Assembly: GCA_014727815.1 (NCBI GenBank) | Contig: WJMS01000015.1 | Location: forward strand, 1 to 52,076 | DNA from: a candidate division GN15 bacterium | GTDB taxonomy: Bacteria > Zixibacteria > MSB-5A5 > GN15 > FEB-12 | Reading direction: 5' to 3' | DNA: 52,076 nucleotides | Part shown: positions 1 through 52,076 of the stretch, one piece after another | How the letters are laid out: the number at the start of each line of letters is the position of its first letter | Numbering within the stretch: the stretch's first letter is position 1 | Notes under the pieces: model-generated | The model's input: the letters and a program-made list of their open reading frames with translations, nothing else | Told to the model about the DNA's origin: nothing | Database searches by the model: none | Made by a program: the position numbers and the translations under genes

Positions 1-2
1 CG

Positions 3-1046
3 ATCGACACCCAGTTTGCGGTGGCGACGGTGGCGACGGGAATTATCGGCGCTGTGACGTTCTGGGGCTCGCTGGTCGCATTCGGCAAGCTCCAGGGGAT
101 CATCGGCGACGCGGCGGTGCTGTTTGCCGGGCAGAAATATCTCAATGCGATACTGGCATTGGTGGCGATCGCGCTGGCGGTCATGGTCGGGTTTGATCCG
201 AACCAGACGACGATGTTCTGGATCATGATCGGGATAGCCTCGGTGCTCGGGATTACCCTGGTCATCCCGATCGGTGGCGCGGATATGCCGGTGGTGATTG
301 CGCTGTTGAACTCCTACTCCGGTCTTGCGGCCGCGGCGACCGGGTTTGTGCTCGACAACAACGTGCTGATCATCTCCGGTTCGCTGGTTGGCGCCTCGGG
401 GCTGATCCTGACCAATATCATGTGCAAGGCGATGAACCGGTCGCTGACCAATGTACTGTTCGGTGTGCTGGGACCCTCGGCCGAGGGCGCCTCGGCTGAT
501 GATGTCTACGCCGGGAAGGTCAAGGCGACCTCGGCTGAAGAAGTGGCCATGCTTTTTGACGGCGCCCAGCGGGCAATCATCGTGCCGGGTTACGGTATGG
601 CAGTGGCGCAGGCGCAGCACGCGGTGCGTGACCTGACGAACCTGCTCGAGTCGCGAGGGGTCGAGGTCGACTTTGCCATCCACCCGGTGGCCGGTCGTAT
701 GCCCGGACACATGAATGTGCTGCTGGCCGAGGCAAATGTCTCCTACGACAAGCTCAAGGAGATGGATGAGGTCAACCCGACGTTCGCCCAGACCGATGTA
801 GCTATCGTGATTGGCGCGAATGACGTGGTCAATCCGGTGGCGCGCACCGATCCACAGTCGCCGATTGCGGGGATGCCGATTCTCGATGTCGACAAGGCGC
901 GGACGGTGGTGGTGATCAAGCGCAGCCTCTCCCCCGGTTTTGCCGGTATTCCCAACCCGCTGTTTGCCGCCGACAATACGCTGATGTTTTTTGCCGACGG
1001 CAAGAAGGCGGTGCTGGAGATGGTTGCGGCGATCAAGGAGTCATAG
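3..1046 (+). CDS. pntB: NAD(P) transhydrogenase subunit beta (5'-truncated by window edge)
   Basis: Frame is open to the window start. PntB membrane region (TFWGSLVAFGKLQG, NSYSGLAAAATGFVL) and NADP-binding domain III (VPGYGMAVAQAQHAV, HPVAGRMPGHMNVLLAEA, GANDVVNPVARTDPQSPIAGMPIL). Confidence 0.95.
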   Translation: MDTQFAVATVATGIIGAVTFWGSLVAFGKLQGIIGDAAVLFAGQKYLNAILALVAIALAVMVGFDPNQTTMFWIMIGIASVLGITLVIPIGGADMPVVIALLNSYSGLAAAATGFVLDNNVLIISGSLVGASGLILTNIMCKAMNRSLTNVLFGVLGPSAEGASADDVYAGKVKATSAEEVAMLFDGAQRAIIVPGYGMAVAQAQHAVRDLTNLLESRGVEVDFAIHPVAGRMPGHMNVLLAEANVSYDKLKEMDEVNPTFAQTDVAIVIGANDVVNPVARTDPQSPIAGMPILDVDKARTVVVIKRSLSPGFAGIPNPLFAADNTLMFFADGKKAVLEMVAAIKES

Positions 1047-1074
1047 CTCGTCACACAGTGTTTCGACTGTCGAA

Positions 1075-1104
1075 GAGCCCTCGCTGTCGCGGGGGCTTTT
1101 TTTA
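1075..1104 (+). terminator. Probable rho-independent terminator of pntB
   Basis: agccctcgctgtcgcgggggctttttttat: GC hairpin followed by a T-run about 30 nt after the pntB stop. Confidence 0.7.
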
Positions 1105-1587
1105 TGGGGACGATGTGAAATGGGTGCACGGCCGGGGGGCCCGATGGAATCGATCGCGTTGTTTCCACCGGTGAAGTCGACACAGCTGAAACGAGGTCAG
1201 ACTGAGCAGGCGTAAGCTTCGACCTCAGCCACCCCGACCGCAACCTTCCATGCTGCTATCCATCTCCCGTAGATCGAGTGATAAGACAGCGTTCCCGCCG
1301 GTTCGGCTGCGCTGCTCCGATTTCCCTGGCCTTTCGGCCAGAACAGCGCGACCACTTCAGAACGACAGAAGCGAACAACCGAAGACGGTGGCGGGACGAA
1401 CCGTCGGCGCCGGTACTGAGGGAAACCGGCAACGGGTGTTCACACGCTCCTGTCCATCGTATAGACGATACCGGATCGATTTTGTTTGCTACAATCGGTG
1501 CATGTGGCGACGGCCCATCGCCGGGGATGACGATGGGCCGTGCCGTGGGAGAGATACTAACGATGCACTGGAGGATACAGGGCCTTG

Positions 1588-2967
1588 TCAACTATCTGTC
1601 GAGCTTTTCGGTGACTCATCGGTGTGACCGTTGTCATAATGGCCGACCAGACGGATGGGATTGCCGGACATGTCGGTGACGACCTCGAGACGGAAGAAAT
1701 CGACCTCGTCGAACCAGAAGAGCGTCTCGGACATCGGTTGCGCTTTCATTTTCGGGTTATCGCCGCGCTGATACCAGAGCGAACCGTCTTCAACCCACAG
1801 CCGTCGCTCGCCGTACTCCCCGGCATAGGTGGCCAGAAGTTCGGGGTCGACCGAAACCGGGTTGAGTTTCGCGTCCAGGCCGGTCACGGTCCAGTCGAGC
1901 GCAAACGCCTGATTGGGATCCTTCGCGTCTTCCCGCAGTTTCTTCAGCGCTTCGAAATAGGCTTTATCCAGCGCCTTGTCGGCGTCTATTTCGATGTGGG
2001 GGGTGACACCGGCCCCTTCCCAATTGGTTCCGGAGATCGGGTTGATGGCCCGACCGAACGGAACAGCCATCTTGACGTGAACATTCGGGAAAACGTGACC
2101 ATCGACAGGGTGCGCCCCCCCGCCGGTGGCTTCACCGACGAGAGTGGCGCGCTCCAGATTCTTGAGATTGTAGGAAAACTCTTCGGCGCCGGAAAAAGTA
2201 TAGTCACTGGTCAGGACATACAGGTCGACATCGCTCAACCGCGGGCCGTCGACATGGGAGGCAGTCCAGAACTGCTTGATCGAGTCGGTCTCCCGGATAT
2301 AAAAGCTGTTGAGATGGACCGGCTCGTCGAAGAAGTAGCTCGTGATCAACTGGATCAACGAGGGTGAGCCGCCGCCATTCTCTCTCAGGTCGACAATCAG
2401 GGCATCGCAGTTGGCGAGGAAATTCATGGCGGCGACCGCAGTCGGGCCGGCCAGGGAGGCATCGACAAACTGGTTGAACTTCAGATAGCCGACATTGCCG
2501 GGCATGATCTCGAGCTTTTTGAACTTGTAGTTGTCACGCGCCATCCGTTCCCGCATTTCCTGGCGGTGTTTCTGCTTTTCCGCCTCGGTCGGTTCCGCCT
2601 GCGAGTAGCGAGCGACTTCCTGCGGCGACATGACACCAACCCTCAGGTGGCGGTCGTGGCAGATCTCGCGCAGGTCGTTGGTCAGAGCTTCGGTGAAGGC
2701 AGCAACAGTGGCGTAGTCCTTATACTTGCCCTGGTTGAGGTTCTTGCGAACGTACTGCTCCATCTCTTTGGCAACGTCGGGAAACACGTAGTAGTCGTTC
2801 AGGGCAGTTGTAATCGAGTCGACAATCTCGGCCCGCATGGCGTCGTCGCAGGCGATTGGTTCCGGACCGGCCGGCTGCTGGGCGTATGTTGCCAGGGATA
2901 GAAGTATTGCAGCGAGGACGATCATTGACGTCCGGACAAAGTTACTATACATGTCTTTCTGATACAT
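1588..2967 (-). CDS. S41 family peptidase (IRBP/tail-specific protease-like), exported
   Basis: Start trimmed to ATG at 2967 with aggagg upstream. Signal peptide (SMIVLAAILLSLATYAQ). S41 N-terminal IRBP-like region, then DALIVDLRENGGGSPSLIQLI and YTFSGAEEFSYNLKNLERATLVGEATGGGAHP. Confidence 0.87.
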   Translation of the reverse strand: MYQKDMYSNFVRTSMIVLAAILLSLATYAQQPAGPEPIACDDAMRAEIVDSITTALNDYYVFPDVAKEMEQYVRKNLNQGKYKDYATVAAFTEALTNDLREICHDRHLRVGVMSPQEVARYSQAEPTEAEKQKHRQEMRERMARDNYKFKKLEIMPGNVGYLKFNQFVDASLAGPTAVAAMNFLANCDALIVDLRENGGGSPSLIQLITSYFFDEPVHLNSFYIRETDSIKQFWTASHVDGPRLSDVDLYVLTSDYTFSGAEEFSYNLKNLERATLVGEATGGGAHPVDGHVFPNVHVKMAVPFGRAINPISGTNWEGAGVTPHIEIDADKALDKAYFEALKKLREDAKDPNQAFALDWTVTGLDAKLNPVSVDPELLATYAGEYGERRLWVEDGSLWYQRGDNPKMKAQPMSETLFWFDEVDFFRLEVVTDMSGNPIRLVGHYDNGHTDESPKSSTDS

Positions 2968-3004
2968 CTCCACTTTCCTCCTCTGGAAGAATTGTCTTGT
3001 CACG

Positions 3005-3502
3005 TCAGCCGTGTCGGGGTGCGGCACTGAGTGTCTCGGCGACCCGCACATACATTTCGCGCCGATCGAGGGCCGCCTCGAGCTGATCGAGGGCCGCGAG
3101 CACATCGGCATCAGCCTCGGCCAGCCATCCCGCGGTCTGACCGGCGACTGCGTGCCAGACCGGCTGCAGCCGCTCGTGCAGGCGGCGACCGCGAGCGGTC
3201 AACGACAGCAGGCGGCGGCGCTCATCGTGCCGATCTCGTTTGGAGGCGATCAGTCCCGCGCGGGTCATGGCGCCGACAATCTGGTTGACCGCCGGGTGGG
3301 TCATGCCGAGTCGATCGGCGGCCTCAGTCACGGAAAGCGGGGCTTCCTCGGCCAACAGGTAGAGCATCAAAAACCAGCGGGCCTCGAAGTCGGTGTCGAG
3401 TTCGGCGTAGATGCGCGAGATATCGCGGTAGAGACGGTCGCTGAGGCGTTTGAAGCGGCTGGCCACAGCCAGCGGGCCGAGTTGGCGGACGAGGTCGGTC
3501 AT
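3005..3502 (-). CDS. MarR family transcriptional regulator
   Basis: winged-HTH pattern APLSVTEAADRLGMTHPAVNQIVGAMTRAGLIASKRDRHDERRRLLSLTARGRRL. Confidence 0.85.
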   Translation of the reverse strand: MTDLVRQLGPLAVASRFKRLSDRLYRDISRIYAELDTDFEARWFLMLYLLAEEAPLSVTEAADRLGMTHPAVNQIVGAMTRAGLIASKRDRHDERRRLLSLTARGRRLHERLQPVWHAVAGQTAGWLAEADADVLAALDQLEAALDRREMYVRVAETLSAAPRHG

Positions 3503-3530
3503 CTGGATACGGCTCCCTGATTGGGGTGTG

Positions 3531-3559
3531 TTGACAGATTTTACGTAAGCGCTTACATA
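3531..3559 (+). promoter_or_regulatory. Sigma70-like promoter TTGACA-N17-TACATA
   Basis: TTGACA at 3531-3536, 17-nt spacer, TACATA at 3554-3559; upstream of the AGCS symporter. Confidence 0.5.
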
Positions 3560-3560
3560 A
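3541..3560. promoter_or_regulatory. Candidate MarR operator palindrome
   Basis: TTACGTAAGCGCTTACATAA: core GTAAGCGCTTAC (3545-3556) is perfectly palindromic; the 20-mer has one mismatched pair. Lies in the divergent marR/AGCS promoter region. Confidence 0.6.
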
Positions 3561-3709
3561 ATGTTTCACGCAGGTCGGCCCGAAGCGGAAAAAAAGTTGT
3601 GTCGCCAGTGTCGCGGCGACTATAGTAGAGCTGGTTGTCGCGCCGAGAGCGCCAAACCGGCAGCGATTGCCCCACCACCAGCACCGACACCATACACGCG
3701 AGGCTGTGA

Positions 3710-5044
3710 TTGGAAGCATTTGACAACTTCTGGGCCGAGGCGGTCGATCTTGCCTGGGGCATGCCCCTGGTTATCTTGCTGATCGGCGCGGGGCTGCTGT
3801 TTTCTATCCTGAGCAAGGCTCTTCCCCTGCGCGCCTGGCGTCACTCGATCGACATCATGCGCGGCAAGTTCGATAATCCGCATGAGCCGGGCGAAATCAG
3901 TCATTTTCAGGCGCTGACATCGGCGCTGTCGGCGACGCTCGGGATGGGGAATATCGCCGGGGTGGCGGTGGCGATCACGATGGGGGGGCCGGGATCGTTG
4001 TTCTGGATGTGGATTGCCGGTTTGGTGGGCATGGCCACCAAGTATTTCACCTGTACGCTGGCGGTCCTGCATCGCAAGAAGGACAGCCGCGGGGTCGATC
4101 AGGGCGGGCCGATGTATTATCTCGAGGTGGGGCTCGGGAAGTGGTTCAAGCCGCTGTCGATTGTCTTTTCGATCTGCGGGATGATCGGCTGCCTGGCGTT
4201 GTTCCAGATCAATCAGCTTTCGGGGCTGCTGGAGAGCGACTACGATATCAACCCGCTGATCACCGGGACGGTGTGCATGTTCCTGGTAGGTGCGGTTATT
4301 CTCGGCGGCATCATTCGGGTGGGCAAGGTCACCGAGAAGACGGTGCCGGCGATGTTCATCCTGTATGTGACCTGCGCGATTATTATCATTATCTCGAATT
4401 ACCAGCAGGTGCCGGATGTGATCTATTCGATCTTCAGCACGGCGTTTGGCGGCGAATCGTTGATCGGGGCCGGCACGGGCCTGGCGGTGCGCGAGGTGAT
4501 TGTCACCGGTGTCAAGCGGGCGGCGTTCTCGAATGAGGCGGGAATCGGGACGGCGCCGATGGCCCACGGCGCGGCCAAGACGAGCGAGCCGGTACGCGAG
4601 GGGCTGATTGCAATGCTCGGACCGTTTCTGGACACCAACGTTGTGTGCACGCTGACGGGGTTGGTGTTGCTGACGACCGGCGTGGCGGCCAACGAAGATG
4701 GTGTCGTGATGACGGCCAACGCGTTTGATGTCGGGTTGGGGATGTTCGGGCGGTTGGCGCTGACGGTTATCATCCTGCTGTTTTCGATTACGACGATGAT
4801 CTCGTACTCATACTACAGCCTGAAGTGTGCCAAGTACTTGTTTGGCGAGAAGATCGGGCAGCAGTATGTTTACATTTACCTGATTACCTTTCCCCTGGCG
4901 GCCGTGCTGAATCCTGGGACGGTCGTGAATATTATCGACACGTGTTTCGCATTGATGGCCGTGCCAACGTTGACGGGGGCGCTGTTGCTCTCGCCCCACG
5001 TGCTTCGGGCGACACGGGACTATTTCAGGCGGATGAACCTGTAG
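3710..5044 (+). CDS. Sodium:alanine symporter family protein (AGCS)
   Basis: AGCS signatures: TLGMGNIAGVAVAITMGGPGSLFWMWIAGLVGMATKYFTCTLAVLHR, GGPMYYLEVGLG, AAFSNEAGIGTAPMAHGAAKTSEPVREGLIAMLGPFLDTNVVCTLTGLVLL. TTG start assumed. Confidence 0.92.
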   Translation: MEAFDNFWAEAVDLAWGMPLVILLIGAGLLFSILSKALPLRAWRHSIDIMRGKFDNPHEPGEISHFQALTSALSATLGMGNIAGVAVAITMGGPGSLFWMWIAGLVGMATKYFTCTLAVLHRKKDSRGVDQGGPMYYLEVGLGKWFKPLSIVFSICGMIGCLALFQINQLSGLLESDYDINPLITGTVCMFLVGAVILGGIIRVGKVTEKTVPAMFILYVTCAIIIIISNYQQVPDVIYSIFSTAFGGESLIGAGTGLAVREVIVTGVKRAAFSNEAGIGTAPMAHGAAKTSEPVREGLIAMLGPFLDTNVVCTLTGLVLLTTGVAANEDGVVMTANAFDVGLGMFGRLALTVIILLFSITTMISYSYYSLKCAKYLFGEKIGQQYVYIYLITFPLAAVLNPGTVVNIIDTCFALMAVPTLTGALLLSPHVLRATRDYFRRMNL

Positions 5045-5609
5045 GCCTGTCGGGTGGCGAGCCGAAGGTGAAGGCGCCGGGGAAGTCCGGCTCGGCTTCT
5101 TTCTTTTTTCCGGTCCAGTAATCGATATCGAGGCGGTAGACGGCGATCCGGCTGAGATCGTTGTCCGTGACCGGGAGATAGTCTTCTCCCTCGACCAGGT
5201 GCGGGAAGTACTTGTGGTTGAGCTGCGCCATGGCGTGGCGGCGTTCGGTGAGGTCATCGACTACGCGGATGCGGCCAAAGGCAACGACTGACGCAAACTC
5301 CACACTAAACTCGGCGGCGATTTCGGCGGGCAGCAGGCGGCCCATGCTTGCGGCAGTGAAGGCACATCGGCTGCCCGGAGTATCGCGAACGGCGGTCACG
5401 AGTGTGCCGGTCGGGGCGGAATGGAAGTAGATGGCGTGGGTGTCGGGATCGTAGACGAAGGTGTTGGTCACCGGGTATGGCGCGCCCTCGCGGAGGACAG
5501 CCGTGGTGCCGAACGGCGCGGTTGCGATGAACTGCCGGATCCAGGTATCGTCACGGGCGCGGTCTTTGCGGCGCATGGCCGGATAGGCGCGGTCATCGGA
5601 TCCGGCCAC
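5025..5609 (-). CDS. Pyridoxamine 5'-phosphate oxidase family / FMN-binding split-barrel protein
   Basis: RQFIATAPFGTTAVLREGAPYPVTNTFVYDPDTHAIYFHSAPTGTLVTAVRDTPGSRCAFTA pattern. 3' end overlaps the convergent AGCS gene by 20 bp. Confidence 0.8.
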   Translation of the reverse strand: MAGSDDRAYPAMRRKDRARDDTWIRQFIATAPFGTTAVLREGAPYPVTNTFVYDPDTHAIYFHSAPTGTLVTAVRDTPGSRCAFTAASMGRLLPAEIAAEFSVEFASVVAFGRIRVVDDLTERRHAMAQLNHKYFPHLVEGEDYLPVTDNDLSRIAVYRLDIDYWTGKKKEAEPDFPGAFTFGSPPDRPTGSSA

Positions 5610-6091
5610 TACTTCTTCCCTTTGGACTGGTTTTTGAGATGATCGAGCGGCAGCTTGGCGGTTTCCTTGTAGGTCTCCATGACAATGGTCGTGCGGGTGG
5701 AGACGATGGTTTTGATGCGGCCGATCGGGTCGCGCAGCAGATGTGACAGGGCGGGAGTATCTTTCACCCGCACTTTGATAAGATAACAGTCTTCGCCGGC
5801 GATATTGTGCACTTCCTGTACCTGCGGGATTCGGACCAGTTCCTCGGCTGTTTCATCGGAGCCGACCGGTTCGTTGGTGCGGACGTAGATGTAGGCAGTG
5901 AGAGCGAGGTCTATCCCATCGGCATCGATTCTGGCTTCGTAGCCGCGCACGATGCCGCGTTCCTCGAGTTTGCGCATCCGTTCCCCCACGGCCGAGGTAG
6001 CCATACCGATTTTGCGGGCGATGGTGGAACTGGGGATGCGGGCGTTTTGCTGCAGGTAGGTCAGGATTTTGCGGTCGGTCTCATCGATCAT
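5609..6091 (-). CDS. Lrp/AsnC family transcriptional regulator
   Basis: MIDETDRKILTYLQQNARIPSSTIARKIGMATSAVGERMRKLEERGIVRGYEARID plus RAM domain. Start trimmed to 6091 with GGAGGA RBS. Confidence 0.92.
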   Translation of the reverse strand: MIDETDRKILTYLQQNARIPSSTIARKIGMATSAVGERMRKLEERGIVRGYEARIDADGIDLALTAYIYVRTNEPVGSDETAEELVRIPQVQEVHNIAGEDCYLIKVRVKDTPALSHLLRDPIGRIKTIVSTRTTIVMETYKETAKLPLDHLKNQSKGKK

Positions 6092-6236
6092 CGGAACGTG
6101 TCTCCTCCATTGGCTTGCCGTAGTAAACAGCGAAGGCGGCGGTGGGGCAATTGGATTTTTCATTGTCGCGCGGGCACGAATCGACGGGGCGTTTCGCAAA
6201 AACAGCGCATCATAGACCAGAAATGCGACAATTTGC

Positions 6237-6265
6237 TTGACAGCATCGACTGTTTTGCCTACGAT
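6237..6265 (+). promoter_or_regulatory. Sigma70-like promoter TTGACA-N17-TACGAT
   Basis: Exact TTGACA at 6237-6242, 17-nt spacer, TACGAT at 6260-6265; upstream of the cytochrome operon. Confidence 0.5.
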
Positions 6266-6347
6266 AGTCGAAGACAACTCTCCAGCCATGTTTTGCCGCG
6301 GACATGCTGAGCATCAGCCGTTAACCCACCTGAAAGGAGCTTCAGGC

Positions 6348-7748
6348 ATGGCAAGCATTTCCCCTCCCAACCAGGACAGCAGACGTGTGTTTCCCCGGGG
6401 TATCTGGGCTGCCGTCGTTATGTGCATGGTATGTCTCGCAATTGTCGCCGTTGGCGTGTATGCGAGCGACGGCGCGCCGGCGGCGGGAACGTATTCGTAC
6501 GATGAGTTTGAGACCCCGGAGTTTTGTGGGACCTCGTGCCACACCGATCTCTATGTCCAGTGGACGCAGGCGATGATGTCGCATGCGTATACGCACCATT
6601 GGGATGAGATCGAGTACTTTGAACTGGCGGTCCCGCATGCCGAGAAGGACGAGAAAGTGGCTGAGGTGAAGGCCGGTTGCAACGGTTGCCACTCGCCGCT
6701 GGCCTATCTCAATGGTGGTTTTCCGCCGCCGCGGCCGGCTGAAAACAGCCGGGCGAACGAGAGTGTTTCCTGCGAGGTCTGCCACAATATCACCGGCATT
6801 ACACAGGATACGGCGTACAATTTCAACTTTGTCTGGGATCCGGGTGACACCAAGTACGGTCCCCGCGCCACCGGCGAGTCGCCGGCGCACGAGATGGCCA
6901 AGTCGGAGTTTTTGGCGACGACCGAGCTGTGTGGCGGGTGTCACAATGAGAAGAGTCCCTACGGCGTGTGGGTGAAGTCGACGCAGCTGGAGTGGCTTGA
7001 GGGGCCGTACGCCGAGGAAGATGTGCGCTGTCACGACTGCCATATGACGTACGGCAAGATGGCGACCGCGTCGATGGGACCGGTGTATGATGATGCCCGG
7101 CTGCACCTTTTTCACGGCGCCCATGACAAGGGCAAGCTGCGGGGAGTGGTTGAGATCCGCCTCTACCCGGATATCCAGGAAGCCGTTCCGGGAGACCGGG
7201 TGAAGTTCACGGTGACCCTGTTCAATCAGAAGACCGGTCACAAATTCCCGACCGGGTCGGTTGAAGACCGGCTTGTCTGGCTGCATCTGGAGGCGACGGA
7301 CGCCGACGGCACCGTTTACCATCTGCCGGTCGACAAGAAGGGTTTCGAGGGCGAAGAGTATACGATTGGTGACTCGGTGCTGGCCTACCAGGATATGGGA
7401 ATTGCTCTCGATCGGCCGAATTTCGAGGGCGTCCAGCGTGACGGGATTCCGGTTGGGGATCGCATATTCCGCATGCCGTATTTCGATCCGCAGGGTCGGA
7501 TGACGATTCAGCAGTGGAACACGGCGTCGCTGGGGGTAGACTACCGCTTCGCACCGCGCGAGACCAAGGTGGAGACCTACACGTTTGATATCCCCTTCGA
7601 GGTCCCTGCCGGCGAGTTGACGGTGACCGCGAAGCTCAACTACCAGTTGCTGGTCAAACCGGTTGCGGACTTCCTCGATGTACCTGCCGAGGAGTCTGAG
7701 CCGTTTGTCGTGAATGAACAATCGACCACCCTGACTATCTTGCCGTAA
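6348..7748 (+). CDS. Multiheme c-type cytochrome (cytochrome c554-like)
   Basis: Start trimmed to ATG 6348 (aaaggag RBS). N-terminal TM/signal. Heme motifs CGTSCH (CX3CH), CNGCH, CEVCH, CGGCH, CHDCH. C-terminal beta-rich region with TGHKFPTG. Confidence 0.85.
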   Translation: MASISPPNQDSRRVFPRGIWAAVVMCMVCLAIVAVGVYASDGAPAAGTYSYDEFETPEFCGTSCHTDLYVQWTQAMMSHAYTHHWDEIEYFELAVPHAEKDEKVAEVKAGCNGCHSPLAYLNGGFPPPRPAENSRANESVSCEVCHNITGITQDTAYNFNFVWDPGDTKYGPRATGESPAHEMAKSEFLATTELCGGCHNEKSPYGVWVKSTQLEWLEGPYAEEDVRCHDCHMTYGKMATASMGPVYDDARLHLFHGAHDKGKLRGVVEIRLYPDIQEAVPGDRVKFTVTLFNQKTGHKFPTGSVEDRLVWLHLEATDADGTVYHLPVDKKGFEGEEYTIGDSVLAYQDMGIALDRPNFEGVQRDGIPVGDRIFRMPYFDPQGRMTIQQWNTASLGVDYRFAPRETKVETYTFDIPFEVPAGELTVTAKLNYQLLVKPVADFLDVPAEESEPFVVNEQSTTLTILP

Positions 7749-7763
7749 CGGGAGGCTGCATAC

Positions 7764-8951
7764 ATGAAGAAGACGATAGCTATATCATCGATCGCCGGCG
7801 CGCTGCTGCTGGCCCTCAGTCTGGCTTTGCTGACACCGCCGCAGTCGGCGCAGGCGATTCCGGCCTTTGCACGAAAGTACCGGATGTCCTGCACGACCTG
7901 TCACGCGCCGTTCCCGAAGCTGAAGGCGTACGGGGATGAGTTCGCCGGAGACGGGTTCGTGTTGAAAGATCAGGATGCCCCGCGTTATTATGTCGAAACC
8001 GGTGATGAAAACCTGGATTTGATTCGCGACCTGCAGGCGGCTTTCCGACTGGAAGGTTTCGTCAAACACGAGACAAAGACCGATCAGGATGTGGACTTCA
8101 CGGCACCCTATAACCTGAAGTTCCTGTCGGGTGGAGCGTTGTCCGACCACCTGGCCTATTACTTCTACTTTTTCTTCAGCGAGCGCGGCGAGGTCGCGGG
8201 GATCGAGGACGCCTTCGTGATGTTCAACGACGTTTTCAATACCGAACTGGACATCTATCTCGGTCAGTACCAGGTTTCCGACCCGTTGTTCAAGCGCGAA
8301 CTTCGCCTGACCTATCAGGACTACCAGGTGTATCGGATGACACCCGGGGATTCGCGAGTTAATTTGACCTACGATCGGGGTGTAATGATGACCTGGGGGT
8401 TCGCCAACGGCCCGGGTTTCGTTTTCCAGATCCTCAACGGAAACGGTATCGGGGAGGCCAACGAGTTCCGGGTGTATGACGACGACAAGTACAAGAATTT
8501 CGCTTTGCATGCGTCGCAGGATGTCGGCGAGTTCGTCAATGTCGGCCTGTTCGGTTACTACGGCAAGGAGGCGGAGTCCGGGTACAAGAACGAGATGTGG
8601 ATGCTGGGACCGAATGGGACGATCGGCAACGACAAGATCGAGTTAAACGGTCAGTACATGCTTCGCCGCGACGACAATCCCTGGTTCACCGCCACCAAGC
8701 CATCGGATGAGATCGAGACGCAGGGTGGACTGGCCGAGGTTGTGTATATGCCGGACGGCGATCGCAGCACGTGGTACCTCACGGGGCTGTACAACTGGGT
8801 GGATTCCGACGATGACCTGGAAGACTACGAGGCCGTGACGGCCCATGTCGGCTGGGTGCTTCGCACCAATTTCCGGCTGATTGCCGAGAACACCTATGAT
8901 ATCGAACAGGAAGAGAACCAGTTCGTGGTCGGATTCATTTCGGCCTTTTGA
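7764..8951 (+). CDS. Monoheme cytochrome - outer-membrane beta-barrel fusion (Cyc2-like architecture)
   Basis: Signal peptide; AIPAFARKYRMSCTTCHAPFPKLKAYGDEF with one CXXCH; remainder has alternating beta-strand pattern and a terminal Phe (FVVGFISAF*). Confidence 0.7.
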   Translation: MKKTIAISSIAGALLLALSLALLTPPQSAQAIPAFARKYRMSCTTCHAPFPKLKAYGDEFAGDGFVLKDQDAPRYYVETGDENLDLIRDLQAAFRLEGFVKHETKTDQDVDFTAPYNLKFLSGGALSDHLAYYFYFFFSERGEVAGIEDAFVMFNDVFNTELDIYLGQYQVSDPLFKRELRLTYQDYQVYRMTPGDSRVNLTYDRGVMMTWGFANGPGFVFQILNGNGIGEANEFRVYDDDKYKNFALHASQDVGEFVNVGLFGYYGKEAESGYKNEMWMLGPNGTIGNDKIELNGQYMLRRDDNPWFTATKPSDEIETQGGLAEVVYMPDGDRSTWYLTGLYNWVDSDDDLEDYEAVTAHVGWVLRTNFRLIAENTYDIEQEENQFVVGFISAF

Positions 8952-8973
8952 CGTTCGAACCGTTTGATTCGAA

Positions 8974-9004
8974 AAGGCGGCTTGCCGGGCGAGCCGCCTT
9001 TTTT
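8974..9004 (+). terminator. Rho-independent terminator of the cytochrome operon
   Basis: AAGGCGGCT tgccgggcg AGCCGCCTT followed by TTTT. Confidence 0.88.
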
Positions 9005-9054
9005 CTAGCTTGCCTCGAACGCCTCTGCTGGCGACATTCGGGACAGGCTTACAT

Positions 9055-11067
9055 ATGACACACATTCCTCTTCTAACAGACATCGTTGTGATTTTCGGCG
9101 TGGCGATCGGCGTCCTGTTCATCTGCCACCGTATCCGTATCCCTCCCATTGTCGGCTACCTGCTTACCGGGGTGCTGATCGGCCCGTACGGGCTCGGGTT
9201 TGTGCAGTCGGTGCACGATGTGGAGGCATTGGCGGAGATCGGCATCATTCTGCTGCTGTTCACGATCGGAATCGAGTTTTCGTTCCGCGATCTGCTGGGG
9301 GTGAAGCGGGCGGTTTTGCTCGGCGGAGCGCTTCAGGTCGGCCTGACTATTGTGGGGACATTCCTGGCGGTCCGCTATTTCGGTCAGAACAGCATGGAAG
9401 CCCTGTTCATGGGCTTTTTGATCGCGCTGAGCAGTACGGCGATTGTGCTGCGCAGTTTGCAGGAGCGCGCGGAGATATTCAGTCCGCACGGACGGGTGAT
9501 TCTTTCGATCCTGATCTTTCAGGATATTATCATTATACCAATGATGATCTTCACGCCGCTGCTGGCAGATTTTGGCGGCGATGTCGGTAGCTCGTTGATC
9601 GGTCTGCTCCTGAAGGGGATTGGCGTGATCGTGGCGGTGGTTATCTGCGCGCGGTATATTGTGCCGAACGTGCTGTTCCAGGTCACCCGTACGCGCAGCC
9701 GGGAGTTGTTCCTGTTGAGTATCGTGGTGATCTGCATGGCCGTTGCGTGGGGAACGAACGCATTGGGCCTGTCGCTGGGGCTGGGAGCATTCCTGGCCGG
9801 GCTGATCATCTCCGATTCGGAGTACAGCCACCAGGCGCTCGAGGGTATCTTGCCCTTTAAGGACGTCTTCAACAGCTTCTTCTTTGTATCGATTGGGATG
9901 CTTCTCGACACGTCGTTTGTGCTTTCTGAGCCGTTGACGATTGTGGGGGCGTCGATCGTTGTCTATCTCGGCAAGGCAGTGTTGGCGACGGCTGCCGCGC
10001 TCTTGCTCGGCCTGTCGGGACGGGCAGCGTTGCTGGTCGGCCTGGGGCTTGGACAGGTTGGGGAGTTTTCGTTCATCCTGTCGAGAGTCGGTATGGATTT
10101 CAATCTTCTGACCGGCAGTAACTACCAGCTCTTTATTGCCCTGTCGATCTTCACGATGGCCGCCACGCCGTTTGTGACGGTGGCAGCGCCGAAGCTGGCG
10201 ACGATTATGGCCGACTGGCCGTTAATCCGACGGTTTAAGGCGGGGTCGTACCGTTCGCTGGCGCAAAACGGCGAGGGGCATCTGTCGACGTTGAGCGATC
10301 ATCTGATCATTATCGGGTTTGGCGTCAACGGCAAAAATATCGCGCACGCCGCCCGCACTGCCCAGATCCCGTATGTGATCATCGAAATGAACCCGGACAC
10401 GGTCAAACAATGCCGTGAGCAGGGTGAGCCGATCTCATATGGTGACGCGACCAGTCTGGCGGTGTTGGAGCAGGCCCGGTTGAGTGAAGCGCGGATTGTT
10501 GTCGTGGCGATTTCCGACCCGGCAGCGACACGGCGCATCACCAATTCGATCCGGCGTTACAACGGCGGCGTGTACATTATCGTCCGTACGCGCTTCGTGG
10601 CCGAGGTGGAGCCGTTGGTGAAGCTCGGCGCGAACGAAGTGATTCCGGAGGAGTTTGAGACCTCGGTTGAGATCTTCACGCGGGTGCTGTCGCGATATCT
10701 TGTTCCGCGCGATGAAATCGAGCGGTTTACGTCGGAGATCCGTTCGCACAGCTACGAGATGCTGCGCAGTTTGTCGCAGCGGACAGCGACGGTTGGCGAT
10801 CTCGAGTTGAACATCCCCAACCTTCGAATCCAATCGCTGCGGGTGCCCGAGAAGTCCCCGGTGATCGGCAAGAGCCTGGCCGAACTGAATATTCGCGCTC
10901 GTTGCGGAGTGACACTGCTGGCTATCGTGCACAATTCTGAGGTTCGCTCCAATCCGACCGGTTCGGATCGACTGGCCGAAAAAGACGTCATGTTCGTGCT
11001 GGGCGACTCGGAGCGGACGGCCCGGCTCGATGCCCTGTTGAAGGGCAAAGACGTCGACGCCGCCTGA
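9055..11067 (+). CDS. CPA2 family cation:proton antiporter with C-terminal RCK (TrkA-N/TrkA-C) domains
   Basis: GYLLTGVLIGPYGLGF, LLLFTIGIEFSFRDL, ALSSTAIVLRSL; then DHLIIIGFGVNGKNIAHAARTAQIPYVIIEMNPDTV (Rossmann) and a TrkA-C tail. Start trimmed to 9055. Confidence 0.92.
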   Translation: MTHIPLLTDIVVIFGVAIGVLFICHRIRIPPIVGYLLTGVLIGPYGLGFVQSVHDVEALAEIGIILLLFTIGIEFSFRDLLGVKRAVLLGGALQVGLTIVGTFLAVRYFGQNSMEALFMGFLIALSSTAIVLRSLQERAEIFSPHGRVILSILIFQDIIIIPMMIFTPLLADFGGDVGSSLIGLLLKGIGVIVAVVICARYIVPNVLFQVTRTRSRELFLLSIVVICMAVAWGTNALGLSLGLGAFLAGLIISDSEYSHQALEGILPFKDVFNSFFFVSIGMLLDTSFVLSEPLTIVGASIVVYLGKAVLATAAALLLGLSGRAALLVGLGLGQVGEFSFILSRVGMDFNLLTGSNYQLFIALSIFTMAATPFVTVAAPKLATIMADWPLIRRFKAGSYRSLAQNGEGHLSTLSDHLIIIGFGVNGKNIAHAARTAQIPYVIIEMNPDTVKQCREQGEPISYGDATSLAVLEQARLSEARIVVVAISDPAATRRITNSIRRYNGGVYIIVRTRFVAEVEPLVKLGANEVIPEEFETSVEIFTRVLSRYLVPRDEIERFTSEIRSHSYEMLRSLSQRTATVGDLELNIPNLRIQSLRVPEKSPVIGKSLAELNIRARCGVTLLAIVHNSEVRSNPTGSDRLAEKDVMFVLGDSERTARLDALLKGKDVDAA

Positions 11068-11297
11068 GGCCCTCCCCTGCTATACATCTTTCGGACATGA
11101 AACGGCCGGAGGTCCGCGTGGAACCTCCGACCACCCCTCCGGACAGATAGCCCCCACGCGTCTCTGTCCGCCCGGATACCGCCCATGCCGTCACTTCTCA
11201 GCGAGCTGATCGTCGAGCCGGTTGGCGGTGCTGATCAGCCCCATGAGATCGAGCACGTCGGGATCCTCACCTTTCGACGGTCAACCTGATTGAGAGA

Positions 11298-11762
11298 CTA
11301 CTCATCCTTGGACTGAGACATCGAGTCTTGCTCAGACTTGCGGGTGCGGCTGGTGTCGCTCGTGGCCGGCTTCTGCTTTGACGCCCCGAAGAGCTCTATC
11401 AACTTTCTGGTGATCTCTGCCGTCTGCCTCTCAGTCAGGCATGGCAGTATTGGGGGCAACAGCACGTCAATGGATGTCGTCGAGTCCGGCACAACCTCCA
11501 GACCGCAGATTTTGAGGCGATCGAAATCGGAATGAGATACCGACAGATCATACGTTCCGATCGGGATCCACTTTATTTCGAAACGACCGTCAGCATCGGT
11601 TGAGTCGCACAGGTTGTTTTGCACGAGTGTCACGAAGACGCCTTCTACAGGCTCACCGCTCATTTCATCTCTTATGACGCCTGCCATGTCACCGACCTTC
11701 CAGTCTGCTACAGCGCAGGTGGCCAAGAGCCAGGTCAGGCAGCCAACGGTTATTCGTTTCAC
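11298..11762 (-). CDS. Carboxypeptidase-regulatory-like domain protein, exported
   Basis: N-terminal signal; GVIRDEMSGEPVEGVFVTLVQNNLCDSTDADGRFEIKWIPIGTYDLSVSHSDF. Confidence 0.75.
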   Translation of the reverse strand: MKRITVGCLTWLLATCAVADWKVGDMAGVIRDEMSGEPVEGVFVTLVQNNLCDSTDADGRFEIKWIPIGTYDLSVSHSDFDRLKICGLEVVPDSTTSIDVLLPPILPCLTERQTAEITRKLIELFGASKQKPATSDTSRTRKSEQDSMSQSKDE

Positions 11763-12006
11763 TGTCCACCTCCCCGTGTAAGATATTGATTGGTACTGTC
11801 TTGAGGGGATTCACCAAAGAGACGAGGGCGCTTGGGATTTCGTTCGAAATTATTTCGCTTGGCGCCGAACGATTTCTTGCAGGTCGTCCTTGACGACCGG
11901 CCCGAAAAGCCCGTCTTTCCGAAACCTTCGGCGACGCTGGGGCGTTGAAGGCGAGTATGATTCTGACCGGAGTGTCGGCACGGCCTGAGCCTTCGGTTGA
12001 GAGGAG

Positions 12007-12108
12007 ATGAGTGACAGTATGACGTTAACGCTTATTATCCTGGGGGCGGCGCTGGCCCTGATGGCGCGCCTGGTCTGGTGGGTATCGGACCGGCCCAGCG
12101 AAGACTGA
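12007..12108 (+). CDS. Putative 33-aa single-TM small membrane protein (not in supplied ORF track)
   Basis: MSDSMTLTLIILGAALALMARLVWWVSDRPSED; gagaggag precedes the ATG (alternative ATG at 12019); strong terminator about 25 nt downstream. Confidence 0.55.
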   Translation: MSDSMTLTLIILGAALALMARLVWWVSDRPSED

Positions 12109-12128
12109 GCAGCAACTACACGAGCACG

Positions 12129-12806
12129 TTACCGGCCGGCCGCCTTCGGGTGCGCCGGCCGTTTTTTTGCCAGGAGGTAGGCGAAGGCATGGTCATGGGG
12201 CCGACCGTGGGTCGTATCTTCTTCGCGAAGCTCCTCGTAGCGGATCACCCGGCAGGTGTCCTTTGTCAGGTCAAGCAGTTCGTTGGGGGCGAAGTAGTGA
12301 TGGATCATGTCGGACAGTTCGCTGGCCCCGGCCTCGCGGGCATGCCCGGGATCTTCGGTTGTGTGCGCCTTGACGAACAAGATGGCGTCATCCTTGAGCG
12401 ATGCGATGGCCCGGTGGATGACCGGGCGGACATCATCACCGGGGAGATGATCAAACAGGGTGACGGCAACGACCATGTCGAAGTGGTCGGTCGGGAAGGT
12501 GAAATCGCGCACATCGGATTGTACGGTGGTCAGTCGGTCGGCGTTGCCCTGCCGTCGGGCAAGCGACACCAGCTTGTCGAGGCCGACCTGCGAGAGGTCG
12601 ATCGCGGTGACTTCGTAACCGTGTGCGAGCAGGAAGAGCGTGTTACGGCCATCACCGCAGCCAAGATCGAGCGCGCGGCCCCCGGGCAGACCCGCCTCGA
12701 CCTGCTCGCGCAGCCAGGCCGATGGTTCGGCGCCAAACGACAGTTTTGTTTCGTCGTAGAACTCATCGAAGCGCCGTTTCTCTTCGTCGGATCGTTCCAT
12801 ACACAC
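12129..12806 (-). CDS. Class I SAM-dependent methyltransferase (TehB-like)
   Basis: RALDLGCGDGRNTLFLLAHGYEVTAIDLSQVGLDKLVSLARRQG motif I/II. Confidence 0.85.
   Translation of the reverse strand: MCMERSDEEKRRFDEFYDETKLSFGAEPSAWLREQVEAGLPGGRALDLGCGDGRNTLFLLAHGYEVTAIDLSQVGLDKLVSLARRQGNADRLTTVQSDVRDFTFPTDHFDMVVAVTLFDHLPGDDVRPVIHRAIASLKDDAILFVKAHTTEDPGHAREAGASELSDMIHHYFAPNELLDLTKDTCRVIRYEELREEDTTHGRPHDHAFAYLLAKKRPAHPKAAGR
12132..12168 (+). terminator. Rho-independent terminator
   Basis: CGGCCGGCCGCC-TTCG-GGTGCGCCGGCCG followed by TTTTTTT. Confidence 0.85.
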
Positions 12807-12831
12807 GTCCCCAGCGCAGCCGTTGGCCGAG

Positions 12832-14079
12832 TCAGGCGCCCTTTTTCAAGCGGTAGACGGTTTCAAACGAGTTGAACAGGTCGAGATAGTTTTCGAGATA
12901 ACGCGTGAGCAGATAGCGCTCCTCGACAGTCTTTCTTGCGTTTTTGCCCAGTTCGTTTCTGAGGTCGTTGTCTTTGACTATTTGCACCATGCGTTGCGCC
13001 GTTTCTTCGACCGATGAGACGAGATATCCGTTGTGACCGTCCTTGATCTGATAGCGGATCCCGCCGACATTGCCGCCGATCACCGGCGTACTCTTCCACA
13101 TCGCCTCGGCTACGGTCAGGCCGAAGCCCTCGCGGATAGACTTCTGCACGACGACCGCGGCCCGGCGCTGGAGGGCGTTGACGAGGGCGGTGTCCTGCTG
13201 ACTGAGGATGATAATACGTTCTTCACGGCAGTTGAGCAACGATTCAAAGACCTTGTCGCCCTCGGGATCGTCGGTTGCGACGTTACCGAGCAACACCAGG
13301 GTGGCATCGATGTCCTTGCGGGCCTTTTTGAAGGCCTCGATCACGCCACGGGGGTCTTTCCATCGGTCGAACCTGGATATCTGGACGATGAGGGGCAGGT
13401 CGGTGGGTATGTCGTGATGGTCGAGGCGTTCCTGGACTTCCTCTTCGCTGAGTTCCTTGTTGGTCAGACAGAAGGGATCGATGGCGGGCTGGAAGAAGAG
13501 TTGCGGTGGTTTGATGTCCTGTCGGTACTCTTCGAGTGAGAACACGGCCGCATCATACATGTTAATATACTTCTGCAAGTACTGCCAGAGTTCGCCGTGG
13601 CGTTCGGTCAGGTCGACGTGACAGCGCCAGATCCACGGGCCCCGGCGGTTGTAATGAGCGATCATGGGCAGCGGCTGCGGGTCATGGATGATAACCAGGT
13701 CGTGATCGAGATGGTTGCGGACGGTGTTTTCGTACACGACCGACTCGTAGACCTTCTTCTTCTGATCGGAGAGGTTGATCTCACCGCCCTGCAGGCCGTT
13801 GTGCATCTTCTTGGTCACCCCGAAGAAATCGGGTGAGCCCTGGAGCACGCGCCAGCCGGTCTTGATGCCGACGCTGTTCATCAGGAGGATGAAGGATGAC
13901 AGCAGAGAGGCGACGCCACCGCCGTAGTAGGTGGCATTGACATGGGCGATGTGCTTGCCCTGGAGCGGACGGGCCTTTTCGTAGATGCGGTCGATCGCTT
14001 CCTGACCGATGAACTGCTGATAGTCGTCGATGTGCACCAGGTGTTCGTCGAGTTTCGAATCGTCACGTTGCTTACTCAT
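12832..14079 (-). CDS. Glycosyltransferase, trehalose synthase (TreT)-like
   Basis: HVNATYYGGGVASLLSSFILLMNSVGIKTGWRVLQGSPDFFGVTKKMHNGLQG; HDPQPLPMI; GT-B C-terminal IREGFGLTVAEAMWKSTPVIGGNVGGIRYQI. Confidence 0.85.
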   Translation of the reverse strand: MSKQRDDSKLDEHLVHIDDYQQFIGQEAIDRIYEKARPLQGKHIAHVNATYYGGGVASLLSSFILLMNSVGIKTGWRVLQGSPDFFGVTKKMHNGLQGGEINLSDQKKKVYESVVYENTVRNHLDHDLVIIHDPQPLPMIAHYNRRGPWIWRCHVDLTERHGELWQYLQKYINMYDAAVFSLEEYRQDIKPPQLFFQPAIDPFCLTNKELSEEEVQERLDHHDIPTDLPLIVQISRFDRWKDPRGVIEAFKKARKDIDATLVLLGNVATDDPEGDKVFESLLNCREERIIILSQQDTALVNALQRRAAVVVQKSIREGFGLTVAEAMWKSTPVIGGNVGGIRYQIKDGHNGYLVSSVEETAQRMVQIVKDNDLRNELGKNARKTVEERYLLTRYLENYLDLFNSFETVYRLKKGA

Positions 14080-15004
14080 GCGTCTCCTCTTCCAGTTCGG
14101 CGAAAAGCCGTTCGGTGTCTTTACGTCGGCATAGTTCGGTGCCCGGCGTCATGACAGCGGCGGCTCCGGCGGCGATGCCGAGCCGGACGGCACGATCGAG
14201 CGGCCAATCGCGGGTGAGACCGGCGATGATGCCGCCGACCATGCTGTCGCCTGCGCCGACTTTGCTGCGGATCGGGACGGTCGGCGAACGGTATTGCACG
14301 ATTTCGTCGCCGTTCACGAGCAGGGCGCCGCCAGAGCCGAGCGAGACGACCATTGCTTCACACTTGTCGCGGCTGCACAGTTCGCCGGCAGCCTGGTGGA
14401 TGTCGCGGTCGGTGTCGGTGGGTCGGCCGGAGATATCGCCCAGTTCGCGCAGATTCGGTTTGACCAGATACACGCCTTCTTCAACCGCCAGGCGCAGCGG
14501 TTCGCCGGAAGTGTCGACGATTACGCGAGCGCCGTTATGCCGTCCGATCGAGGCTACCCTGGCGTAGAAATCGTCGGGTACGCCCGGAGGCAAACTGCCG
14601 CTGGCGACGATATAGGTGGCGTCGGTGAGATCGCGAATGACCTGCAGACAGGCGTCCCATTCCGGTTGCGACAATTGCGGACCGGGCATGACGAAACGGA
14701 ACTGGCGGTCGCTGTTGTTTTCGGAGATGGTGACGTTTTCGCGGGTCATGCCTTCGATCGACACCGGTCGGGGATCGATATCACTATCGGCCAGCAAGCT
14801 GTTGAGCAGGTCGCCGTTGCTGCCGCCGCAGGGATAGCAGGCAGTGGCGCTCGCTCCCAGTCGCACCAGTACCCGGGCGACGTTCAGGCCGCCGCCGCCC
14901 GGTTCGAAATCAGGCTTGCCGCAGCGGAGCTTGCGTTCGGGCTGGACCTGGTCGACCGAGGCGCCGGTGTCGATACTGGGATTCATGGTGAGCGTGACGA
15001 CCAT
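14072..15004 (-). CDS. pfkB: PfkB family 6-phosphofructokinase (Pfk-2 type)
   Basis: MVVTLTMNPSIDTGASVDQVQPERKLRCGKPDFEPGGGGLNVARVLVRLG and catalytic GAGDSMVGGIIAGL. Overlaps the TreT-like gene by 8 bp. Confidence 0.88.
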   Translation of the reverse strand: MVVTLTMNPSIDTGASVDQVQPERKLRCGKPDFEPGGGGLNVARVLVRLGASATACYPCGGSNGDLLNSLLADSDIDPRPVSIEGMTRENVTISENNSDRQFRFVMPGPQLSQPEWDACLQVIRDLTDATYIVASGSLPPGVPDDFYARVASIGRHNGARVIVDTSGEPLRLAVEEGVYLVKPNLRELGDISGRPTDTDRDIHQAAGELCSRDKCEAMVVSLGSGGALLVNGDEIVQYRSPTVPIRSKVGAGDSMVGGIIAGLTRDWPLDRAVRLGIAAGAAAVMTPGTELCRRKDTERLFAELEEETHE

Positions 15005-15007
15005 CGG

Positions 15008-15325
15008 TTAGTTCCCTTCACTACACGGTGCTATAAACTCCTGACGGAGCTGCCGAACGAGCTTCCGCCGGTCGCCGGTTGACTCCGGACCGTAGTAGGC
15101 TACTGCAAATGCGATGCTGCCGCCGAGCGACGCGATTCGCTCCCAGCAGTCACGACGCGTGTGGGTCATCACGGAACTCTTGACGTGGTCCGATTCGCCG
15201 ACATCGATGACGGTTGCGTGTTCGTTGATAGTCGACAGGACCGCATAGACGCCGGGGGTGTCTTTCAGTCGATCCGGTGCGGCGTGCAAGCGATCGAAGG
15301 TATGTCTACCTATTCTGACGTTCAC
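15008..15325 (-). CDS. Hypothetical protein, possible divergent GIY-YIG-like domain
   Basis: PGVYAVLST...ATVIDVGES...HTRRDCWERI...LRQEFIAPC resembles the GIY-(X)-YIG core and catalytic Glu arrangement by eye. Confidence 0.5.
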   Translation of the reverse strand: MNVRIGRHTFDRLHAAPDRLKDTPGVYAVLSTINEHATVIDVGESDHVKSSVMTHTRRDCWERIASLGGSIAFAVAYYGPESTGDRRKLVRQLRQEFIAPCSEGN

Positions 15326-15358
15326 GAGACAATCTCCTGCGTATTGTCGTCGACACCA

Positions 15359-16117
15359 TCACGACCAGTAGACCGGGCGACCGTAGTAATCGTACAACAC
15401 CTGTTCATACTGGCGGTTGACCGGCATGCCGGGGTCGAACTCCGGGCTGTTTTCGATGCTGTCCCGAGTCAGGTCGATGGCTACTTTGGCCTCGCCCCAG
15501 CTGATATCGGTGATCCAGGGCGCGGGCAAGAGGACCTGACGGCCCGGGAGCCAGTCGCCGGTATCGATCACCAGGTAGCGGAGTATCCAGAGCTGGTCAT
15601 CGGCAATGAAGTCATCGACATGGCCGATATCACCGTCGGCGGCGCCGGCCTGGTAACCAAGCAACTCCCCCACACTTCGCAGGGGTGGTCCGCTCTGGGC
15701 GACCTCGGGCGAGGGCGAGTCGGCCCGGTTGTCGCCGGCCGGTTCATAGCCGGGATTGGTCGGCGACGGGAACGGCGCGCCCTGCAGGCCCCGAGACCAG
15801 TACGGCTGCCAGCCGAAGTGTTTGTGCAGTTGTTCCTCCTGGCGCCGCGAGACCGGCTCGGCCTGATCGATCGGCGGGGCGGCTTCGATCTGCTTGCGCG
15901 TCATATTCACCGGGAGAACTTTGTCATCCCAGTTCGGTTGACCGAGTTCCGATGGCGGGATCAGGACCTTGCGATCCGGCAGCCAGTCGCCGGTGTCGGC
16001 GACGAGGTAGCGGATATTCCACTCTTCTTCGTGGAAGAGAAAGTCCTTGGCCTTGCCGAACTCATCATCTTCCGACAACAACCTGTATCCGAGAATCTGT
16101 TTGAGACTTCGTAACAT
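15359..16117 (-). CDS. Protein with two tandem PRC-barrel domains
   Basis: Internal duplication: GYRLLSEDDEFGKAKDFLFHEEEWNIRYLVADTGDWLPDRKVLIPP versus GYQAGAADGDIGHVDDFIADDQLWILRYLVIDTGDWLPGRQVLLPA. Confidence 0.88.
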   Translation of the reverse strand: MLRSLKQILGYRLLSEDDEFGKAKDFLFHEEEWNIRYLVADTGDWLPDRKVLIPPSELGQPNWDDKVLPVNMTRKQIEAAPPIDQAEPVSRRQEEQLHKHFGWQPYWSRGLQGAPFPSPTNPGYEPAGDNRADSPSPEVAQSGPPLRSVGELLGYQAGAADGDIGHVDDFIADDQLWILRYLVIDTGDWLPGRQVLLPAPWITDISWGEAKVAIDLTRDSIENSPEFDPGMPVNRQYEQVLYDYYGRPVYWS

Positions 16118-16170
16118 ACTTTGACCTCCTTAACGGCGTCTTGTGGCGCGTCTCGGGAACGAATTCACAG

Positions 16171-16569
16171 CTACGCAATGTAGCGTGCGATAATGGCAGC
16201 GACGACCACGATGAAAAAGACCCAGAAGAACACACCGAGCGCCATCTGGGTGTCGGCCCGGGCTTCGGCCTGCTCAATGGCCTCGACTCGTGAGCGGGGG
16301 CGCCGTGGCGGGACGATCGCCGCCAGTAGCAGGGCGATAATGAAGCCGACCAGCACGAACGGAACCCAGTAGGTGCCCCAGACGACGGGGCCGACCGGGG
16401 TCAGCCAGGCGCCACCGGCCCATGTGGCGAAGAACAGGATGAAAAACAGCAGCAAAAGTGACGGCCAGATGCCTACGCGACCGGGATACTGCCACCCGGC
16501 CAGGCCGGCCAGGATGAGACTGAGTATCAATGCGACGACAAAAGCCAGGAGCAGATCAATTAAAAACAT
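16171..16569 (-). CDS. Small multi-TM membrane protein, hypothetical
   Basis: 132-aa ORF with about four hydrophobic segments, adjacent to the PRC-barrel gene. Confidence 0.6.
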   Translation of the reverse strand: MFLIDLLLAFVVALILSLILAGLAGWQYPGRVGIWPSLLLLFFILFFATWAGGAWLTPVGPVVWGTYWVPFVLVGFIIALLLAAIVPPRRPRSRVEAIEQAEARADTQMALGVFFWVFFIVVVAAIIARYIA

Positions 16570-16924
16570 GCCATGCCCTCCACGCGCTTATCATATTCCA
16601 CAGTTCGCTTCGCGGTGCAGCCGGATCGAGTCACTATCCGGCGGCGTGCGATCGGCGTTCGCCGACAGCTAGGTCAATCATCGTTCATGGAGAGGTTGCT
16701 GAGATGAGCCCTGGTCGGCAGTCAGGCGGACCCCGGTGAAGCCAAGGTCGACCAATCTCAAGGCGACACCGACACTCGATATATCTAATAGAGCGACCTT
16801 CGGTCTTCGGAGGAACCAACGATTGCCCTGTTATGTCCATAACAACCATCGGCTTGAATTGTTCGAAGGCAAAATGGCGAAAACAATCGGCCGGGGGTAC
16901 TGTTGTAGTGGAGAGAGGGCGGTT

Positions 16925-17527
16925 ATGGCAAAGAAACTCTCGGAATACTCCAAAAAGCGCGATCTGCGCAAGTCTCCCGAGCCGAAAGCCGGTCGCAAGA
17001 AAGGTAAAGGCAAGCGTATCTTCGTGATTCAAAAGCACGATGCCAGTACGCTGCACTATGATTTCCGCCTGGAGATCGATGGTGTGTTGAAATCGTGGGC
17101 GTTGCCGAAGGGTCCGTCGACAGATCCGTCGGACAAGCGACTGGCCATCAACACCGAGGACCACCCGTACGCATACAAGGACTTCGAAGGCGTCATACCT
17201 GAAGGTGAATACGGCGCCGGGGCGGTGCTGGTGTGGGACACCGGCACCTACGAGAATATCAAGAAAGAGAACGGCCGGACAGTGGCGATGCAGAAGTGTT
17301 TCGATCGCGGCCATATAGAGATCCGGCTCGAGGGCCAGAAACTGTCCGGCGGGTTCGTGTTGACCAAACTCAAAAAGGGCAAGAAGGACCAGTGGCTCTT
17401 CATCAAAATGAAGGATGACGCGGCCGATGCCCGGCGCAATCCGGTGAGCACCGAACCGCGATCAGTTCTGAGCGGTCGGACGATCCTGGAGATCGAGAAG
17501 AGTGATGAGCAAGATCCTGACCAGTAG
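16925..17527 (+). CDS. DNA ligase D 3'-phosphoesterase (PE) domain protein, stand-alone
   Basis: FVIQKHDASTLHYDFRLEIDGVLKSWALPKGPSTDPSDKRLAINTEDHPYAYKDFEGVIPEGEYGAGAVLVWDTGTY; start trimmed to ATG 16925. Confidence 0.93.
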   Translation: MAKKLSEYSKKRDLRKSPEPKAGRKKGKGKRIFVIQKHDASTLHYDFRLEIDGVLKSWALPKGPSTDPSDKRLAINTEDHPYAYKDFEGVIPEGEYGAGAVLVWDTGTYENIKKENGRTVAMQKCFDRGHIEIRLEGQKLSGGFVLTKLKKGKKDQWLFIKMKDDAADARRNPVSTEPRSVLSGRTILEIEKSDEQDPDQ

Positions 17528-18506
17528 TCAACGTGATGCAGCACGCCGGGGGGCCCAGCCAACGTTCATGTCGCCGATGCTTGCGCGGCTTACCAGGAAG
17601 CGCTTTTCCGACGACGGCTGGATCTACGAACGCAAGCTCGACGGTGAGCGCTGCCTGGCCGTGGTCAAAGGGGGAACCGTCAGTCTGTTCTCTCGAAATC
17701 GGCGCAATCTCAGCCCAGTTTATCCGGAGATAGTCGACCAGCTCGATGAAGATGGCGCGACCGGTTACATTGTGGATGGTGAAATTGTCGCGTTCAGTGG
17801 CAACCGCACGAGCTTCTCCCGCCTGCAGCAGCGCATGGGCATTGAGGATCCCGATGAAGCGCGTTCCAGCCCGGTCGCCGTCTACTACTACGTGTTTGAC
17901 GTCATGTTTGCCGACGGGCATGATCTTTGCGGCTTGCCGTTAGCGGAACGCAAGCGGGTTTTGAAGAAACTGCTCGCGTTCAGCAATCGGGTTCGCTGGA
18001 CGCCCTACCGGCGAGGCGATGGTGAGGCGTACTATCACGAGGCGTGTCGCAAGGGCTGGGAAGGGGTCATTGCCAAGCGGCTCGACGCATCTTATAGACA
18101 CAGTCGCAGTTCCGACTGGCTGAAATTCAAGTGCGTCAACCAGCAGGAGTTGGTCATCGGTGGTTACACCGACCCGGAAGGCTCGCGAATCGGGTTTGGC
18201 GCGCTGCTGGTGGGCTATTACGAGAAAGGCGAGCTGCGTTATGCCGGGAAGGTCGGCACCGGGTACGACGAAGAGACGCTGCGGTCACTGACGGAGAAGC
18301 TGACACGGCACGAGCGCAAGAGTTGTCCATTCGCCAATTCCGACGAGATCAAGGAACGGCGGCCGCACTGGGTCTCTCCCAAGCTGGTGGGACAGTTTGG
18401 TTTCACCGAGTGGACCGGTGACGGCAAGCTTCGCCATCCGCGTTTCCTCGGGCTCAGACAGGATAAGCCGCCCAAGCAGGTCAGGCGCGAGCAGTCGAAG
18501 GGGTGA
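17502..18506 (+). CDS. ligD: ATP-dependent DNA ligase (LigD ligase domain), stand-alone
   Basis: Adenylation motif YERKLDGERCLA (KxDG); VDGEIVAF; GWEGVIAKRLDASYRHSRSSDWLKFKC; VGKVGTGYDEETL-type OB region. Alternative ATG at 17505. Confidence 0.93.
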   Translation: MMSKILTSSQRDAARRGAQPTFMSPMLARLTRKRFSDDGWIYERKLDGERCLAVVKGGTVSLFSRNRRNLSPVYPEIVDQLDEDGATGYIVDGEIVAFSGNRTSFSRLQQRMGIEDPDEARSSPVAVYYYVFDVMFADGHDLCGLPLAERKRVLKKLLAFSNRVRWTPYRRGDGEAYYHEACRKGWEGVIAKRLDASYRHSRSSDWLKFKCVNQQELVIGGYTDPEGSRIGFGALLVGYYEKGELRYAGKVGTGYDEETLRSLTEKLTRHERKSCPFANSDEIKERRPHWVSPKLVGQFGFTEWTGDGKLRHPRFLGLRQDKPPKQVRREQSKG

Positions 18507-18508
18507 GT

Positions 18509-19417
18509 ATGAAGGTCGGTTCGCACACCATCGAGCTTTCAAACGAAGACAAGGTGCTGTTTCCGGACAGCGGGATAACGAAGGGACAGTTGATCGACTA
18601 TTACGCTCGCATCGCCGAGACGATGCTGCCGTACCTGGAGGATCGGCCACTGTCCTTGCAGCGTTTTCCCGACGGCATCGACGGCGATGGATTCTATCAG
18701 AAGCAAGTATCGGATTACTTCCCCGACTGGATAAGTCGCATCGAGATTGACGTTGAGGGTGGGCAAAAGACGCAGGTTGTGTGTAACGAGGCGGCAACGC
18801 TGGTGTATCTGGCCAACCAGGCCTGTATCACACCGCATTCATGGCTGAGCCGCCGGGACAAGCTGAATCAGCCGGACCTGATGGTGTTTGATATCGATCC
18901 GCCCACGGATGATTTTGAGCCGGTCCGGGATGCGACGCGCACCCTGTGCGAGTTGCTCGATGACCTGGAACTGCCCTGCTTCCTGCAGACGACCGGTTCA
19001 AAGGGGATACATATAGCGGTGCCGTTGAAGCGCCATCAGGACTTCGACGAGGTGCGTGCCTTCGCACGGGACATAGCTGATTTGCTGGCAAAGCGACATC
19101 CCAAACAGCTGACGGTGGAGCAGCGTAAGGATAAGCGGGGCGACCGGGTGTTTCTCGATACAAACCGCAATGCTTACGGTCAGACGATGGTCACGCCGTA
19201 TTCGGTGCGGCCGCGGCCGGGCGCACCGGTGGCGACACCGATCGAGCGGGACGAACTGGACGATGGAGCCCTGCGGTCCGACCGTTACACGATCAGCAGC
19301 ATCTTTCGTCGGCTGGGCCAGCGCATGGATCCCTGGGGCGGGTTGCGCAAGCATGCGGTTACGCTGTCATCGTCACGAGACAGGCTGGCAGACATAAAGA
19401 AGGCCGACTCGAGATGA
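18509..19417 (+). CDS. Non-homologous end-joining polymerase/primase (LigD Pol domain), stand-alone
   Basis: QKQVSDYFPDWI, WLSRRDKLNQPDLMVFDIDPP (DxD), TTGSKGIHIAVPL, TPYSVRPRPGAPVATPI. GTG at 18503 overlaps the ligase TGA; ATG at 18509. Confidence 0.93.
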   Translation: MKVGSHTIELSNEDKVLFPDSGITKGQLIDYYARIAETMLPYLEDRPLSLQRFPDGIDGDGFYQKQVSDYFPDWISRIEIDVEGGQKTQVVCNEAATLVYLANQACITPHSWLSRRDKLNQPDLMVFDIDPPTDDFEPVRDATRTLCELLDDLELPCFLQTTGSKGIHIAVPLKRHQDFDEVRAFARDIADLLAKRHPKQLTVEQRKDKRGDRVFLDTNRNAYGQTMVTPYSVRPRPGAPVATPIERDELDDGALRSDRYTISSIFRRLGQRMDPWGGLRKHAVTLSSSRDRLADIKKADSR

Positions 19418-19450
19418 GCCGGCTTCCCGTTCAGCCGTTCCCACGTACAC

Positions 19451-19735
19451 TTAGAAACTTGTTTCTTTCGACGAAAAGGTCTCTCGCAATTGCGACAGCG
19501 ATTCTTCGACCTCATGACGCAGCGGTTCCCACGCATCGGTGCGACTGATCTGCAATTCATTGAGCTTGCCTTCGGTATCGCGCAGGCGAGCTTTGGCGTA
19601 TTCGAGTTTCTTGCTGTACGCCACCTTGGCATCGGCCTCCGCGGCCTGGGCCTTGGCTTTGAGTTCGTTCAGTTGTGACCGAAACTGGTCGAGTTCGCGA
19701 TTGATACGTTCGATGTAGGTTTGTTTGTCCGCCAT
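19451..19735 (-). CDS. Small coiled-coil protein (sll1863-like stress protein family), paralog 1
   Basis: MADKQTYIERINRELDQFRSQLNELKAKAQAAEADAKVAYSKKLEYAKARLRDTEGKLNELQ heptad-rich. Confidence 0.65.
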   Translation of the reverse strand: MADKQTYIERINRELDQFRSQLNELKAKAQAAEADAKVAYSKKLEYAKARLRDTEGKLNELQISRTDAWEPLRHEVEESLSQLRETFSSKETSF

Positions 19736-19791
19736 GCCAGCCCTCCTGGGTCGTTGTCGATTGGTTTCGCGACGGCGTCCGGCCGGATCGA

Positions 19792-20082
19792 TCAGCCGAT
19801 CTTCGACAATACGTCGCGGAACTTCTGCTTGGCTTCGTCAAGCTTCACTTCGGCGTCATTGCGAAGTTCGGCGAACTTGTTCTCGGCCGCATTGGACATC
19901 TCGGTCGCTTTCTGCTCCAGCGCCTTCATGCGGGTTTCCAGTTCGCTGATTTCGCGGTTGTAGTCGATTTCCGCCTGGGCGCCGCTTTTCTCGGCTTTCG
20001 CCTTGTACTCGTCTATCTTGGCCTGCCATTCTTTCAGCTGGGCATTCATCTTGTCAACATAGGCTTGCTGTTCATTAGCCAT
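19792..20082 (-). CDS. Small coiled-coil protein (sll1863-like stress protein family), paralog 2
   Basis: MANEQQAYVDKMNAQLKEWQAKIDEYKAKAEKSGAQAEIDYNREISELETRMKALEQ; same length and pattern as its neighbour. Confidence 0.65.
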   Translation of the reverse strand: MANEQQAYVDKMNAQLKEWQAKIDEYKAKAEKSGAQAEIDYNREISELETRMKALEQKATEMSNAAENKFAELRNDAEVKLDEAKQKFRDVLSKIG

Positions 20083-20204
20083 ACGGACCTCCTTTGGTCG
20101 CGGTACAGGGATATGATATGGGAATACGCGCTTAGAAGTAGTGCTGACGACGTAACCTCATTCGTTACATAGAATGGAATTGCGGACGAGATGTTCCAGG
20201 AAAG

Positions 20205-20233
20205 AACCGCCGGACCAAACAGGTCCGGCGGTT
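20205..20233 (-). terminator. Hairpin terminator at the end of the suf-like operon
   Basis: Perfect 12-bp stem AACCGCCGGACC-aaaca-GGTCCGGCGGTT; a TTCTTT stretch follows on the minus strand and TTTT on the plus strand. Confidence 0.7.
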
Positions 20234-20264
20234 TTAGTGATACGTGTACGGTCGATAGCGGGTG

Positions 20265-21209
20265 CTATGAGCGGCTCAGCAGGCCGTTGATGATCGTTTC
20301 GACGGCGTCATCCTCGGACAGGCCGCGAGCCATCAGGGTTTCCAGCTGTTTGTTGTCGACACTGCCGATGGCGGCCTCGTGGGTGATGTGGGCGCGTGGG
20401 TCGTGCACGTCGACCACCGGCACGGCGGTGGCGACACCGTTGTCCTGCACGATTTCCTTGCAGTCGACATGACCGCGAGCGAAAGGTGCTGACGCTGTGA
20501 GCTTGTTGTACACTTCCGCTTTGGCGTTGTCGCGCACGGCGATCTTGGAGGTGAGCACGCCTTTGGCGTACTCGCCGACCAGATTGGCGGTTTCACTGAT
20601 CTTGATATAGTCATCGGCGCGACCGCTGATGCGCGCATTCATATCGAGAAGGCTGTTGGCCTGGCAGGTAGCTTCGTAGTCGATGTCGATCAGGCCGACC
20701 CGTCCCTCGATGAGTTCGAATTCGGTTTCGAAGCGGGCGCCGGGACCGACCTCGACCAGCGCTTTCGGGTATACCTTCACCCCACCGGCCGGGCTGTGGA
20801 CGTGTTTTTCGAAGTACTTGTACGAGGCGTTCTCGCCGACGCGAAGACGGGCATCCATAATGTGCTGGACATCGACGGCGACCGGAAAGACACAGTGGGC
20901 CAGCAGAGAGATGTGGGCGCCGCTTTCGATGGTGACATCCATGATAATGCGCTGGACGCCGCGGTCGGGAGTCATGCCGAAGCAGAGATGTACGGGCTTT
21001 TTGACGATCGTACCGGAGCGAAGGTTGACGACCACCTTGACGCCGTCATCGAGTTCCTTGGCATCAACATCGAGACCCGGCACGGCATGCATACCGAGCA
21101 CGTGGTTCTCGTTGATGACCAGGTGGGCGACATCGGGATCGTCCAGTTCATGCGGGTCGGTACCGGTGCGGCTGTACAGATCATTTATGACGGTAAGTTC
21201 CTGACTCAT
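20265..21209 (-). CDS. SufB/SufD family Fe-S cluster scaffold protein (SmsB-like, 314 aa)
   Basis: SufBD core: ARGHVDCKEIVQDNG, DPRAHITHEAAIGSVDNKQLETLMARGLSEDDAVETIINGLL. Confidence 0.88.
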   Translation of the reverse strand: MSQELTVINDLYSRTGTDPHELDDPDVAHLVINENHVLGMHAVPGLDVDAKELDDGVKVVVNLRSGTIVKKPVHLCFGMTPDRGVQRIIMDVTIESGAHISLLAHCVFPVAVDVQHIMDARLRVGENASYKYFEKHVHSPAGGVKVYPKALVEVGPGARFETEFELIEGRVGLIDIDYEATCQANSLLDMNARISGRADDYIKISETANLVGEYAKGVLTSKIAVRDNAKAEVYNKLTASAPFARGHVDCKEIVQDNGVATAVPVVDVHDPRAHITHEAAIGSVDNKQLETLMARGLSEDDAVETIINGLLSRS

Positions 21210-21946
21210 GCCTGCCCCTCGATGTTGTACAGTTCGGGGACATTTTTGTGGTCACAGGGGATACACTTGTCCTCGAAGTAGTGTCTGATCCTGGCTACCG
21301 AGCCTTTGTCGACGACCTTGCCGTGGCACATGAGAAAGGCGTGCTCGGCCTGATTGAGGACGGCGAGGCTGTGGGTGATCAGTATGACGGTCGTTCCCTG
21401 CTCCTTGAGCAACTTGACGGCATCGAAGATGCGTTCGATCGACTCGATGTCGATGCCGGAGTCGGGTTCATCGAGCAACGCGACTTTTGGTTTCATAGCG
21501 AGGATGGAGGCGAGTTCGACCTTTTTGCGTTCACCACCGCTGAGGGTCTTGTCGACCGCGCGATTGCCGTAGTCATCGGGGTCGAGCCCGACCTGTTCGA
21601 GAATCGCCATCGCATCGACCTTGTCGCCATTAGCCGAGGCGTTGATGAAGGTACGGATCGGCAGGCCTTCGAAGCGGGCCGGCTCCTGCCAGCCGAGGGT
21701 AATGCCCTTGCGGGCGCGCTCATCGATACTCAGTTCGCGAATCGACTGGCCTTCGAACAGAATATCGCCTTCGATATCGGCATATCCGCTCAGACCAATG
21801 ATGGTGGCAGCCAGGGTGGATTTACCGGCGCCGTTGGGGCCGACCACCGCATGCACGTGGCCGTCCCAGAAATCGATCGACACATCGTTGAGAATCTGTC
21901 GACCGCCCAGCGACAGTTTGAGATTTTCAACTGCGAGAATGCCCAT
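21206..21946 (-). CDS. sufC: SufC-like ABC ATPase
   Basis: VVGPNGAGKSTLAATIIG, TLSGGERKKVELASILAMKPKVALLDEPDSGIDI; 4-bp overlap with the SufBD gene. Confidence 0.9.
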   Translation of the reverse strand: MGILAVENLKLSLGGRQILNDVSIDFWDGHVHAVVGPNGAGKSTLAATIIGLSGYADIEGDILFEGQSIRELSIDERARKGITLGWQEPARFEGLPIRTFINASANGDKVDAMAILEQVGLDPDDYGNRAVDKTLSGGERKKVELASILAMKPKVALLDEPDSGIDIESIERIFDAVKLLKEQGTTVILITHSLAVLNQAEHAFLMCHGKVVDKGSVARIRHYFEDKCIPCDHKNVPELYNIEGQA

Positions 21947-22055
21947 GACTTGTCCTTTCCGGTTGCTGGCGCCGACGGGTCGGGCCCGGTCGGCACAATC
22001 CTGCAATATAAAGAAGATACGGCCGGTCGCTGCCCTTTTTTTCTTCAGCAGCCAA

Positions 22056-23117
22056 TCAATGCTCGCCCATGACGGTAACGCTGTCACCGAGGACATCTTC
22101 GACATACAGCATCTGTATCACGACGATAACGGCTACCGCGAAAGGCGTTGCCAGGAAGACGCCGAGGGCGCCGAAGAGGACGCCCATAACTACCTGCACG
22201 ACAATCAATAACGCCGGAGGCAGGGATACCGCGCGCTTCTGGATGAGCGGTGTAATCAGGTAGCTCTCCATGGCCTGTACGGCGGCATAAACGATCACGA
22301 CGTAGACGGCCAGAATCGGGCTTTCGGCGAGCGCGACCAGAACAGCCGGTATGGCTGAGATGATGGGTCCGACGAACGGCACGAATGAAAGGACCGCCGC
22401 GATCAAACCGAGGGTGAAGGCGAGCGGGACACCGGCTATCCAGAGACCAATACCGGTGAGCAGGCCGACCACGGCCATCGACGCGAACCGTCCGGCCAGC
22501 CACCAGCGGAGGGCGTGTCCGATGGCCGCGCTGATCTCACGTGCGCGCTTGCGCCTGTTTTCCGGCACGAGGCGGATAGCGTTGTCAATGTACAGCCGCG
22601 GGTCAATCGCGAGGTACAAACCGACAAACAGCACCAGCAGAGCCGACAAGAGAGCCCCGACCGTTGTTGAGAAGACACCGGCCACCCGCCCCATGACCTC
22701 GGAACCCGGTGTGACCAGTTCGTCGAGCGTCGGTACATTCTGCAGCAGTTGTCGGCCCCAGGGATTGGCCCGCAGGCTTTCGCGAATGCTCTCGTAGGCG
22801 TCGGGCAGACGTTCCGACAGGCGGACGAACTGTTCGGCAATGCGTGGCCCGAGCAGCCAGCCGATCAGCCCACCGAGTCCGAGCAGGAGCAGGATGACGA
22901 TCCAGAGCGTGAGAATGCGCGGCAGGCGGGTCACTGTCTGCAGCCAGCCGGTCAGGCCGTCGAGGAGGACGGCGAGGAGAACACCGGCAAAAACACCGAG
23001 CAGCATCTGGGCCAGGCTACCGAGGAGGTAGACGACGAGTGCAAAGATGGCCACGATGCCGACGGCGGTCAGTATCTTGCGACTGAAATTGAGCGATCCG
23101 TTGGTGTTGCTGCTCAT
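22056..23117 (-). CDS. AI-2E family transporter (PerM-like)
   Basis: About eight hydrophobic segments; FVPFVGPIISAIPAVLVAL...VQAMESYLITPLIQKRAVSLPPALLIVVQVVMGVLFGALGVFLATP. Confidence 0.88.
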   Translation of the reverse strand: MSSNTNGSLNFSRKILTAVGIVAIFALVVYLLGSLAQMLLGVFAGVLLAVLLDGLTGWLQTVTRLPRILTLWIVILLLLGLGGLIGWLLGPRIAEQFVRLSERLPDAYESIRESLRANPWGRQLLQNVPTLDELVTPGSEVMGRVAGVFSTTVGALLSALLVLFVGLYLAIDPRLYIDNAIRLVPENRRKRAREISAAIGHALRWWLAGRFASMAVVGLLTGIGLWIAGVPLAFTLGLIAAVLSFVPFVGPIISAIPAVLVALAESPILAVYVVIVYAAVQAMESYLITPLIQKRAVSLPPALLIVVQVVMGVLFGALGVFLATPFAVAVIVVIQMLYVEDVLGDSVTVMGEH

Positions 23118-25861
23118 GAGCGGCTCCTCTTACGGCGGTGACCGATGATTAGTTTGTACACCTGTCCGACAAGCAACGGAAACAGGCTGAGGACGACGAC
23201 TGTAAGCCAACCATCCACTCCCGGTGGCTGCAGGCTCAGCACGTCGGAAATACCGGGCATATAGACCGCACCGAGCAGCAGGCCGAGACAGATGAGAAGC
23301 GCCAGCCAGACGTAGCGGTTGCGGGTAATCTCGTTAAACAACGGGTGTGAATCGGTATCGCGCATATTGAAGATATGGAGCAGGCGCGAAAACGAGAGCG
23401 TCAGGAACGACACGGTCACGGCCTGACTGTGCGGCATGCCGAGCCAGGACATGGCGACGTACAGCGCCAGCAGGATGGCGACTGCGATGACGGCGCCGAA
23501 ACCGCCGATAAAGGCCCAGTGTTGGCGGGCCAGAATCGGTTCGTCGGTGCTTCGCGGCGGGCGATCCATGATTTCGGGCGCCCCCTCCCCCATGCCGAGG
23601 GCGAGCGCGGGAAAGACATCGAGCACGAAATTGAGAAAGAGGATTTGCAGCGGCAGCAATGGCAGCGGACTTCCGGAAACCGAGGCAGCGGCGACCGCGA
23701 TGATCTCTGCGACATTACCGGAGAGCAGATAGAGCACGAAGTTGCGGATGTTGTCGAAGATGACGCGGCCGTGTGCGACGGCAGCGACGATCGTGGCAAA
23801 GGCATCGTCTTTGAGAACCATGTCGGCGGCTTCGCGCGCGACCTGCGTTCCGCGCCGGCCCATGGCGATACCGATGTCCGCTTTTTTGAGCGCCGGAGCA
23901 TCGTTGACGCCGTCGCCGGTCATCGCCACGATACTGCCGTTGTGCTGGTGGGCGCCGATGAGCGTGAGTTTCTGCCTCGGGCTGACACGGGCAAAGATGT
24001 TTGTTGCGAGAATCCGTTCCTTGTCGCCCTGCTCTTCGTCATCGGGGATTTCGTCACCGGTCATTGCGGTCAGATCGTGATCGCGGACCAGACCAATGTC
24101 ATCGGCGATCTTGACGGCCGTGGCAGGCTGATCGCCGGTAACCATGATGACACGGATGCCGGCGTGGCGGCAGCGCTCAAGCGCCTCCGGGATGTCTTCG
24201 CGGGCGGGATCGAGCAGGCCGATCAGGCCTATGAAGACAAGGTCTTGATACGGATCGATATCGGTACTTTCGACCGTGCGGCGGGCTACAGCGAGGACGC
24301 GGAGGCCATCGGCAGCGAGGTTGTCGTTTTTCTCCGTCCATTCCGAGCGACCATCGTCGGTTAACTCCTCTTCACCATCTTTCGTTACAATCTTGCTGGA
24401 GGCTTGCAGCACAGCCTCCGGCGCGCCCTTGACGGCTTCGAAGAAGCCACTTTCTGTCTCGTGGAAGGTGGCCATCATTTTGGTTTCGCGGTCGAAGGCC
24501 TCCTCGCGCTCTTCGGGCATCTCGTCGAGCAGCTGTTTGCGCTCGAGTCCGGCATCGCGGCCGGCGACAAGCAGGGCCAGTTCCATCGGGTCGCCGGTCC
24601 CCTGTTCTTCGTTGTCATCGTCATCTTTATCGTGTAAGGAGGCATTGTTGCAAAGAACGCCGATCTTGAGGGCTTCGTGGAGAGTGTTCTGAGCATCTTC
24701 CTCTTTTGACTCCTCGCCGGACTCTTTTGAGTCGTCACTACCTTCGAATCTATGTTCGGCGAACTGGAGATTGATCTGGCGGAGGGTCATGCGGTTTTCG
24801 GTCAGGGTGCCGGTTTTGTCGGTACAGATGATCGAGGTGGTGCCGAGTGTTTCAACCGAGCCGAGCCGGTTGATGAGCGCGTTGCGCCGGGCCATGCGCA
24901 GCATACCACGGGCGAGGGCGATAGTGGCGACAATGGGGAGACCTTCGGGAACGGCAGCCACGGCCAGGGCAACGGCGGTTTCTATCATGAGAAGTGTATC
25001 GCGACCGCGGAGGATTCCCAGTACGGCTACGATCGCCGTCAGGCCGAGCGTGACCCAGATCAGGCTGCGGCCGAGGCGGTCGAGGCGTCTTTCGATCGGT
25101 GTTTGTTCCGATTCGGCTTCTTCTACCAGTTCGGAAATCCGGCCGAGTTCGGTGTGCATGCCGGTGGCGGCGACAACGCCGTAGCCGGAGCCGCTGGTGA
25201 TGGCGGTGCCTTTAAACAGAGCGCAGGTGCGCTCGCCAATCGACGCATCGGCGTCGACCGGTTCAACCTGCTTGGTGACCGGCACCGACTCGCCGGTCAG
25301 GGCGGACTCGTTCGCCTGAAGTTTCGCGGCTTCGAGAAGGCGAATATCGGCAGTGACAACATCACCCTCGCCAATGATGACGACATCGCCGGGCACCAGT
25401 TCATCGGCGGGGATGTCGCGCTCCTTGCCGTCTCGGCGCACGCGGGCGGAGACGCGCCCCATTTCACGGAGGGCATCCATGGAGCGGACAGCGCGCATTT
25501 CGGTGAAGAAGCCGATGGCGGTGTTGAGGGCGATAGCAATTGCGATCGCGACTGCCTCGACGGCCTGATCAAACGCGGCCGAGAGAATGGCGGCGGCCGC
25601 CAGCAGCCCGATAATGATACTCTTGAACTGGTCGACCAGGATTTCCCAGGTAGAGCGCCGCTCGCTCTCGCGGAGACGGTTGCGACCATGGGTGCGACGG
25701 CGGCGTTCACACTCGGACTCACTGAGACCCTGCTCGGGATCGACGTCGAGTCTCGACAGAACATCGTCGACCGATTCCGACCAGTAGGCCCAGTCGGAGC
25801 GGTCGGCGTCACCGCCCTGCGACCGGTCGTTGGCGCGCTGCTGTTGTGTGTCCGGGGACAT
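23114..25861 (-). CDS. Cation-translocating P-type ATPase (Ca2+-ATPase/PMR1-like)
   Basis: DKTGTLTENRM phosphorylation motif, TGESVPVTKQ, MTGDGVNDAPALKKADIGIAMG, PEGLPIVATIALA. Start trimmed to ATG 25861. Confidence 0.94.
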   Translation of the reverse strand: MSPDTQQQRANDRSQGGDADRSDWAYWSESVDDVLSRLDVDPEQGLSESECERRRRTHGRNRLRESERRSTWEILVDQFKSIIIGLLAAAAILSAAFDQAVEAVAIAIAIALNTAIGFFTEMRAVRSMDALREMGRVSARVRRDGKERDIPADELVPGDVVIIGEGDVVTADIRLLEAAKLQANESALTGESVPVTKQVEPVDADASIGERTCALFKGTAITSGSGYGVVAATGMHTELGRISELVEEAESEQTPIERRLDRLGRSLIWVTLGLTAIVAVLGILRGRDTLLMIETAVALAVAAVPEGLPIVATIALARGMLRMARRNALINRLGSVETLGTTSIICTDKTGTLTENRMTLRQINLQFAEHRFEGSDDSKESGEESKEEDAQNTLHEALKIGVLCNNASLHDKDDDDNEEQGTGDPMELALLVAGRDAGLERKQLLDEMPEEREEAFDRETKMMATFHETESGFFEAVKGAPEAVLQASSKIVTKDGEEELTDDGRSEWTEKNDNLAADGLRVLAVARRTVESTDIDPYQDLVFIGLIGLLDPAREDIPEALERCRHAGIRVIMVTGDQPATAVKIADDIGLVRDHDLTAMTGDEIPDDEEQGDKERILATNIFARVSPRQKLTLIGAHQHNGSIVAMTGDGVNDAPALKKADIGIAMGRRGTQVAREAADMVLKDDAFATIVAAVAHGRVIFDNIRNFVLYLLSGNVAEIIAVAAASVSGSPLPLLPLQILFLNFVLDVFPALALGMGEGAPEIMDRPPRSTDEPILARQHWAFIGGFGAVIAVAILLALYVAMSWLGMPHSQAVTVSFLTLSFSRLLHIFNMRDTDSHPLFNEITRNRYVWLALLICLGLLLGAVYMPGISDVLSLQPPGVDGWLTVVVLSLFPLLVGQVYKLIIGHRRKRSRS

Positions 25862-25889
25862 AGCTATTCTGGCCCGATTGGTCGAACGA

Positions 25890-27482
25890 TCAGGCGAGCT
25901 GTTTGCGCAGTTCCCGGCGCAGGTCGACATCCCCGACCCGGAGCGCATCGGGGGACGGCAACTCATCGCGACGCATCAGTTCATCGACCGCCGCCAGTTC
26001 TTCACCACGACCGACACCAACTGCGGCCCGTACGGCGTCTCCGTGTACAAAGTAGGCGATGAAGCTTTCGGATTTCACTTCACCGTCAAAGATGATATCG
26101 TCCCATTCGGGGCAGTGACCGACATAGCCGACCTGGAGTTGACCCAGCGAGGTCCAGAAGAACGGCACCCCTCGGTATGTTTCATCGCCACCCGCCATGT
26201 TGGCTCCGGCCAGCCGGCCGTGCTGTTCGGCGGTGCGCCAGTGTTCGATTCGGATCGGCCTGTCGGTGCGCCAGTCGGTAAAGGTGGCGACATCGCCGGC
26301 GGCGTACACGTTGTCGGTCACGCGCAAGTGATCATCAACCCGGACGCTGCCATCGGACTCGAGCTGCAGGCCATCGAGTGTCTTCGTGGCGGGATCAACG
26401 CCAATGCCGACCACGACAAAATCAGCGTCCAGTGACTCGTCGCTGTCCAGGATGACCTTTTCGAGTTTGTCGCTGCCCGCGAACTCGGCGACCCCGGCTT
26501 TCATCTTGAAGGTGATGCCCTCTCCCTCGTAGCGATGCTGGATGGCGCGTCCGAACTGTTCGCCGAAGACCGATTCCATCGGTGTATCCTCCGGCGCGAC
26601 GACGGTCACGGTGACATCCCGTTCTCGCAGGCTGGCCGCGACTTCCATTGCAATAAAGCTGGCGCCGACGACAACCGCTCGTGAGGCATTGTCGGCGGCT
26701 TCGATGATCCGATCCGCGTCATCGTGGCTGCGCAGAGTAAAGACGCCGTCCAGGTCGCTGCCGGGAACGTCGAGCGATCGCGGTACGCCGCCGGTAGCGA
26801 GGAGCAACTGGTCGTATTGAATTGACTCGCCGTCTTTGAATATCGCGGTCTGCTTCTCGGTGTCTATGGCGGTGGCTTCGCGCTCGGACATGATCTCGAT
26901 ACCGTGGTCTTTGTAGAACTTCTCATCGCGAAGTGGAATCCAGTCGGGTTCCGCTTGGCCCTGCAGGTATTCCTTGGACAGGTTGGGTCGATCGTACGGG
27001 AGTCGGGATTCCCTGGTAACCATGACGATTCGTCCGGTGAAACCGTTTTCGCGCATCGACTGGGCAGCAGCGTTGCCGGCGGCGCCGGCGCCGAGGATGA
27101 GGCAGGTGCGGTCACTATCTTTCGTGTCGGTCATGTCGGGTGGACACGAGGCCGGCAGTTGTTCGGGGACACGCACGTACACATCACCGTCCTCTATCTC
27201 CACCGGGTAGCTGCAGAGACCATCGCGAGAGGGCGGTTCCAGCAGATCACCGGAGCGGATGTCAAAGGTGGCGTGGTGCCAGGGGCAGATCAGGCGGTGT
27301 CCGGCCAGGGCGCCCTGTTCAAGGGGAGCGCCATAATGCGGGCAGGAGCCGCTGACGGCGAAGTAGTCCGAGCCGACCCGGCCGAGGACAATCTTCGAGT
27401 CGGCCACCTCGAATGCCCGTTTTTCTCCATCCTGCAATTCATCGGCCGCTACAAGACGTACCTTTTTGTCGCTCATCATCAT
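25890..27482 (-). CDS. Rieske [2Fe-2S]-FAD-dependent oxidoreductase (AIF/AIFM3-like)
   Basis: CPHYGAPLEQG...CPWHHATFDI Rieske ligands, then LILGAGAAGNAAAQSMRENGFTG and DNVYAAGDVATF. Confidence 0.92.
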   Translation of the reverse strand: MMMSDKKVRLVAADELQDGEKRAFEVADSKIVLGRVGSDYFAVSGSCPHYGAPLEQGALAGHRLICPWHHATFDIRSGDLLEPPSRDGLCSYPVEIEDGDVYVRVPEQLPASCPPDMTDTKDSDRTCLILGAGAAGNAAAQSMRENGFTGRIVMVTRESRLPYDRPNLSKEYLQGQAEPDWIPLRDEKFYKDHGIEIMSEREATAIDTEKQTAIFKDGESIQYDQLLLATGGVPRSLDVPGSDLDGVFTLRSHDDADRIIEAADNASRAVVVGASFIAMEVAASLRERDVTVTVVAPEDTPMESVFGEQFGRAIQHRYEGEGITFKMKAGVAEFAGSDKLEKVILDSDESLDADFVVVGIGVDPATKTLDGLQLESDGSVRVDDHLRVTDNVYAAGDVATFTDWRTDRPIRIEHWRTAEQHGRLAGANMAGGDETYRGVPFFWTSLGQLQVGYVGHCPEWDDIIFDGEVKSESFIAYFVHGDAVRAAVGVGRGEELAAVDELMRRDELPSPDALRVGDVDLRRELRKQLA

Positions 27483-27548
27483 CTACCTCCTGCATATGAG
27501 TGTGACGGTGGCCATACGAGTTGGCGTACGGCCACCGTCATGCTTGAC

Positions 27549-28319
27549 TTACCGGGCGGTGTAACCACCGTCGATCACCAGTTCGCTTCCGGTCATGAAC
27601 TTGGATTCATCCGAAGCCAGGAAGAGGATACCGAAGGCGATGTCTTTCGGCTCGCCAACGTGACCTATCGGGTGCAAGCTGTCAAGATGCTGTCGAAACG
27701 CCTCGACACCTCCCTCGGAGCGCTTGCCGAGATCTTCAACCAGCGGTGTCCAGATATAGCCGGGATGAACGGAGTTGACCCGGATGCCATCGTCGGCGTA
27801 CAGCAAGGCATCGGTCTTGGTCATCAACCGTACGGCGCCCTTTGAGGCGTGGTACGACGGGATATCAGGGGCGCTGATAATGCCATAGATCGAGGAGATA
27901 TTGATGATGCTGCCCTTCTTCTGCTGTTTCATATACGGCAGGGCTTCACGTGTACAGAGGAAGACACCATCGGTATTGACAGCCTGGACCTTGCGCCATT
28001 CATCCAGTGTGAGTTCGTGGGTCGGCTTGTTGTCGCCCGCGATGCCGGCGTTATTGACCAGGACATCGATCGTATCGTACTTCTCTTTGATCTCGTTGAA
28101 GATCTTCTTGACTTCCTGTTCGTCGGTAACGTCGAGGTGCCAGTAGGCAGCTTCTCCCCCGGATTTCTTGATTTCCTCGACGACGGCTTTGCCTTCGTTA
28201 TCCTGAAGGTCGACGACGGCGACTTTGGCGCCGTGCTGTGCGAGCAGCAGGCAGCTTTCTCGGCCTATGCCGAGAGCGCCGCCGGTGACAATTGCCGTTT
28301 TACCATCCACTCGTCCCAT
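27549..28319 (-). CDS. SDR family oxidoreductase
   Basis: GKTAIVTGGALGIGRESCLLLAQHG, NNAG, YHASKGAVRLMTK (YxxxK). Start trimmed to 28319. Confidence 0.92.
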   Translation of the reverse strand: MGRVDGKTAIVTGGALGIGRESCLLLAQHGAKVAVVDLQDNEGKAVVEEIKKSGGEAAYWHLDVTDEQEVKKIFNEIKEKYDTIDVLVNNAGIAGDNKPTHELTLDEWRKVQAVNTDGVFLCTREALPYMKQQKKGSIINISSIYGIISAPDIPSYHASKGAVRLMTKTDALLYADDGIRVNSVHPGYIWTPLVEDLGKRSEGGVEAFRQHLDSLHPIGHVGEPKDIAFGILFLASDESKFMTGSELVIDGGYTAR

Positions 28320-28362
28320 ATCGATTTGCCTCTCTTTCGCTGTCTGAGTTGTTCTATTGTCA

Positions 28363-28926
28363 TCAATCATCGTTGGTAAAGACGTAGTCATTGCCACCAG
28401 CCGTGGCGTGACAGGCAATGCAGCCGGCGTCCATTCCTTTGGCCACCCGGCCGGCAAGGGCCATGCCTTTTTCGTTTTCCATGATGGATCCGTCAGGAGC
28501 GTACTTGACCCAGAACCAGTTGTTGTTCGCCTCGTCGTAGCCGGGTTTACGCTGAACCATGACGGTCACGGACTTCAGGTAGTCGCCGGGACTGTCCGCC
28601 ACCGTTTCCATCGTTGCACCCTCTCCGCCGTAATTCTCCTTCACGATGACGTGGAACGGAGTGTCATCGACCGAGATCATGCTGTAGTACGTGCGCAGGA
28701 TGGCGCCATGAGGCCGGGTGCCCTCGTAGTAGTCTGTTTGCAGCCGCCACTCGTTGTATCCGTCCATCTGCTTCCAGACCTTGTCGGCGAAAGATACGTC
28801 CTTTTCGCCGCCGAACGGCTTATCGGTCGTTTCCTGGGCCAGGGCTGCACCGGCGATCACGGGTGATACCAGGATTGCCGTCAACAGGAATAGCATCACA
28901 TTCCGTCGCATTTCATACTCCTCCAT
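28363..28926 (-). CDS. Cytochrome P460 family protein, exported
   Basis: Signal peptide; RKPGYDEANNNWFWVKYAPDGSIM...GCIACHATAGGNDYVF. Confidence 0.85.
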   Translation of the reverse strand: MEEYEMRRNVMLFLLTAILVSPVIAGAALAQETTDKPFGGEKDVSFADKVWKQMDGYNEWRLQTDYYEGTRPHGAILRTYYSMISVDDTPFHVIVKENYGGEGATMETVADSPGDYLKSVTVMVQRKPGYDEANNNWFWVKYAPDGSIMENEKGMALAGRVAKGMDAGCIACHATAGGNDYVFTNDD

Positions 28927-28947
28927 TCGCTTTCTCTTGCGTCAGTC

Positions 28948-29907
28948 TTACCGTCCCGCGGTTGCGGCAATGGCGGCCACCATGAGCATGCCGACCAGTT
29001 TGGCGGTGCGGTGATCGACGTCGTATTCGGGGTTAACTTCGGAAAACTCTATCAGGCGCGTGCGCAGGTCGCCGCCGGCGATGGTGGCGATCTCGTAGAT
29101 TTCCTCGGCGGTGAGACCGATCGGATACGACGCGCTCACTCCGGGCGCGTCGTTGGTGCGGACCGAGTCCATGTCGATTCCCCAGAAAATCGCGTCTGCC
29201 GTATGATCGTTGAGAATAGGACGAAACAGCCCGTCGATGCCTTTGGCGCGAACGTCGGTCAACGGGTGGACGTGAACTCCCTTGCCCTGCAGGTATTCGA
29301 GATACTCGGCGGAATTGGCTTCAGGTTTGTTGGCGACCTCGAAGAACATGGCGGGATCCAGCACTCCCTGATCGAGCAGCTGCCGGTACGGGGTGCCGCT
29401 GGTCGGCCGGTCATCTTCGCGCACATCGAAGTGACTGTCAACATTGATGGCCAGGACGGGTGAAGCTACGCGGGACAGACCGAGGCAGTCGGGATAGGAA
29501 ATGTCATTGCCGCCGCCGAGCACGATCAGGCGTTTACCGTCGGCGAGAATGCGTTCGACAATCTCGGCGTGGACCCGGTGAGTGTCCTCGAGGGTGGGCT
29601 GGATGACGGTGTCGCCGATATCATACAGGTAGTGCGTACCGGCTTCGGACGGCGCCGACAGTTTGTAGAAGGCCTGCCTGATTGCACGGGGTGCTTTGGC
29701 AGAGCCGCGCCGGCCGAGATTTCGGTGCACGCCTTCATCCTGGGGACAGCCGAGGATAACGATTTCGGCGTTGTCGTAACCGGTCGGATCGTGCGACACA
29801 ATATCGCCCATGCGCGGGTCGTTCGGATCGTTGCGCGAGTAGAACAGCTCGGGGTCGGGTCGTTCGGTCTTGATGAAGAGATCACGGGTATCGACATTTG
29901 TCGGCAT
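28948..29907 (-). CDS. Ureohydrolase (arginase/agmatinase/formimidoylglutamase) family protein
   Basis: VLGGGNDISYPD, LAINVDSHFDVRE, FWGIDMDSVRTNDAPGVSA. Confidence 0.85.
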   Translation of the reverse strand: MPTNVDTRDLFIKTERPDPELFYSRNDPNDPRMGDIVSHDPTGYDNAEIVILGCPQDEGVHRNLGRRGSAKAPRAIRQAFYKLSAPSEAGTHYLYDIGDTVIQPTLEDTHRVHAEIVERILADGKRLIVLGGGNDISYPDCLGLSRVASPVLAINVDSHFDVREDDRPTSGTPYRQLLDQGVLDPAMFFEVANKPEANSAEYLEYLQGKGVHVHPLTDVRAKGIDGLFRPILNDHTADAIFWGIDMDSVRTNDAPGVSASYPIGLTAEEIYEIATIAGGDLRTRLIEFSEVNPEYDVDHRTAKLVGMLMVAAIAATAGR

Positions 29908-29951
29908 AGCTTTCTCCTGAATATACTGTTCCTGATGTCCGTTCAGGCAAC

Positions 29952-30470
29952 TTACTCAGCGACCGCTTCGATGATTGCCGTGCAGAAGGCGGGCAGATCT
30001 TTGGGTGTCCGCGAGGTGATCAGGTTTTCGCTTTTGACTACTTTCAGGTCGACCCATTCGGCGCCGGCGTGTACGAGATCATCCTCGATCGAATGAAAGC
30101 CGGTCACCTGCTTGCCGTCGACAACCTCGGCCGACGCCAGCATCCATCCGCCGTGACAGATACTCGCGATGTGTTTGTCCTGCTTATCCATCTCGCGCAC
30201 AAACTCGACCATGTTCGGTGAGCGGCGCATGTGATCGGGCGAATAGCCGCCGGGGATAATCAGGGCGTCGAATTCAATTGCCTTGACTTCATCGATTCCC
30301 TTGTCGGCGGTAGCCGGCACACCGTGTTTGCCCCGGAAAGTACCGGCTTTGGGGCCGATCGCGACAACTTCGGCGCCTTCTTCCTGCATGCGGTAGTAGG
30401 GGTACCAGAATTCCAGATCTTCGTAGAGGTCGGCAACAAAGACCGCGACTTTTTTGCCTTGTAGTTTCAT
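29952..30470 (-). CDS. DJ-1/PfpI family protein
   Basis: VAVFVADLYEDLEFWYPYYRMQEEGAEVVAIGP, DALIIPGGYSPDHMR, IASICHGGWMLASAEVV (nucleophile elbow Cys). Start trimmed to 30470. Confidence 0.93.
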   Translation of the reverse strand: MKLQGKKVAVFVADLYEDLEFWYPYYRMQEEGAEVVAIGPKAGTFRGKHGVPATADKGIDEVKAIEFDALIIPGGYSPDHMRRSPNMVEFVREMDKQDKHIASICHGGWMLASAEVVDGKQVTGFHSIEDDLVHAGAEWVDLKVVKSENLITSRTPKDLPAFCTAIIEAVAE

Positions 30471-30715
30471 GGGAGCTTTCCTCCTGTCTCGTGCACTCAA
30501 CAAGTTAACTTTGTGCGCGTTGTAACCGTCACCGCACAAGCGAATGACGAGCGATTGATCGTGCGTGAGGAAGTTCCGTGGAGAATGTACTACGCCGCAC
30601 TGCCCTCGGCAGCAGCAATTGCTTCGGGCAGGCGCGGCAAGCACCGCTTGTAGTTCCTTAACCCGTTGGAAAGCGTAAAGTTCCGGGTGCAAAACGAACA
30701 GCCTTCGGGCGGTGC

Positions 30716-32149
30716 TCAGGACAGGCAATCGGCCAGGGCCGCCCGGGCCGCATGATAGCCGCACATGCCGTGCACGCCGCCACCGGGCGGTGTTGAGGAG
30801 GAGCAAAGATAGACACCGGGCTGGCCGGTCGCGTAGGGATTCCATTGCAGGACAGGCCGGGCCAGCAGTTGGCGAAAATCCTGGATGCCGCCGTTGATAT
30901 CGCCGCCGACGTAGTTGGCATTGTAGGCCTCCAGCCCGGCCGTGTTGAGGGTGTGGCGAGCGAGGATAGTGTCGCGGAAGCCGGGGGCGAATCGCTCCAC
31001 CTGGCGCTCGATTGCTTCGGTCATGTCGACGGTCGAGCCGTTCGGGACGTGGCAATAGGCCCAGCCGATATGACTGCCCGCAGGAGCGCGCGAGGGATCC
31101 TGTACGGTCGGTTGGGCGACAAGTACGAACGGCTCCTCCGGATGTTTGCCGCGTGTGACAGCGGCTTCCGAAGCCGCTATTTCGTCGAAGGTGCCGCCGA
31201 CATGGACTGTCCCGGCGCGACGGCACCAGTCGGAAGTCCACGGGATGGGGCGGTCAAGCGCCCAGTCAATCTTGAAGACGCCCGGGCCGTAACGGAAGGC
31301 CTCCAACCGGCGTCGGTAGCGCGAGGGCAGTGCGTCACCGGCAATTGTCAGCAACTGCCGGGGTGTGATGTCGAACAGGGCGACACGGGCGCGCGGCAGG
31401 TCGGAGAGACGATTGACCGGCATGTCGGTGAGGATAGTCGCGTCGTGGTCTTTGACATAGGCGGTCAGGGCTGTCGTGATCGACTGTGCGCCTCCCTGCG
31501 GGATGGGCCAGCCGACGGCGTGGCCGGCCAGAGTGAGCACAAGCCCAACGGCGGCGCTGGGCGCCTGCTCAAGCGGCAGCATCGAATGCGCCGCCATGCC
31601 GGCAAATAGAGCCCGGGCGTGTGCCGATTGGAAGTTTCGGTCACATAGTCGCCGAGCGGATTGGAGGCCATGCCGGGCGAACCGCGCCATGAGAAGCGGA
31701 TGTTTTGGGATTCGGGGTGGCGCCAGGAGATCGTGCGAGAGTTTCTCCCAGGCAACGGCCAGTGGTTCAATGAGGCGCTTATAGGCGCCGCTATCACTTC
31801 CCAACAGTTCGGCCGTTTGTGGGACAGTGCCGTACAGCGCCGCGGCATCGCCACCATCGAGCGGATGAGCGGCGGTCACATCGGGATAGATCCAGCGCAG
31901 GCCGTACGATTCCAGAGCGAGCTTTTGCAGAAACGGCGATCCAACCGTGAGGGGATGAACCGCCGAGCAAATATCGTGGGTGACGCCGGGAAGGGTCAGT
32001 TCGGCACTACGGGCGCCGCCACCGGGGGTGGCGGCCGCCTCGAGCACGACAACTGAGAAGCCCGCGCGGGCCATATAGGCCGCCGCGGCCAGGCCATTGG
32101 GGCCGGCGCCAACCACGACCGCGTCGTATGATGGTTTTCCGGACGTCAC
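30716..32149 (-). CDS. FAD-dependent NAD(P)/phytoene desaturase-type oxidoreductase (CrtI/PYROXD2-like)
   Basis: YDAVVVGAGPNGLAAAAYMARAGFSVVVLEAAATPGGGARS dinucleotide-binding motif; C-terminal PGVYLCSSSTPPGGGVHGMCGYHAA. Confidence 0.9.
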   Translation of the reverse strand: MTSGKPSYDAVVVGAGPNGLAAAAYMARAGFSVVVLEAAATPGGGARSAELTLPGVTHDICSAVHPLTVGSPFLQKLALESYGLRWIYPDVTAAHPLDGGDAAALYGTVPQTAELLGSDSGAYKRLIEPLAVAWEKLSHDLLAPPRIPKHPLLMARFARHGLQSARRLCDRNFQSAHARALFAGMAAHSMLPLEQAPSAAVGLVLTLAGHAVGWPIPQGGAQSITTALTAYVKDHDATILTDMPVNRLSDLPRARVALFDITPRQLLTIAGDALPSRYRRRLEAFRYGPGVFKIDWALDRPIPWTSDWCRRAGTVHVGGTFDEIAASEAAVTRGKHPEEPFVLVAQPTVQDPSRAPAGSHIGWAYCHVPNGSTVDMTEAIERQVERFAPGFRDTILARHTLNTAGLEAYNANYVGGDINGGIQDFRQLLARPVLQWNPYATGQPGVYLCSSSTPPGGGVHGMCGYHAARAALADCLS

Positions 32150-32200
32150 GTCACCTTTCTTGTCGATAGCGCCGTGCTGTTTGCGTTGGCGACGTTGTGT

Positions 32201-33202
32201 CTACTGCGTCCTCGCCTTCTGTTTCGGCGGCGCCATGAATTCCGGTCCGACCGGCTTCTGCACGGTTTCATCGATAATCTCGGCGATGCGGGCACGGGCA
32301 TCATCATCGAGCGTCCAGCCATCCAGACCGTCGAGCGCATCGAGTTGATCCGGCCGACGGGCGCCCCAGAGGGCGATGTCCACGCCCTGATCGAGAATCC
32401 AGCGTACGGCCAATTGGATGACGCGGCGATCATAGTGCTCGCGGGCGAAGGTATCCAGTCGGTTCACGGCTTCGAGGTACTGTTCATAGCGCGGCTTCTT
32501 GAATTTCGGGTCGAACCGACGGAGATCATCACCGGTAAACTTCGTCTCGGCGGTCATCTTCCCCGACAACAGGCCACGACAGAGAGCGCCGTAGGTCAGC
32601 AGGGCGATGTCGTTTTTCTGACAATACGGCAACTCATCATCCTCAATACCACGCTCCAGCAGATTGTACGGCGGCTGACAGAAATGCAGCGGCGCTGTTT
32701 CACGGAATGCGGCCATGTGTTCGGACGAGTAGTTGCTGACCCCGATGGCGCGGATTCGCCCTTCGTCGAGCAGCTGTTTCATTGTACCGGCGGTCTCTTC
32801 GGCGGCGACGGAATCATCCGGCCAGTGAATCTGGTATATATCGATGTAGTCCGTTTGCAGGCGCTGCAGCGAATCATCGATCTCCTTGAGAATCCGCTCG
32901 CGCGAGGCGTTGCGAAACGGCTTGTGATCGTCGTTCCAATCAAGCGCCGCTTTGGTTGCCAGGACGATCCGGTCGCGATTGCCGTGCTCCCTGATGGCCT
33001 TGCCGACTATTTCTTCGGAGCGGCCGAAGCCGTAGACCGGGGCAGTGTCGATGAGGTTGATGCCCTTGTCGAGGGCGGCACGAATAGTGCGAATCGACTC
33101 CGCTTCATCGGTACCACCCCACATCCATCCGCCGATAGCCCAGGTGCCGAGGCCGACCCGGGAGAGTTCTCGATCGAGTTGTGCGTTCCGTTTGGTCTCC
33201 AT
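32201..33202 (-). CDS. Aldo/keto reductase
   Basis: SRVGLGTWAIGGWMWGG, GINLIDTAPVYGFGRSEEIVGKAI, QTDYIDIYQIHWPD, AIGVSNYS. Confidence 0.93.
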   Translation of the reverse strand: METKRNAQLDRELSRVGLGTWAIGGWMWGGTDEAESIRTIRAALDKGINLIDTAPVYGFGRSEEIVGKAIREHGNRDRIVLATKAALDWNDDHKPFRNASRERILKEIDDSLQRLQTDYIDIYQIHWPDDSVAAEETAGTMKQLLDEGRIRAIGVSNYSSEHMAAFRETAPLHFCQPPYNLLERGIEDDELPYCQKNDIALLTYGALCRGLLSGKMTAETKFTGDDLRRFDPKFKKPRYEQYLEAVNRLDTFAREHYDRRVIQLAVRWILDQGVDIALWGARRPDQLDALDGLDGWTLDDDARARIAEIIDETVQKPVGPEFMAPPKQKARTQ

Positions 33203-33265
33203 GTTACTCCTGCTAGTGCCGAGTGCGTCTAGAATTCAGTGATTCTGAGGGCTGCGAGCCAACGA

Positions 33266-33835
33266 TCAGTCCTCATCGATGCCAACCACACCACAGGCGA
33301 CTCTCGCGCCGGCGGCGCCGGTCGGCTGCGTAGTTAGATCGTCTTCACCTTCGTGCACGATAACGCCCCGCCCGATAATCGAGTTTACGCCGGACATTGT
33401 CAAGTGCGTATCGGTCTCTTCGTAGTGACCGTGACCGGTCGAGTCGGCCATGATATTGCCGAGGTCGCCGACGTGGCGATCAAGATCATCGGGAGCACCA
33501 TGTTCGCGATTCATCGGTGCAAAATGCCCGCCCGCTGAGGTAGCGTCGGGTTCGGAACAGTCACCATACTCATGAATATGGAATCCGTGCAGACCGGGTT
33601 CGAGATTGTACACGTCGGCGACAACTTCGACGCCGTCGGGTGTCTCGGTGAACGTAACCGTACCGTAGGCGTCGTTGCCTTCGGTCGGATGTAGCACGGC
33701 GACGGCCTTGGTCGGACCCGGCAGGACTTCCTCGAGCTGGCCGCCGGGCGGGTGTTCCTGTCCGCCACAGCCGTTCAGACCGATAATCAGTCCGAGCGGA
33801 AGCAATCCGGATAAGAGAGCGGTCAGGCGTTTCAT
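33266..33835 (-). CDS. Cu/Zn superoxide dismutase family protein, probable lipoprotein
   Basis: LHGFHIHEYGDCSEPDATSAGGHFAPMNREHGAPDDLDRHVGDLGNI; IIGLNGC lipobox; start trimmed to 33835. Confidence 0.92.
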   Translation of the reverse strand: MKRLTALLSGLLPLGLIIGLNGCGGQEHPPGGQLEEVLPGPTKAVAVLHPTEGNDAYGTVTFTETPDGVEVVADVYNLEPGLHGFHIHEYGDCSEPDATSAGGHFAPMNREHGAPDDLDRHVGDLGNIMADSTGHGHYEETDTHLTMSGVNSIIGRGVIVHEGEDDLTTQPTGAAGARVACGVVGIDED

Positions 33836-33899
33836 ATGAGTTCTCCTTTCATCACTTGGTATACTATCGATGACCTGTAGTCTGGGCTGGTCGGGGCGA

Positions 33900-34475
33900 T
33901 CAGGTTTCGCCGGTACTGCGACGCTGCAGGACCTGGACGGTAGTGGCTTTGGGGCCTTTGTCACCCTGCTCTTCGACATAACGCACGCCGTTACCCACAT
34001 CGAGGTCCTCAAAGGCCTCGTTGACAACGCTGTTTCGGTGGAAATAGATTCGGCGGCCGTCGACGGTTTCCAGGAAACCATAGCCGCCATCGACATCAAT
34101 CTCGCTGATGATGGCGGTGACCTCCTGCTGCGGGTGCGATTTGGTTTCATCGCGCTGGCGTTCGACCAGTTCCTTGAGCCGACGTCGAGCCGCATCGAAG
34201 GCATCGCGAATGACACCCGACAGGGGCGCATGCATGTCGGCCTCGCCGGGTTCTTTGGTCACCACCAGTTCATGTCCCGGCGGGACTCGCACCTCAATTC
34301 GTACCCGATGCAGGTTGCCGCTCTGCTGGTGACGCTGCGGGCGTTCGACACTCACCCGGCAACTGGTGATGTAGTCACACACCTGTTCGAGCTTGCCGAC
34401 TTTTTCGTGGATGAGAGCTTCGATGTCGGGGCTCTTGGCCACATCTCGAAACGATAATTCCAGTGGGACTTGCAT
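33900..34475 (-). CDS. HPF/RaiA (S30AE) ribosome-hibernation domain fused to a cold-shock-like domain
   Basis: N-terminal S30AE-like (MQVPLELSFRDVAKSPDIEALIHEKVGKLE...), C-terminal GYGFLETVDGRRIYFHRNSVVNEAFEDLDVGNGVRYVEEQGDKGPKA. Confidence 0.88.
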   Translation of the reverse strand: MQVPLELSFRDVAKSPDIEALIHEKVGKLEQVCDYITSCRVSVERPQRHQQSGNLHRVRIEVRVPPGHELVVTKEPGEADMHAPLSGVIRDAFDAARRRLKELVERQRDETKSHPQQEVTAIISEIDVDGGYGFLETVDGRRIYFHRNSVVNEAFEDLDVGNGVRYVEEQGDKGPKATTVQVLQRRSTGET

Positions 34476-34706
34476 ACTGTCACCTCCATGGCCAACCGAT
34501 GCCGTCGAGGCATCGACTCCGACGGGCATTGTCTGCAGTGACCGCCGGTCGGTCGGCGTTGAATTCTACGTGTGCCGGGAAACGAGTACTGCGAAGACGT
34601 GCGAGGATACGGTCAGCGCCGCCGGATGGCGGAGCCCGGCCTATCTATTCGTATAACAAGGAATCGACGTTGACGTTTCGGCAAATCTGCATTCGTTGTA
34701 ACAGAA

Positions 34707-36137
34707 CTACAGGGTGAGGACCAATCGCCGGATCAGCAGCAGCAGCTGATCGGGATAGACCCCGAGGTAGATTGTCGCTGCGGCCAGCAGGCCGAGCAGC
34801 GTCGCTCCCGAGAGTGAGACTGTGGGCGTCGAGGCAGCAGGCGTGTCGCGACGGGCGTACATGACAGCCATGATACGGAAGTAGTAGTAGATGCCGATCA
34901 GGCTGGCGATTGCCAGCACCACTACCAGCACCCAGTGGGCGGCAGCAACACCGGCCAGGACCAGATAGAACTTGCCGACAAATCCGGCCGTGACGGGAAT
35001 CCCCGCCAGGGACAGAAGGAGTATGGTGAAGATGATCGCCAGTCGGGGGCGCTGCCAGAACAGGCCGCGGAAGTCTTCGAGAGACATCCGTTCCCTGCCT
35101 TCGGGTGAAATCAAGCTGATTATGCCGAATGAGCCCAGGACAGCCAGAGAGTAGACGATCAGGTAGTAGGCGACGGCTTCGAGGGCGCGATCTCCTCCGG
35201 CGATGAAGGCGACCAGCATGTAGCCGAGATGAGCGATCGAGGAATAAGCCAGGATGCGTTTGACGTTTTCCTGGATGAGCGCCAGGATGTTTCCGATCAG
35301 CATCGAGGCTATCGCGATCACGGCCAGGGCGATCATGACCGTGTCGAATTGATATCCATCGGTGACAAAGAAGTACCGCAGCAAGAGTGCGAACACGGCG
35401 CTTTTGGAGACACTGGCCACAAAGGCGGTGACGGGAGCCGGGGCGCCGGTGTAGACATCGGGTGTCCAGACATGGAACGGTACGATAGCGAGTTTGAAAC
35501 CGATGCCGACCAGCATAAGGGCGGTCGCGACCAGTACGATGGGGGTCGACAGATCTTCGGCGGCGGCGAGTGCATCGGCCAGCGGGCCAAACTGCATCGT
35601 CCCGAACTCCGCGTAGATCAGCGCCATGCCGAACAGCAGGAAAGCTGATGATGCAGCCGCGAGGATGAGATACTTCACCCCCGCTTCAAGGGCGGCAAGT
35701 TCCTCGGTCAGATAGGCAATCATGACATAGAGTGAGACCGAGAGAATCTCGAGACCGAGGAAGAATGTAACGAAATGACTGGCGGCGGTGAGGACCATCG
35801 AACCGAGCGTGGCCAGCAGCAGGACTATATAGAATTCCTCGCGCTGTTCGTTGCGGCGACGCAGGTAGGCGTAGCCGAGGACGGCGGTGACGATAGCGGC
35901 GGCGATGATCAGGCCCATGAAGAACTGCGCGAACCCATCCATCACCAGCAGCACGCCAACTGATTGCGGCAGCAGCGGGCCGACACCAATCACTGCGATG
36001 AAGGCAGCGATGAGACCGACTATGGTCAGTCCGAGAGCAACCGCATGACGGCGTGTGATGGCGGCCTGCAGCAGGACGACGATCGATGTTATAGCGACAA
36101 TGATGACCGGCCAGAGGGCCTGATATTCTATATCCAT
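34707..36137 (-). CDS. nuoN: NADH-quinone oxidoreductase subunit N
   Basis: NuoN-type antiporter: KYLILAAASSAFLLFGMALIYAEFGT, FKLAIVPFHVWTPDVYTGAPAPVTAFVASVSKSAVFALLLR, ILAYSSIAHLGYML. Confidence 0.95.
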   Translation of the reverse strand: MDIEYQALWPVIIVAITSIVVLLQAAITRRHAVALGLTIVGLIAAFIAVIGVGPLLPQSVGVLLVMDGFAQFFMGLIIAAAIVTAVLGYAYLRRRNEQREEFYIVLLLATLGSMVLTAASHFVTFFLGLEILSVSLYVMIAYLTEELAALEAGVKYLILAAASSAFLLFGMALIYAEFGTMQFGPLADALAAAEDLSTPIVLVATALMLVGIGFKLAIVPFHVWTPDVYTGAPAPVTAFVASVSKSAVFALLLRYFFVTDGYQFDTVMIALAVIAIASMLIGNILALIQENVKRILAYSSIAHLGYMLVAFIAGGDRALEAVAYYLIVYSLAVLGSFGIISLISPEGRERMSLEDFRGLFWQRPRLAIIFTILLLSLAGIPVTAGFVGKFYLVLAGVAAAHWVLVVVLAIASLIGIYYYFRIMAVMYARRDTPAASTPTVSLSGATLLGLLAAATIYLGVYPDQLLLLIRRLVLTL

Positions 36138-36144
36138 GTCACTG

Positions 36145-36453
36145 CTACCCCTTCAAGAGACTGGCCAGATCGATATCGAGCGTCTGGAGGCGCTTGTAGA
36201 TTTGCAGAACGAGGGCCAGGCCGATAGCGACTTCAGCGGCTGCCATGGCGAGAATGAAAACGAACATGACCTGACCATCGGCCTGTCCCCACCGGGCGCC
36301 GGCGGCGACAAAGGCCAATCCGGCGGCGTTGAGCATGATTTCAAGGCTCATGAGGATGAAGATCACGTTGCGGCGGACGAGCAGCCCGATCACACCCAGG
36401 GAGAAGAGAATGCCGGCCAGCAGCAGTCCATGTTCGAGCGGAATGGCGGCCAT
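36145..36453 (-). CDS. nuoK: NADH-quinone oxidoreductase subunit K
   Basis: [37 protein letters not shown]. Confidence 0.95.
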
Positions 36454-36454
36454 A

Positions 36455-37027
36455 CTACGAGTCCTCCCCTACGGTGACGTTCGGCGACGATTCGGTGTCT
36501 GCAGCTTGGGTGGTCGTATCGGTTCCGTGCTCACGGCGTTCGCGGCGGCGCCCGAGATGGAAGGCGCCGACCAGACCGGCCAGCAGCAGCATGCCGGCAA
36601 GTTCCACGCCGAGTACATACGTGGTAAAAAGGCTGATACCTACTTCCCTGGGAGCGACGACAGTCGGCGAATAGACGGTAGCCAGGCCTTGGTTGATCAT
36701 GTAGACAAGTTCAATCAACAAGACCAGTGACAGAACAGCGGGCCCGATGTACATGCGGGGATTGAGCCACTGCCGCTCCTGCTGTGCCGATTCGGGACCG
36801 AGATTGAGCAGCATCATGACGAATACAAACAGCACCATGATGGCGCCGGCATAGATGATGATCTCGAGCACGGCGACAAACGGCGCGCCGAGACAGAAGA
36901 AGATGACGGCTACCGACAACAGCGATACGATCAGGTACAACAGGGCATGTACGGCCTGGGTGCGAGTGATGACCATGATCGTGGCGGCGATTGCGACTGC
37001 CGACGCTATGTAGAATGCGGTTACCAT
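36455..37027 (-). CDS. nuoJ: NADH-quinone oxidoreductase subunit J
   Basis: [49 protein letters not shown]. Confidence 0.95.
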
Positions 37028-37045
37028 GCCGTACGCATTAACTCC

Positions 37046-37576
37046 TCAGGGCAACAGGCTCCGGATATCAACGGGTTTGTCTTCGTTCTCCGCCTCTCCC
37101 TTGTCTTTGCCGCCGATCTTGAGGCCGGCTACCTTATAGAAGTGGTAGCCGGGGTATTTCCCCTGCCCTTCGATTTGCAGGTGTTCCTTTTCGTAGACCA
37201 GGTTATTGCGATGATACTCGGCCATCTCGAAATCAGGTGTGAGCTGGATCGCGTAGGTGGGGCAGGCTTCCTCACACAACCCACAGTAAATGCAGCGGGA
37301 GAAGTTGATGCGGAAGAAGTCCGGGTAGCGCCGGCCATGCTCGTCCTCGGTGGCCTGCAGGGCGATACAGTCGACCGGGCAGACAACGGCACAGAGATAG
37401 CAGGCCACACACCGCTCGCCGCCATCGGGGTCCTTCGAGAGGATGATCCGCCCGCGGTAGCGAGGCGCCAGGTAGGGCTTTTCATCCGGGTACTGGACTG
37501 TCTCACGGCGACGGAACATGTGTTTAAACACGATCCACAGACTTCGTATGCTGCTAAACATGTATGCTCCTGACAA
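37046..37576 (-). CDS. nuoI: NADH-quinone oxidoreductase subunit I
   Basis: Two 4Fe-4S motifs: [16 protein letters not shown] and [16 protein letters not shown]. Confidence 0.95.
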
Positions 37577-37587
37577 TTCTCATAGCT

Positions 37588-38532
37588 CTACAATACAACG
37601 ATCGCTCCGGTGACCAGTAAATTGGCCAGGGCCAGCGGAAGCATCACCTTCCACCCGTACGACATGAGCTGGTCGAAGCGCGGCCGGGGCAGCCCGGCGC
37701 GCAGCAGGATGAAGAAGCAGACCAGGGCGAAGGTCTTGAGGCCGAACCAGACGATCGGCGGCAGCCAGGGACCGTGCCAGCCGCCGAGAAAGAGGGTCGT
37801 GGTGATGGCTGCAACGACTACCATTCCGAGGTACTCGCCGACGAAGAACATGCCGAACTTCAGGCCGGAGTATTCCGAGTGAAAGCCGGCGACGATTTCA
37901 CTTTCCGCCTCGGGGATGTCAAAGGGCAGCCGGTGCATTTCCGCGACGCCGGCGACCAGAAAGACGACAAAACCAAAAAACTGCGGGACGATATTCCACA
38001 TCCCCTGCTGGGCCATGACGATGTCCCACATGCTGAACGAGCCGGTCATGACGACCACGCCCATCAACGACAGACCCATGAAGACTTCGTAGCTGATCAT
38101 CTGCGAGGCCGCTCGCAGGCCGCCGAGCAGTGAATACTTGTTGTTGGAGGACCAGCCTCCCAGCACGACGCTGTAGGCGCCAAGTGATGACATCGCGAGG
38201 AAAAAGAGCAGGCCGACATTCAGGTCGACCACCCCGATACCGGGGGCGACCGGGACGACCGCGAACGACATGAGCACGGTGAAGATGATCACGCCCGGTG
38301 CGATGACAAAGACGGGGCGGTCGGCAAACGGTGGTATCCAGTCTTCCTTGGTGAGGATCTTTACCATGTCGGCGATGACCTGGAAGATGCCGAACGGCCC
38401 GACGCGGTTGGGGCCGTAGCGATCCTGCCACAGGCCGAGCAATCGCCGCTCGAGCCAGATCAGGCCGGGAGCTGCGGTGAAGACGCCGAGCAGGACGAGT
38501 ATCGCGAGAAGTGCCGATCCCTGAAAGCTCAC
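37588..38532 (-). CDS. nuoH: NADH-quinone oxidoreductase subunit H
   Basis: [75 protein letters not shown]. Confidence 0.96.
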
Positions 38533-41234
38533 GACGTCACTCCTCTGGCGATCTCTACGGATGCGTTCGGGTCGATACCAACGAAGGGGCCGAGACCGAT
38601 CGGGATGCCGATCGTGCCGGTCGGGAGATCATCGCGCACGACTGCTTTCGCCTGAAACTCTCGGTTGCCTATTGTGAGGCTCAACATGTCACCCTCGGAA
38701 ACTTCATGGGACTCTCTGTCGGCTGACGGAATTGCAATGTATGGCTCAGGCATGCGTGTAGCGAGGGCGGCGGCGCGGGAACTGAGTTCTTCACTGCCAT
38801 ATATATGATACATGGGAACGATGCTCGGTTTGTTCCCCGATGAGTCGGTTTTTGGTTCCGGCTGGAAGTATGACCGTGCGGCATCTGGTCTTGGTTCGAT
38901 CAATCGCAGGCCGGGATCACCGCCGCGCAGCGGTCCGCCGACCTCGGCCTGGTATTTCGCAGTTGCCTGTACCGAGTTCCACCCCGGCGCCCAGAAGAAG
39001 GGAATCAGCGACGACGGTGGTTTGCCGTGGTACCCTTCCATCGAAAATGCAAGCGGTGAATCCGGATCGGTTTTCGGCTGCGGTTCATGCACATTGATAT
39101 GCGCGGTCATGGCCGTACGCCCGCTGTAGCGGTGCGAGGCACGCGGTATGCGCTGGTGCACGAGCCGGAAACGTGCGCCGGGGGCGATCCTGAGGCGGTC
39201 GCCGAAGGCCGGGAACGTATCAAACAGCTGCGAGCAGATGTCGTCGAGAGTAGTGCCGTTTCGTCGGTTTGCACCGGCGAGGGCCAACAGACGCCGCCAG
39301 CTTTCCTCGGGCGCTTTGCCGGGACTGAGCACCTGGTAGAAACGCTGGGCGCGCCCCTCGTTGTTGACCAGAGTGCCGTCACCTTCAGTGAAGGCGGCTA
39401 CGGGGATGACAACGTCAGCCTGTCCGGTTGTATCAGTCATGATGTGATCGAGTGCGATTATTCGCTTACACCGGTTCAGCGCGGAGTCGACAGTCGCGCG
39501 ATCGATGCGTCGGTACAGGTCGTTTTCGAGGATAACGAGGGTGTCGATGTCACCGCGTGTGATCTTCTCGAATGCTTCATCTACTGACGGGGCATCAAGA
39601 AAGCTCACACCGAGGCTGTTGGTTTCAGGGAGCACAAACGCAAGTTCCGCCGCATTGCCCTCCTTGCAGAGTGCGAAGGCGGTGTTGGCGGCAGCGTGAA
39701 TGAGATGACGGCTGCCGAGGCTCGTGCCGGAGATGACCACAGGACGGTCGGCCTCACGCAGGGCTTCAGCGGCCGCTTCGACGAAGGCCAATGTTTCGTC
39801 GGAGAGACCCGCCACTGCCGGCGCCTTATCGTCAAGGGTAGCTGCAATGGCAAAGCCGATGCGGGTGATGTCCTCGGCGGATGCACGCAGCGCACGGGTA
39901 GAAAACTTGTCAAGCTTGGTTCGAGTGGGCGTGGCGACGAAACACGGGCCGCGCTCGCCCTGCATGAGTTCGCGCACGGCGGCATCATGCCAGTGATCGA
40001 CACCGATCTTCTTCGCGTTGTGCGCCGGTTTGGTCATGCCGGCCTGCCGCACGGCGAGGTCAAGCATGGGCGCAGTGTTGGTCAGGTCTTCACCGAGAAT
40101 GAGGACGACATCGGCCTGCTCCACATCATGCAGGGAGGCCGATCGGGCCGGACCGTTGCGCAGGACTGTCAGGACTTCATCGGTGAGTGTCTTCTGCCGT
40201 TCACTATCGCCCGAATAGAAGTTGTCCTGCCCCACCAGTTCGCGCAGCGCGAAGTTGGCCTCGAGGCTGGCCCGCGGCGAGCCGATACCGGCAATGCCCT
40301 TGGCTTCTCCAAGACTCTTGCGGGCGGCATCGAGCGCGGCATTATCATCGACCTGTTCGAAATCGCTGCTGCGATCGGTGCGGCTCAGGGCGTTCGTGAT
40401 TCGATCCGGACTGTTGACGAACTCATAGCCAAAGCGGCCTCGGTCGCACATGAAGTAACCGTTGACTTCGCGGTTGTATCGATTGAGCACGCGGACGACT
40501 TTGTCATAGCGTGAGCCGGGGATGATATTGCAGCCGAGGCTGCACTGGTGACAAACCGACGGCGCCGTCTGCAGGTCCCACTTGCGGGCGTAGTGTTGTT
40601 TCAGGGTCTTGTCGGTAAACACGCCGGTCGGGCAGACTTCGACAAGATTGCCGCTGAACTCGCTTTCGAGCGGGCCGTCTTCGTATCGGCCGAAATAGAC
40701 ATGATCGTGGGCGGCGAAGGCCTGGAGGTCGTCACCGCCGGCGAAGTCGTGGTAGAAGCGGACGCACCGGTAGCAGGCAATGCAGCGGTTCATCTCATGA
40801 TTGATAAACGGTCCGAGATCCTGGTTGCGGTGGGTGCGCTTCTTGAACCGGAACTCGCGATAGGTGTGACCGGTCATGACGGTCATATCCTGCAGGTGAC
40901 ACTCGCCGCCTTCGTCGCAGACCGGGCAGTCGTGCGGATGGTTGACCATGAGCCACTCGATGACGCTCTTGCGGAATTCTTCCGCCTGGCGCGCTTTGAT
41001 CGATATACGCGTCCCCTCGGTAGCCGGCACCATGCATGCCATCGCCAGCTTGCCCTTCTCATCGTTTTCGTCTTTGTACTGCATCACGGCACACTGGCGA
41101 CAGGCGCCGACCGACCCGAAGGCCGGATGCCAGCAGAAGTAGGGCAGGTCGAAGCCGAGTGAGAGGGCCACCTGCAGCATGTTCTGACCATCGGCTACTT
41201 CAAACTTCTTGCCGTCTATGTACACGTAGGGCAT
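38529..41234 (-). CDS. nuoG: NADH-quinone oxidoreductase subunit G
   Basis: N-terminal 2Fe-2S and His-ligated cluster motifs ([19 protein letters not shown]), [10 protein letters not shown], extra CHQCSLGCN...C (N7-type), molybdopterin-like C-terminal region. Confidence 0.94.
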
Positions 41235-41240
41235 GATGTC

Positions 41241-42530
41241 TTATCTCCAGGGGCACTTTTTGTCTTTGATGTGCCGTTCGAAATCGTCACGAAAGTACTT
41301 CAATCCGCTCTGCAACGGTTCAACCGCACCGGGCGCCAGCGCACAGAACGTGTTGCCCGGGCCGAGCCAGGTGCAGTGGGCTTCGAGTCGGTCGAGATCG
41401 GCCGGCTCTCCCTCACCCTCTTCGATGGCGTGCAGGAGCTTCTCGGTCCAGGGCAGACCGTCGCGGCAGGGCGTGCACCAGCCGCACGATTCCTGGGCGA
41501 AGAAGTGTTCGAGATTTTCGAGCATGCCGACCGGGCAGGTCCGGTCATCGAGAATGATGATGGTGCCGGTGCCAAGACGTGAGCCGATCTTCATGATCTC
41601 GCCGTAGTCCATGGGGACGTCGAGGTGTTCGTCGATCATGAAATCAGTCGAGGCGCCGCCGGGCAGCATACCTCTGAAGCGATAGCCATCTTTCATGCCG
41701 CCGGCATGTTCTTCGATAATCTCGCGCGCGGTGGTACCCATCGGCAGTTCCCAGGCGCCGGGACGGTTGACCCGACCGCTGACACCGTAGATTTTGGTGC
41801 CGCCATCATCGGTCTTACTCAGCCCCCTGAACCAGTCGGCGCCGTTGTTGATGATGTGCTGCACGTTGCAAAGTGTCTCGACATTCTGTACGATGGTCGG
41901 CTTGCCCCACAGGCCACTGGCTTGCGGAAAAGGTGGCTTGGCTCTGGGGGTGGCGCGTTTGCCTTCCATGGCATTGAGCAGGCCGGTTTCTTCGCCGCAC
42001 ATGTATCGACCGGCGCTGACGTGTACGTACATATCGAGATTGAAACCGCTGCCCAGGATGTTCTTGCCGAGGTAGCCTTTCTCATAGGCCTCGGCGATTG
42101 CCTTCCGGAGCCGGCCGGCCGAGAGGTGATAGGCCCAGCGGATGAAGATATACGAGACCGATGCGCCGATGGCGTAGGCGGCACAGATCATGCCTTCGAT
42201 CAGCGAGTGCGGGTCGCCCTCCATGAGCAGTCGGTCCTTGAACGTGCCGGGTTCCATCTCGTCGGCGTTGGCGACGAGATACTTCGGCTGGGGAGCGTCA
42301 TCACCCATCGGCACAAAGCCCCATTTCATGCCGGTATTGAAGCCGGCGCCACCACGGCCTTTCAGGTTCGCTTCTTTCACGAGCGACTGGACATCCTTCG
42401 GCGACATATCGGAAAGCGCCTTGCGCACAGCCTGGTAGCCGCCGGCACGCTCGTACTCGTCGATAGTCATGGGCGTGCGATCATCGCGGATGTTCTTTGT
42501 GAGCGGCGTTTCCATACCCGTATCAGTCAT
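41241..42530 (-). CDS. nuoF: NADH-quinone oxidoreductase subunit F
   Basis: LKGRGGAGFNTGMKWGF, NADEMEPGTFKDRLLMEGDPHSLIEGM, ESCGWCTPCRDGLPW. Confidence 0.96.
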   Translation of the reverse strand: MTDTGMETPLTKNIRDDRTPMTIDEYERAGGYQAVRKALSDMSPKDVQSLVKEANLKGRGGAGFNTGMKWGFVPMGDDAPQPKYLVANADEMEPGTFKDRLLMEGDPHSLIEGMICAAYAIGASVSYIFIRWAYHLSAGRLRKAIAEAYEKGYLGKNILGSGFNLDMYVHVSAGRYMCGEETGLLNAMEGKRATPRAKPPFPQASGLWGKPTIVQNVETLCNVQHIINNGADWFRGLSKTDDGGTKIYGVSGRVNRPGAWELPMGTTAREIIEEHAGGMKDGYRFRGMLPGGASTDFMIDEHLDVPMDYGEIMKIGSRLGTGTIIILDDRTCPVGMLENLEHFFAQESCGWCTPCRDGLPWTEKLLHAIEEGEGEPADLDRLEAHCTWLGPGNTFCALAPGAVEPLQSGLKYFRDDFERHIKDKKCPWR

Positions 42531-42990
42531 ACTCCTTCAGGATGTCTTCAACTTTGTCCGGGGTGAGGTCGACATAGGTCGTTTCATCGATGATGAAGGC
42601 CGGGGCGTGGTCGCAGATACCAAGACACGGAATCGGCAGCAGCGTGAACTTGTTGTCCGGCGTCGTCTCGCCGGGGCGAATGCCGAGCTGCTTGTGCAGG
42701 TGTTCGAGAATTTCTTTGTAGCCGGTGATCCAGCAGCTGACGCTGTCGCAGATAAAGATCTTGTGTCGACCGACCGGCCGGCGGAAAATGAGGTTGTAGA
42801 AGGTCGCCACCGAATCGAGTTCATCGGGCGACATGTCGAGATACTCGGCCACATCGAGCAGGCCTTCATCGGTCACCCAGCCGTCGCGGTGTGCCTGGAC
42901 GATCTTGAGCGCACCGAGGCAGGCCGCCTGTTTGGTCGGCACGTGCGACAGTTCCTTGTCGATTTCCGCCTTTTCTTCCTGACTCAGCAT
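42523..42990 (-). CDS. nuoE: NADH-quinone oxidoreductase subunit E
   Basis: Thioredoxin-like 2Fe-2S protein: CDSVSCW...PCLGICDHAPAF. Confidence 0.95.
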   Translation of the reverse strand: MLSQEEKAEIDKELSHVPTKQAACLGALKIVQAHRDGWVTDEGLLDVAEYLDMSPDELDSVATFYNLIFRRPVGRHKIFICDSVSCWITGYKEILEHLHKQLGIRPGETTPDNKFTLLPIPCLGICDHAPAFIIDETTYVDLTPDKVEDILKEYD

Positions 42991-43020
42991 GTTCTTTTCA
43001 TCTCTATCCGTTCGTGTGCG

Positions 43021-44778
43021 TTACCGATCGACATCGGCAAGCACGAAATCTATACTCCCCAGTATCGCCAGCAGGTCGGCCACGGTGTGGCCGCGGCTGA
43101 TGGCCGGCACCATCTGAATGTGCGGAAACGAGGGCGCCCGGATGCGGGTGCGATATGACATGGTGCTGCCATCACTCACCAGATAGTAGCCGTTGTTGCC
43201 CTTCGACGCCTCGACCGCCGCAAACGCTTCGCCCGGCGGGATAACCGGCCCCCAGCTGACATTGAGGAAGTGTGTGATCAATGTCTCAATGTCATGCATG
43301 GTGCGGTCCTTGTTGGGCGGCGTGGTCAGTTTGTGCGATGATTTGTATGGTCCTGACGGCATGTTGTTCAGGCACTGTTCAATTATTCGCAGGCTCTGTC
43401 GCATTTCTTCGACCCGGACAATACCGCGATCGTAGCAGTCGCCGTTGTGGGCGATTGGGATGTCGAACTCGAATTGATCGTAGCCGGAGTACGGCCGTGT
43501 TTTGCGGAAGTCCCACTCGTAACCGGTGGCGCGCAAGCCGGGGCCGGTGACACCCCACTCGATCGCGGTGTCGGTGTCGTAGACGCCGATGCCTTTGGTG
43601 CGTCCCTTGAAGATGTGGTTTTTCATGACGAGGGAGTCGTATTCTTTCAAGCGGGCCGGCATGTAGTCCAGGAACTCCCGGACCAGCTTGTCCCAACCCT
43701 CAGGGAGATCATCGGCCACCCCACCGATACGAAACCAGTTGGGATGCATGCGGTCACCGCAGATGGCCTCGATGATCGTAAAGATGCGCTCGCGGTCGTT
43801 GAACATGTAGAAGACCGGTGACAGCGCGCCGACATCCTGGGCGAAGGTGCCGTACCAGACGAGATGACTGGCAATTCGGAAGAACTCGGCGAGCATGATG
43901 CGAATGACCTGCGCCCGCTCGGGGACGTCGATACCGGCGAGTTTCTCGACCGCCATGACGTAGGGGAAGTTGTTCATGACCCCGCCGAGGTAGTCGATGC
44001 GATCGGTGTACGGGATGTAGGAATGCCAGGACTGCCGCTCCCCCATCTTCTCGGCGCCGCGATGATGGAAGCCGATTTCGGGAACGGCGTCGACGATCTC
44101 TTCGCCATCGAGCTGCAGTATCACCCGCAGGACACCGTGCGTGCCGGGATGTTGGGGCCCGAGATTAAGAAAGATGAAATCGCTGTCTTCGCTTCGGCGC
44201 TTCATCCCCCAGTCCTCGGGGTTGAACTTGAATGCTTCCATCTCCCGGTCCTGGCGCTCATCGGGAAGTTCGAACGGCGGCATTTCGGTGGCACGGGCGG
44301 GGTGATCTTTGCGCAATGGGTAGCCTTCCCACGTGTGCGGCATGAGTATGCGCTGCAGGTGCGGGTGACCATCGAAGCGCACGCCAAACATATCGAAGAC
44401 CTCCCGTTCGTACCAGTCGGCGTTGGGGAATATTGTGCGTACGGTTGCGACGGTGGGGTCGGCTTCGGGCAAACCGACTTTCACCCGGATATCGTCGTTG
44501 CGGTCGAACGACAGCAAATGGTAGACGACCGAAAAGCGGTCGGTACCGGGTTGAACCGGGTGCTGGCGGGAGCCTTCGTCGATTGCGGTCAGGTCGTAGA
44601 GCATGCGATACGGCTGCTCGACTTCGGATTTCAAAAACGACAGTACCGGTTGCAGGGCCGAGCGGTCGATCCAGACGGTCGGGATCTGGTCGGTGGTCGG
44701 CTGCACCGAACGGAGATTGTCGCCGAACTTCTCGGTGAGCGTATCGACAATGGTGGCCGGGCGGGTATCGGTAGTCAT
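43021..44778 (-). CDS. nuoCD: NADH-quinone oxidoreductase fused subunit C/D
   Basis: N-terminal NuoC ([36 protein letters not shown]) fused to NuoD ([44 protein letters not shown]). Confidence 0.96.
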
Positions 44779-44790
44779 TCGTACGGTCCC

Positions 44791-45435
44791 CTACACACCA
44801 TCGGGGGTTCGCAGGTCACCGGTCTGGCGACGGCGTTCCTGTTTGAGATCACGCAGAGCGGGGCGCTGGGCTTTTTCCACACCGGAGGGACCGATCGCCC
44901 AGCTCAGGGGACGGCGTTCCCGCCCGGCCGCCTCACTCATGAGGACCAGGCCTTCCATAAATGTCTCGGGGCGCGGCGGACAGCCGGGGACATAGAGGTC
45001 GACCGGCATGAACTTGTCGACACCCTGGACGACGCTGTAGATGTCGTACATGCCGCCGGAGTTGGCGCACGAACCCATGGAGATGACCCAGCGGGGTTCC
45101 ATCATCTGGTCGTAGAGGCGGCGGATGATCGGCGCCATCTTGAGAAAGACGGTGCCGGCGATCACCATGACATCGGCCTCGCGCGGCGTGCCGCGAATGA
45201 CTTCGGCGCCAAAACGGGCAATATCGTGACGGCTGGTCAGGCTGGTAGCCATTTCGACATAGCAGCAGGAGAGACCGAAATTGAACGGCCAGAGCGAGTT
45301 TTTGCGTCCCCACGCAAGCAGGTCCTGCAGTCGGGCGAGCATGACGTTTTTCTGGACGGTCTTTTCAAAGGAGTCGGAGACCAGCTCGACAGTGTGTTTT
45401 TCGCCCTTCGCCGTGAATCGTTTGAAGCCGCGCAT
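44791..45435 (-). CDS. nuoB: NADH-quinone oxidoreductase subunit B
   Basis: [57 protein letters not shown]; start trimmed to 45435 (TAATG overlap with nuoA). Confidence 0.96.
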
Positions 45436-45848
45436 TATCGTGATCCCCGTCTGGCCGGTTTGCGGAGAAAGTCGAGCGCGCCCATGCGCCATTCATAGAT
45501 CAAGCCGGCGGTCAGGATACCGGCAAATATGAGCATGGCCAGATAGCCCGGCCAGCCGAGGTCCTTGCCGGCGACGGCCCAGGCAAAGAGGAAGACGACT
45601 TCGAGATCGAAGATCACGAAAAGCATCGCGACCAGATAGAACTGTGCGGAGAAACGTACGCGTGCGCCGCCGGTCGAGGTGATCCCGGACTCGTAGGGAA
45701 GATTGGTTTCGCGGTCCTGGTGTCGCTGGCCGAGCAGCCAGGACAACAGGTACATGGCGCCGAGGATGACGAGAGCGCCGATGGTGTAGACGAGAAGGGG
45801 AAAGACGTCCGATGTCATAGGCGAGGTGGTAATTGGCGCGACCATCAT
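45435..45848 (-). CDS. nuoA: NADH-quinone oxidoreductase subunit A
   Basis: [44 protein letters not shown]; alternative start at 45818. Confidence 0.95.
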
Positions 45849-45944
45849 GTGTTCAATCGTTTATTCTCCCCTTTCCAATACATACGCGGATATCAGCGTC
45901 TTGATTGACTCCGTCGCTCAAAAGATGATGCTGGGCGATGGTGG

Positions 45945-46079
45945 CTATTCGTCGTCTTCCCACTCGTATTCGTCGGTGTCGTCGTCAACACCACGATCGA
46001 ACAGGAGAGCGGTCATAATGACCGAGATGATCAAAGAAATCAGCGACAGCTTTCTCAAGAGACTACTACGTAAGGTCAT
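45945..46079 (-). CDS. Putative 44-aa small membrane protein with acidic tail (not in supplied ORF track)
   Basis: Minus-strand translation MTLRSSLLRKLSLISLIISVIMTALLFDRGVDDDTDEYEWEDDE; AAAGGAG RBS 8 nt before the ATG. Confidence 0.65.
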   Translation of the reverse strand: MTLRSSLLRKLSLISLIISVIMTALLFDRGVDDDTDEYEWEDDE

Positions 46080-46189
46080 GATGGCTCCTTTGTCAACAGG
46101 AAAGGTTCGCGAGGTCGTACAACGCGGCCGGGAGGCGCAAGGCGCTCCCGGCCGATAGATTGCGGGGCACGGTTGCTCGCCCGCGCGGT

Positions 46190-46612
46190 TTACTTGGTCG
46201 GCTTGGAAACGTCCTGGAGGACCTTACCGCCGAGCGTTTCATCACCGCTGTCGACAACCAGGTCGCCGAGCGAGCAGATTCCAACCATGCGTTTGTCGCG
46301 GTTGAGCACGATCACACGGCGAATCTGTTTCTCCCGCATGGTCTTGCTCGCCGCTGATAGATCTTCATCGTCGTAGCAATAAACGACATTTTCGGTCATG
46401 GCGTCGCGGACAGAGACCTGCTTCGGGTCCTTGCCCTCGGCAACACCGCGGACGGTGATGTCGCGGTCGGTCAACATACCGACCAGCTTGTCGTTTTCCC
46501 CGATCGGCAGCGCGCCAACATCGAGATCTCTCATCTTGGTTGCCGCTTCACTGAGCGTCGTATCGGGTGAAATGTACTCTACGTTAGGGGTCATCACGTC
46601 GCGTAACAACAT
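46190..46612 (-). CDS. CBS domain-pair protein
   Basis: MLLRDVMTPNVEYISPDTTLSEAATKMRDLDVGALPIGENDKLVGMLTDRDITVRGV... repeated CBS pattern; start trimmed to 46612. Confidence 0.93.
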   Translation of the reverse strand: MLLRDVMTPNVEYISPDTTLSEAATKMRDLDVGALPIGENDKLVGMLTDRDITVRGVAEGKDPKQVSVRDAMTENVVYCYDDEDLSAASKTMREKQIRRVIVLNRDKRMVGICSLGDLVVDSGDETLGGKVLQDVSKPTK

Positions 46613-46813
46613 GTCGGACCTCCTTGTCTGGATGGTAGCGTCAAAGTGACACTGCGAGCAGTAACGCTCCTTCATCCGTGTGCGAACAACGTTGGCGGGC
46701 CGCTACTCGTCTACCCGCACAGGCCGTTGTCGCATGCCCTCAGCCGCATGGCATCGTCGGGGCACAAAGGGCGGCGGCGTACTCGCCGGTCTTCCGGGCG
46801 TACCGAATCTACG

Positions 46814-47119
46814 TCAGGACATGCGTTGCATACCGGCCGCGCGGGCGGGCATGTCAACCGCACCCTGACGCATTTCAGTCAGGAACGCCTGGAGGACCTG
46901 CTCTTCGATTCTTCTGCGCATTTTGCCATTGAGCGGATGAGCGATGTCGCGATAGGTGCCGTCGGCGCGCTTGCGACTCGGCATCGCGATGAAGTAACCA
47001 TCGTCACCCTCAATAATCTTCATTCCGCGGACGATGAAACAATCGTCGAAGGTTACGTTGACGAATCCCTTCAAGCGCTCATCATCCCATAACTGAACGC
47101 GAATTCCTGTGATTTCCAT
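46814..47119 (-). CDS. spoVG: SpoVG family protein
   Basis: VNVTFDDCFIVRGMKIIEGDDGYFIAMPSRKRADGTYRDIAHPLNGKMRRRIEEQVLQAF. Confidence 0.92.
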   Translation of the reverse strand: MEITGIRVQLWDDERLKGFVNVTFDDCFIVRGMKIIEGDDGYFIAMPSRKRADGTYRDIAHPLNGKMRRRIEEQVLQAFLTEMRQGAVDMPARAAGMQRMS

Positions 47120-47350
47120 AACTCTCTCCTGATTACAACAAACGGTTGTGATTTGTTTCTTAGCTTTTCGTTTCGTGCCGAGGAGTGGTGTGCAATTACA
47201 TCCGGTTCACTTCCGATCTTTTGATGGTTCGTTTCTTTTCGAATACCGTTCGTCTTTCCGGCACATCCCTGCACCGGTCTATTAGTATCACTGGTTCACG
47301 TTGGACGAAGTTGTCAGATCTCGTACGACGTACACCCCACTATGCCGGTT

Positions 47351-47364
47351 TGTGATGTATCACA
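47351..47364. promoter_or_regulatory. CRP/FNR-like palindrome TGTGATGTATCACA
   Basis: Perfect inverted repeat TGTGAT-GT-ATCACA in the roughly 500-bp divergent spoVG/luxR-type intergenic region. Confidence 0.4.
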
Positions 47365-47619
47365 CAAGACGAGTAGAGTACGTGGACACTGCGTAAGCAG
47401 GGTACGCGGCCTCGCAATCGGATGGCAACTGGTCAGCCTAGTATAAGTGATTGTGGCGTCATATTATACGATCTCGCGCGACCAGGACAGGGATTCGTTC
47501 GAGCTGAAACTATTGCTGTTTGACTTCCGTAGCCTGTTGCGTAATTATTGATGAACTCCAGCTCGTTCGGGGTCGAATGAATTAACCGATAGCCAAAGGA
47601 CCCAGCACAAGCAGAACAG

Positions 47620-48879
47620 ATGGCCGTGGGAGATCTTCCACTCTCGATGAAGAACAAACTTCGCATTCTCTTTATTCACGAAGACGATAGTAAGGTGGCT
47701 CGTATGGTGCAGGGCTTGCAGCATGCCGGATTCGAGGTCTTCCCAAAGCGGGTAGACAATTCCAAGTCGCTGCAGGATGCGCTCAACCACAATGACTGGC
47801 ACCTCGTCATCGCTGAATATCAGATTCCGGCGCTATCGAGTCGCGATGCAATCCGAGCGATGCGGCAGCGCGAACTCGACATTCCATTTATTGTTGTTTC
47901 GGATTCGGTCAATCGTGATCTGGTTACGCACATGATGCGTTCGGGCGCGCACGACTGCATCGAGCAATCAGACACTTCGCGGCTGGTGGAAGCCATACGA
48001 CGGGAAGTGCGATCGGCGGGAGTGAGAAAGGAGCATCAACAGGCACAGCAGGACCTCTATTATAGTGAAGAGCGATTTGACCTGTTCATGCAATACCTGC
48101 CCGGCCTGGCGTATATCAAGGACGCCGATGGTCGTTTCCTGTATGTAAACGACTACATGCACAAGATCAACAACTGGAGTCCGGAGGATGTGATCGGCAA
48201 ACGCGACAGCGACCTCTGGGACAGCGACTATGTCAAGAAGCTTCGCGCCGATGACATGAAAGTGCTCGAGTCCGGCGAGATACTGGAGTCGATTGAAGAG
48301 GTCTCGCTGGGCGACGAGTCGTTTTACTACCTGACTACGCGCTTTCCCATCCGCCGGCAGCACGGGCCAACCGTCCTGGGCGCGATATCGATCAATATCA
48401 CGGCGCGTATCACGGCCGTTCGCAAGCTCGAGGAGACGACCAAACAGCTCGAAATGGAGCGCCAGTCACTCGAGAAGAAGAACATTGCGCTGCGGGAGAT
48501 CCTTGACCAGATCGATCACGAGAAGGCCCAGACACATGAGAAGCTCTCGGCAAACCTCGAAAAGGCGGTGCTGCCGACCGTGAGACGTCTTAAAGAGAGC
48601 GCACAACCCTCACAGTTGCCCAGCCTGGAGCTGCTGGAAAAGGAACTCTCGCAGATCGCGTCACCGTTTATCCAGACGCTGCAGAACCACTTTGCCAAGC
48701 TGTCGCCGCGCGAGCTGGAGGTTTGTCGGTTGATCAAGAACGGGATGACATCGAAGGAGATCGCCGAGATGCTCAATCTGTCGCTGGGGACGATTCAGAA
48801 GCACCGCGAGATGATTCGTCGCAAGCTCGGCCTGACCAACGACGGCATCAATCTGCACAGCTACCTTCAATCGCTCTGA
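47620..48879 (+). CDS. Receiver-like/PAS/LuxR-type HTH transcriptional regulator
   Basis: REC-like N-terminus (RILFIHEDDSKVARMVQGLQHAGFEV), PAS (GLAYIKDADGRFLYVNDYMHKINNWSPEDVIGK), coiled coil, LuxR HTH (LSPRELEVCRLIKNGMTSKEIAEMLNLSLGTIQKHREMIRRKLGL). Confidence 0.9.
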   Translation: MAVGDLPLSMKNKLRILFIHEDDSKVARMVQGLQHAGFEVFPKRVDNSKSLQDALNHNDWHLVIAEYQIPALSSRDAIRAMRQRELDIPFIVVSDSVNRDLVTHMMRSGAHDCIEQSDTSRLVEAIRREVRSAGVRKEHQQAQQDLYYSEERFDLFMQYLPGLAYIKDADGRFLYVNDYMHKINNWSPEDVIGKRDSDLWDSDYVKKLRADDMKVLESGEILESIEEVSLGDESFYYLTTRFPIRRQHGPTVLGAISINITARITAVRKLEETTKQLEMERQSLEKKNIALREILDQIDHEKAQTHEKLSANLEKAVLPTVRRLKESAQPSQLPSLELLEKELSQIASPFIQTLQNHFAKLSPRELEVCRLIKNGMTSKEIAEMLNLSLGTIQKHREMIRRKLGLTNDGINLHSYLQSL

Positions 48880-49718
48880 TTGTTCTTGCGTTCGTTTTGC
48901 AGGCGGGTGGCATGGACCTGTGTCAATTCTGCCCCGAAGAACGCTATTAATGAAGAGTAGTAGACCCAGACCAGCAGGACGAGCAGAGAGCCGGCGGCGC
49001 CGTACATCGAGCCGACCGTGCTGGTTCCGAGGTACTTGCCGATAAGGAACTTGCCGAGCGCGAAAAGGACGGCGGTGATGATCGAACCCGGCCAGACGTC
49101 GCGCCAGGCGACCTCGGTGTCGGGCAGGATTCTGAAGATCGCGCCAAACATAATGGTGAAGACAAGAATCGACGCGCCGAAATTGACCCAGCCCCAGTAC
49201 GACTCCGCGCCCTGAAACACAAATGTCAGGGTAGCGTTGATGGCTGTTGAGACGAGCAGCAGAAAGCCAAGGGCGACAACCATCCCAAGCGAGACAATGC
49301 GCTTGCGCAGCCACTGCCACAACTCGGTGCGAATACCGGCGGTATCGGGTGAGCTGACACCCCAGATCTTGTTCAGTGACTTCTGCAACTGGGCGAACAT
49401 GGCCGTTGCGGTGAAGAGCAGCGCCACCAGGCTGATGATCGCCGAGATGCGGCCGGAAATCTGTTTCTCCCGGGCATTTTCAATAACCAGTTGAACGGTA
49501 TCGCGGGCGGTGGAGCCGATCAGCAATTCGATCTGCTGAATCAGTTCCGCCTGGGCCGTGTCGCCGAGAAAGCTCGCCAGAGACAATAGAATCAGCAGCA
49601 GGGGTGACAGAGACAACGCCGTGAAAAAGGCCAGGGACGCGGCCAGTGTTATGACATCGTCTTCGAAGAACTTGATAATTGCTTCGCCGAGAATACGTAT
49701 GGGACGCGGAACTTGCAT
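48867..49718 (-). CDS. YihY/BrkB family membrane protein
   Basis: DVITLAASLAFFTALSLSPLLLILLSLASFLG...GSMYGAAGSLLVLLVWVYYSSLIAFFGAELTQVHATR. Confidence 0.92.
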   Translation of the reverse strand: MQVPRPIRILGEAIIKFFEDDVITLAASLAFFTALSLSPLLLILLSLASFLGDTAQAELIQQIELLIGSTARDTVQLVIENAREKQISGRISAIISLVALLFTATAMFAQLQKSLNKIWGVSSPDTAGIRTELWQWLRKRIVSLGMVVALGFLLLVSTAINATLTFVFQGAESYWGWVNFGASILVFTIMFGAIFRILPDTEVAWRDVWPGSIITAVLFALGKFLIGKYLGTSTVGSMYGAAGSLLVLLVWVYYSSLIAFFGAELTQVHATRLQNERKNNQSD

Positions 49719-49773
49719 ATGGGTCCTTTGACACCTGAAGAACGTGAGTGGCCGAAAACGGCGCCTGGTACGA

Positions 49774-50505
49774 TCAGTCTTCTTCCTGCGCTTTGCCGGT
49801 CATCGGCACGAACCTGACCGCGGTGATCCGTTCTTCGTGTATCTTGCCGTCACGTTTCGTCACCAGGCGCAGTTCCTGGTAGGCGGTGCCGACCGGGATT
49901 ACCAGTTGCCCGCCCTCGGCGAGTTGATCGAGCAGCGGCTGGGGGATTCTGGCGGGCGCGGCGGTGACCACGATAGCGTCAAAGGGCGCCTGCTCCGGCC
50001 AGCCGGCGTAGCCATCGCCATGCCGTACCGTGACGTTTTCATAGCCAAGCTGCTCGAGCCGTTTCGTCGAAATGGCCGCGAGGGTATCAACGATTTCGAT
50101 GGTGAAGACGTGGGCGCAGAGTTCGGCCAGGATGGCGGCCTGATAGCCGGAGCCGGTGCCGATCTCCAGGACGGTATCGGTCGGCTGCGGGTCCACCAGC
50201 TGCGTCATAAGGGCGACAATGTAGGGCTGAGATATGGTCTGGTCGGCCTCGATTGGCAGCGGATAGTCCCGGTAGGCATACGCCCGGAGCGAGCTGTCGA
50301 CGAACAGGTGCCGTGGAACTGCGCGAAACGCATCCAGCACGCGATCGTTGTCGATACCTCGGGGGATGAGCTGGGTGGTGATCATGCGCTCGCGCGCGTC
50401 GACAAACGCCGAGTCATCCTGTGCACTCACCGGATTGGTCGATGTGAGCGTGAGGAGTGCGAGAACAACGAGGCGACAGATGTGTTTGAGATGATATGAC
50501 GGCAT
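49774..50505 (-). CDS. pcm: Protein-L-isoaspartate O-methyltransferase with N-terminal signal peptide
   Basis: TISQPYIVALMTQLVDPQPTDTVLEIGTGSGYQAAILAEL; hydrophobic N-terminus VVLALLTLTSTNPVSAQ. Confidence 0.92.
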   Translation of the reverse strand: MPSYHLKHICRLVVLALLTLTSTNPVSAQDDSAFVDARERMITTQLIPRGIDNDRVLDAFRAVPRHLFVDSSLRAYAYRDYPLPIEADQTISQPYIVALMTQLVDPQPTDTVLEIGTGSGYQAAILAELCAHVFTIEIVDTLAAISTKRLEQLGYENVTVRHGDGYAGWPEQAPFDAIVVTAAPARIPQPLLDQLAEGGQLVIPVGTAYQELRLVTKRDGKIHEERITAVRFVPMTGKAQEED

Positions 50506-50754
50506 GCTTGTTTCGAAGATTGTTGGGTTACTGCGACACCTTTACTGATACCGATCACACTGCTTCGCGTACGTGTATAACAGTTGGTCGGAGCGAGAGT
50601 TTCCTGCTTGTCATCCCCGTACGGCGGTGGTGCCGGTGTTTTGCTGTACCTTTTTCCACCATGTTCGTATCTTGCGGGCCGACAGATCGGTCGTGCCATG
50701 GACGAGGTGAACATGCTCCTGATCAACAAAACGGCAGTGGATGAATCGCGATAG

Positions 50755-52076
50755 ATGTTAAAGCGAGTACTGAAGTACATTGGACTGAGCCTCGGGATAC
50801 TCATCCTGCTGCTGGTGGCGTTGGGCGTCTTTCTGAGTCTCTCGCCGGGCGAGGACTGGCTGCGCGGCATGGCTGAAGAACAACTGAGCGGTGCGCTGGG
50901 TCAGCCGGTGACGATCGGGAGGCTCGAAACCAATCTGCTGTCGCATCTCCAGCTTGAAGATGTGACATTGACCAATCCGAACACACCGTTTGGTCCGCAG
51001 TCAGCGCGTATCGGTCGGCTGGATGTGTCGTACCGGGTGCTGCCGTTGATTTCGGGTGAACTCGCACTCTCCTCGGTGATTATCGACACACTGACGGTTT
51101 CCCTCGCCCGGGACTCGGCGGGCGCTCTCTACCTGCCGCTGGCCCAGGCTGACGATACCACCGACGCGCCGGCTGCGAAGCCGGACACGGCGGACGGTGC
51201 CGGGTTCACGGTCAGGCTCGACACGGCTGCCATCACGCCTATCACCATACGGTACACTGACAACAGCCTGCCGATGATGGCGCACATCCGGCAGACATCG
51301 CTTTCGATCGGTCGCCATAATGACCGGTACGTTGTGGATTTCGATCTTGATAGTGCTGCCGCTGAACTGGGCGGGATCGCTTTGCCGGCCATGCGCCTGA
51401 AGACACAGGTGGGCTATGCGCCAGACTCCGTGCGGGTCGATACGCTGCACCTGCAGGTGGCGCAGATGCATCTGAGCGGCCGCGGCACGGTCGGCCTGGG
51501 CGCCGACACGAGTATCGATGCCTCGGTGGCCCTCTACGGCCAGCCCGACTCGATCCTCACCCCTGCATTGGAGTACCTTGGTCTGCCGCAGGTGCAGACG
51601 ACGGGCGAAGTGAGTATCTCGGCCCAGGCCGGCGGAACGCTGTCACACCCAACCGCCGATGCTGATGCGTCGGTACCCGCGGTCAGTGCGGGGCCGGTGG
51701 CCACCGGGCCGTCGATGCTCCGGCTGGCCTATCGAGCCGACACGGTCTTGATCGATACCATTCACATTCCGGCTTTCGGCGGGCAGGTGACCGGGCACGG
51801 GGCGATCGCGCTTGATACGGTCGTAGCGACCAATGCCGCCCTGAGTCTTGACTCTCTCGATATCGAGGACATCTGGGAAGCGCTGTACGAAGACAATTCA
51901 CCTTTCCGGGGACGGTTCTCGGGCAGCCTGACGCTCGCCAATGATGGTATGGACGTGACCGACTGGCGCGCCGAGGCCGCCCTGCGGGGGCGGCAGCTTC
52001 AGTTCGAGAATGTAGATATGCCCAACCTTGATGGCGGGGTGTCGTTTGACCGGGGTCGGGTGACGGTGGATATCGC
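50755..52076 (+). CDS. AsmA/TamB-like protein, 3'-truncated by window edge (missing from supplied ORF track)
   Basis: ATG at 50755, open frame to window end: MLKRVLKYIGLSLGILILLLVALGVFLSLSPGEDWLRGMAEEQLSGALGQPVTIGRLETNLLSHLQLEDVTLTNP... Confidence 0.75.
   Translation, partial: MLKRVLKYIGLSLGILILLLVALGVFLSLSPGEDWLRGMAEEQLSGALGQPVTIGRLETNLLSHLQLEDVTLTNPNTPFGPQSARIGRLDVSYRVLPLISGELALSSVIIDTLTVSLARDSAGALYLPLAQADDTTDAPAAKPDTADGAGFTVRLDTAAITPITIRYTDNSLPMMAHIRQTSLSIGRHNDRYVVDFDLDSAAAELGGIALPAMRLKTQVGYAPDSVRVDTLHLQVAQMHLSGRGTVGLGADTSIDASVALYGQPDSILTPALEYLGLPQVQTTGEVSISAQAGGTLSHPTADADASVPAVSAGPVATGPSMLRLAYRADTVLIDTIHIPAFGGQVTGHGAIALDTVVATNAALSLDSLDIEDIWEALYEDNSPFRGRFSGSLTLANDGMDVTDWRAEAALRGRQLQFENVDMPNLDGGVSFDRGRVTVDI

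Follow-up and report, generated by a model that had tools for sequence, protein, structure and literature searches.

An E. coli-type complex I operon that encodes every subunit from NuoA to NuoK together with NuoN, and lacks nuoL and nuoM, is carried by a MAG of the phylum Zixibacteria, and the same direct succession of nuoK and nuoN recurs in five genomes of Anaerolineae. From the trees of these genes, it is most likely that L and M have been lost jointly and repeatedly while N was kept. The reading we favour, with modest confidence, is that the remaining core (A-K and N) would receive its distal L-M part in trans from a 14-subunit complex I of the same cell. The common view takes complex I as a single unit, inherited together with all its pump subunits; L and M are proton-pumping antiporter-like subunits normally encoded between K and N, and L bears the lateral helix.

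The window, that is the whole stretch of DNA analysed, is contig C77 (52,076 bp) of this MAG (G000; 3.7 Mb in 364 contigs, 92.6% complete, 3.97% contamination). Its minus strand carries, from 45848 to 34707, an intact nuoA-B-CD-E-F-G-H-I-J-K-N, as judged from ORFs and family scores. All eleven ORFs are full length; ten (B, CD, E-K, N) were covered by a family-profile scan and identified by their scores, and NuoA was identified by similarity. The ORF of nuoA (45435..45848, 137 aa) shows a 39-68% match to NuoA of many other nuo loci, and that of nuoB (44791..45492) scores 218 bits with TIGR01957 (cut-off 142.7), its true start probably lying downstream of 45492, since the ORF overlaps nuoA. The fused nuoCD (43021..44778) scores 1043 bits with PRK11742 NuoC/D and is 75% identical to its counterpart in Zixibacteria L049. 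Scores above cut-off were also obtained for nuoE (42523..42990, TIGR01958), nuoF (41241..42530, TIGR01959), nuoG (38529..41234, TIGR01973, 624 bits), nuoH (37588..38532, PRK06076.1-1, 499 bits), nuoI (37046..37576, PRK05888.1-1 and TIGR01971), nuoJ (36455..37027, PRK06638.1-1, 238 bits) and nuoK (36145..36453, PRK05715.1-1). The last gene, nuoN (34707..36137, 476 aa), scores 389 bits with TIGR01770 (cut-off 332.6) and matches PF00361, the antiporter-like domain of L, M, and N. Identity to the L049 subunits is 66-82%, except for NuoG (57%) and NuoN (57%).

The set is of the E. coli kind, here termed E-type: CD is fused, NuoG is large (901 aa), and the best scores come from the corresponding NCBIfam subfamilies. 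The window operon shares gene order, CD fusion, and family scores with the 13-gene E. coli-type operon A-B-CD-E-F-G-H-I-J-K-L-M-N. E, F, and G, the NADH-oxidising module, all score above NCBIfam cut-offs. The quinone and proximal membrane part (A, B, CD, H-K, N) is likewise encoded in full, and the channel residues checked are conserved: aligned with its E. coli counterpart, the window NuoK shows both membrane channel glutamates, E36 and E72, and NuoN retains E133, K217, K247, and K395 (all E. coli numbering). Unlike the E. coli-type operon, the cluster has no L, the bearer of the lateral helix, and no M beside N, and nuoN starts 7 nt after nuoK. The junction bases (36138..36144, minus strand), at the usual site of nuoL-nuoM, were read directly between the end of nuoK at 36145 and the start of nuoN at 36137; the sequence GAAGGGG precedes these 7 nt and is a plausible ribosome-binding site. 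A PF00361 search of the whole contig gave nuoN as its single match, with no other antiporter-like gene, and as neither end of the 52-kb contig is close to the operon, the absence of L and M is not a contig-edge effect. The sequence-only reading of this DNA, which had described A to K plus N in canonical order, 7 nt between nuoK and nuoN, and neither L nor M in the window, is borne out on all these points.

Comparison of the adjacency across genomes, as that reading had suggested, showed that it recurs. A NuoCD scan of 85,000 genomes led to 80 loci, and where an E-type nuoK was directly followed by L or N (51 loci) the neighbor was L in 48 and N in three, the latter in G061, G062, and G063 (Chloroflexi/Anaerolineae). 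Further cases are G439 and G067, the last with an apparent near copy, G590, so that E-type K-N adjacency is known from five Anaerolineae genomes and, with G000, from six, nearly all genomes used being draft MAGs. This adjacency is uncommon: of the genomes sampled in the neighborhood of G061 and of G062 (396 and 400), no more than a handful possess an E-type NuoN at all. The nearest Zixibacteria relative of the window, L049, retains K-L-M-N. Sequence and spacing vary among the six junctions, which rules out a shared assembly artefact, and an assembly error at the window junction, which the sequence-only reading had named as a danger, is unlikely given the same junction with different sequence in five other assemblies.

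In a core tree from concatenated A, B, CD, and E-K (~3,080 columns), the window groups with L049 (100% SH-aLRT) and the Chloroflexi K-N cores stand in at least two other places; the K-N label requires five changes on this tree, four of them forced by well-supported branches. Placing all K-N sequences in one clade is rejected with AU p 3e-8 on the core proteins and with p 6e-4 on NuoN. The NuoN tree follows the core, with the window N sister to that of L049 (100/99). Across the K-N genomes, L and M are always lost together and N never. Because K-L-M-N is the widespread state and K-N does not form one clade, L and M appear to have been lost jointly several times, with N kept.

The bin contains other complex I sets. 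Its seven PF00361 genes are an L-M-N set on contig C43, another on C132, and the window nuoN, and there are three nuoK genes versus only two nuoL and two nuoM. C43 carries a complete operon of the kind here labeled 14-type, that is, all 14 subunits as A-B-C-D-E-F-G-H-I-J-K-L-M-N. L-M-N stands at the start of C132, and A-B-C-D-H-I-J-K at the end of C351; the H-N part of this 11-subunit cluster is contiguous in the same-genus genome G002 (66-93% identity), and hence the two contigs are halves of one cluster. A reading of the window operon and C132/C351 as one split cluster was rejected, since C351 and C132 together form their own 11-subunit cluster. No spare L-M pair for the window operon was found in this 92.6%-complete bin. 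The tetranucleotide composition of C77 correlates with 60 segments of G002 at a mean r of 0.88-0.92, matched by C43, C132, and C351 (0.89-0.91), and GC in this comparison is 59.3% versus 58.8%. For none of the 29 flanking genes on C77 did ~1.6 Mb of sequence from two same-genus genomes yield a close orthologue, which may point to an accessory region.

In the L and M trees, every E-type L or M derives from an operon that has L-M, and none was found in the draft assemblies of the six K-N genomes. The L and M genes of the bin and the five other genomes belong instead to 14-subunit, 11-subunit, or 2M complexes or are orphan 14-type genes, and all six genomes carry 14-type L and M. In G000, G063 (where the 14-type cluster is split between two contig ends), G067, and G439, a 14-type complex is present and there is no orphan L-M pair. 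G061 and G062 differ: in each, 14-type L and M are confined to an orphan L-M pair, 14-type K and N were looked for and not found, and the remaining K and N are those of the 2M complex or of Mrp-like clusters. Both orphan pairs lie well inside a contig, adjoining glyS-dnaG-rpoD, and their L and M are placed firmly within the Anaerolineae 14-type clade. A common origin of the two pairs is rejected by the NuoL tree (p 0.009), although both stand by glyS-dnaG-rpoD. The 13 genomes used for comparison, which lack K-N adjacency and comprise ten Anaerolineae controls together with G303, G427, and G850, showed no orphan pair, and this contrast (2/6 versus 0/13; Fisher p about 0.09) is suggestive only.

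These orphan pairs, in genomes otherwise without the 14-subunit complex, lend indirect support to the sharing of a distal module. A-K and N, the operon products, would form the NADH-oxidising arm of an E. coli-type enzyme with its quinone site and the proximal part of its membrane arm, onto which M and L of a coexisting 14-subunit complex, that of C43 in G000, may dock. Such docking could have made the operon's own L-M dispensable, leading to its loss, and after a later loss of the 14-type core the L-M pair of that complex would have to remain, as an orphan. The chimera would presumably pump at normal or near-normal stoichiometry, two catalytic cores would draw on one pool of distal modules, and the sharing may have a role in regulation. 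The lateral-helix span is 93 residues in the C43 NuoL, 91 in E-type NuoL, and 118 in the 11-subunit NuoL, which makes C43 the likelier donor, its distal module being the one that by length would fit an E-type core. Against the chimera, most 14-type NuoL of Anaerolineae have a longer lateral-helix region (125-132 residues) than E-type NuoL. Co-occurrence of the 14-type complex with K-N says little, as this complex is common in Anaerolineae anyway, and an alternative for the orphan L-M is that they are what is left of a 14-subunit complex in decay.

A working parallel is found in cyanobacteria, where the NDH-1M core accepts alternative NdhD/NdhF modules, giving NDH-1L, NDH-1MS, and NDH-1MS' (PMC9283085). 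The window operon likewise encodes an N-only core apart from M and L; in NDH-1M, the subunits of M and L type are separate from the core and exchangeable as modules (PMC9283085). Cyanobacteria differ in lacking NuoEFG and in possessing several dedicated sets of NdhD/NdhF, whereas the putative donor proposed to dock here is a second complex I that is itself complete.

The same Anaerolineae genomes also carry a 2M complex (L166, L179, L269), and residue alignment displays the lengthened NuoL lateral helix that was reportedly described in the original 2M paper. This complex (for the term, see PMC12342949) has an extra NuoM and corresponds to cluster 2 of Chloroflexus aurantiacus (PMC3150298). It resembles the K-N case in that the number of distal pump subunits varies, but it adds a subunit and lengthens the helix, whereas the window cluster removes subunits; with no M or L and no extra M in that cluster, 2M was rejected as an explanation. 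Rhizobial plasmid nuo clusters were set aside as a precedent because they carry extra antiporter genes.

The strongest competitor of the borrowed distal module, though an unlikely one, is a reduced complex I consisting of A-K and N alone, which would have one antiporter-like subunit, no lateral helix, and a yield of ~2 H+/2e-, and could be useful at a small driving force. The operon is complete and conserved save for L-M, N keeps all pump residues, and the loss is repeated, all of which speaks for such an enzyme. The Yarrowia lipolytica subcomplex nb8mΔ, without ND4 and ND5, is stable and active at 1.8-2.1 H+/2e- (PMC3160329), although there the same subunits are missing through laboratory deletion rather than a genome-encoded state. 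A reduced enzyme leaves unexplained, however, why, of the 14-subunit complex, G061 and G062 have retained precisely L-M and not the core. In the E. coli and Thermus structures, K395 of NuoN hands over to M. All six K-N complexes retain every checked charged residue of NuoN, K395 included, and their NuoN is not more variable than others, which also argues against an enzyme without M. No shift of NuoN towards the 14-type was detected in K-N complexes (three columns towards, one away), which counts against the chimera, and a search for changes peculiar to the NuoN of K-N complexes favored neither reading. The one-antiporter enzyme put forward by the sequence-only reading has the intact N in its favor and the orphan pairs and the invariant K395 against it. 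The other proposal of that reading, that L/M were relocated or shared, divides: sharing gains from the orphan 14-type pairs, and relocation of the operon's own L-M is not supported, all L/M seen in the six K-N genomes being of other types. The NuoL/NuoM homologues whose presence elsewhere in the bin would have reduced the case to relocation do exist as pairs (C43, C132), but none is E-type.

That an E-type L-M simply resides elsewhere in the chromosome and is missing from the bin is improbable. The bin is incomplete and broken into 364 contigs, and displaced L-M pairs do exist in G061 and G062; these, however, are of the 14-subunit type, and an E-type pair would have had to escape in all six K-N genomes. 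Even less probable is that the operon is a redundant third complex I in the course of being lost, either non-functional or serving only as a peripheral NADH dehydrogenase module. The presence of two further sets in the bin and the rarity of the E-type complex in Zixibacteria (4/132 genomes, the other three all in one other family) would fit such decay, but the eleven genes are full length with checked channel residues intact, gene order has been held over deep divergence (core end branch 0.31-0.34), and the K-N state recurs in other lineages. An origin of C77 from another organism, or a false joining of K and N, can be given very little weight: bin contamination and the flanks without close orthologues would allow the former, but C77 matches G002 in tetranucleotides as well as other bin contigs do and its nuo core groups with Zixibacteria relatives, and the different junctions in the five other assemblies speak against the latter.

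The open-access literature searched yielded no description of a comparable nuo operon without L and M, and the gene content is apparently undescribed, although absence from that literature is no proof of novelty. A 2025 survey of complex I counted 2,171 species with incomplete sets, Candidatus genomes excluded, and its main text leaves L/M-less cases unseparated within these sets (PMC12361115). The K-N operon is a recurrent variant of complex I gene content, not a new enzyme class. Caution is warranted, because annotation pipelines label such clusters "incomplete complex I", the class that comprises these 2,171 species (PMC12361115).

The joint, lineage-independent loss of exactly the distal pair suggests that the N-M interface is a natural module boundary. 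If the borrowed distal module is real, it would represent module exchange between two complex I in one cell, the first outside the cyanobacterial line as far as we have found. If instead the enzyme is reduced, a truncated pump with about half the usual proton stoichiometry would be viable in nature and would have evolved repeatedly. On either reading, the role of the distal pumps would become testable in natural enzymes.

Stand-alone nuoL-nuoM pairs of the 14-subunit type are carried by two Anaerolineae, at L167:7068-10901 and L169:7932-11682, and the remainder of the 14-subunit complex was not found in these two genomes. Both pairs adjoin glyS-dnaG-rpoD; despite this common neighbourhood, they are not sisters in the NuoL tree. 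The Anaerolineae clusters L166, L179, and L269 have the gene order K-L-M-M-N of 2M complex I (complex I with an extra NuoM), and in the NuoM tree the branch that leads to their second NuoM is very long.

Permuted nuo clusters are situated on rhizobial plasmids, one on Sinorhizobium meliloti pB (L215:10207-26832) and a similarly permuted one at L216. The order in both is J-K-antiporter D-small protein-antiporter D-M-N-A-B-C-D-E-F-G, with I and H reversed; the small protein is situated between extra antiporter-like subunits.

Directly downstream of nuoN in the window (33900-34529) is a gene whose product, judged from its sequence, resembles a ribosome hibernation factor and apparently also contains, as a fusion, a cold-shock-like domain (GYGFLE...IYFHRNSV). 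Elsewhere in the window, three successive ORFs (16736-19417) look, from their sequences, like separately encoded LigD domains, namely 3'-phosphoesterase, ATP-dependent ligase, and primase/polymerase. The region 6237-8951 is predicted from sequence to encode a multihaem cytochrome c-like protein and, after it, a second exported protein that carries a CxxCH motif, and the two may possibly form an electron-transfer pair.
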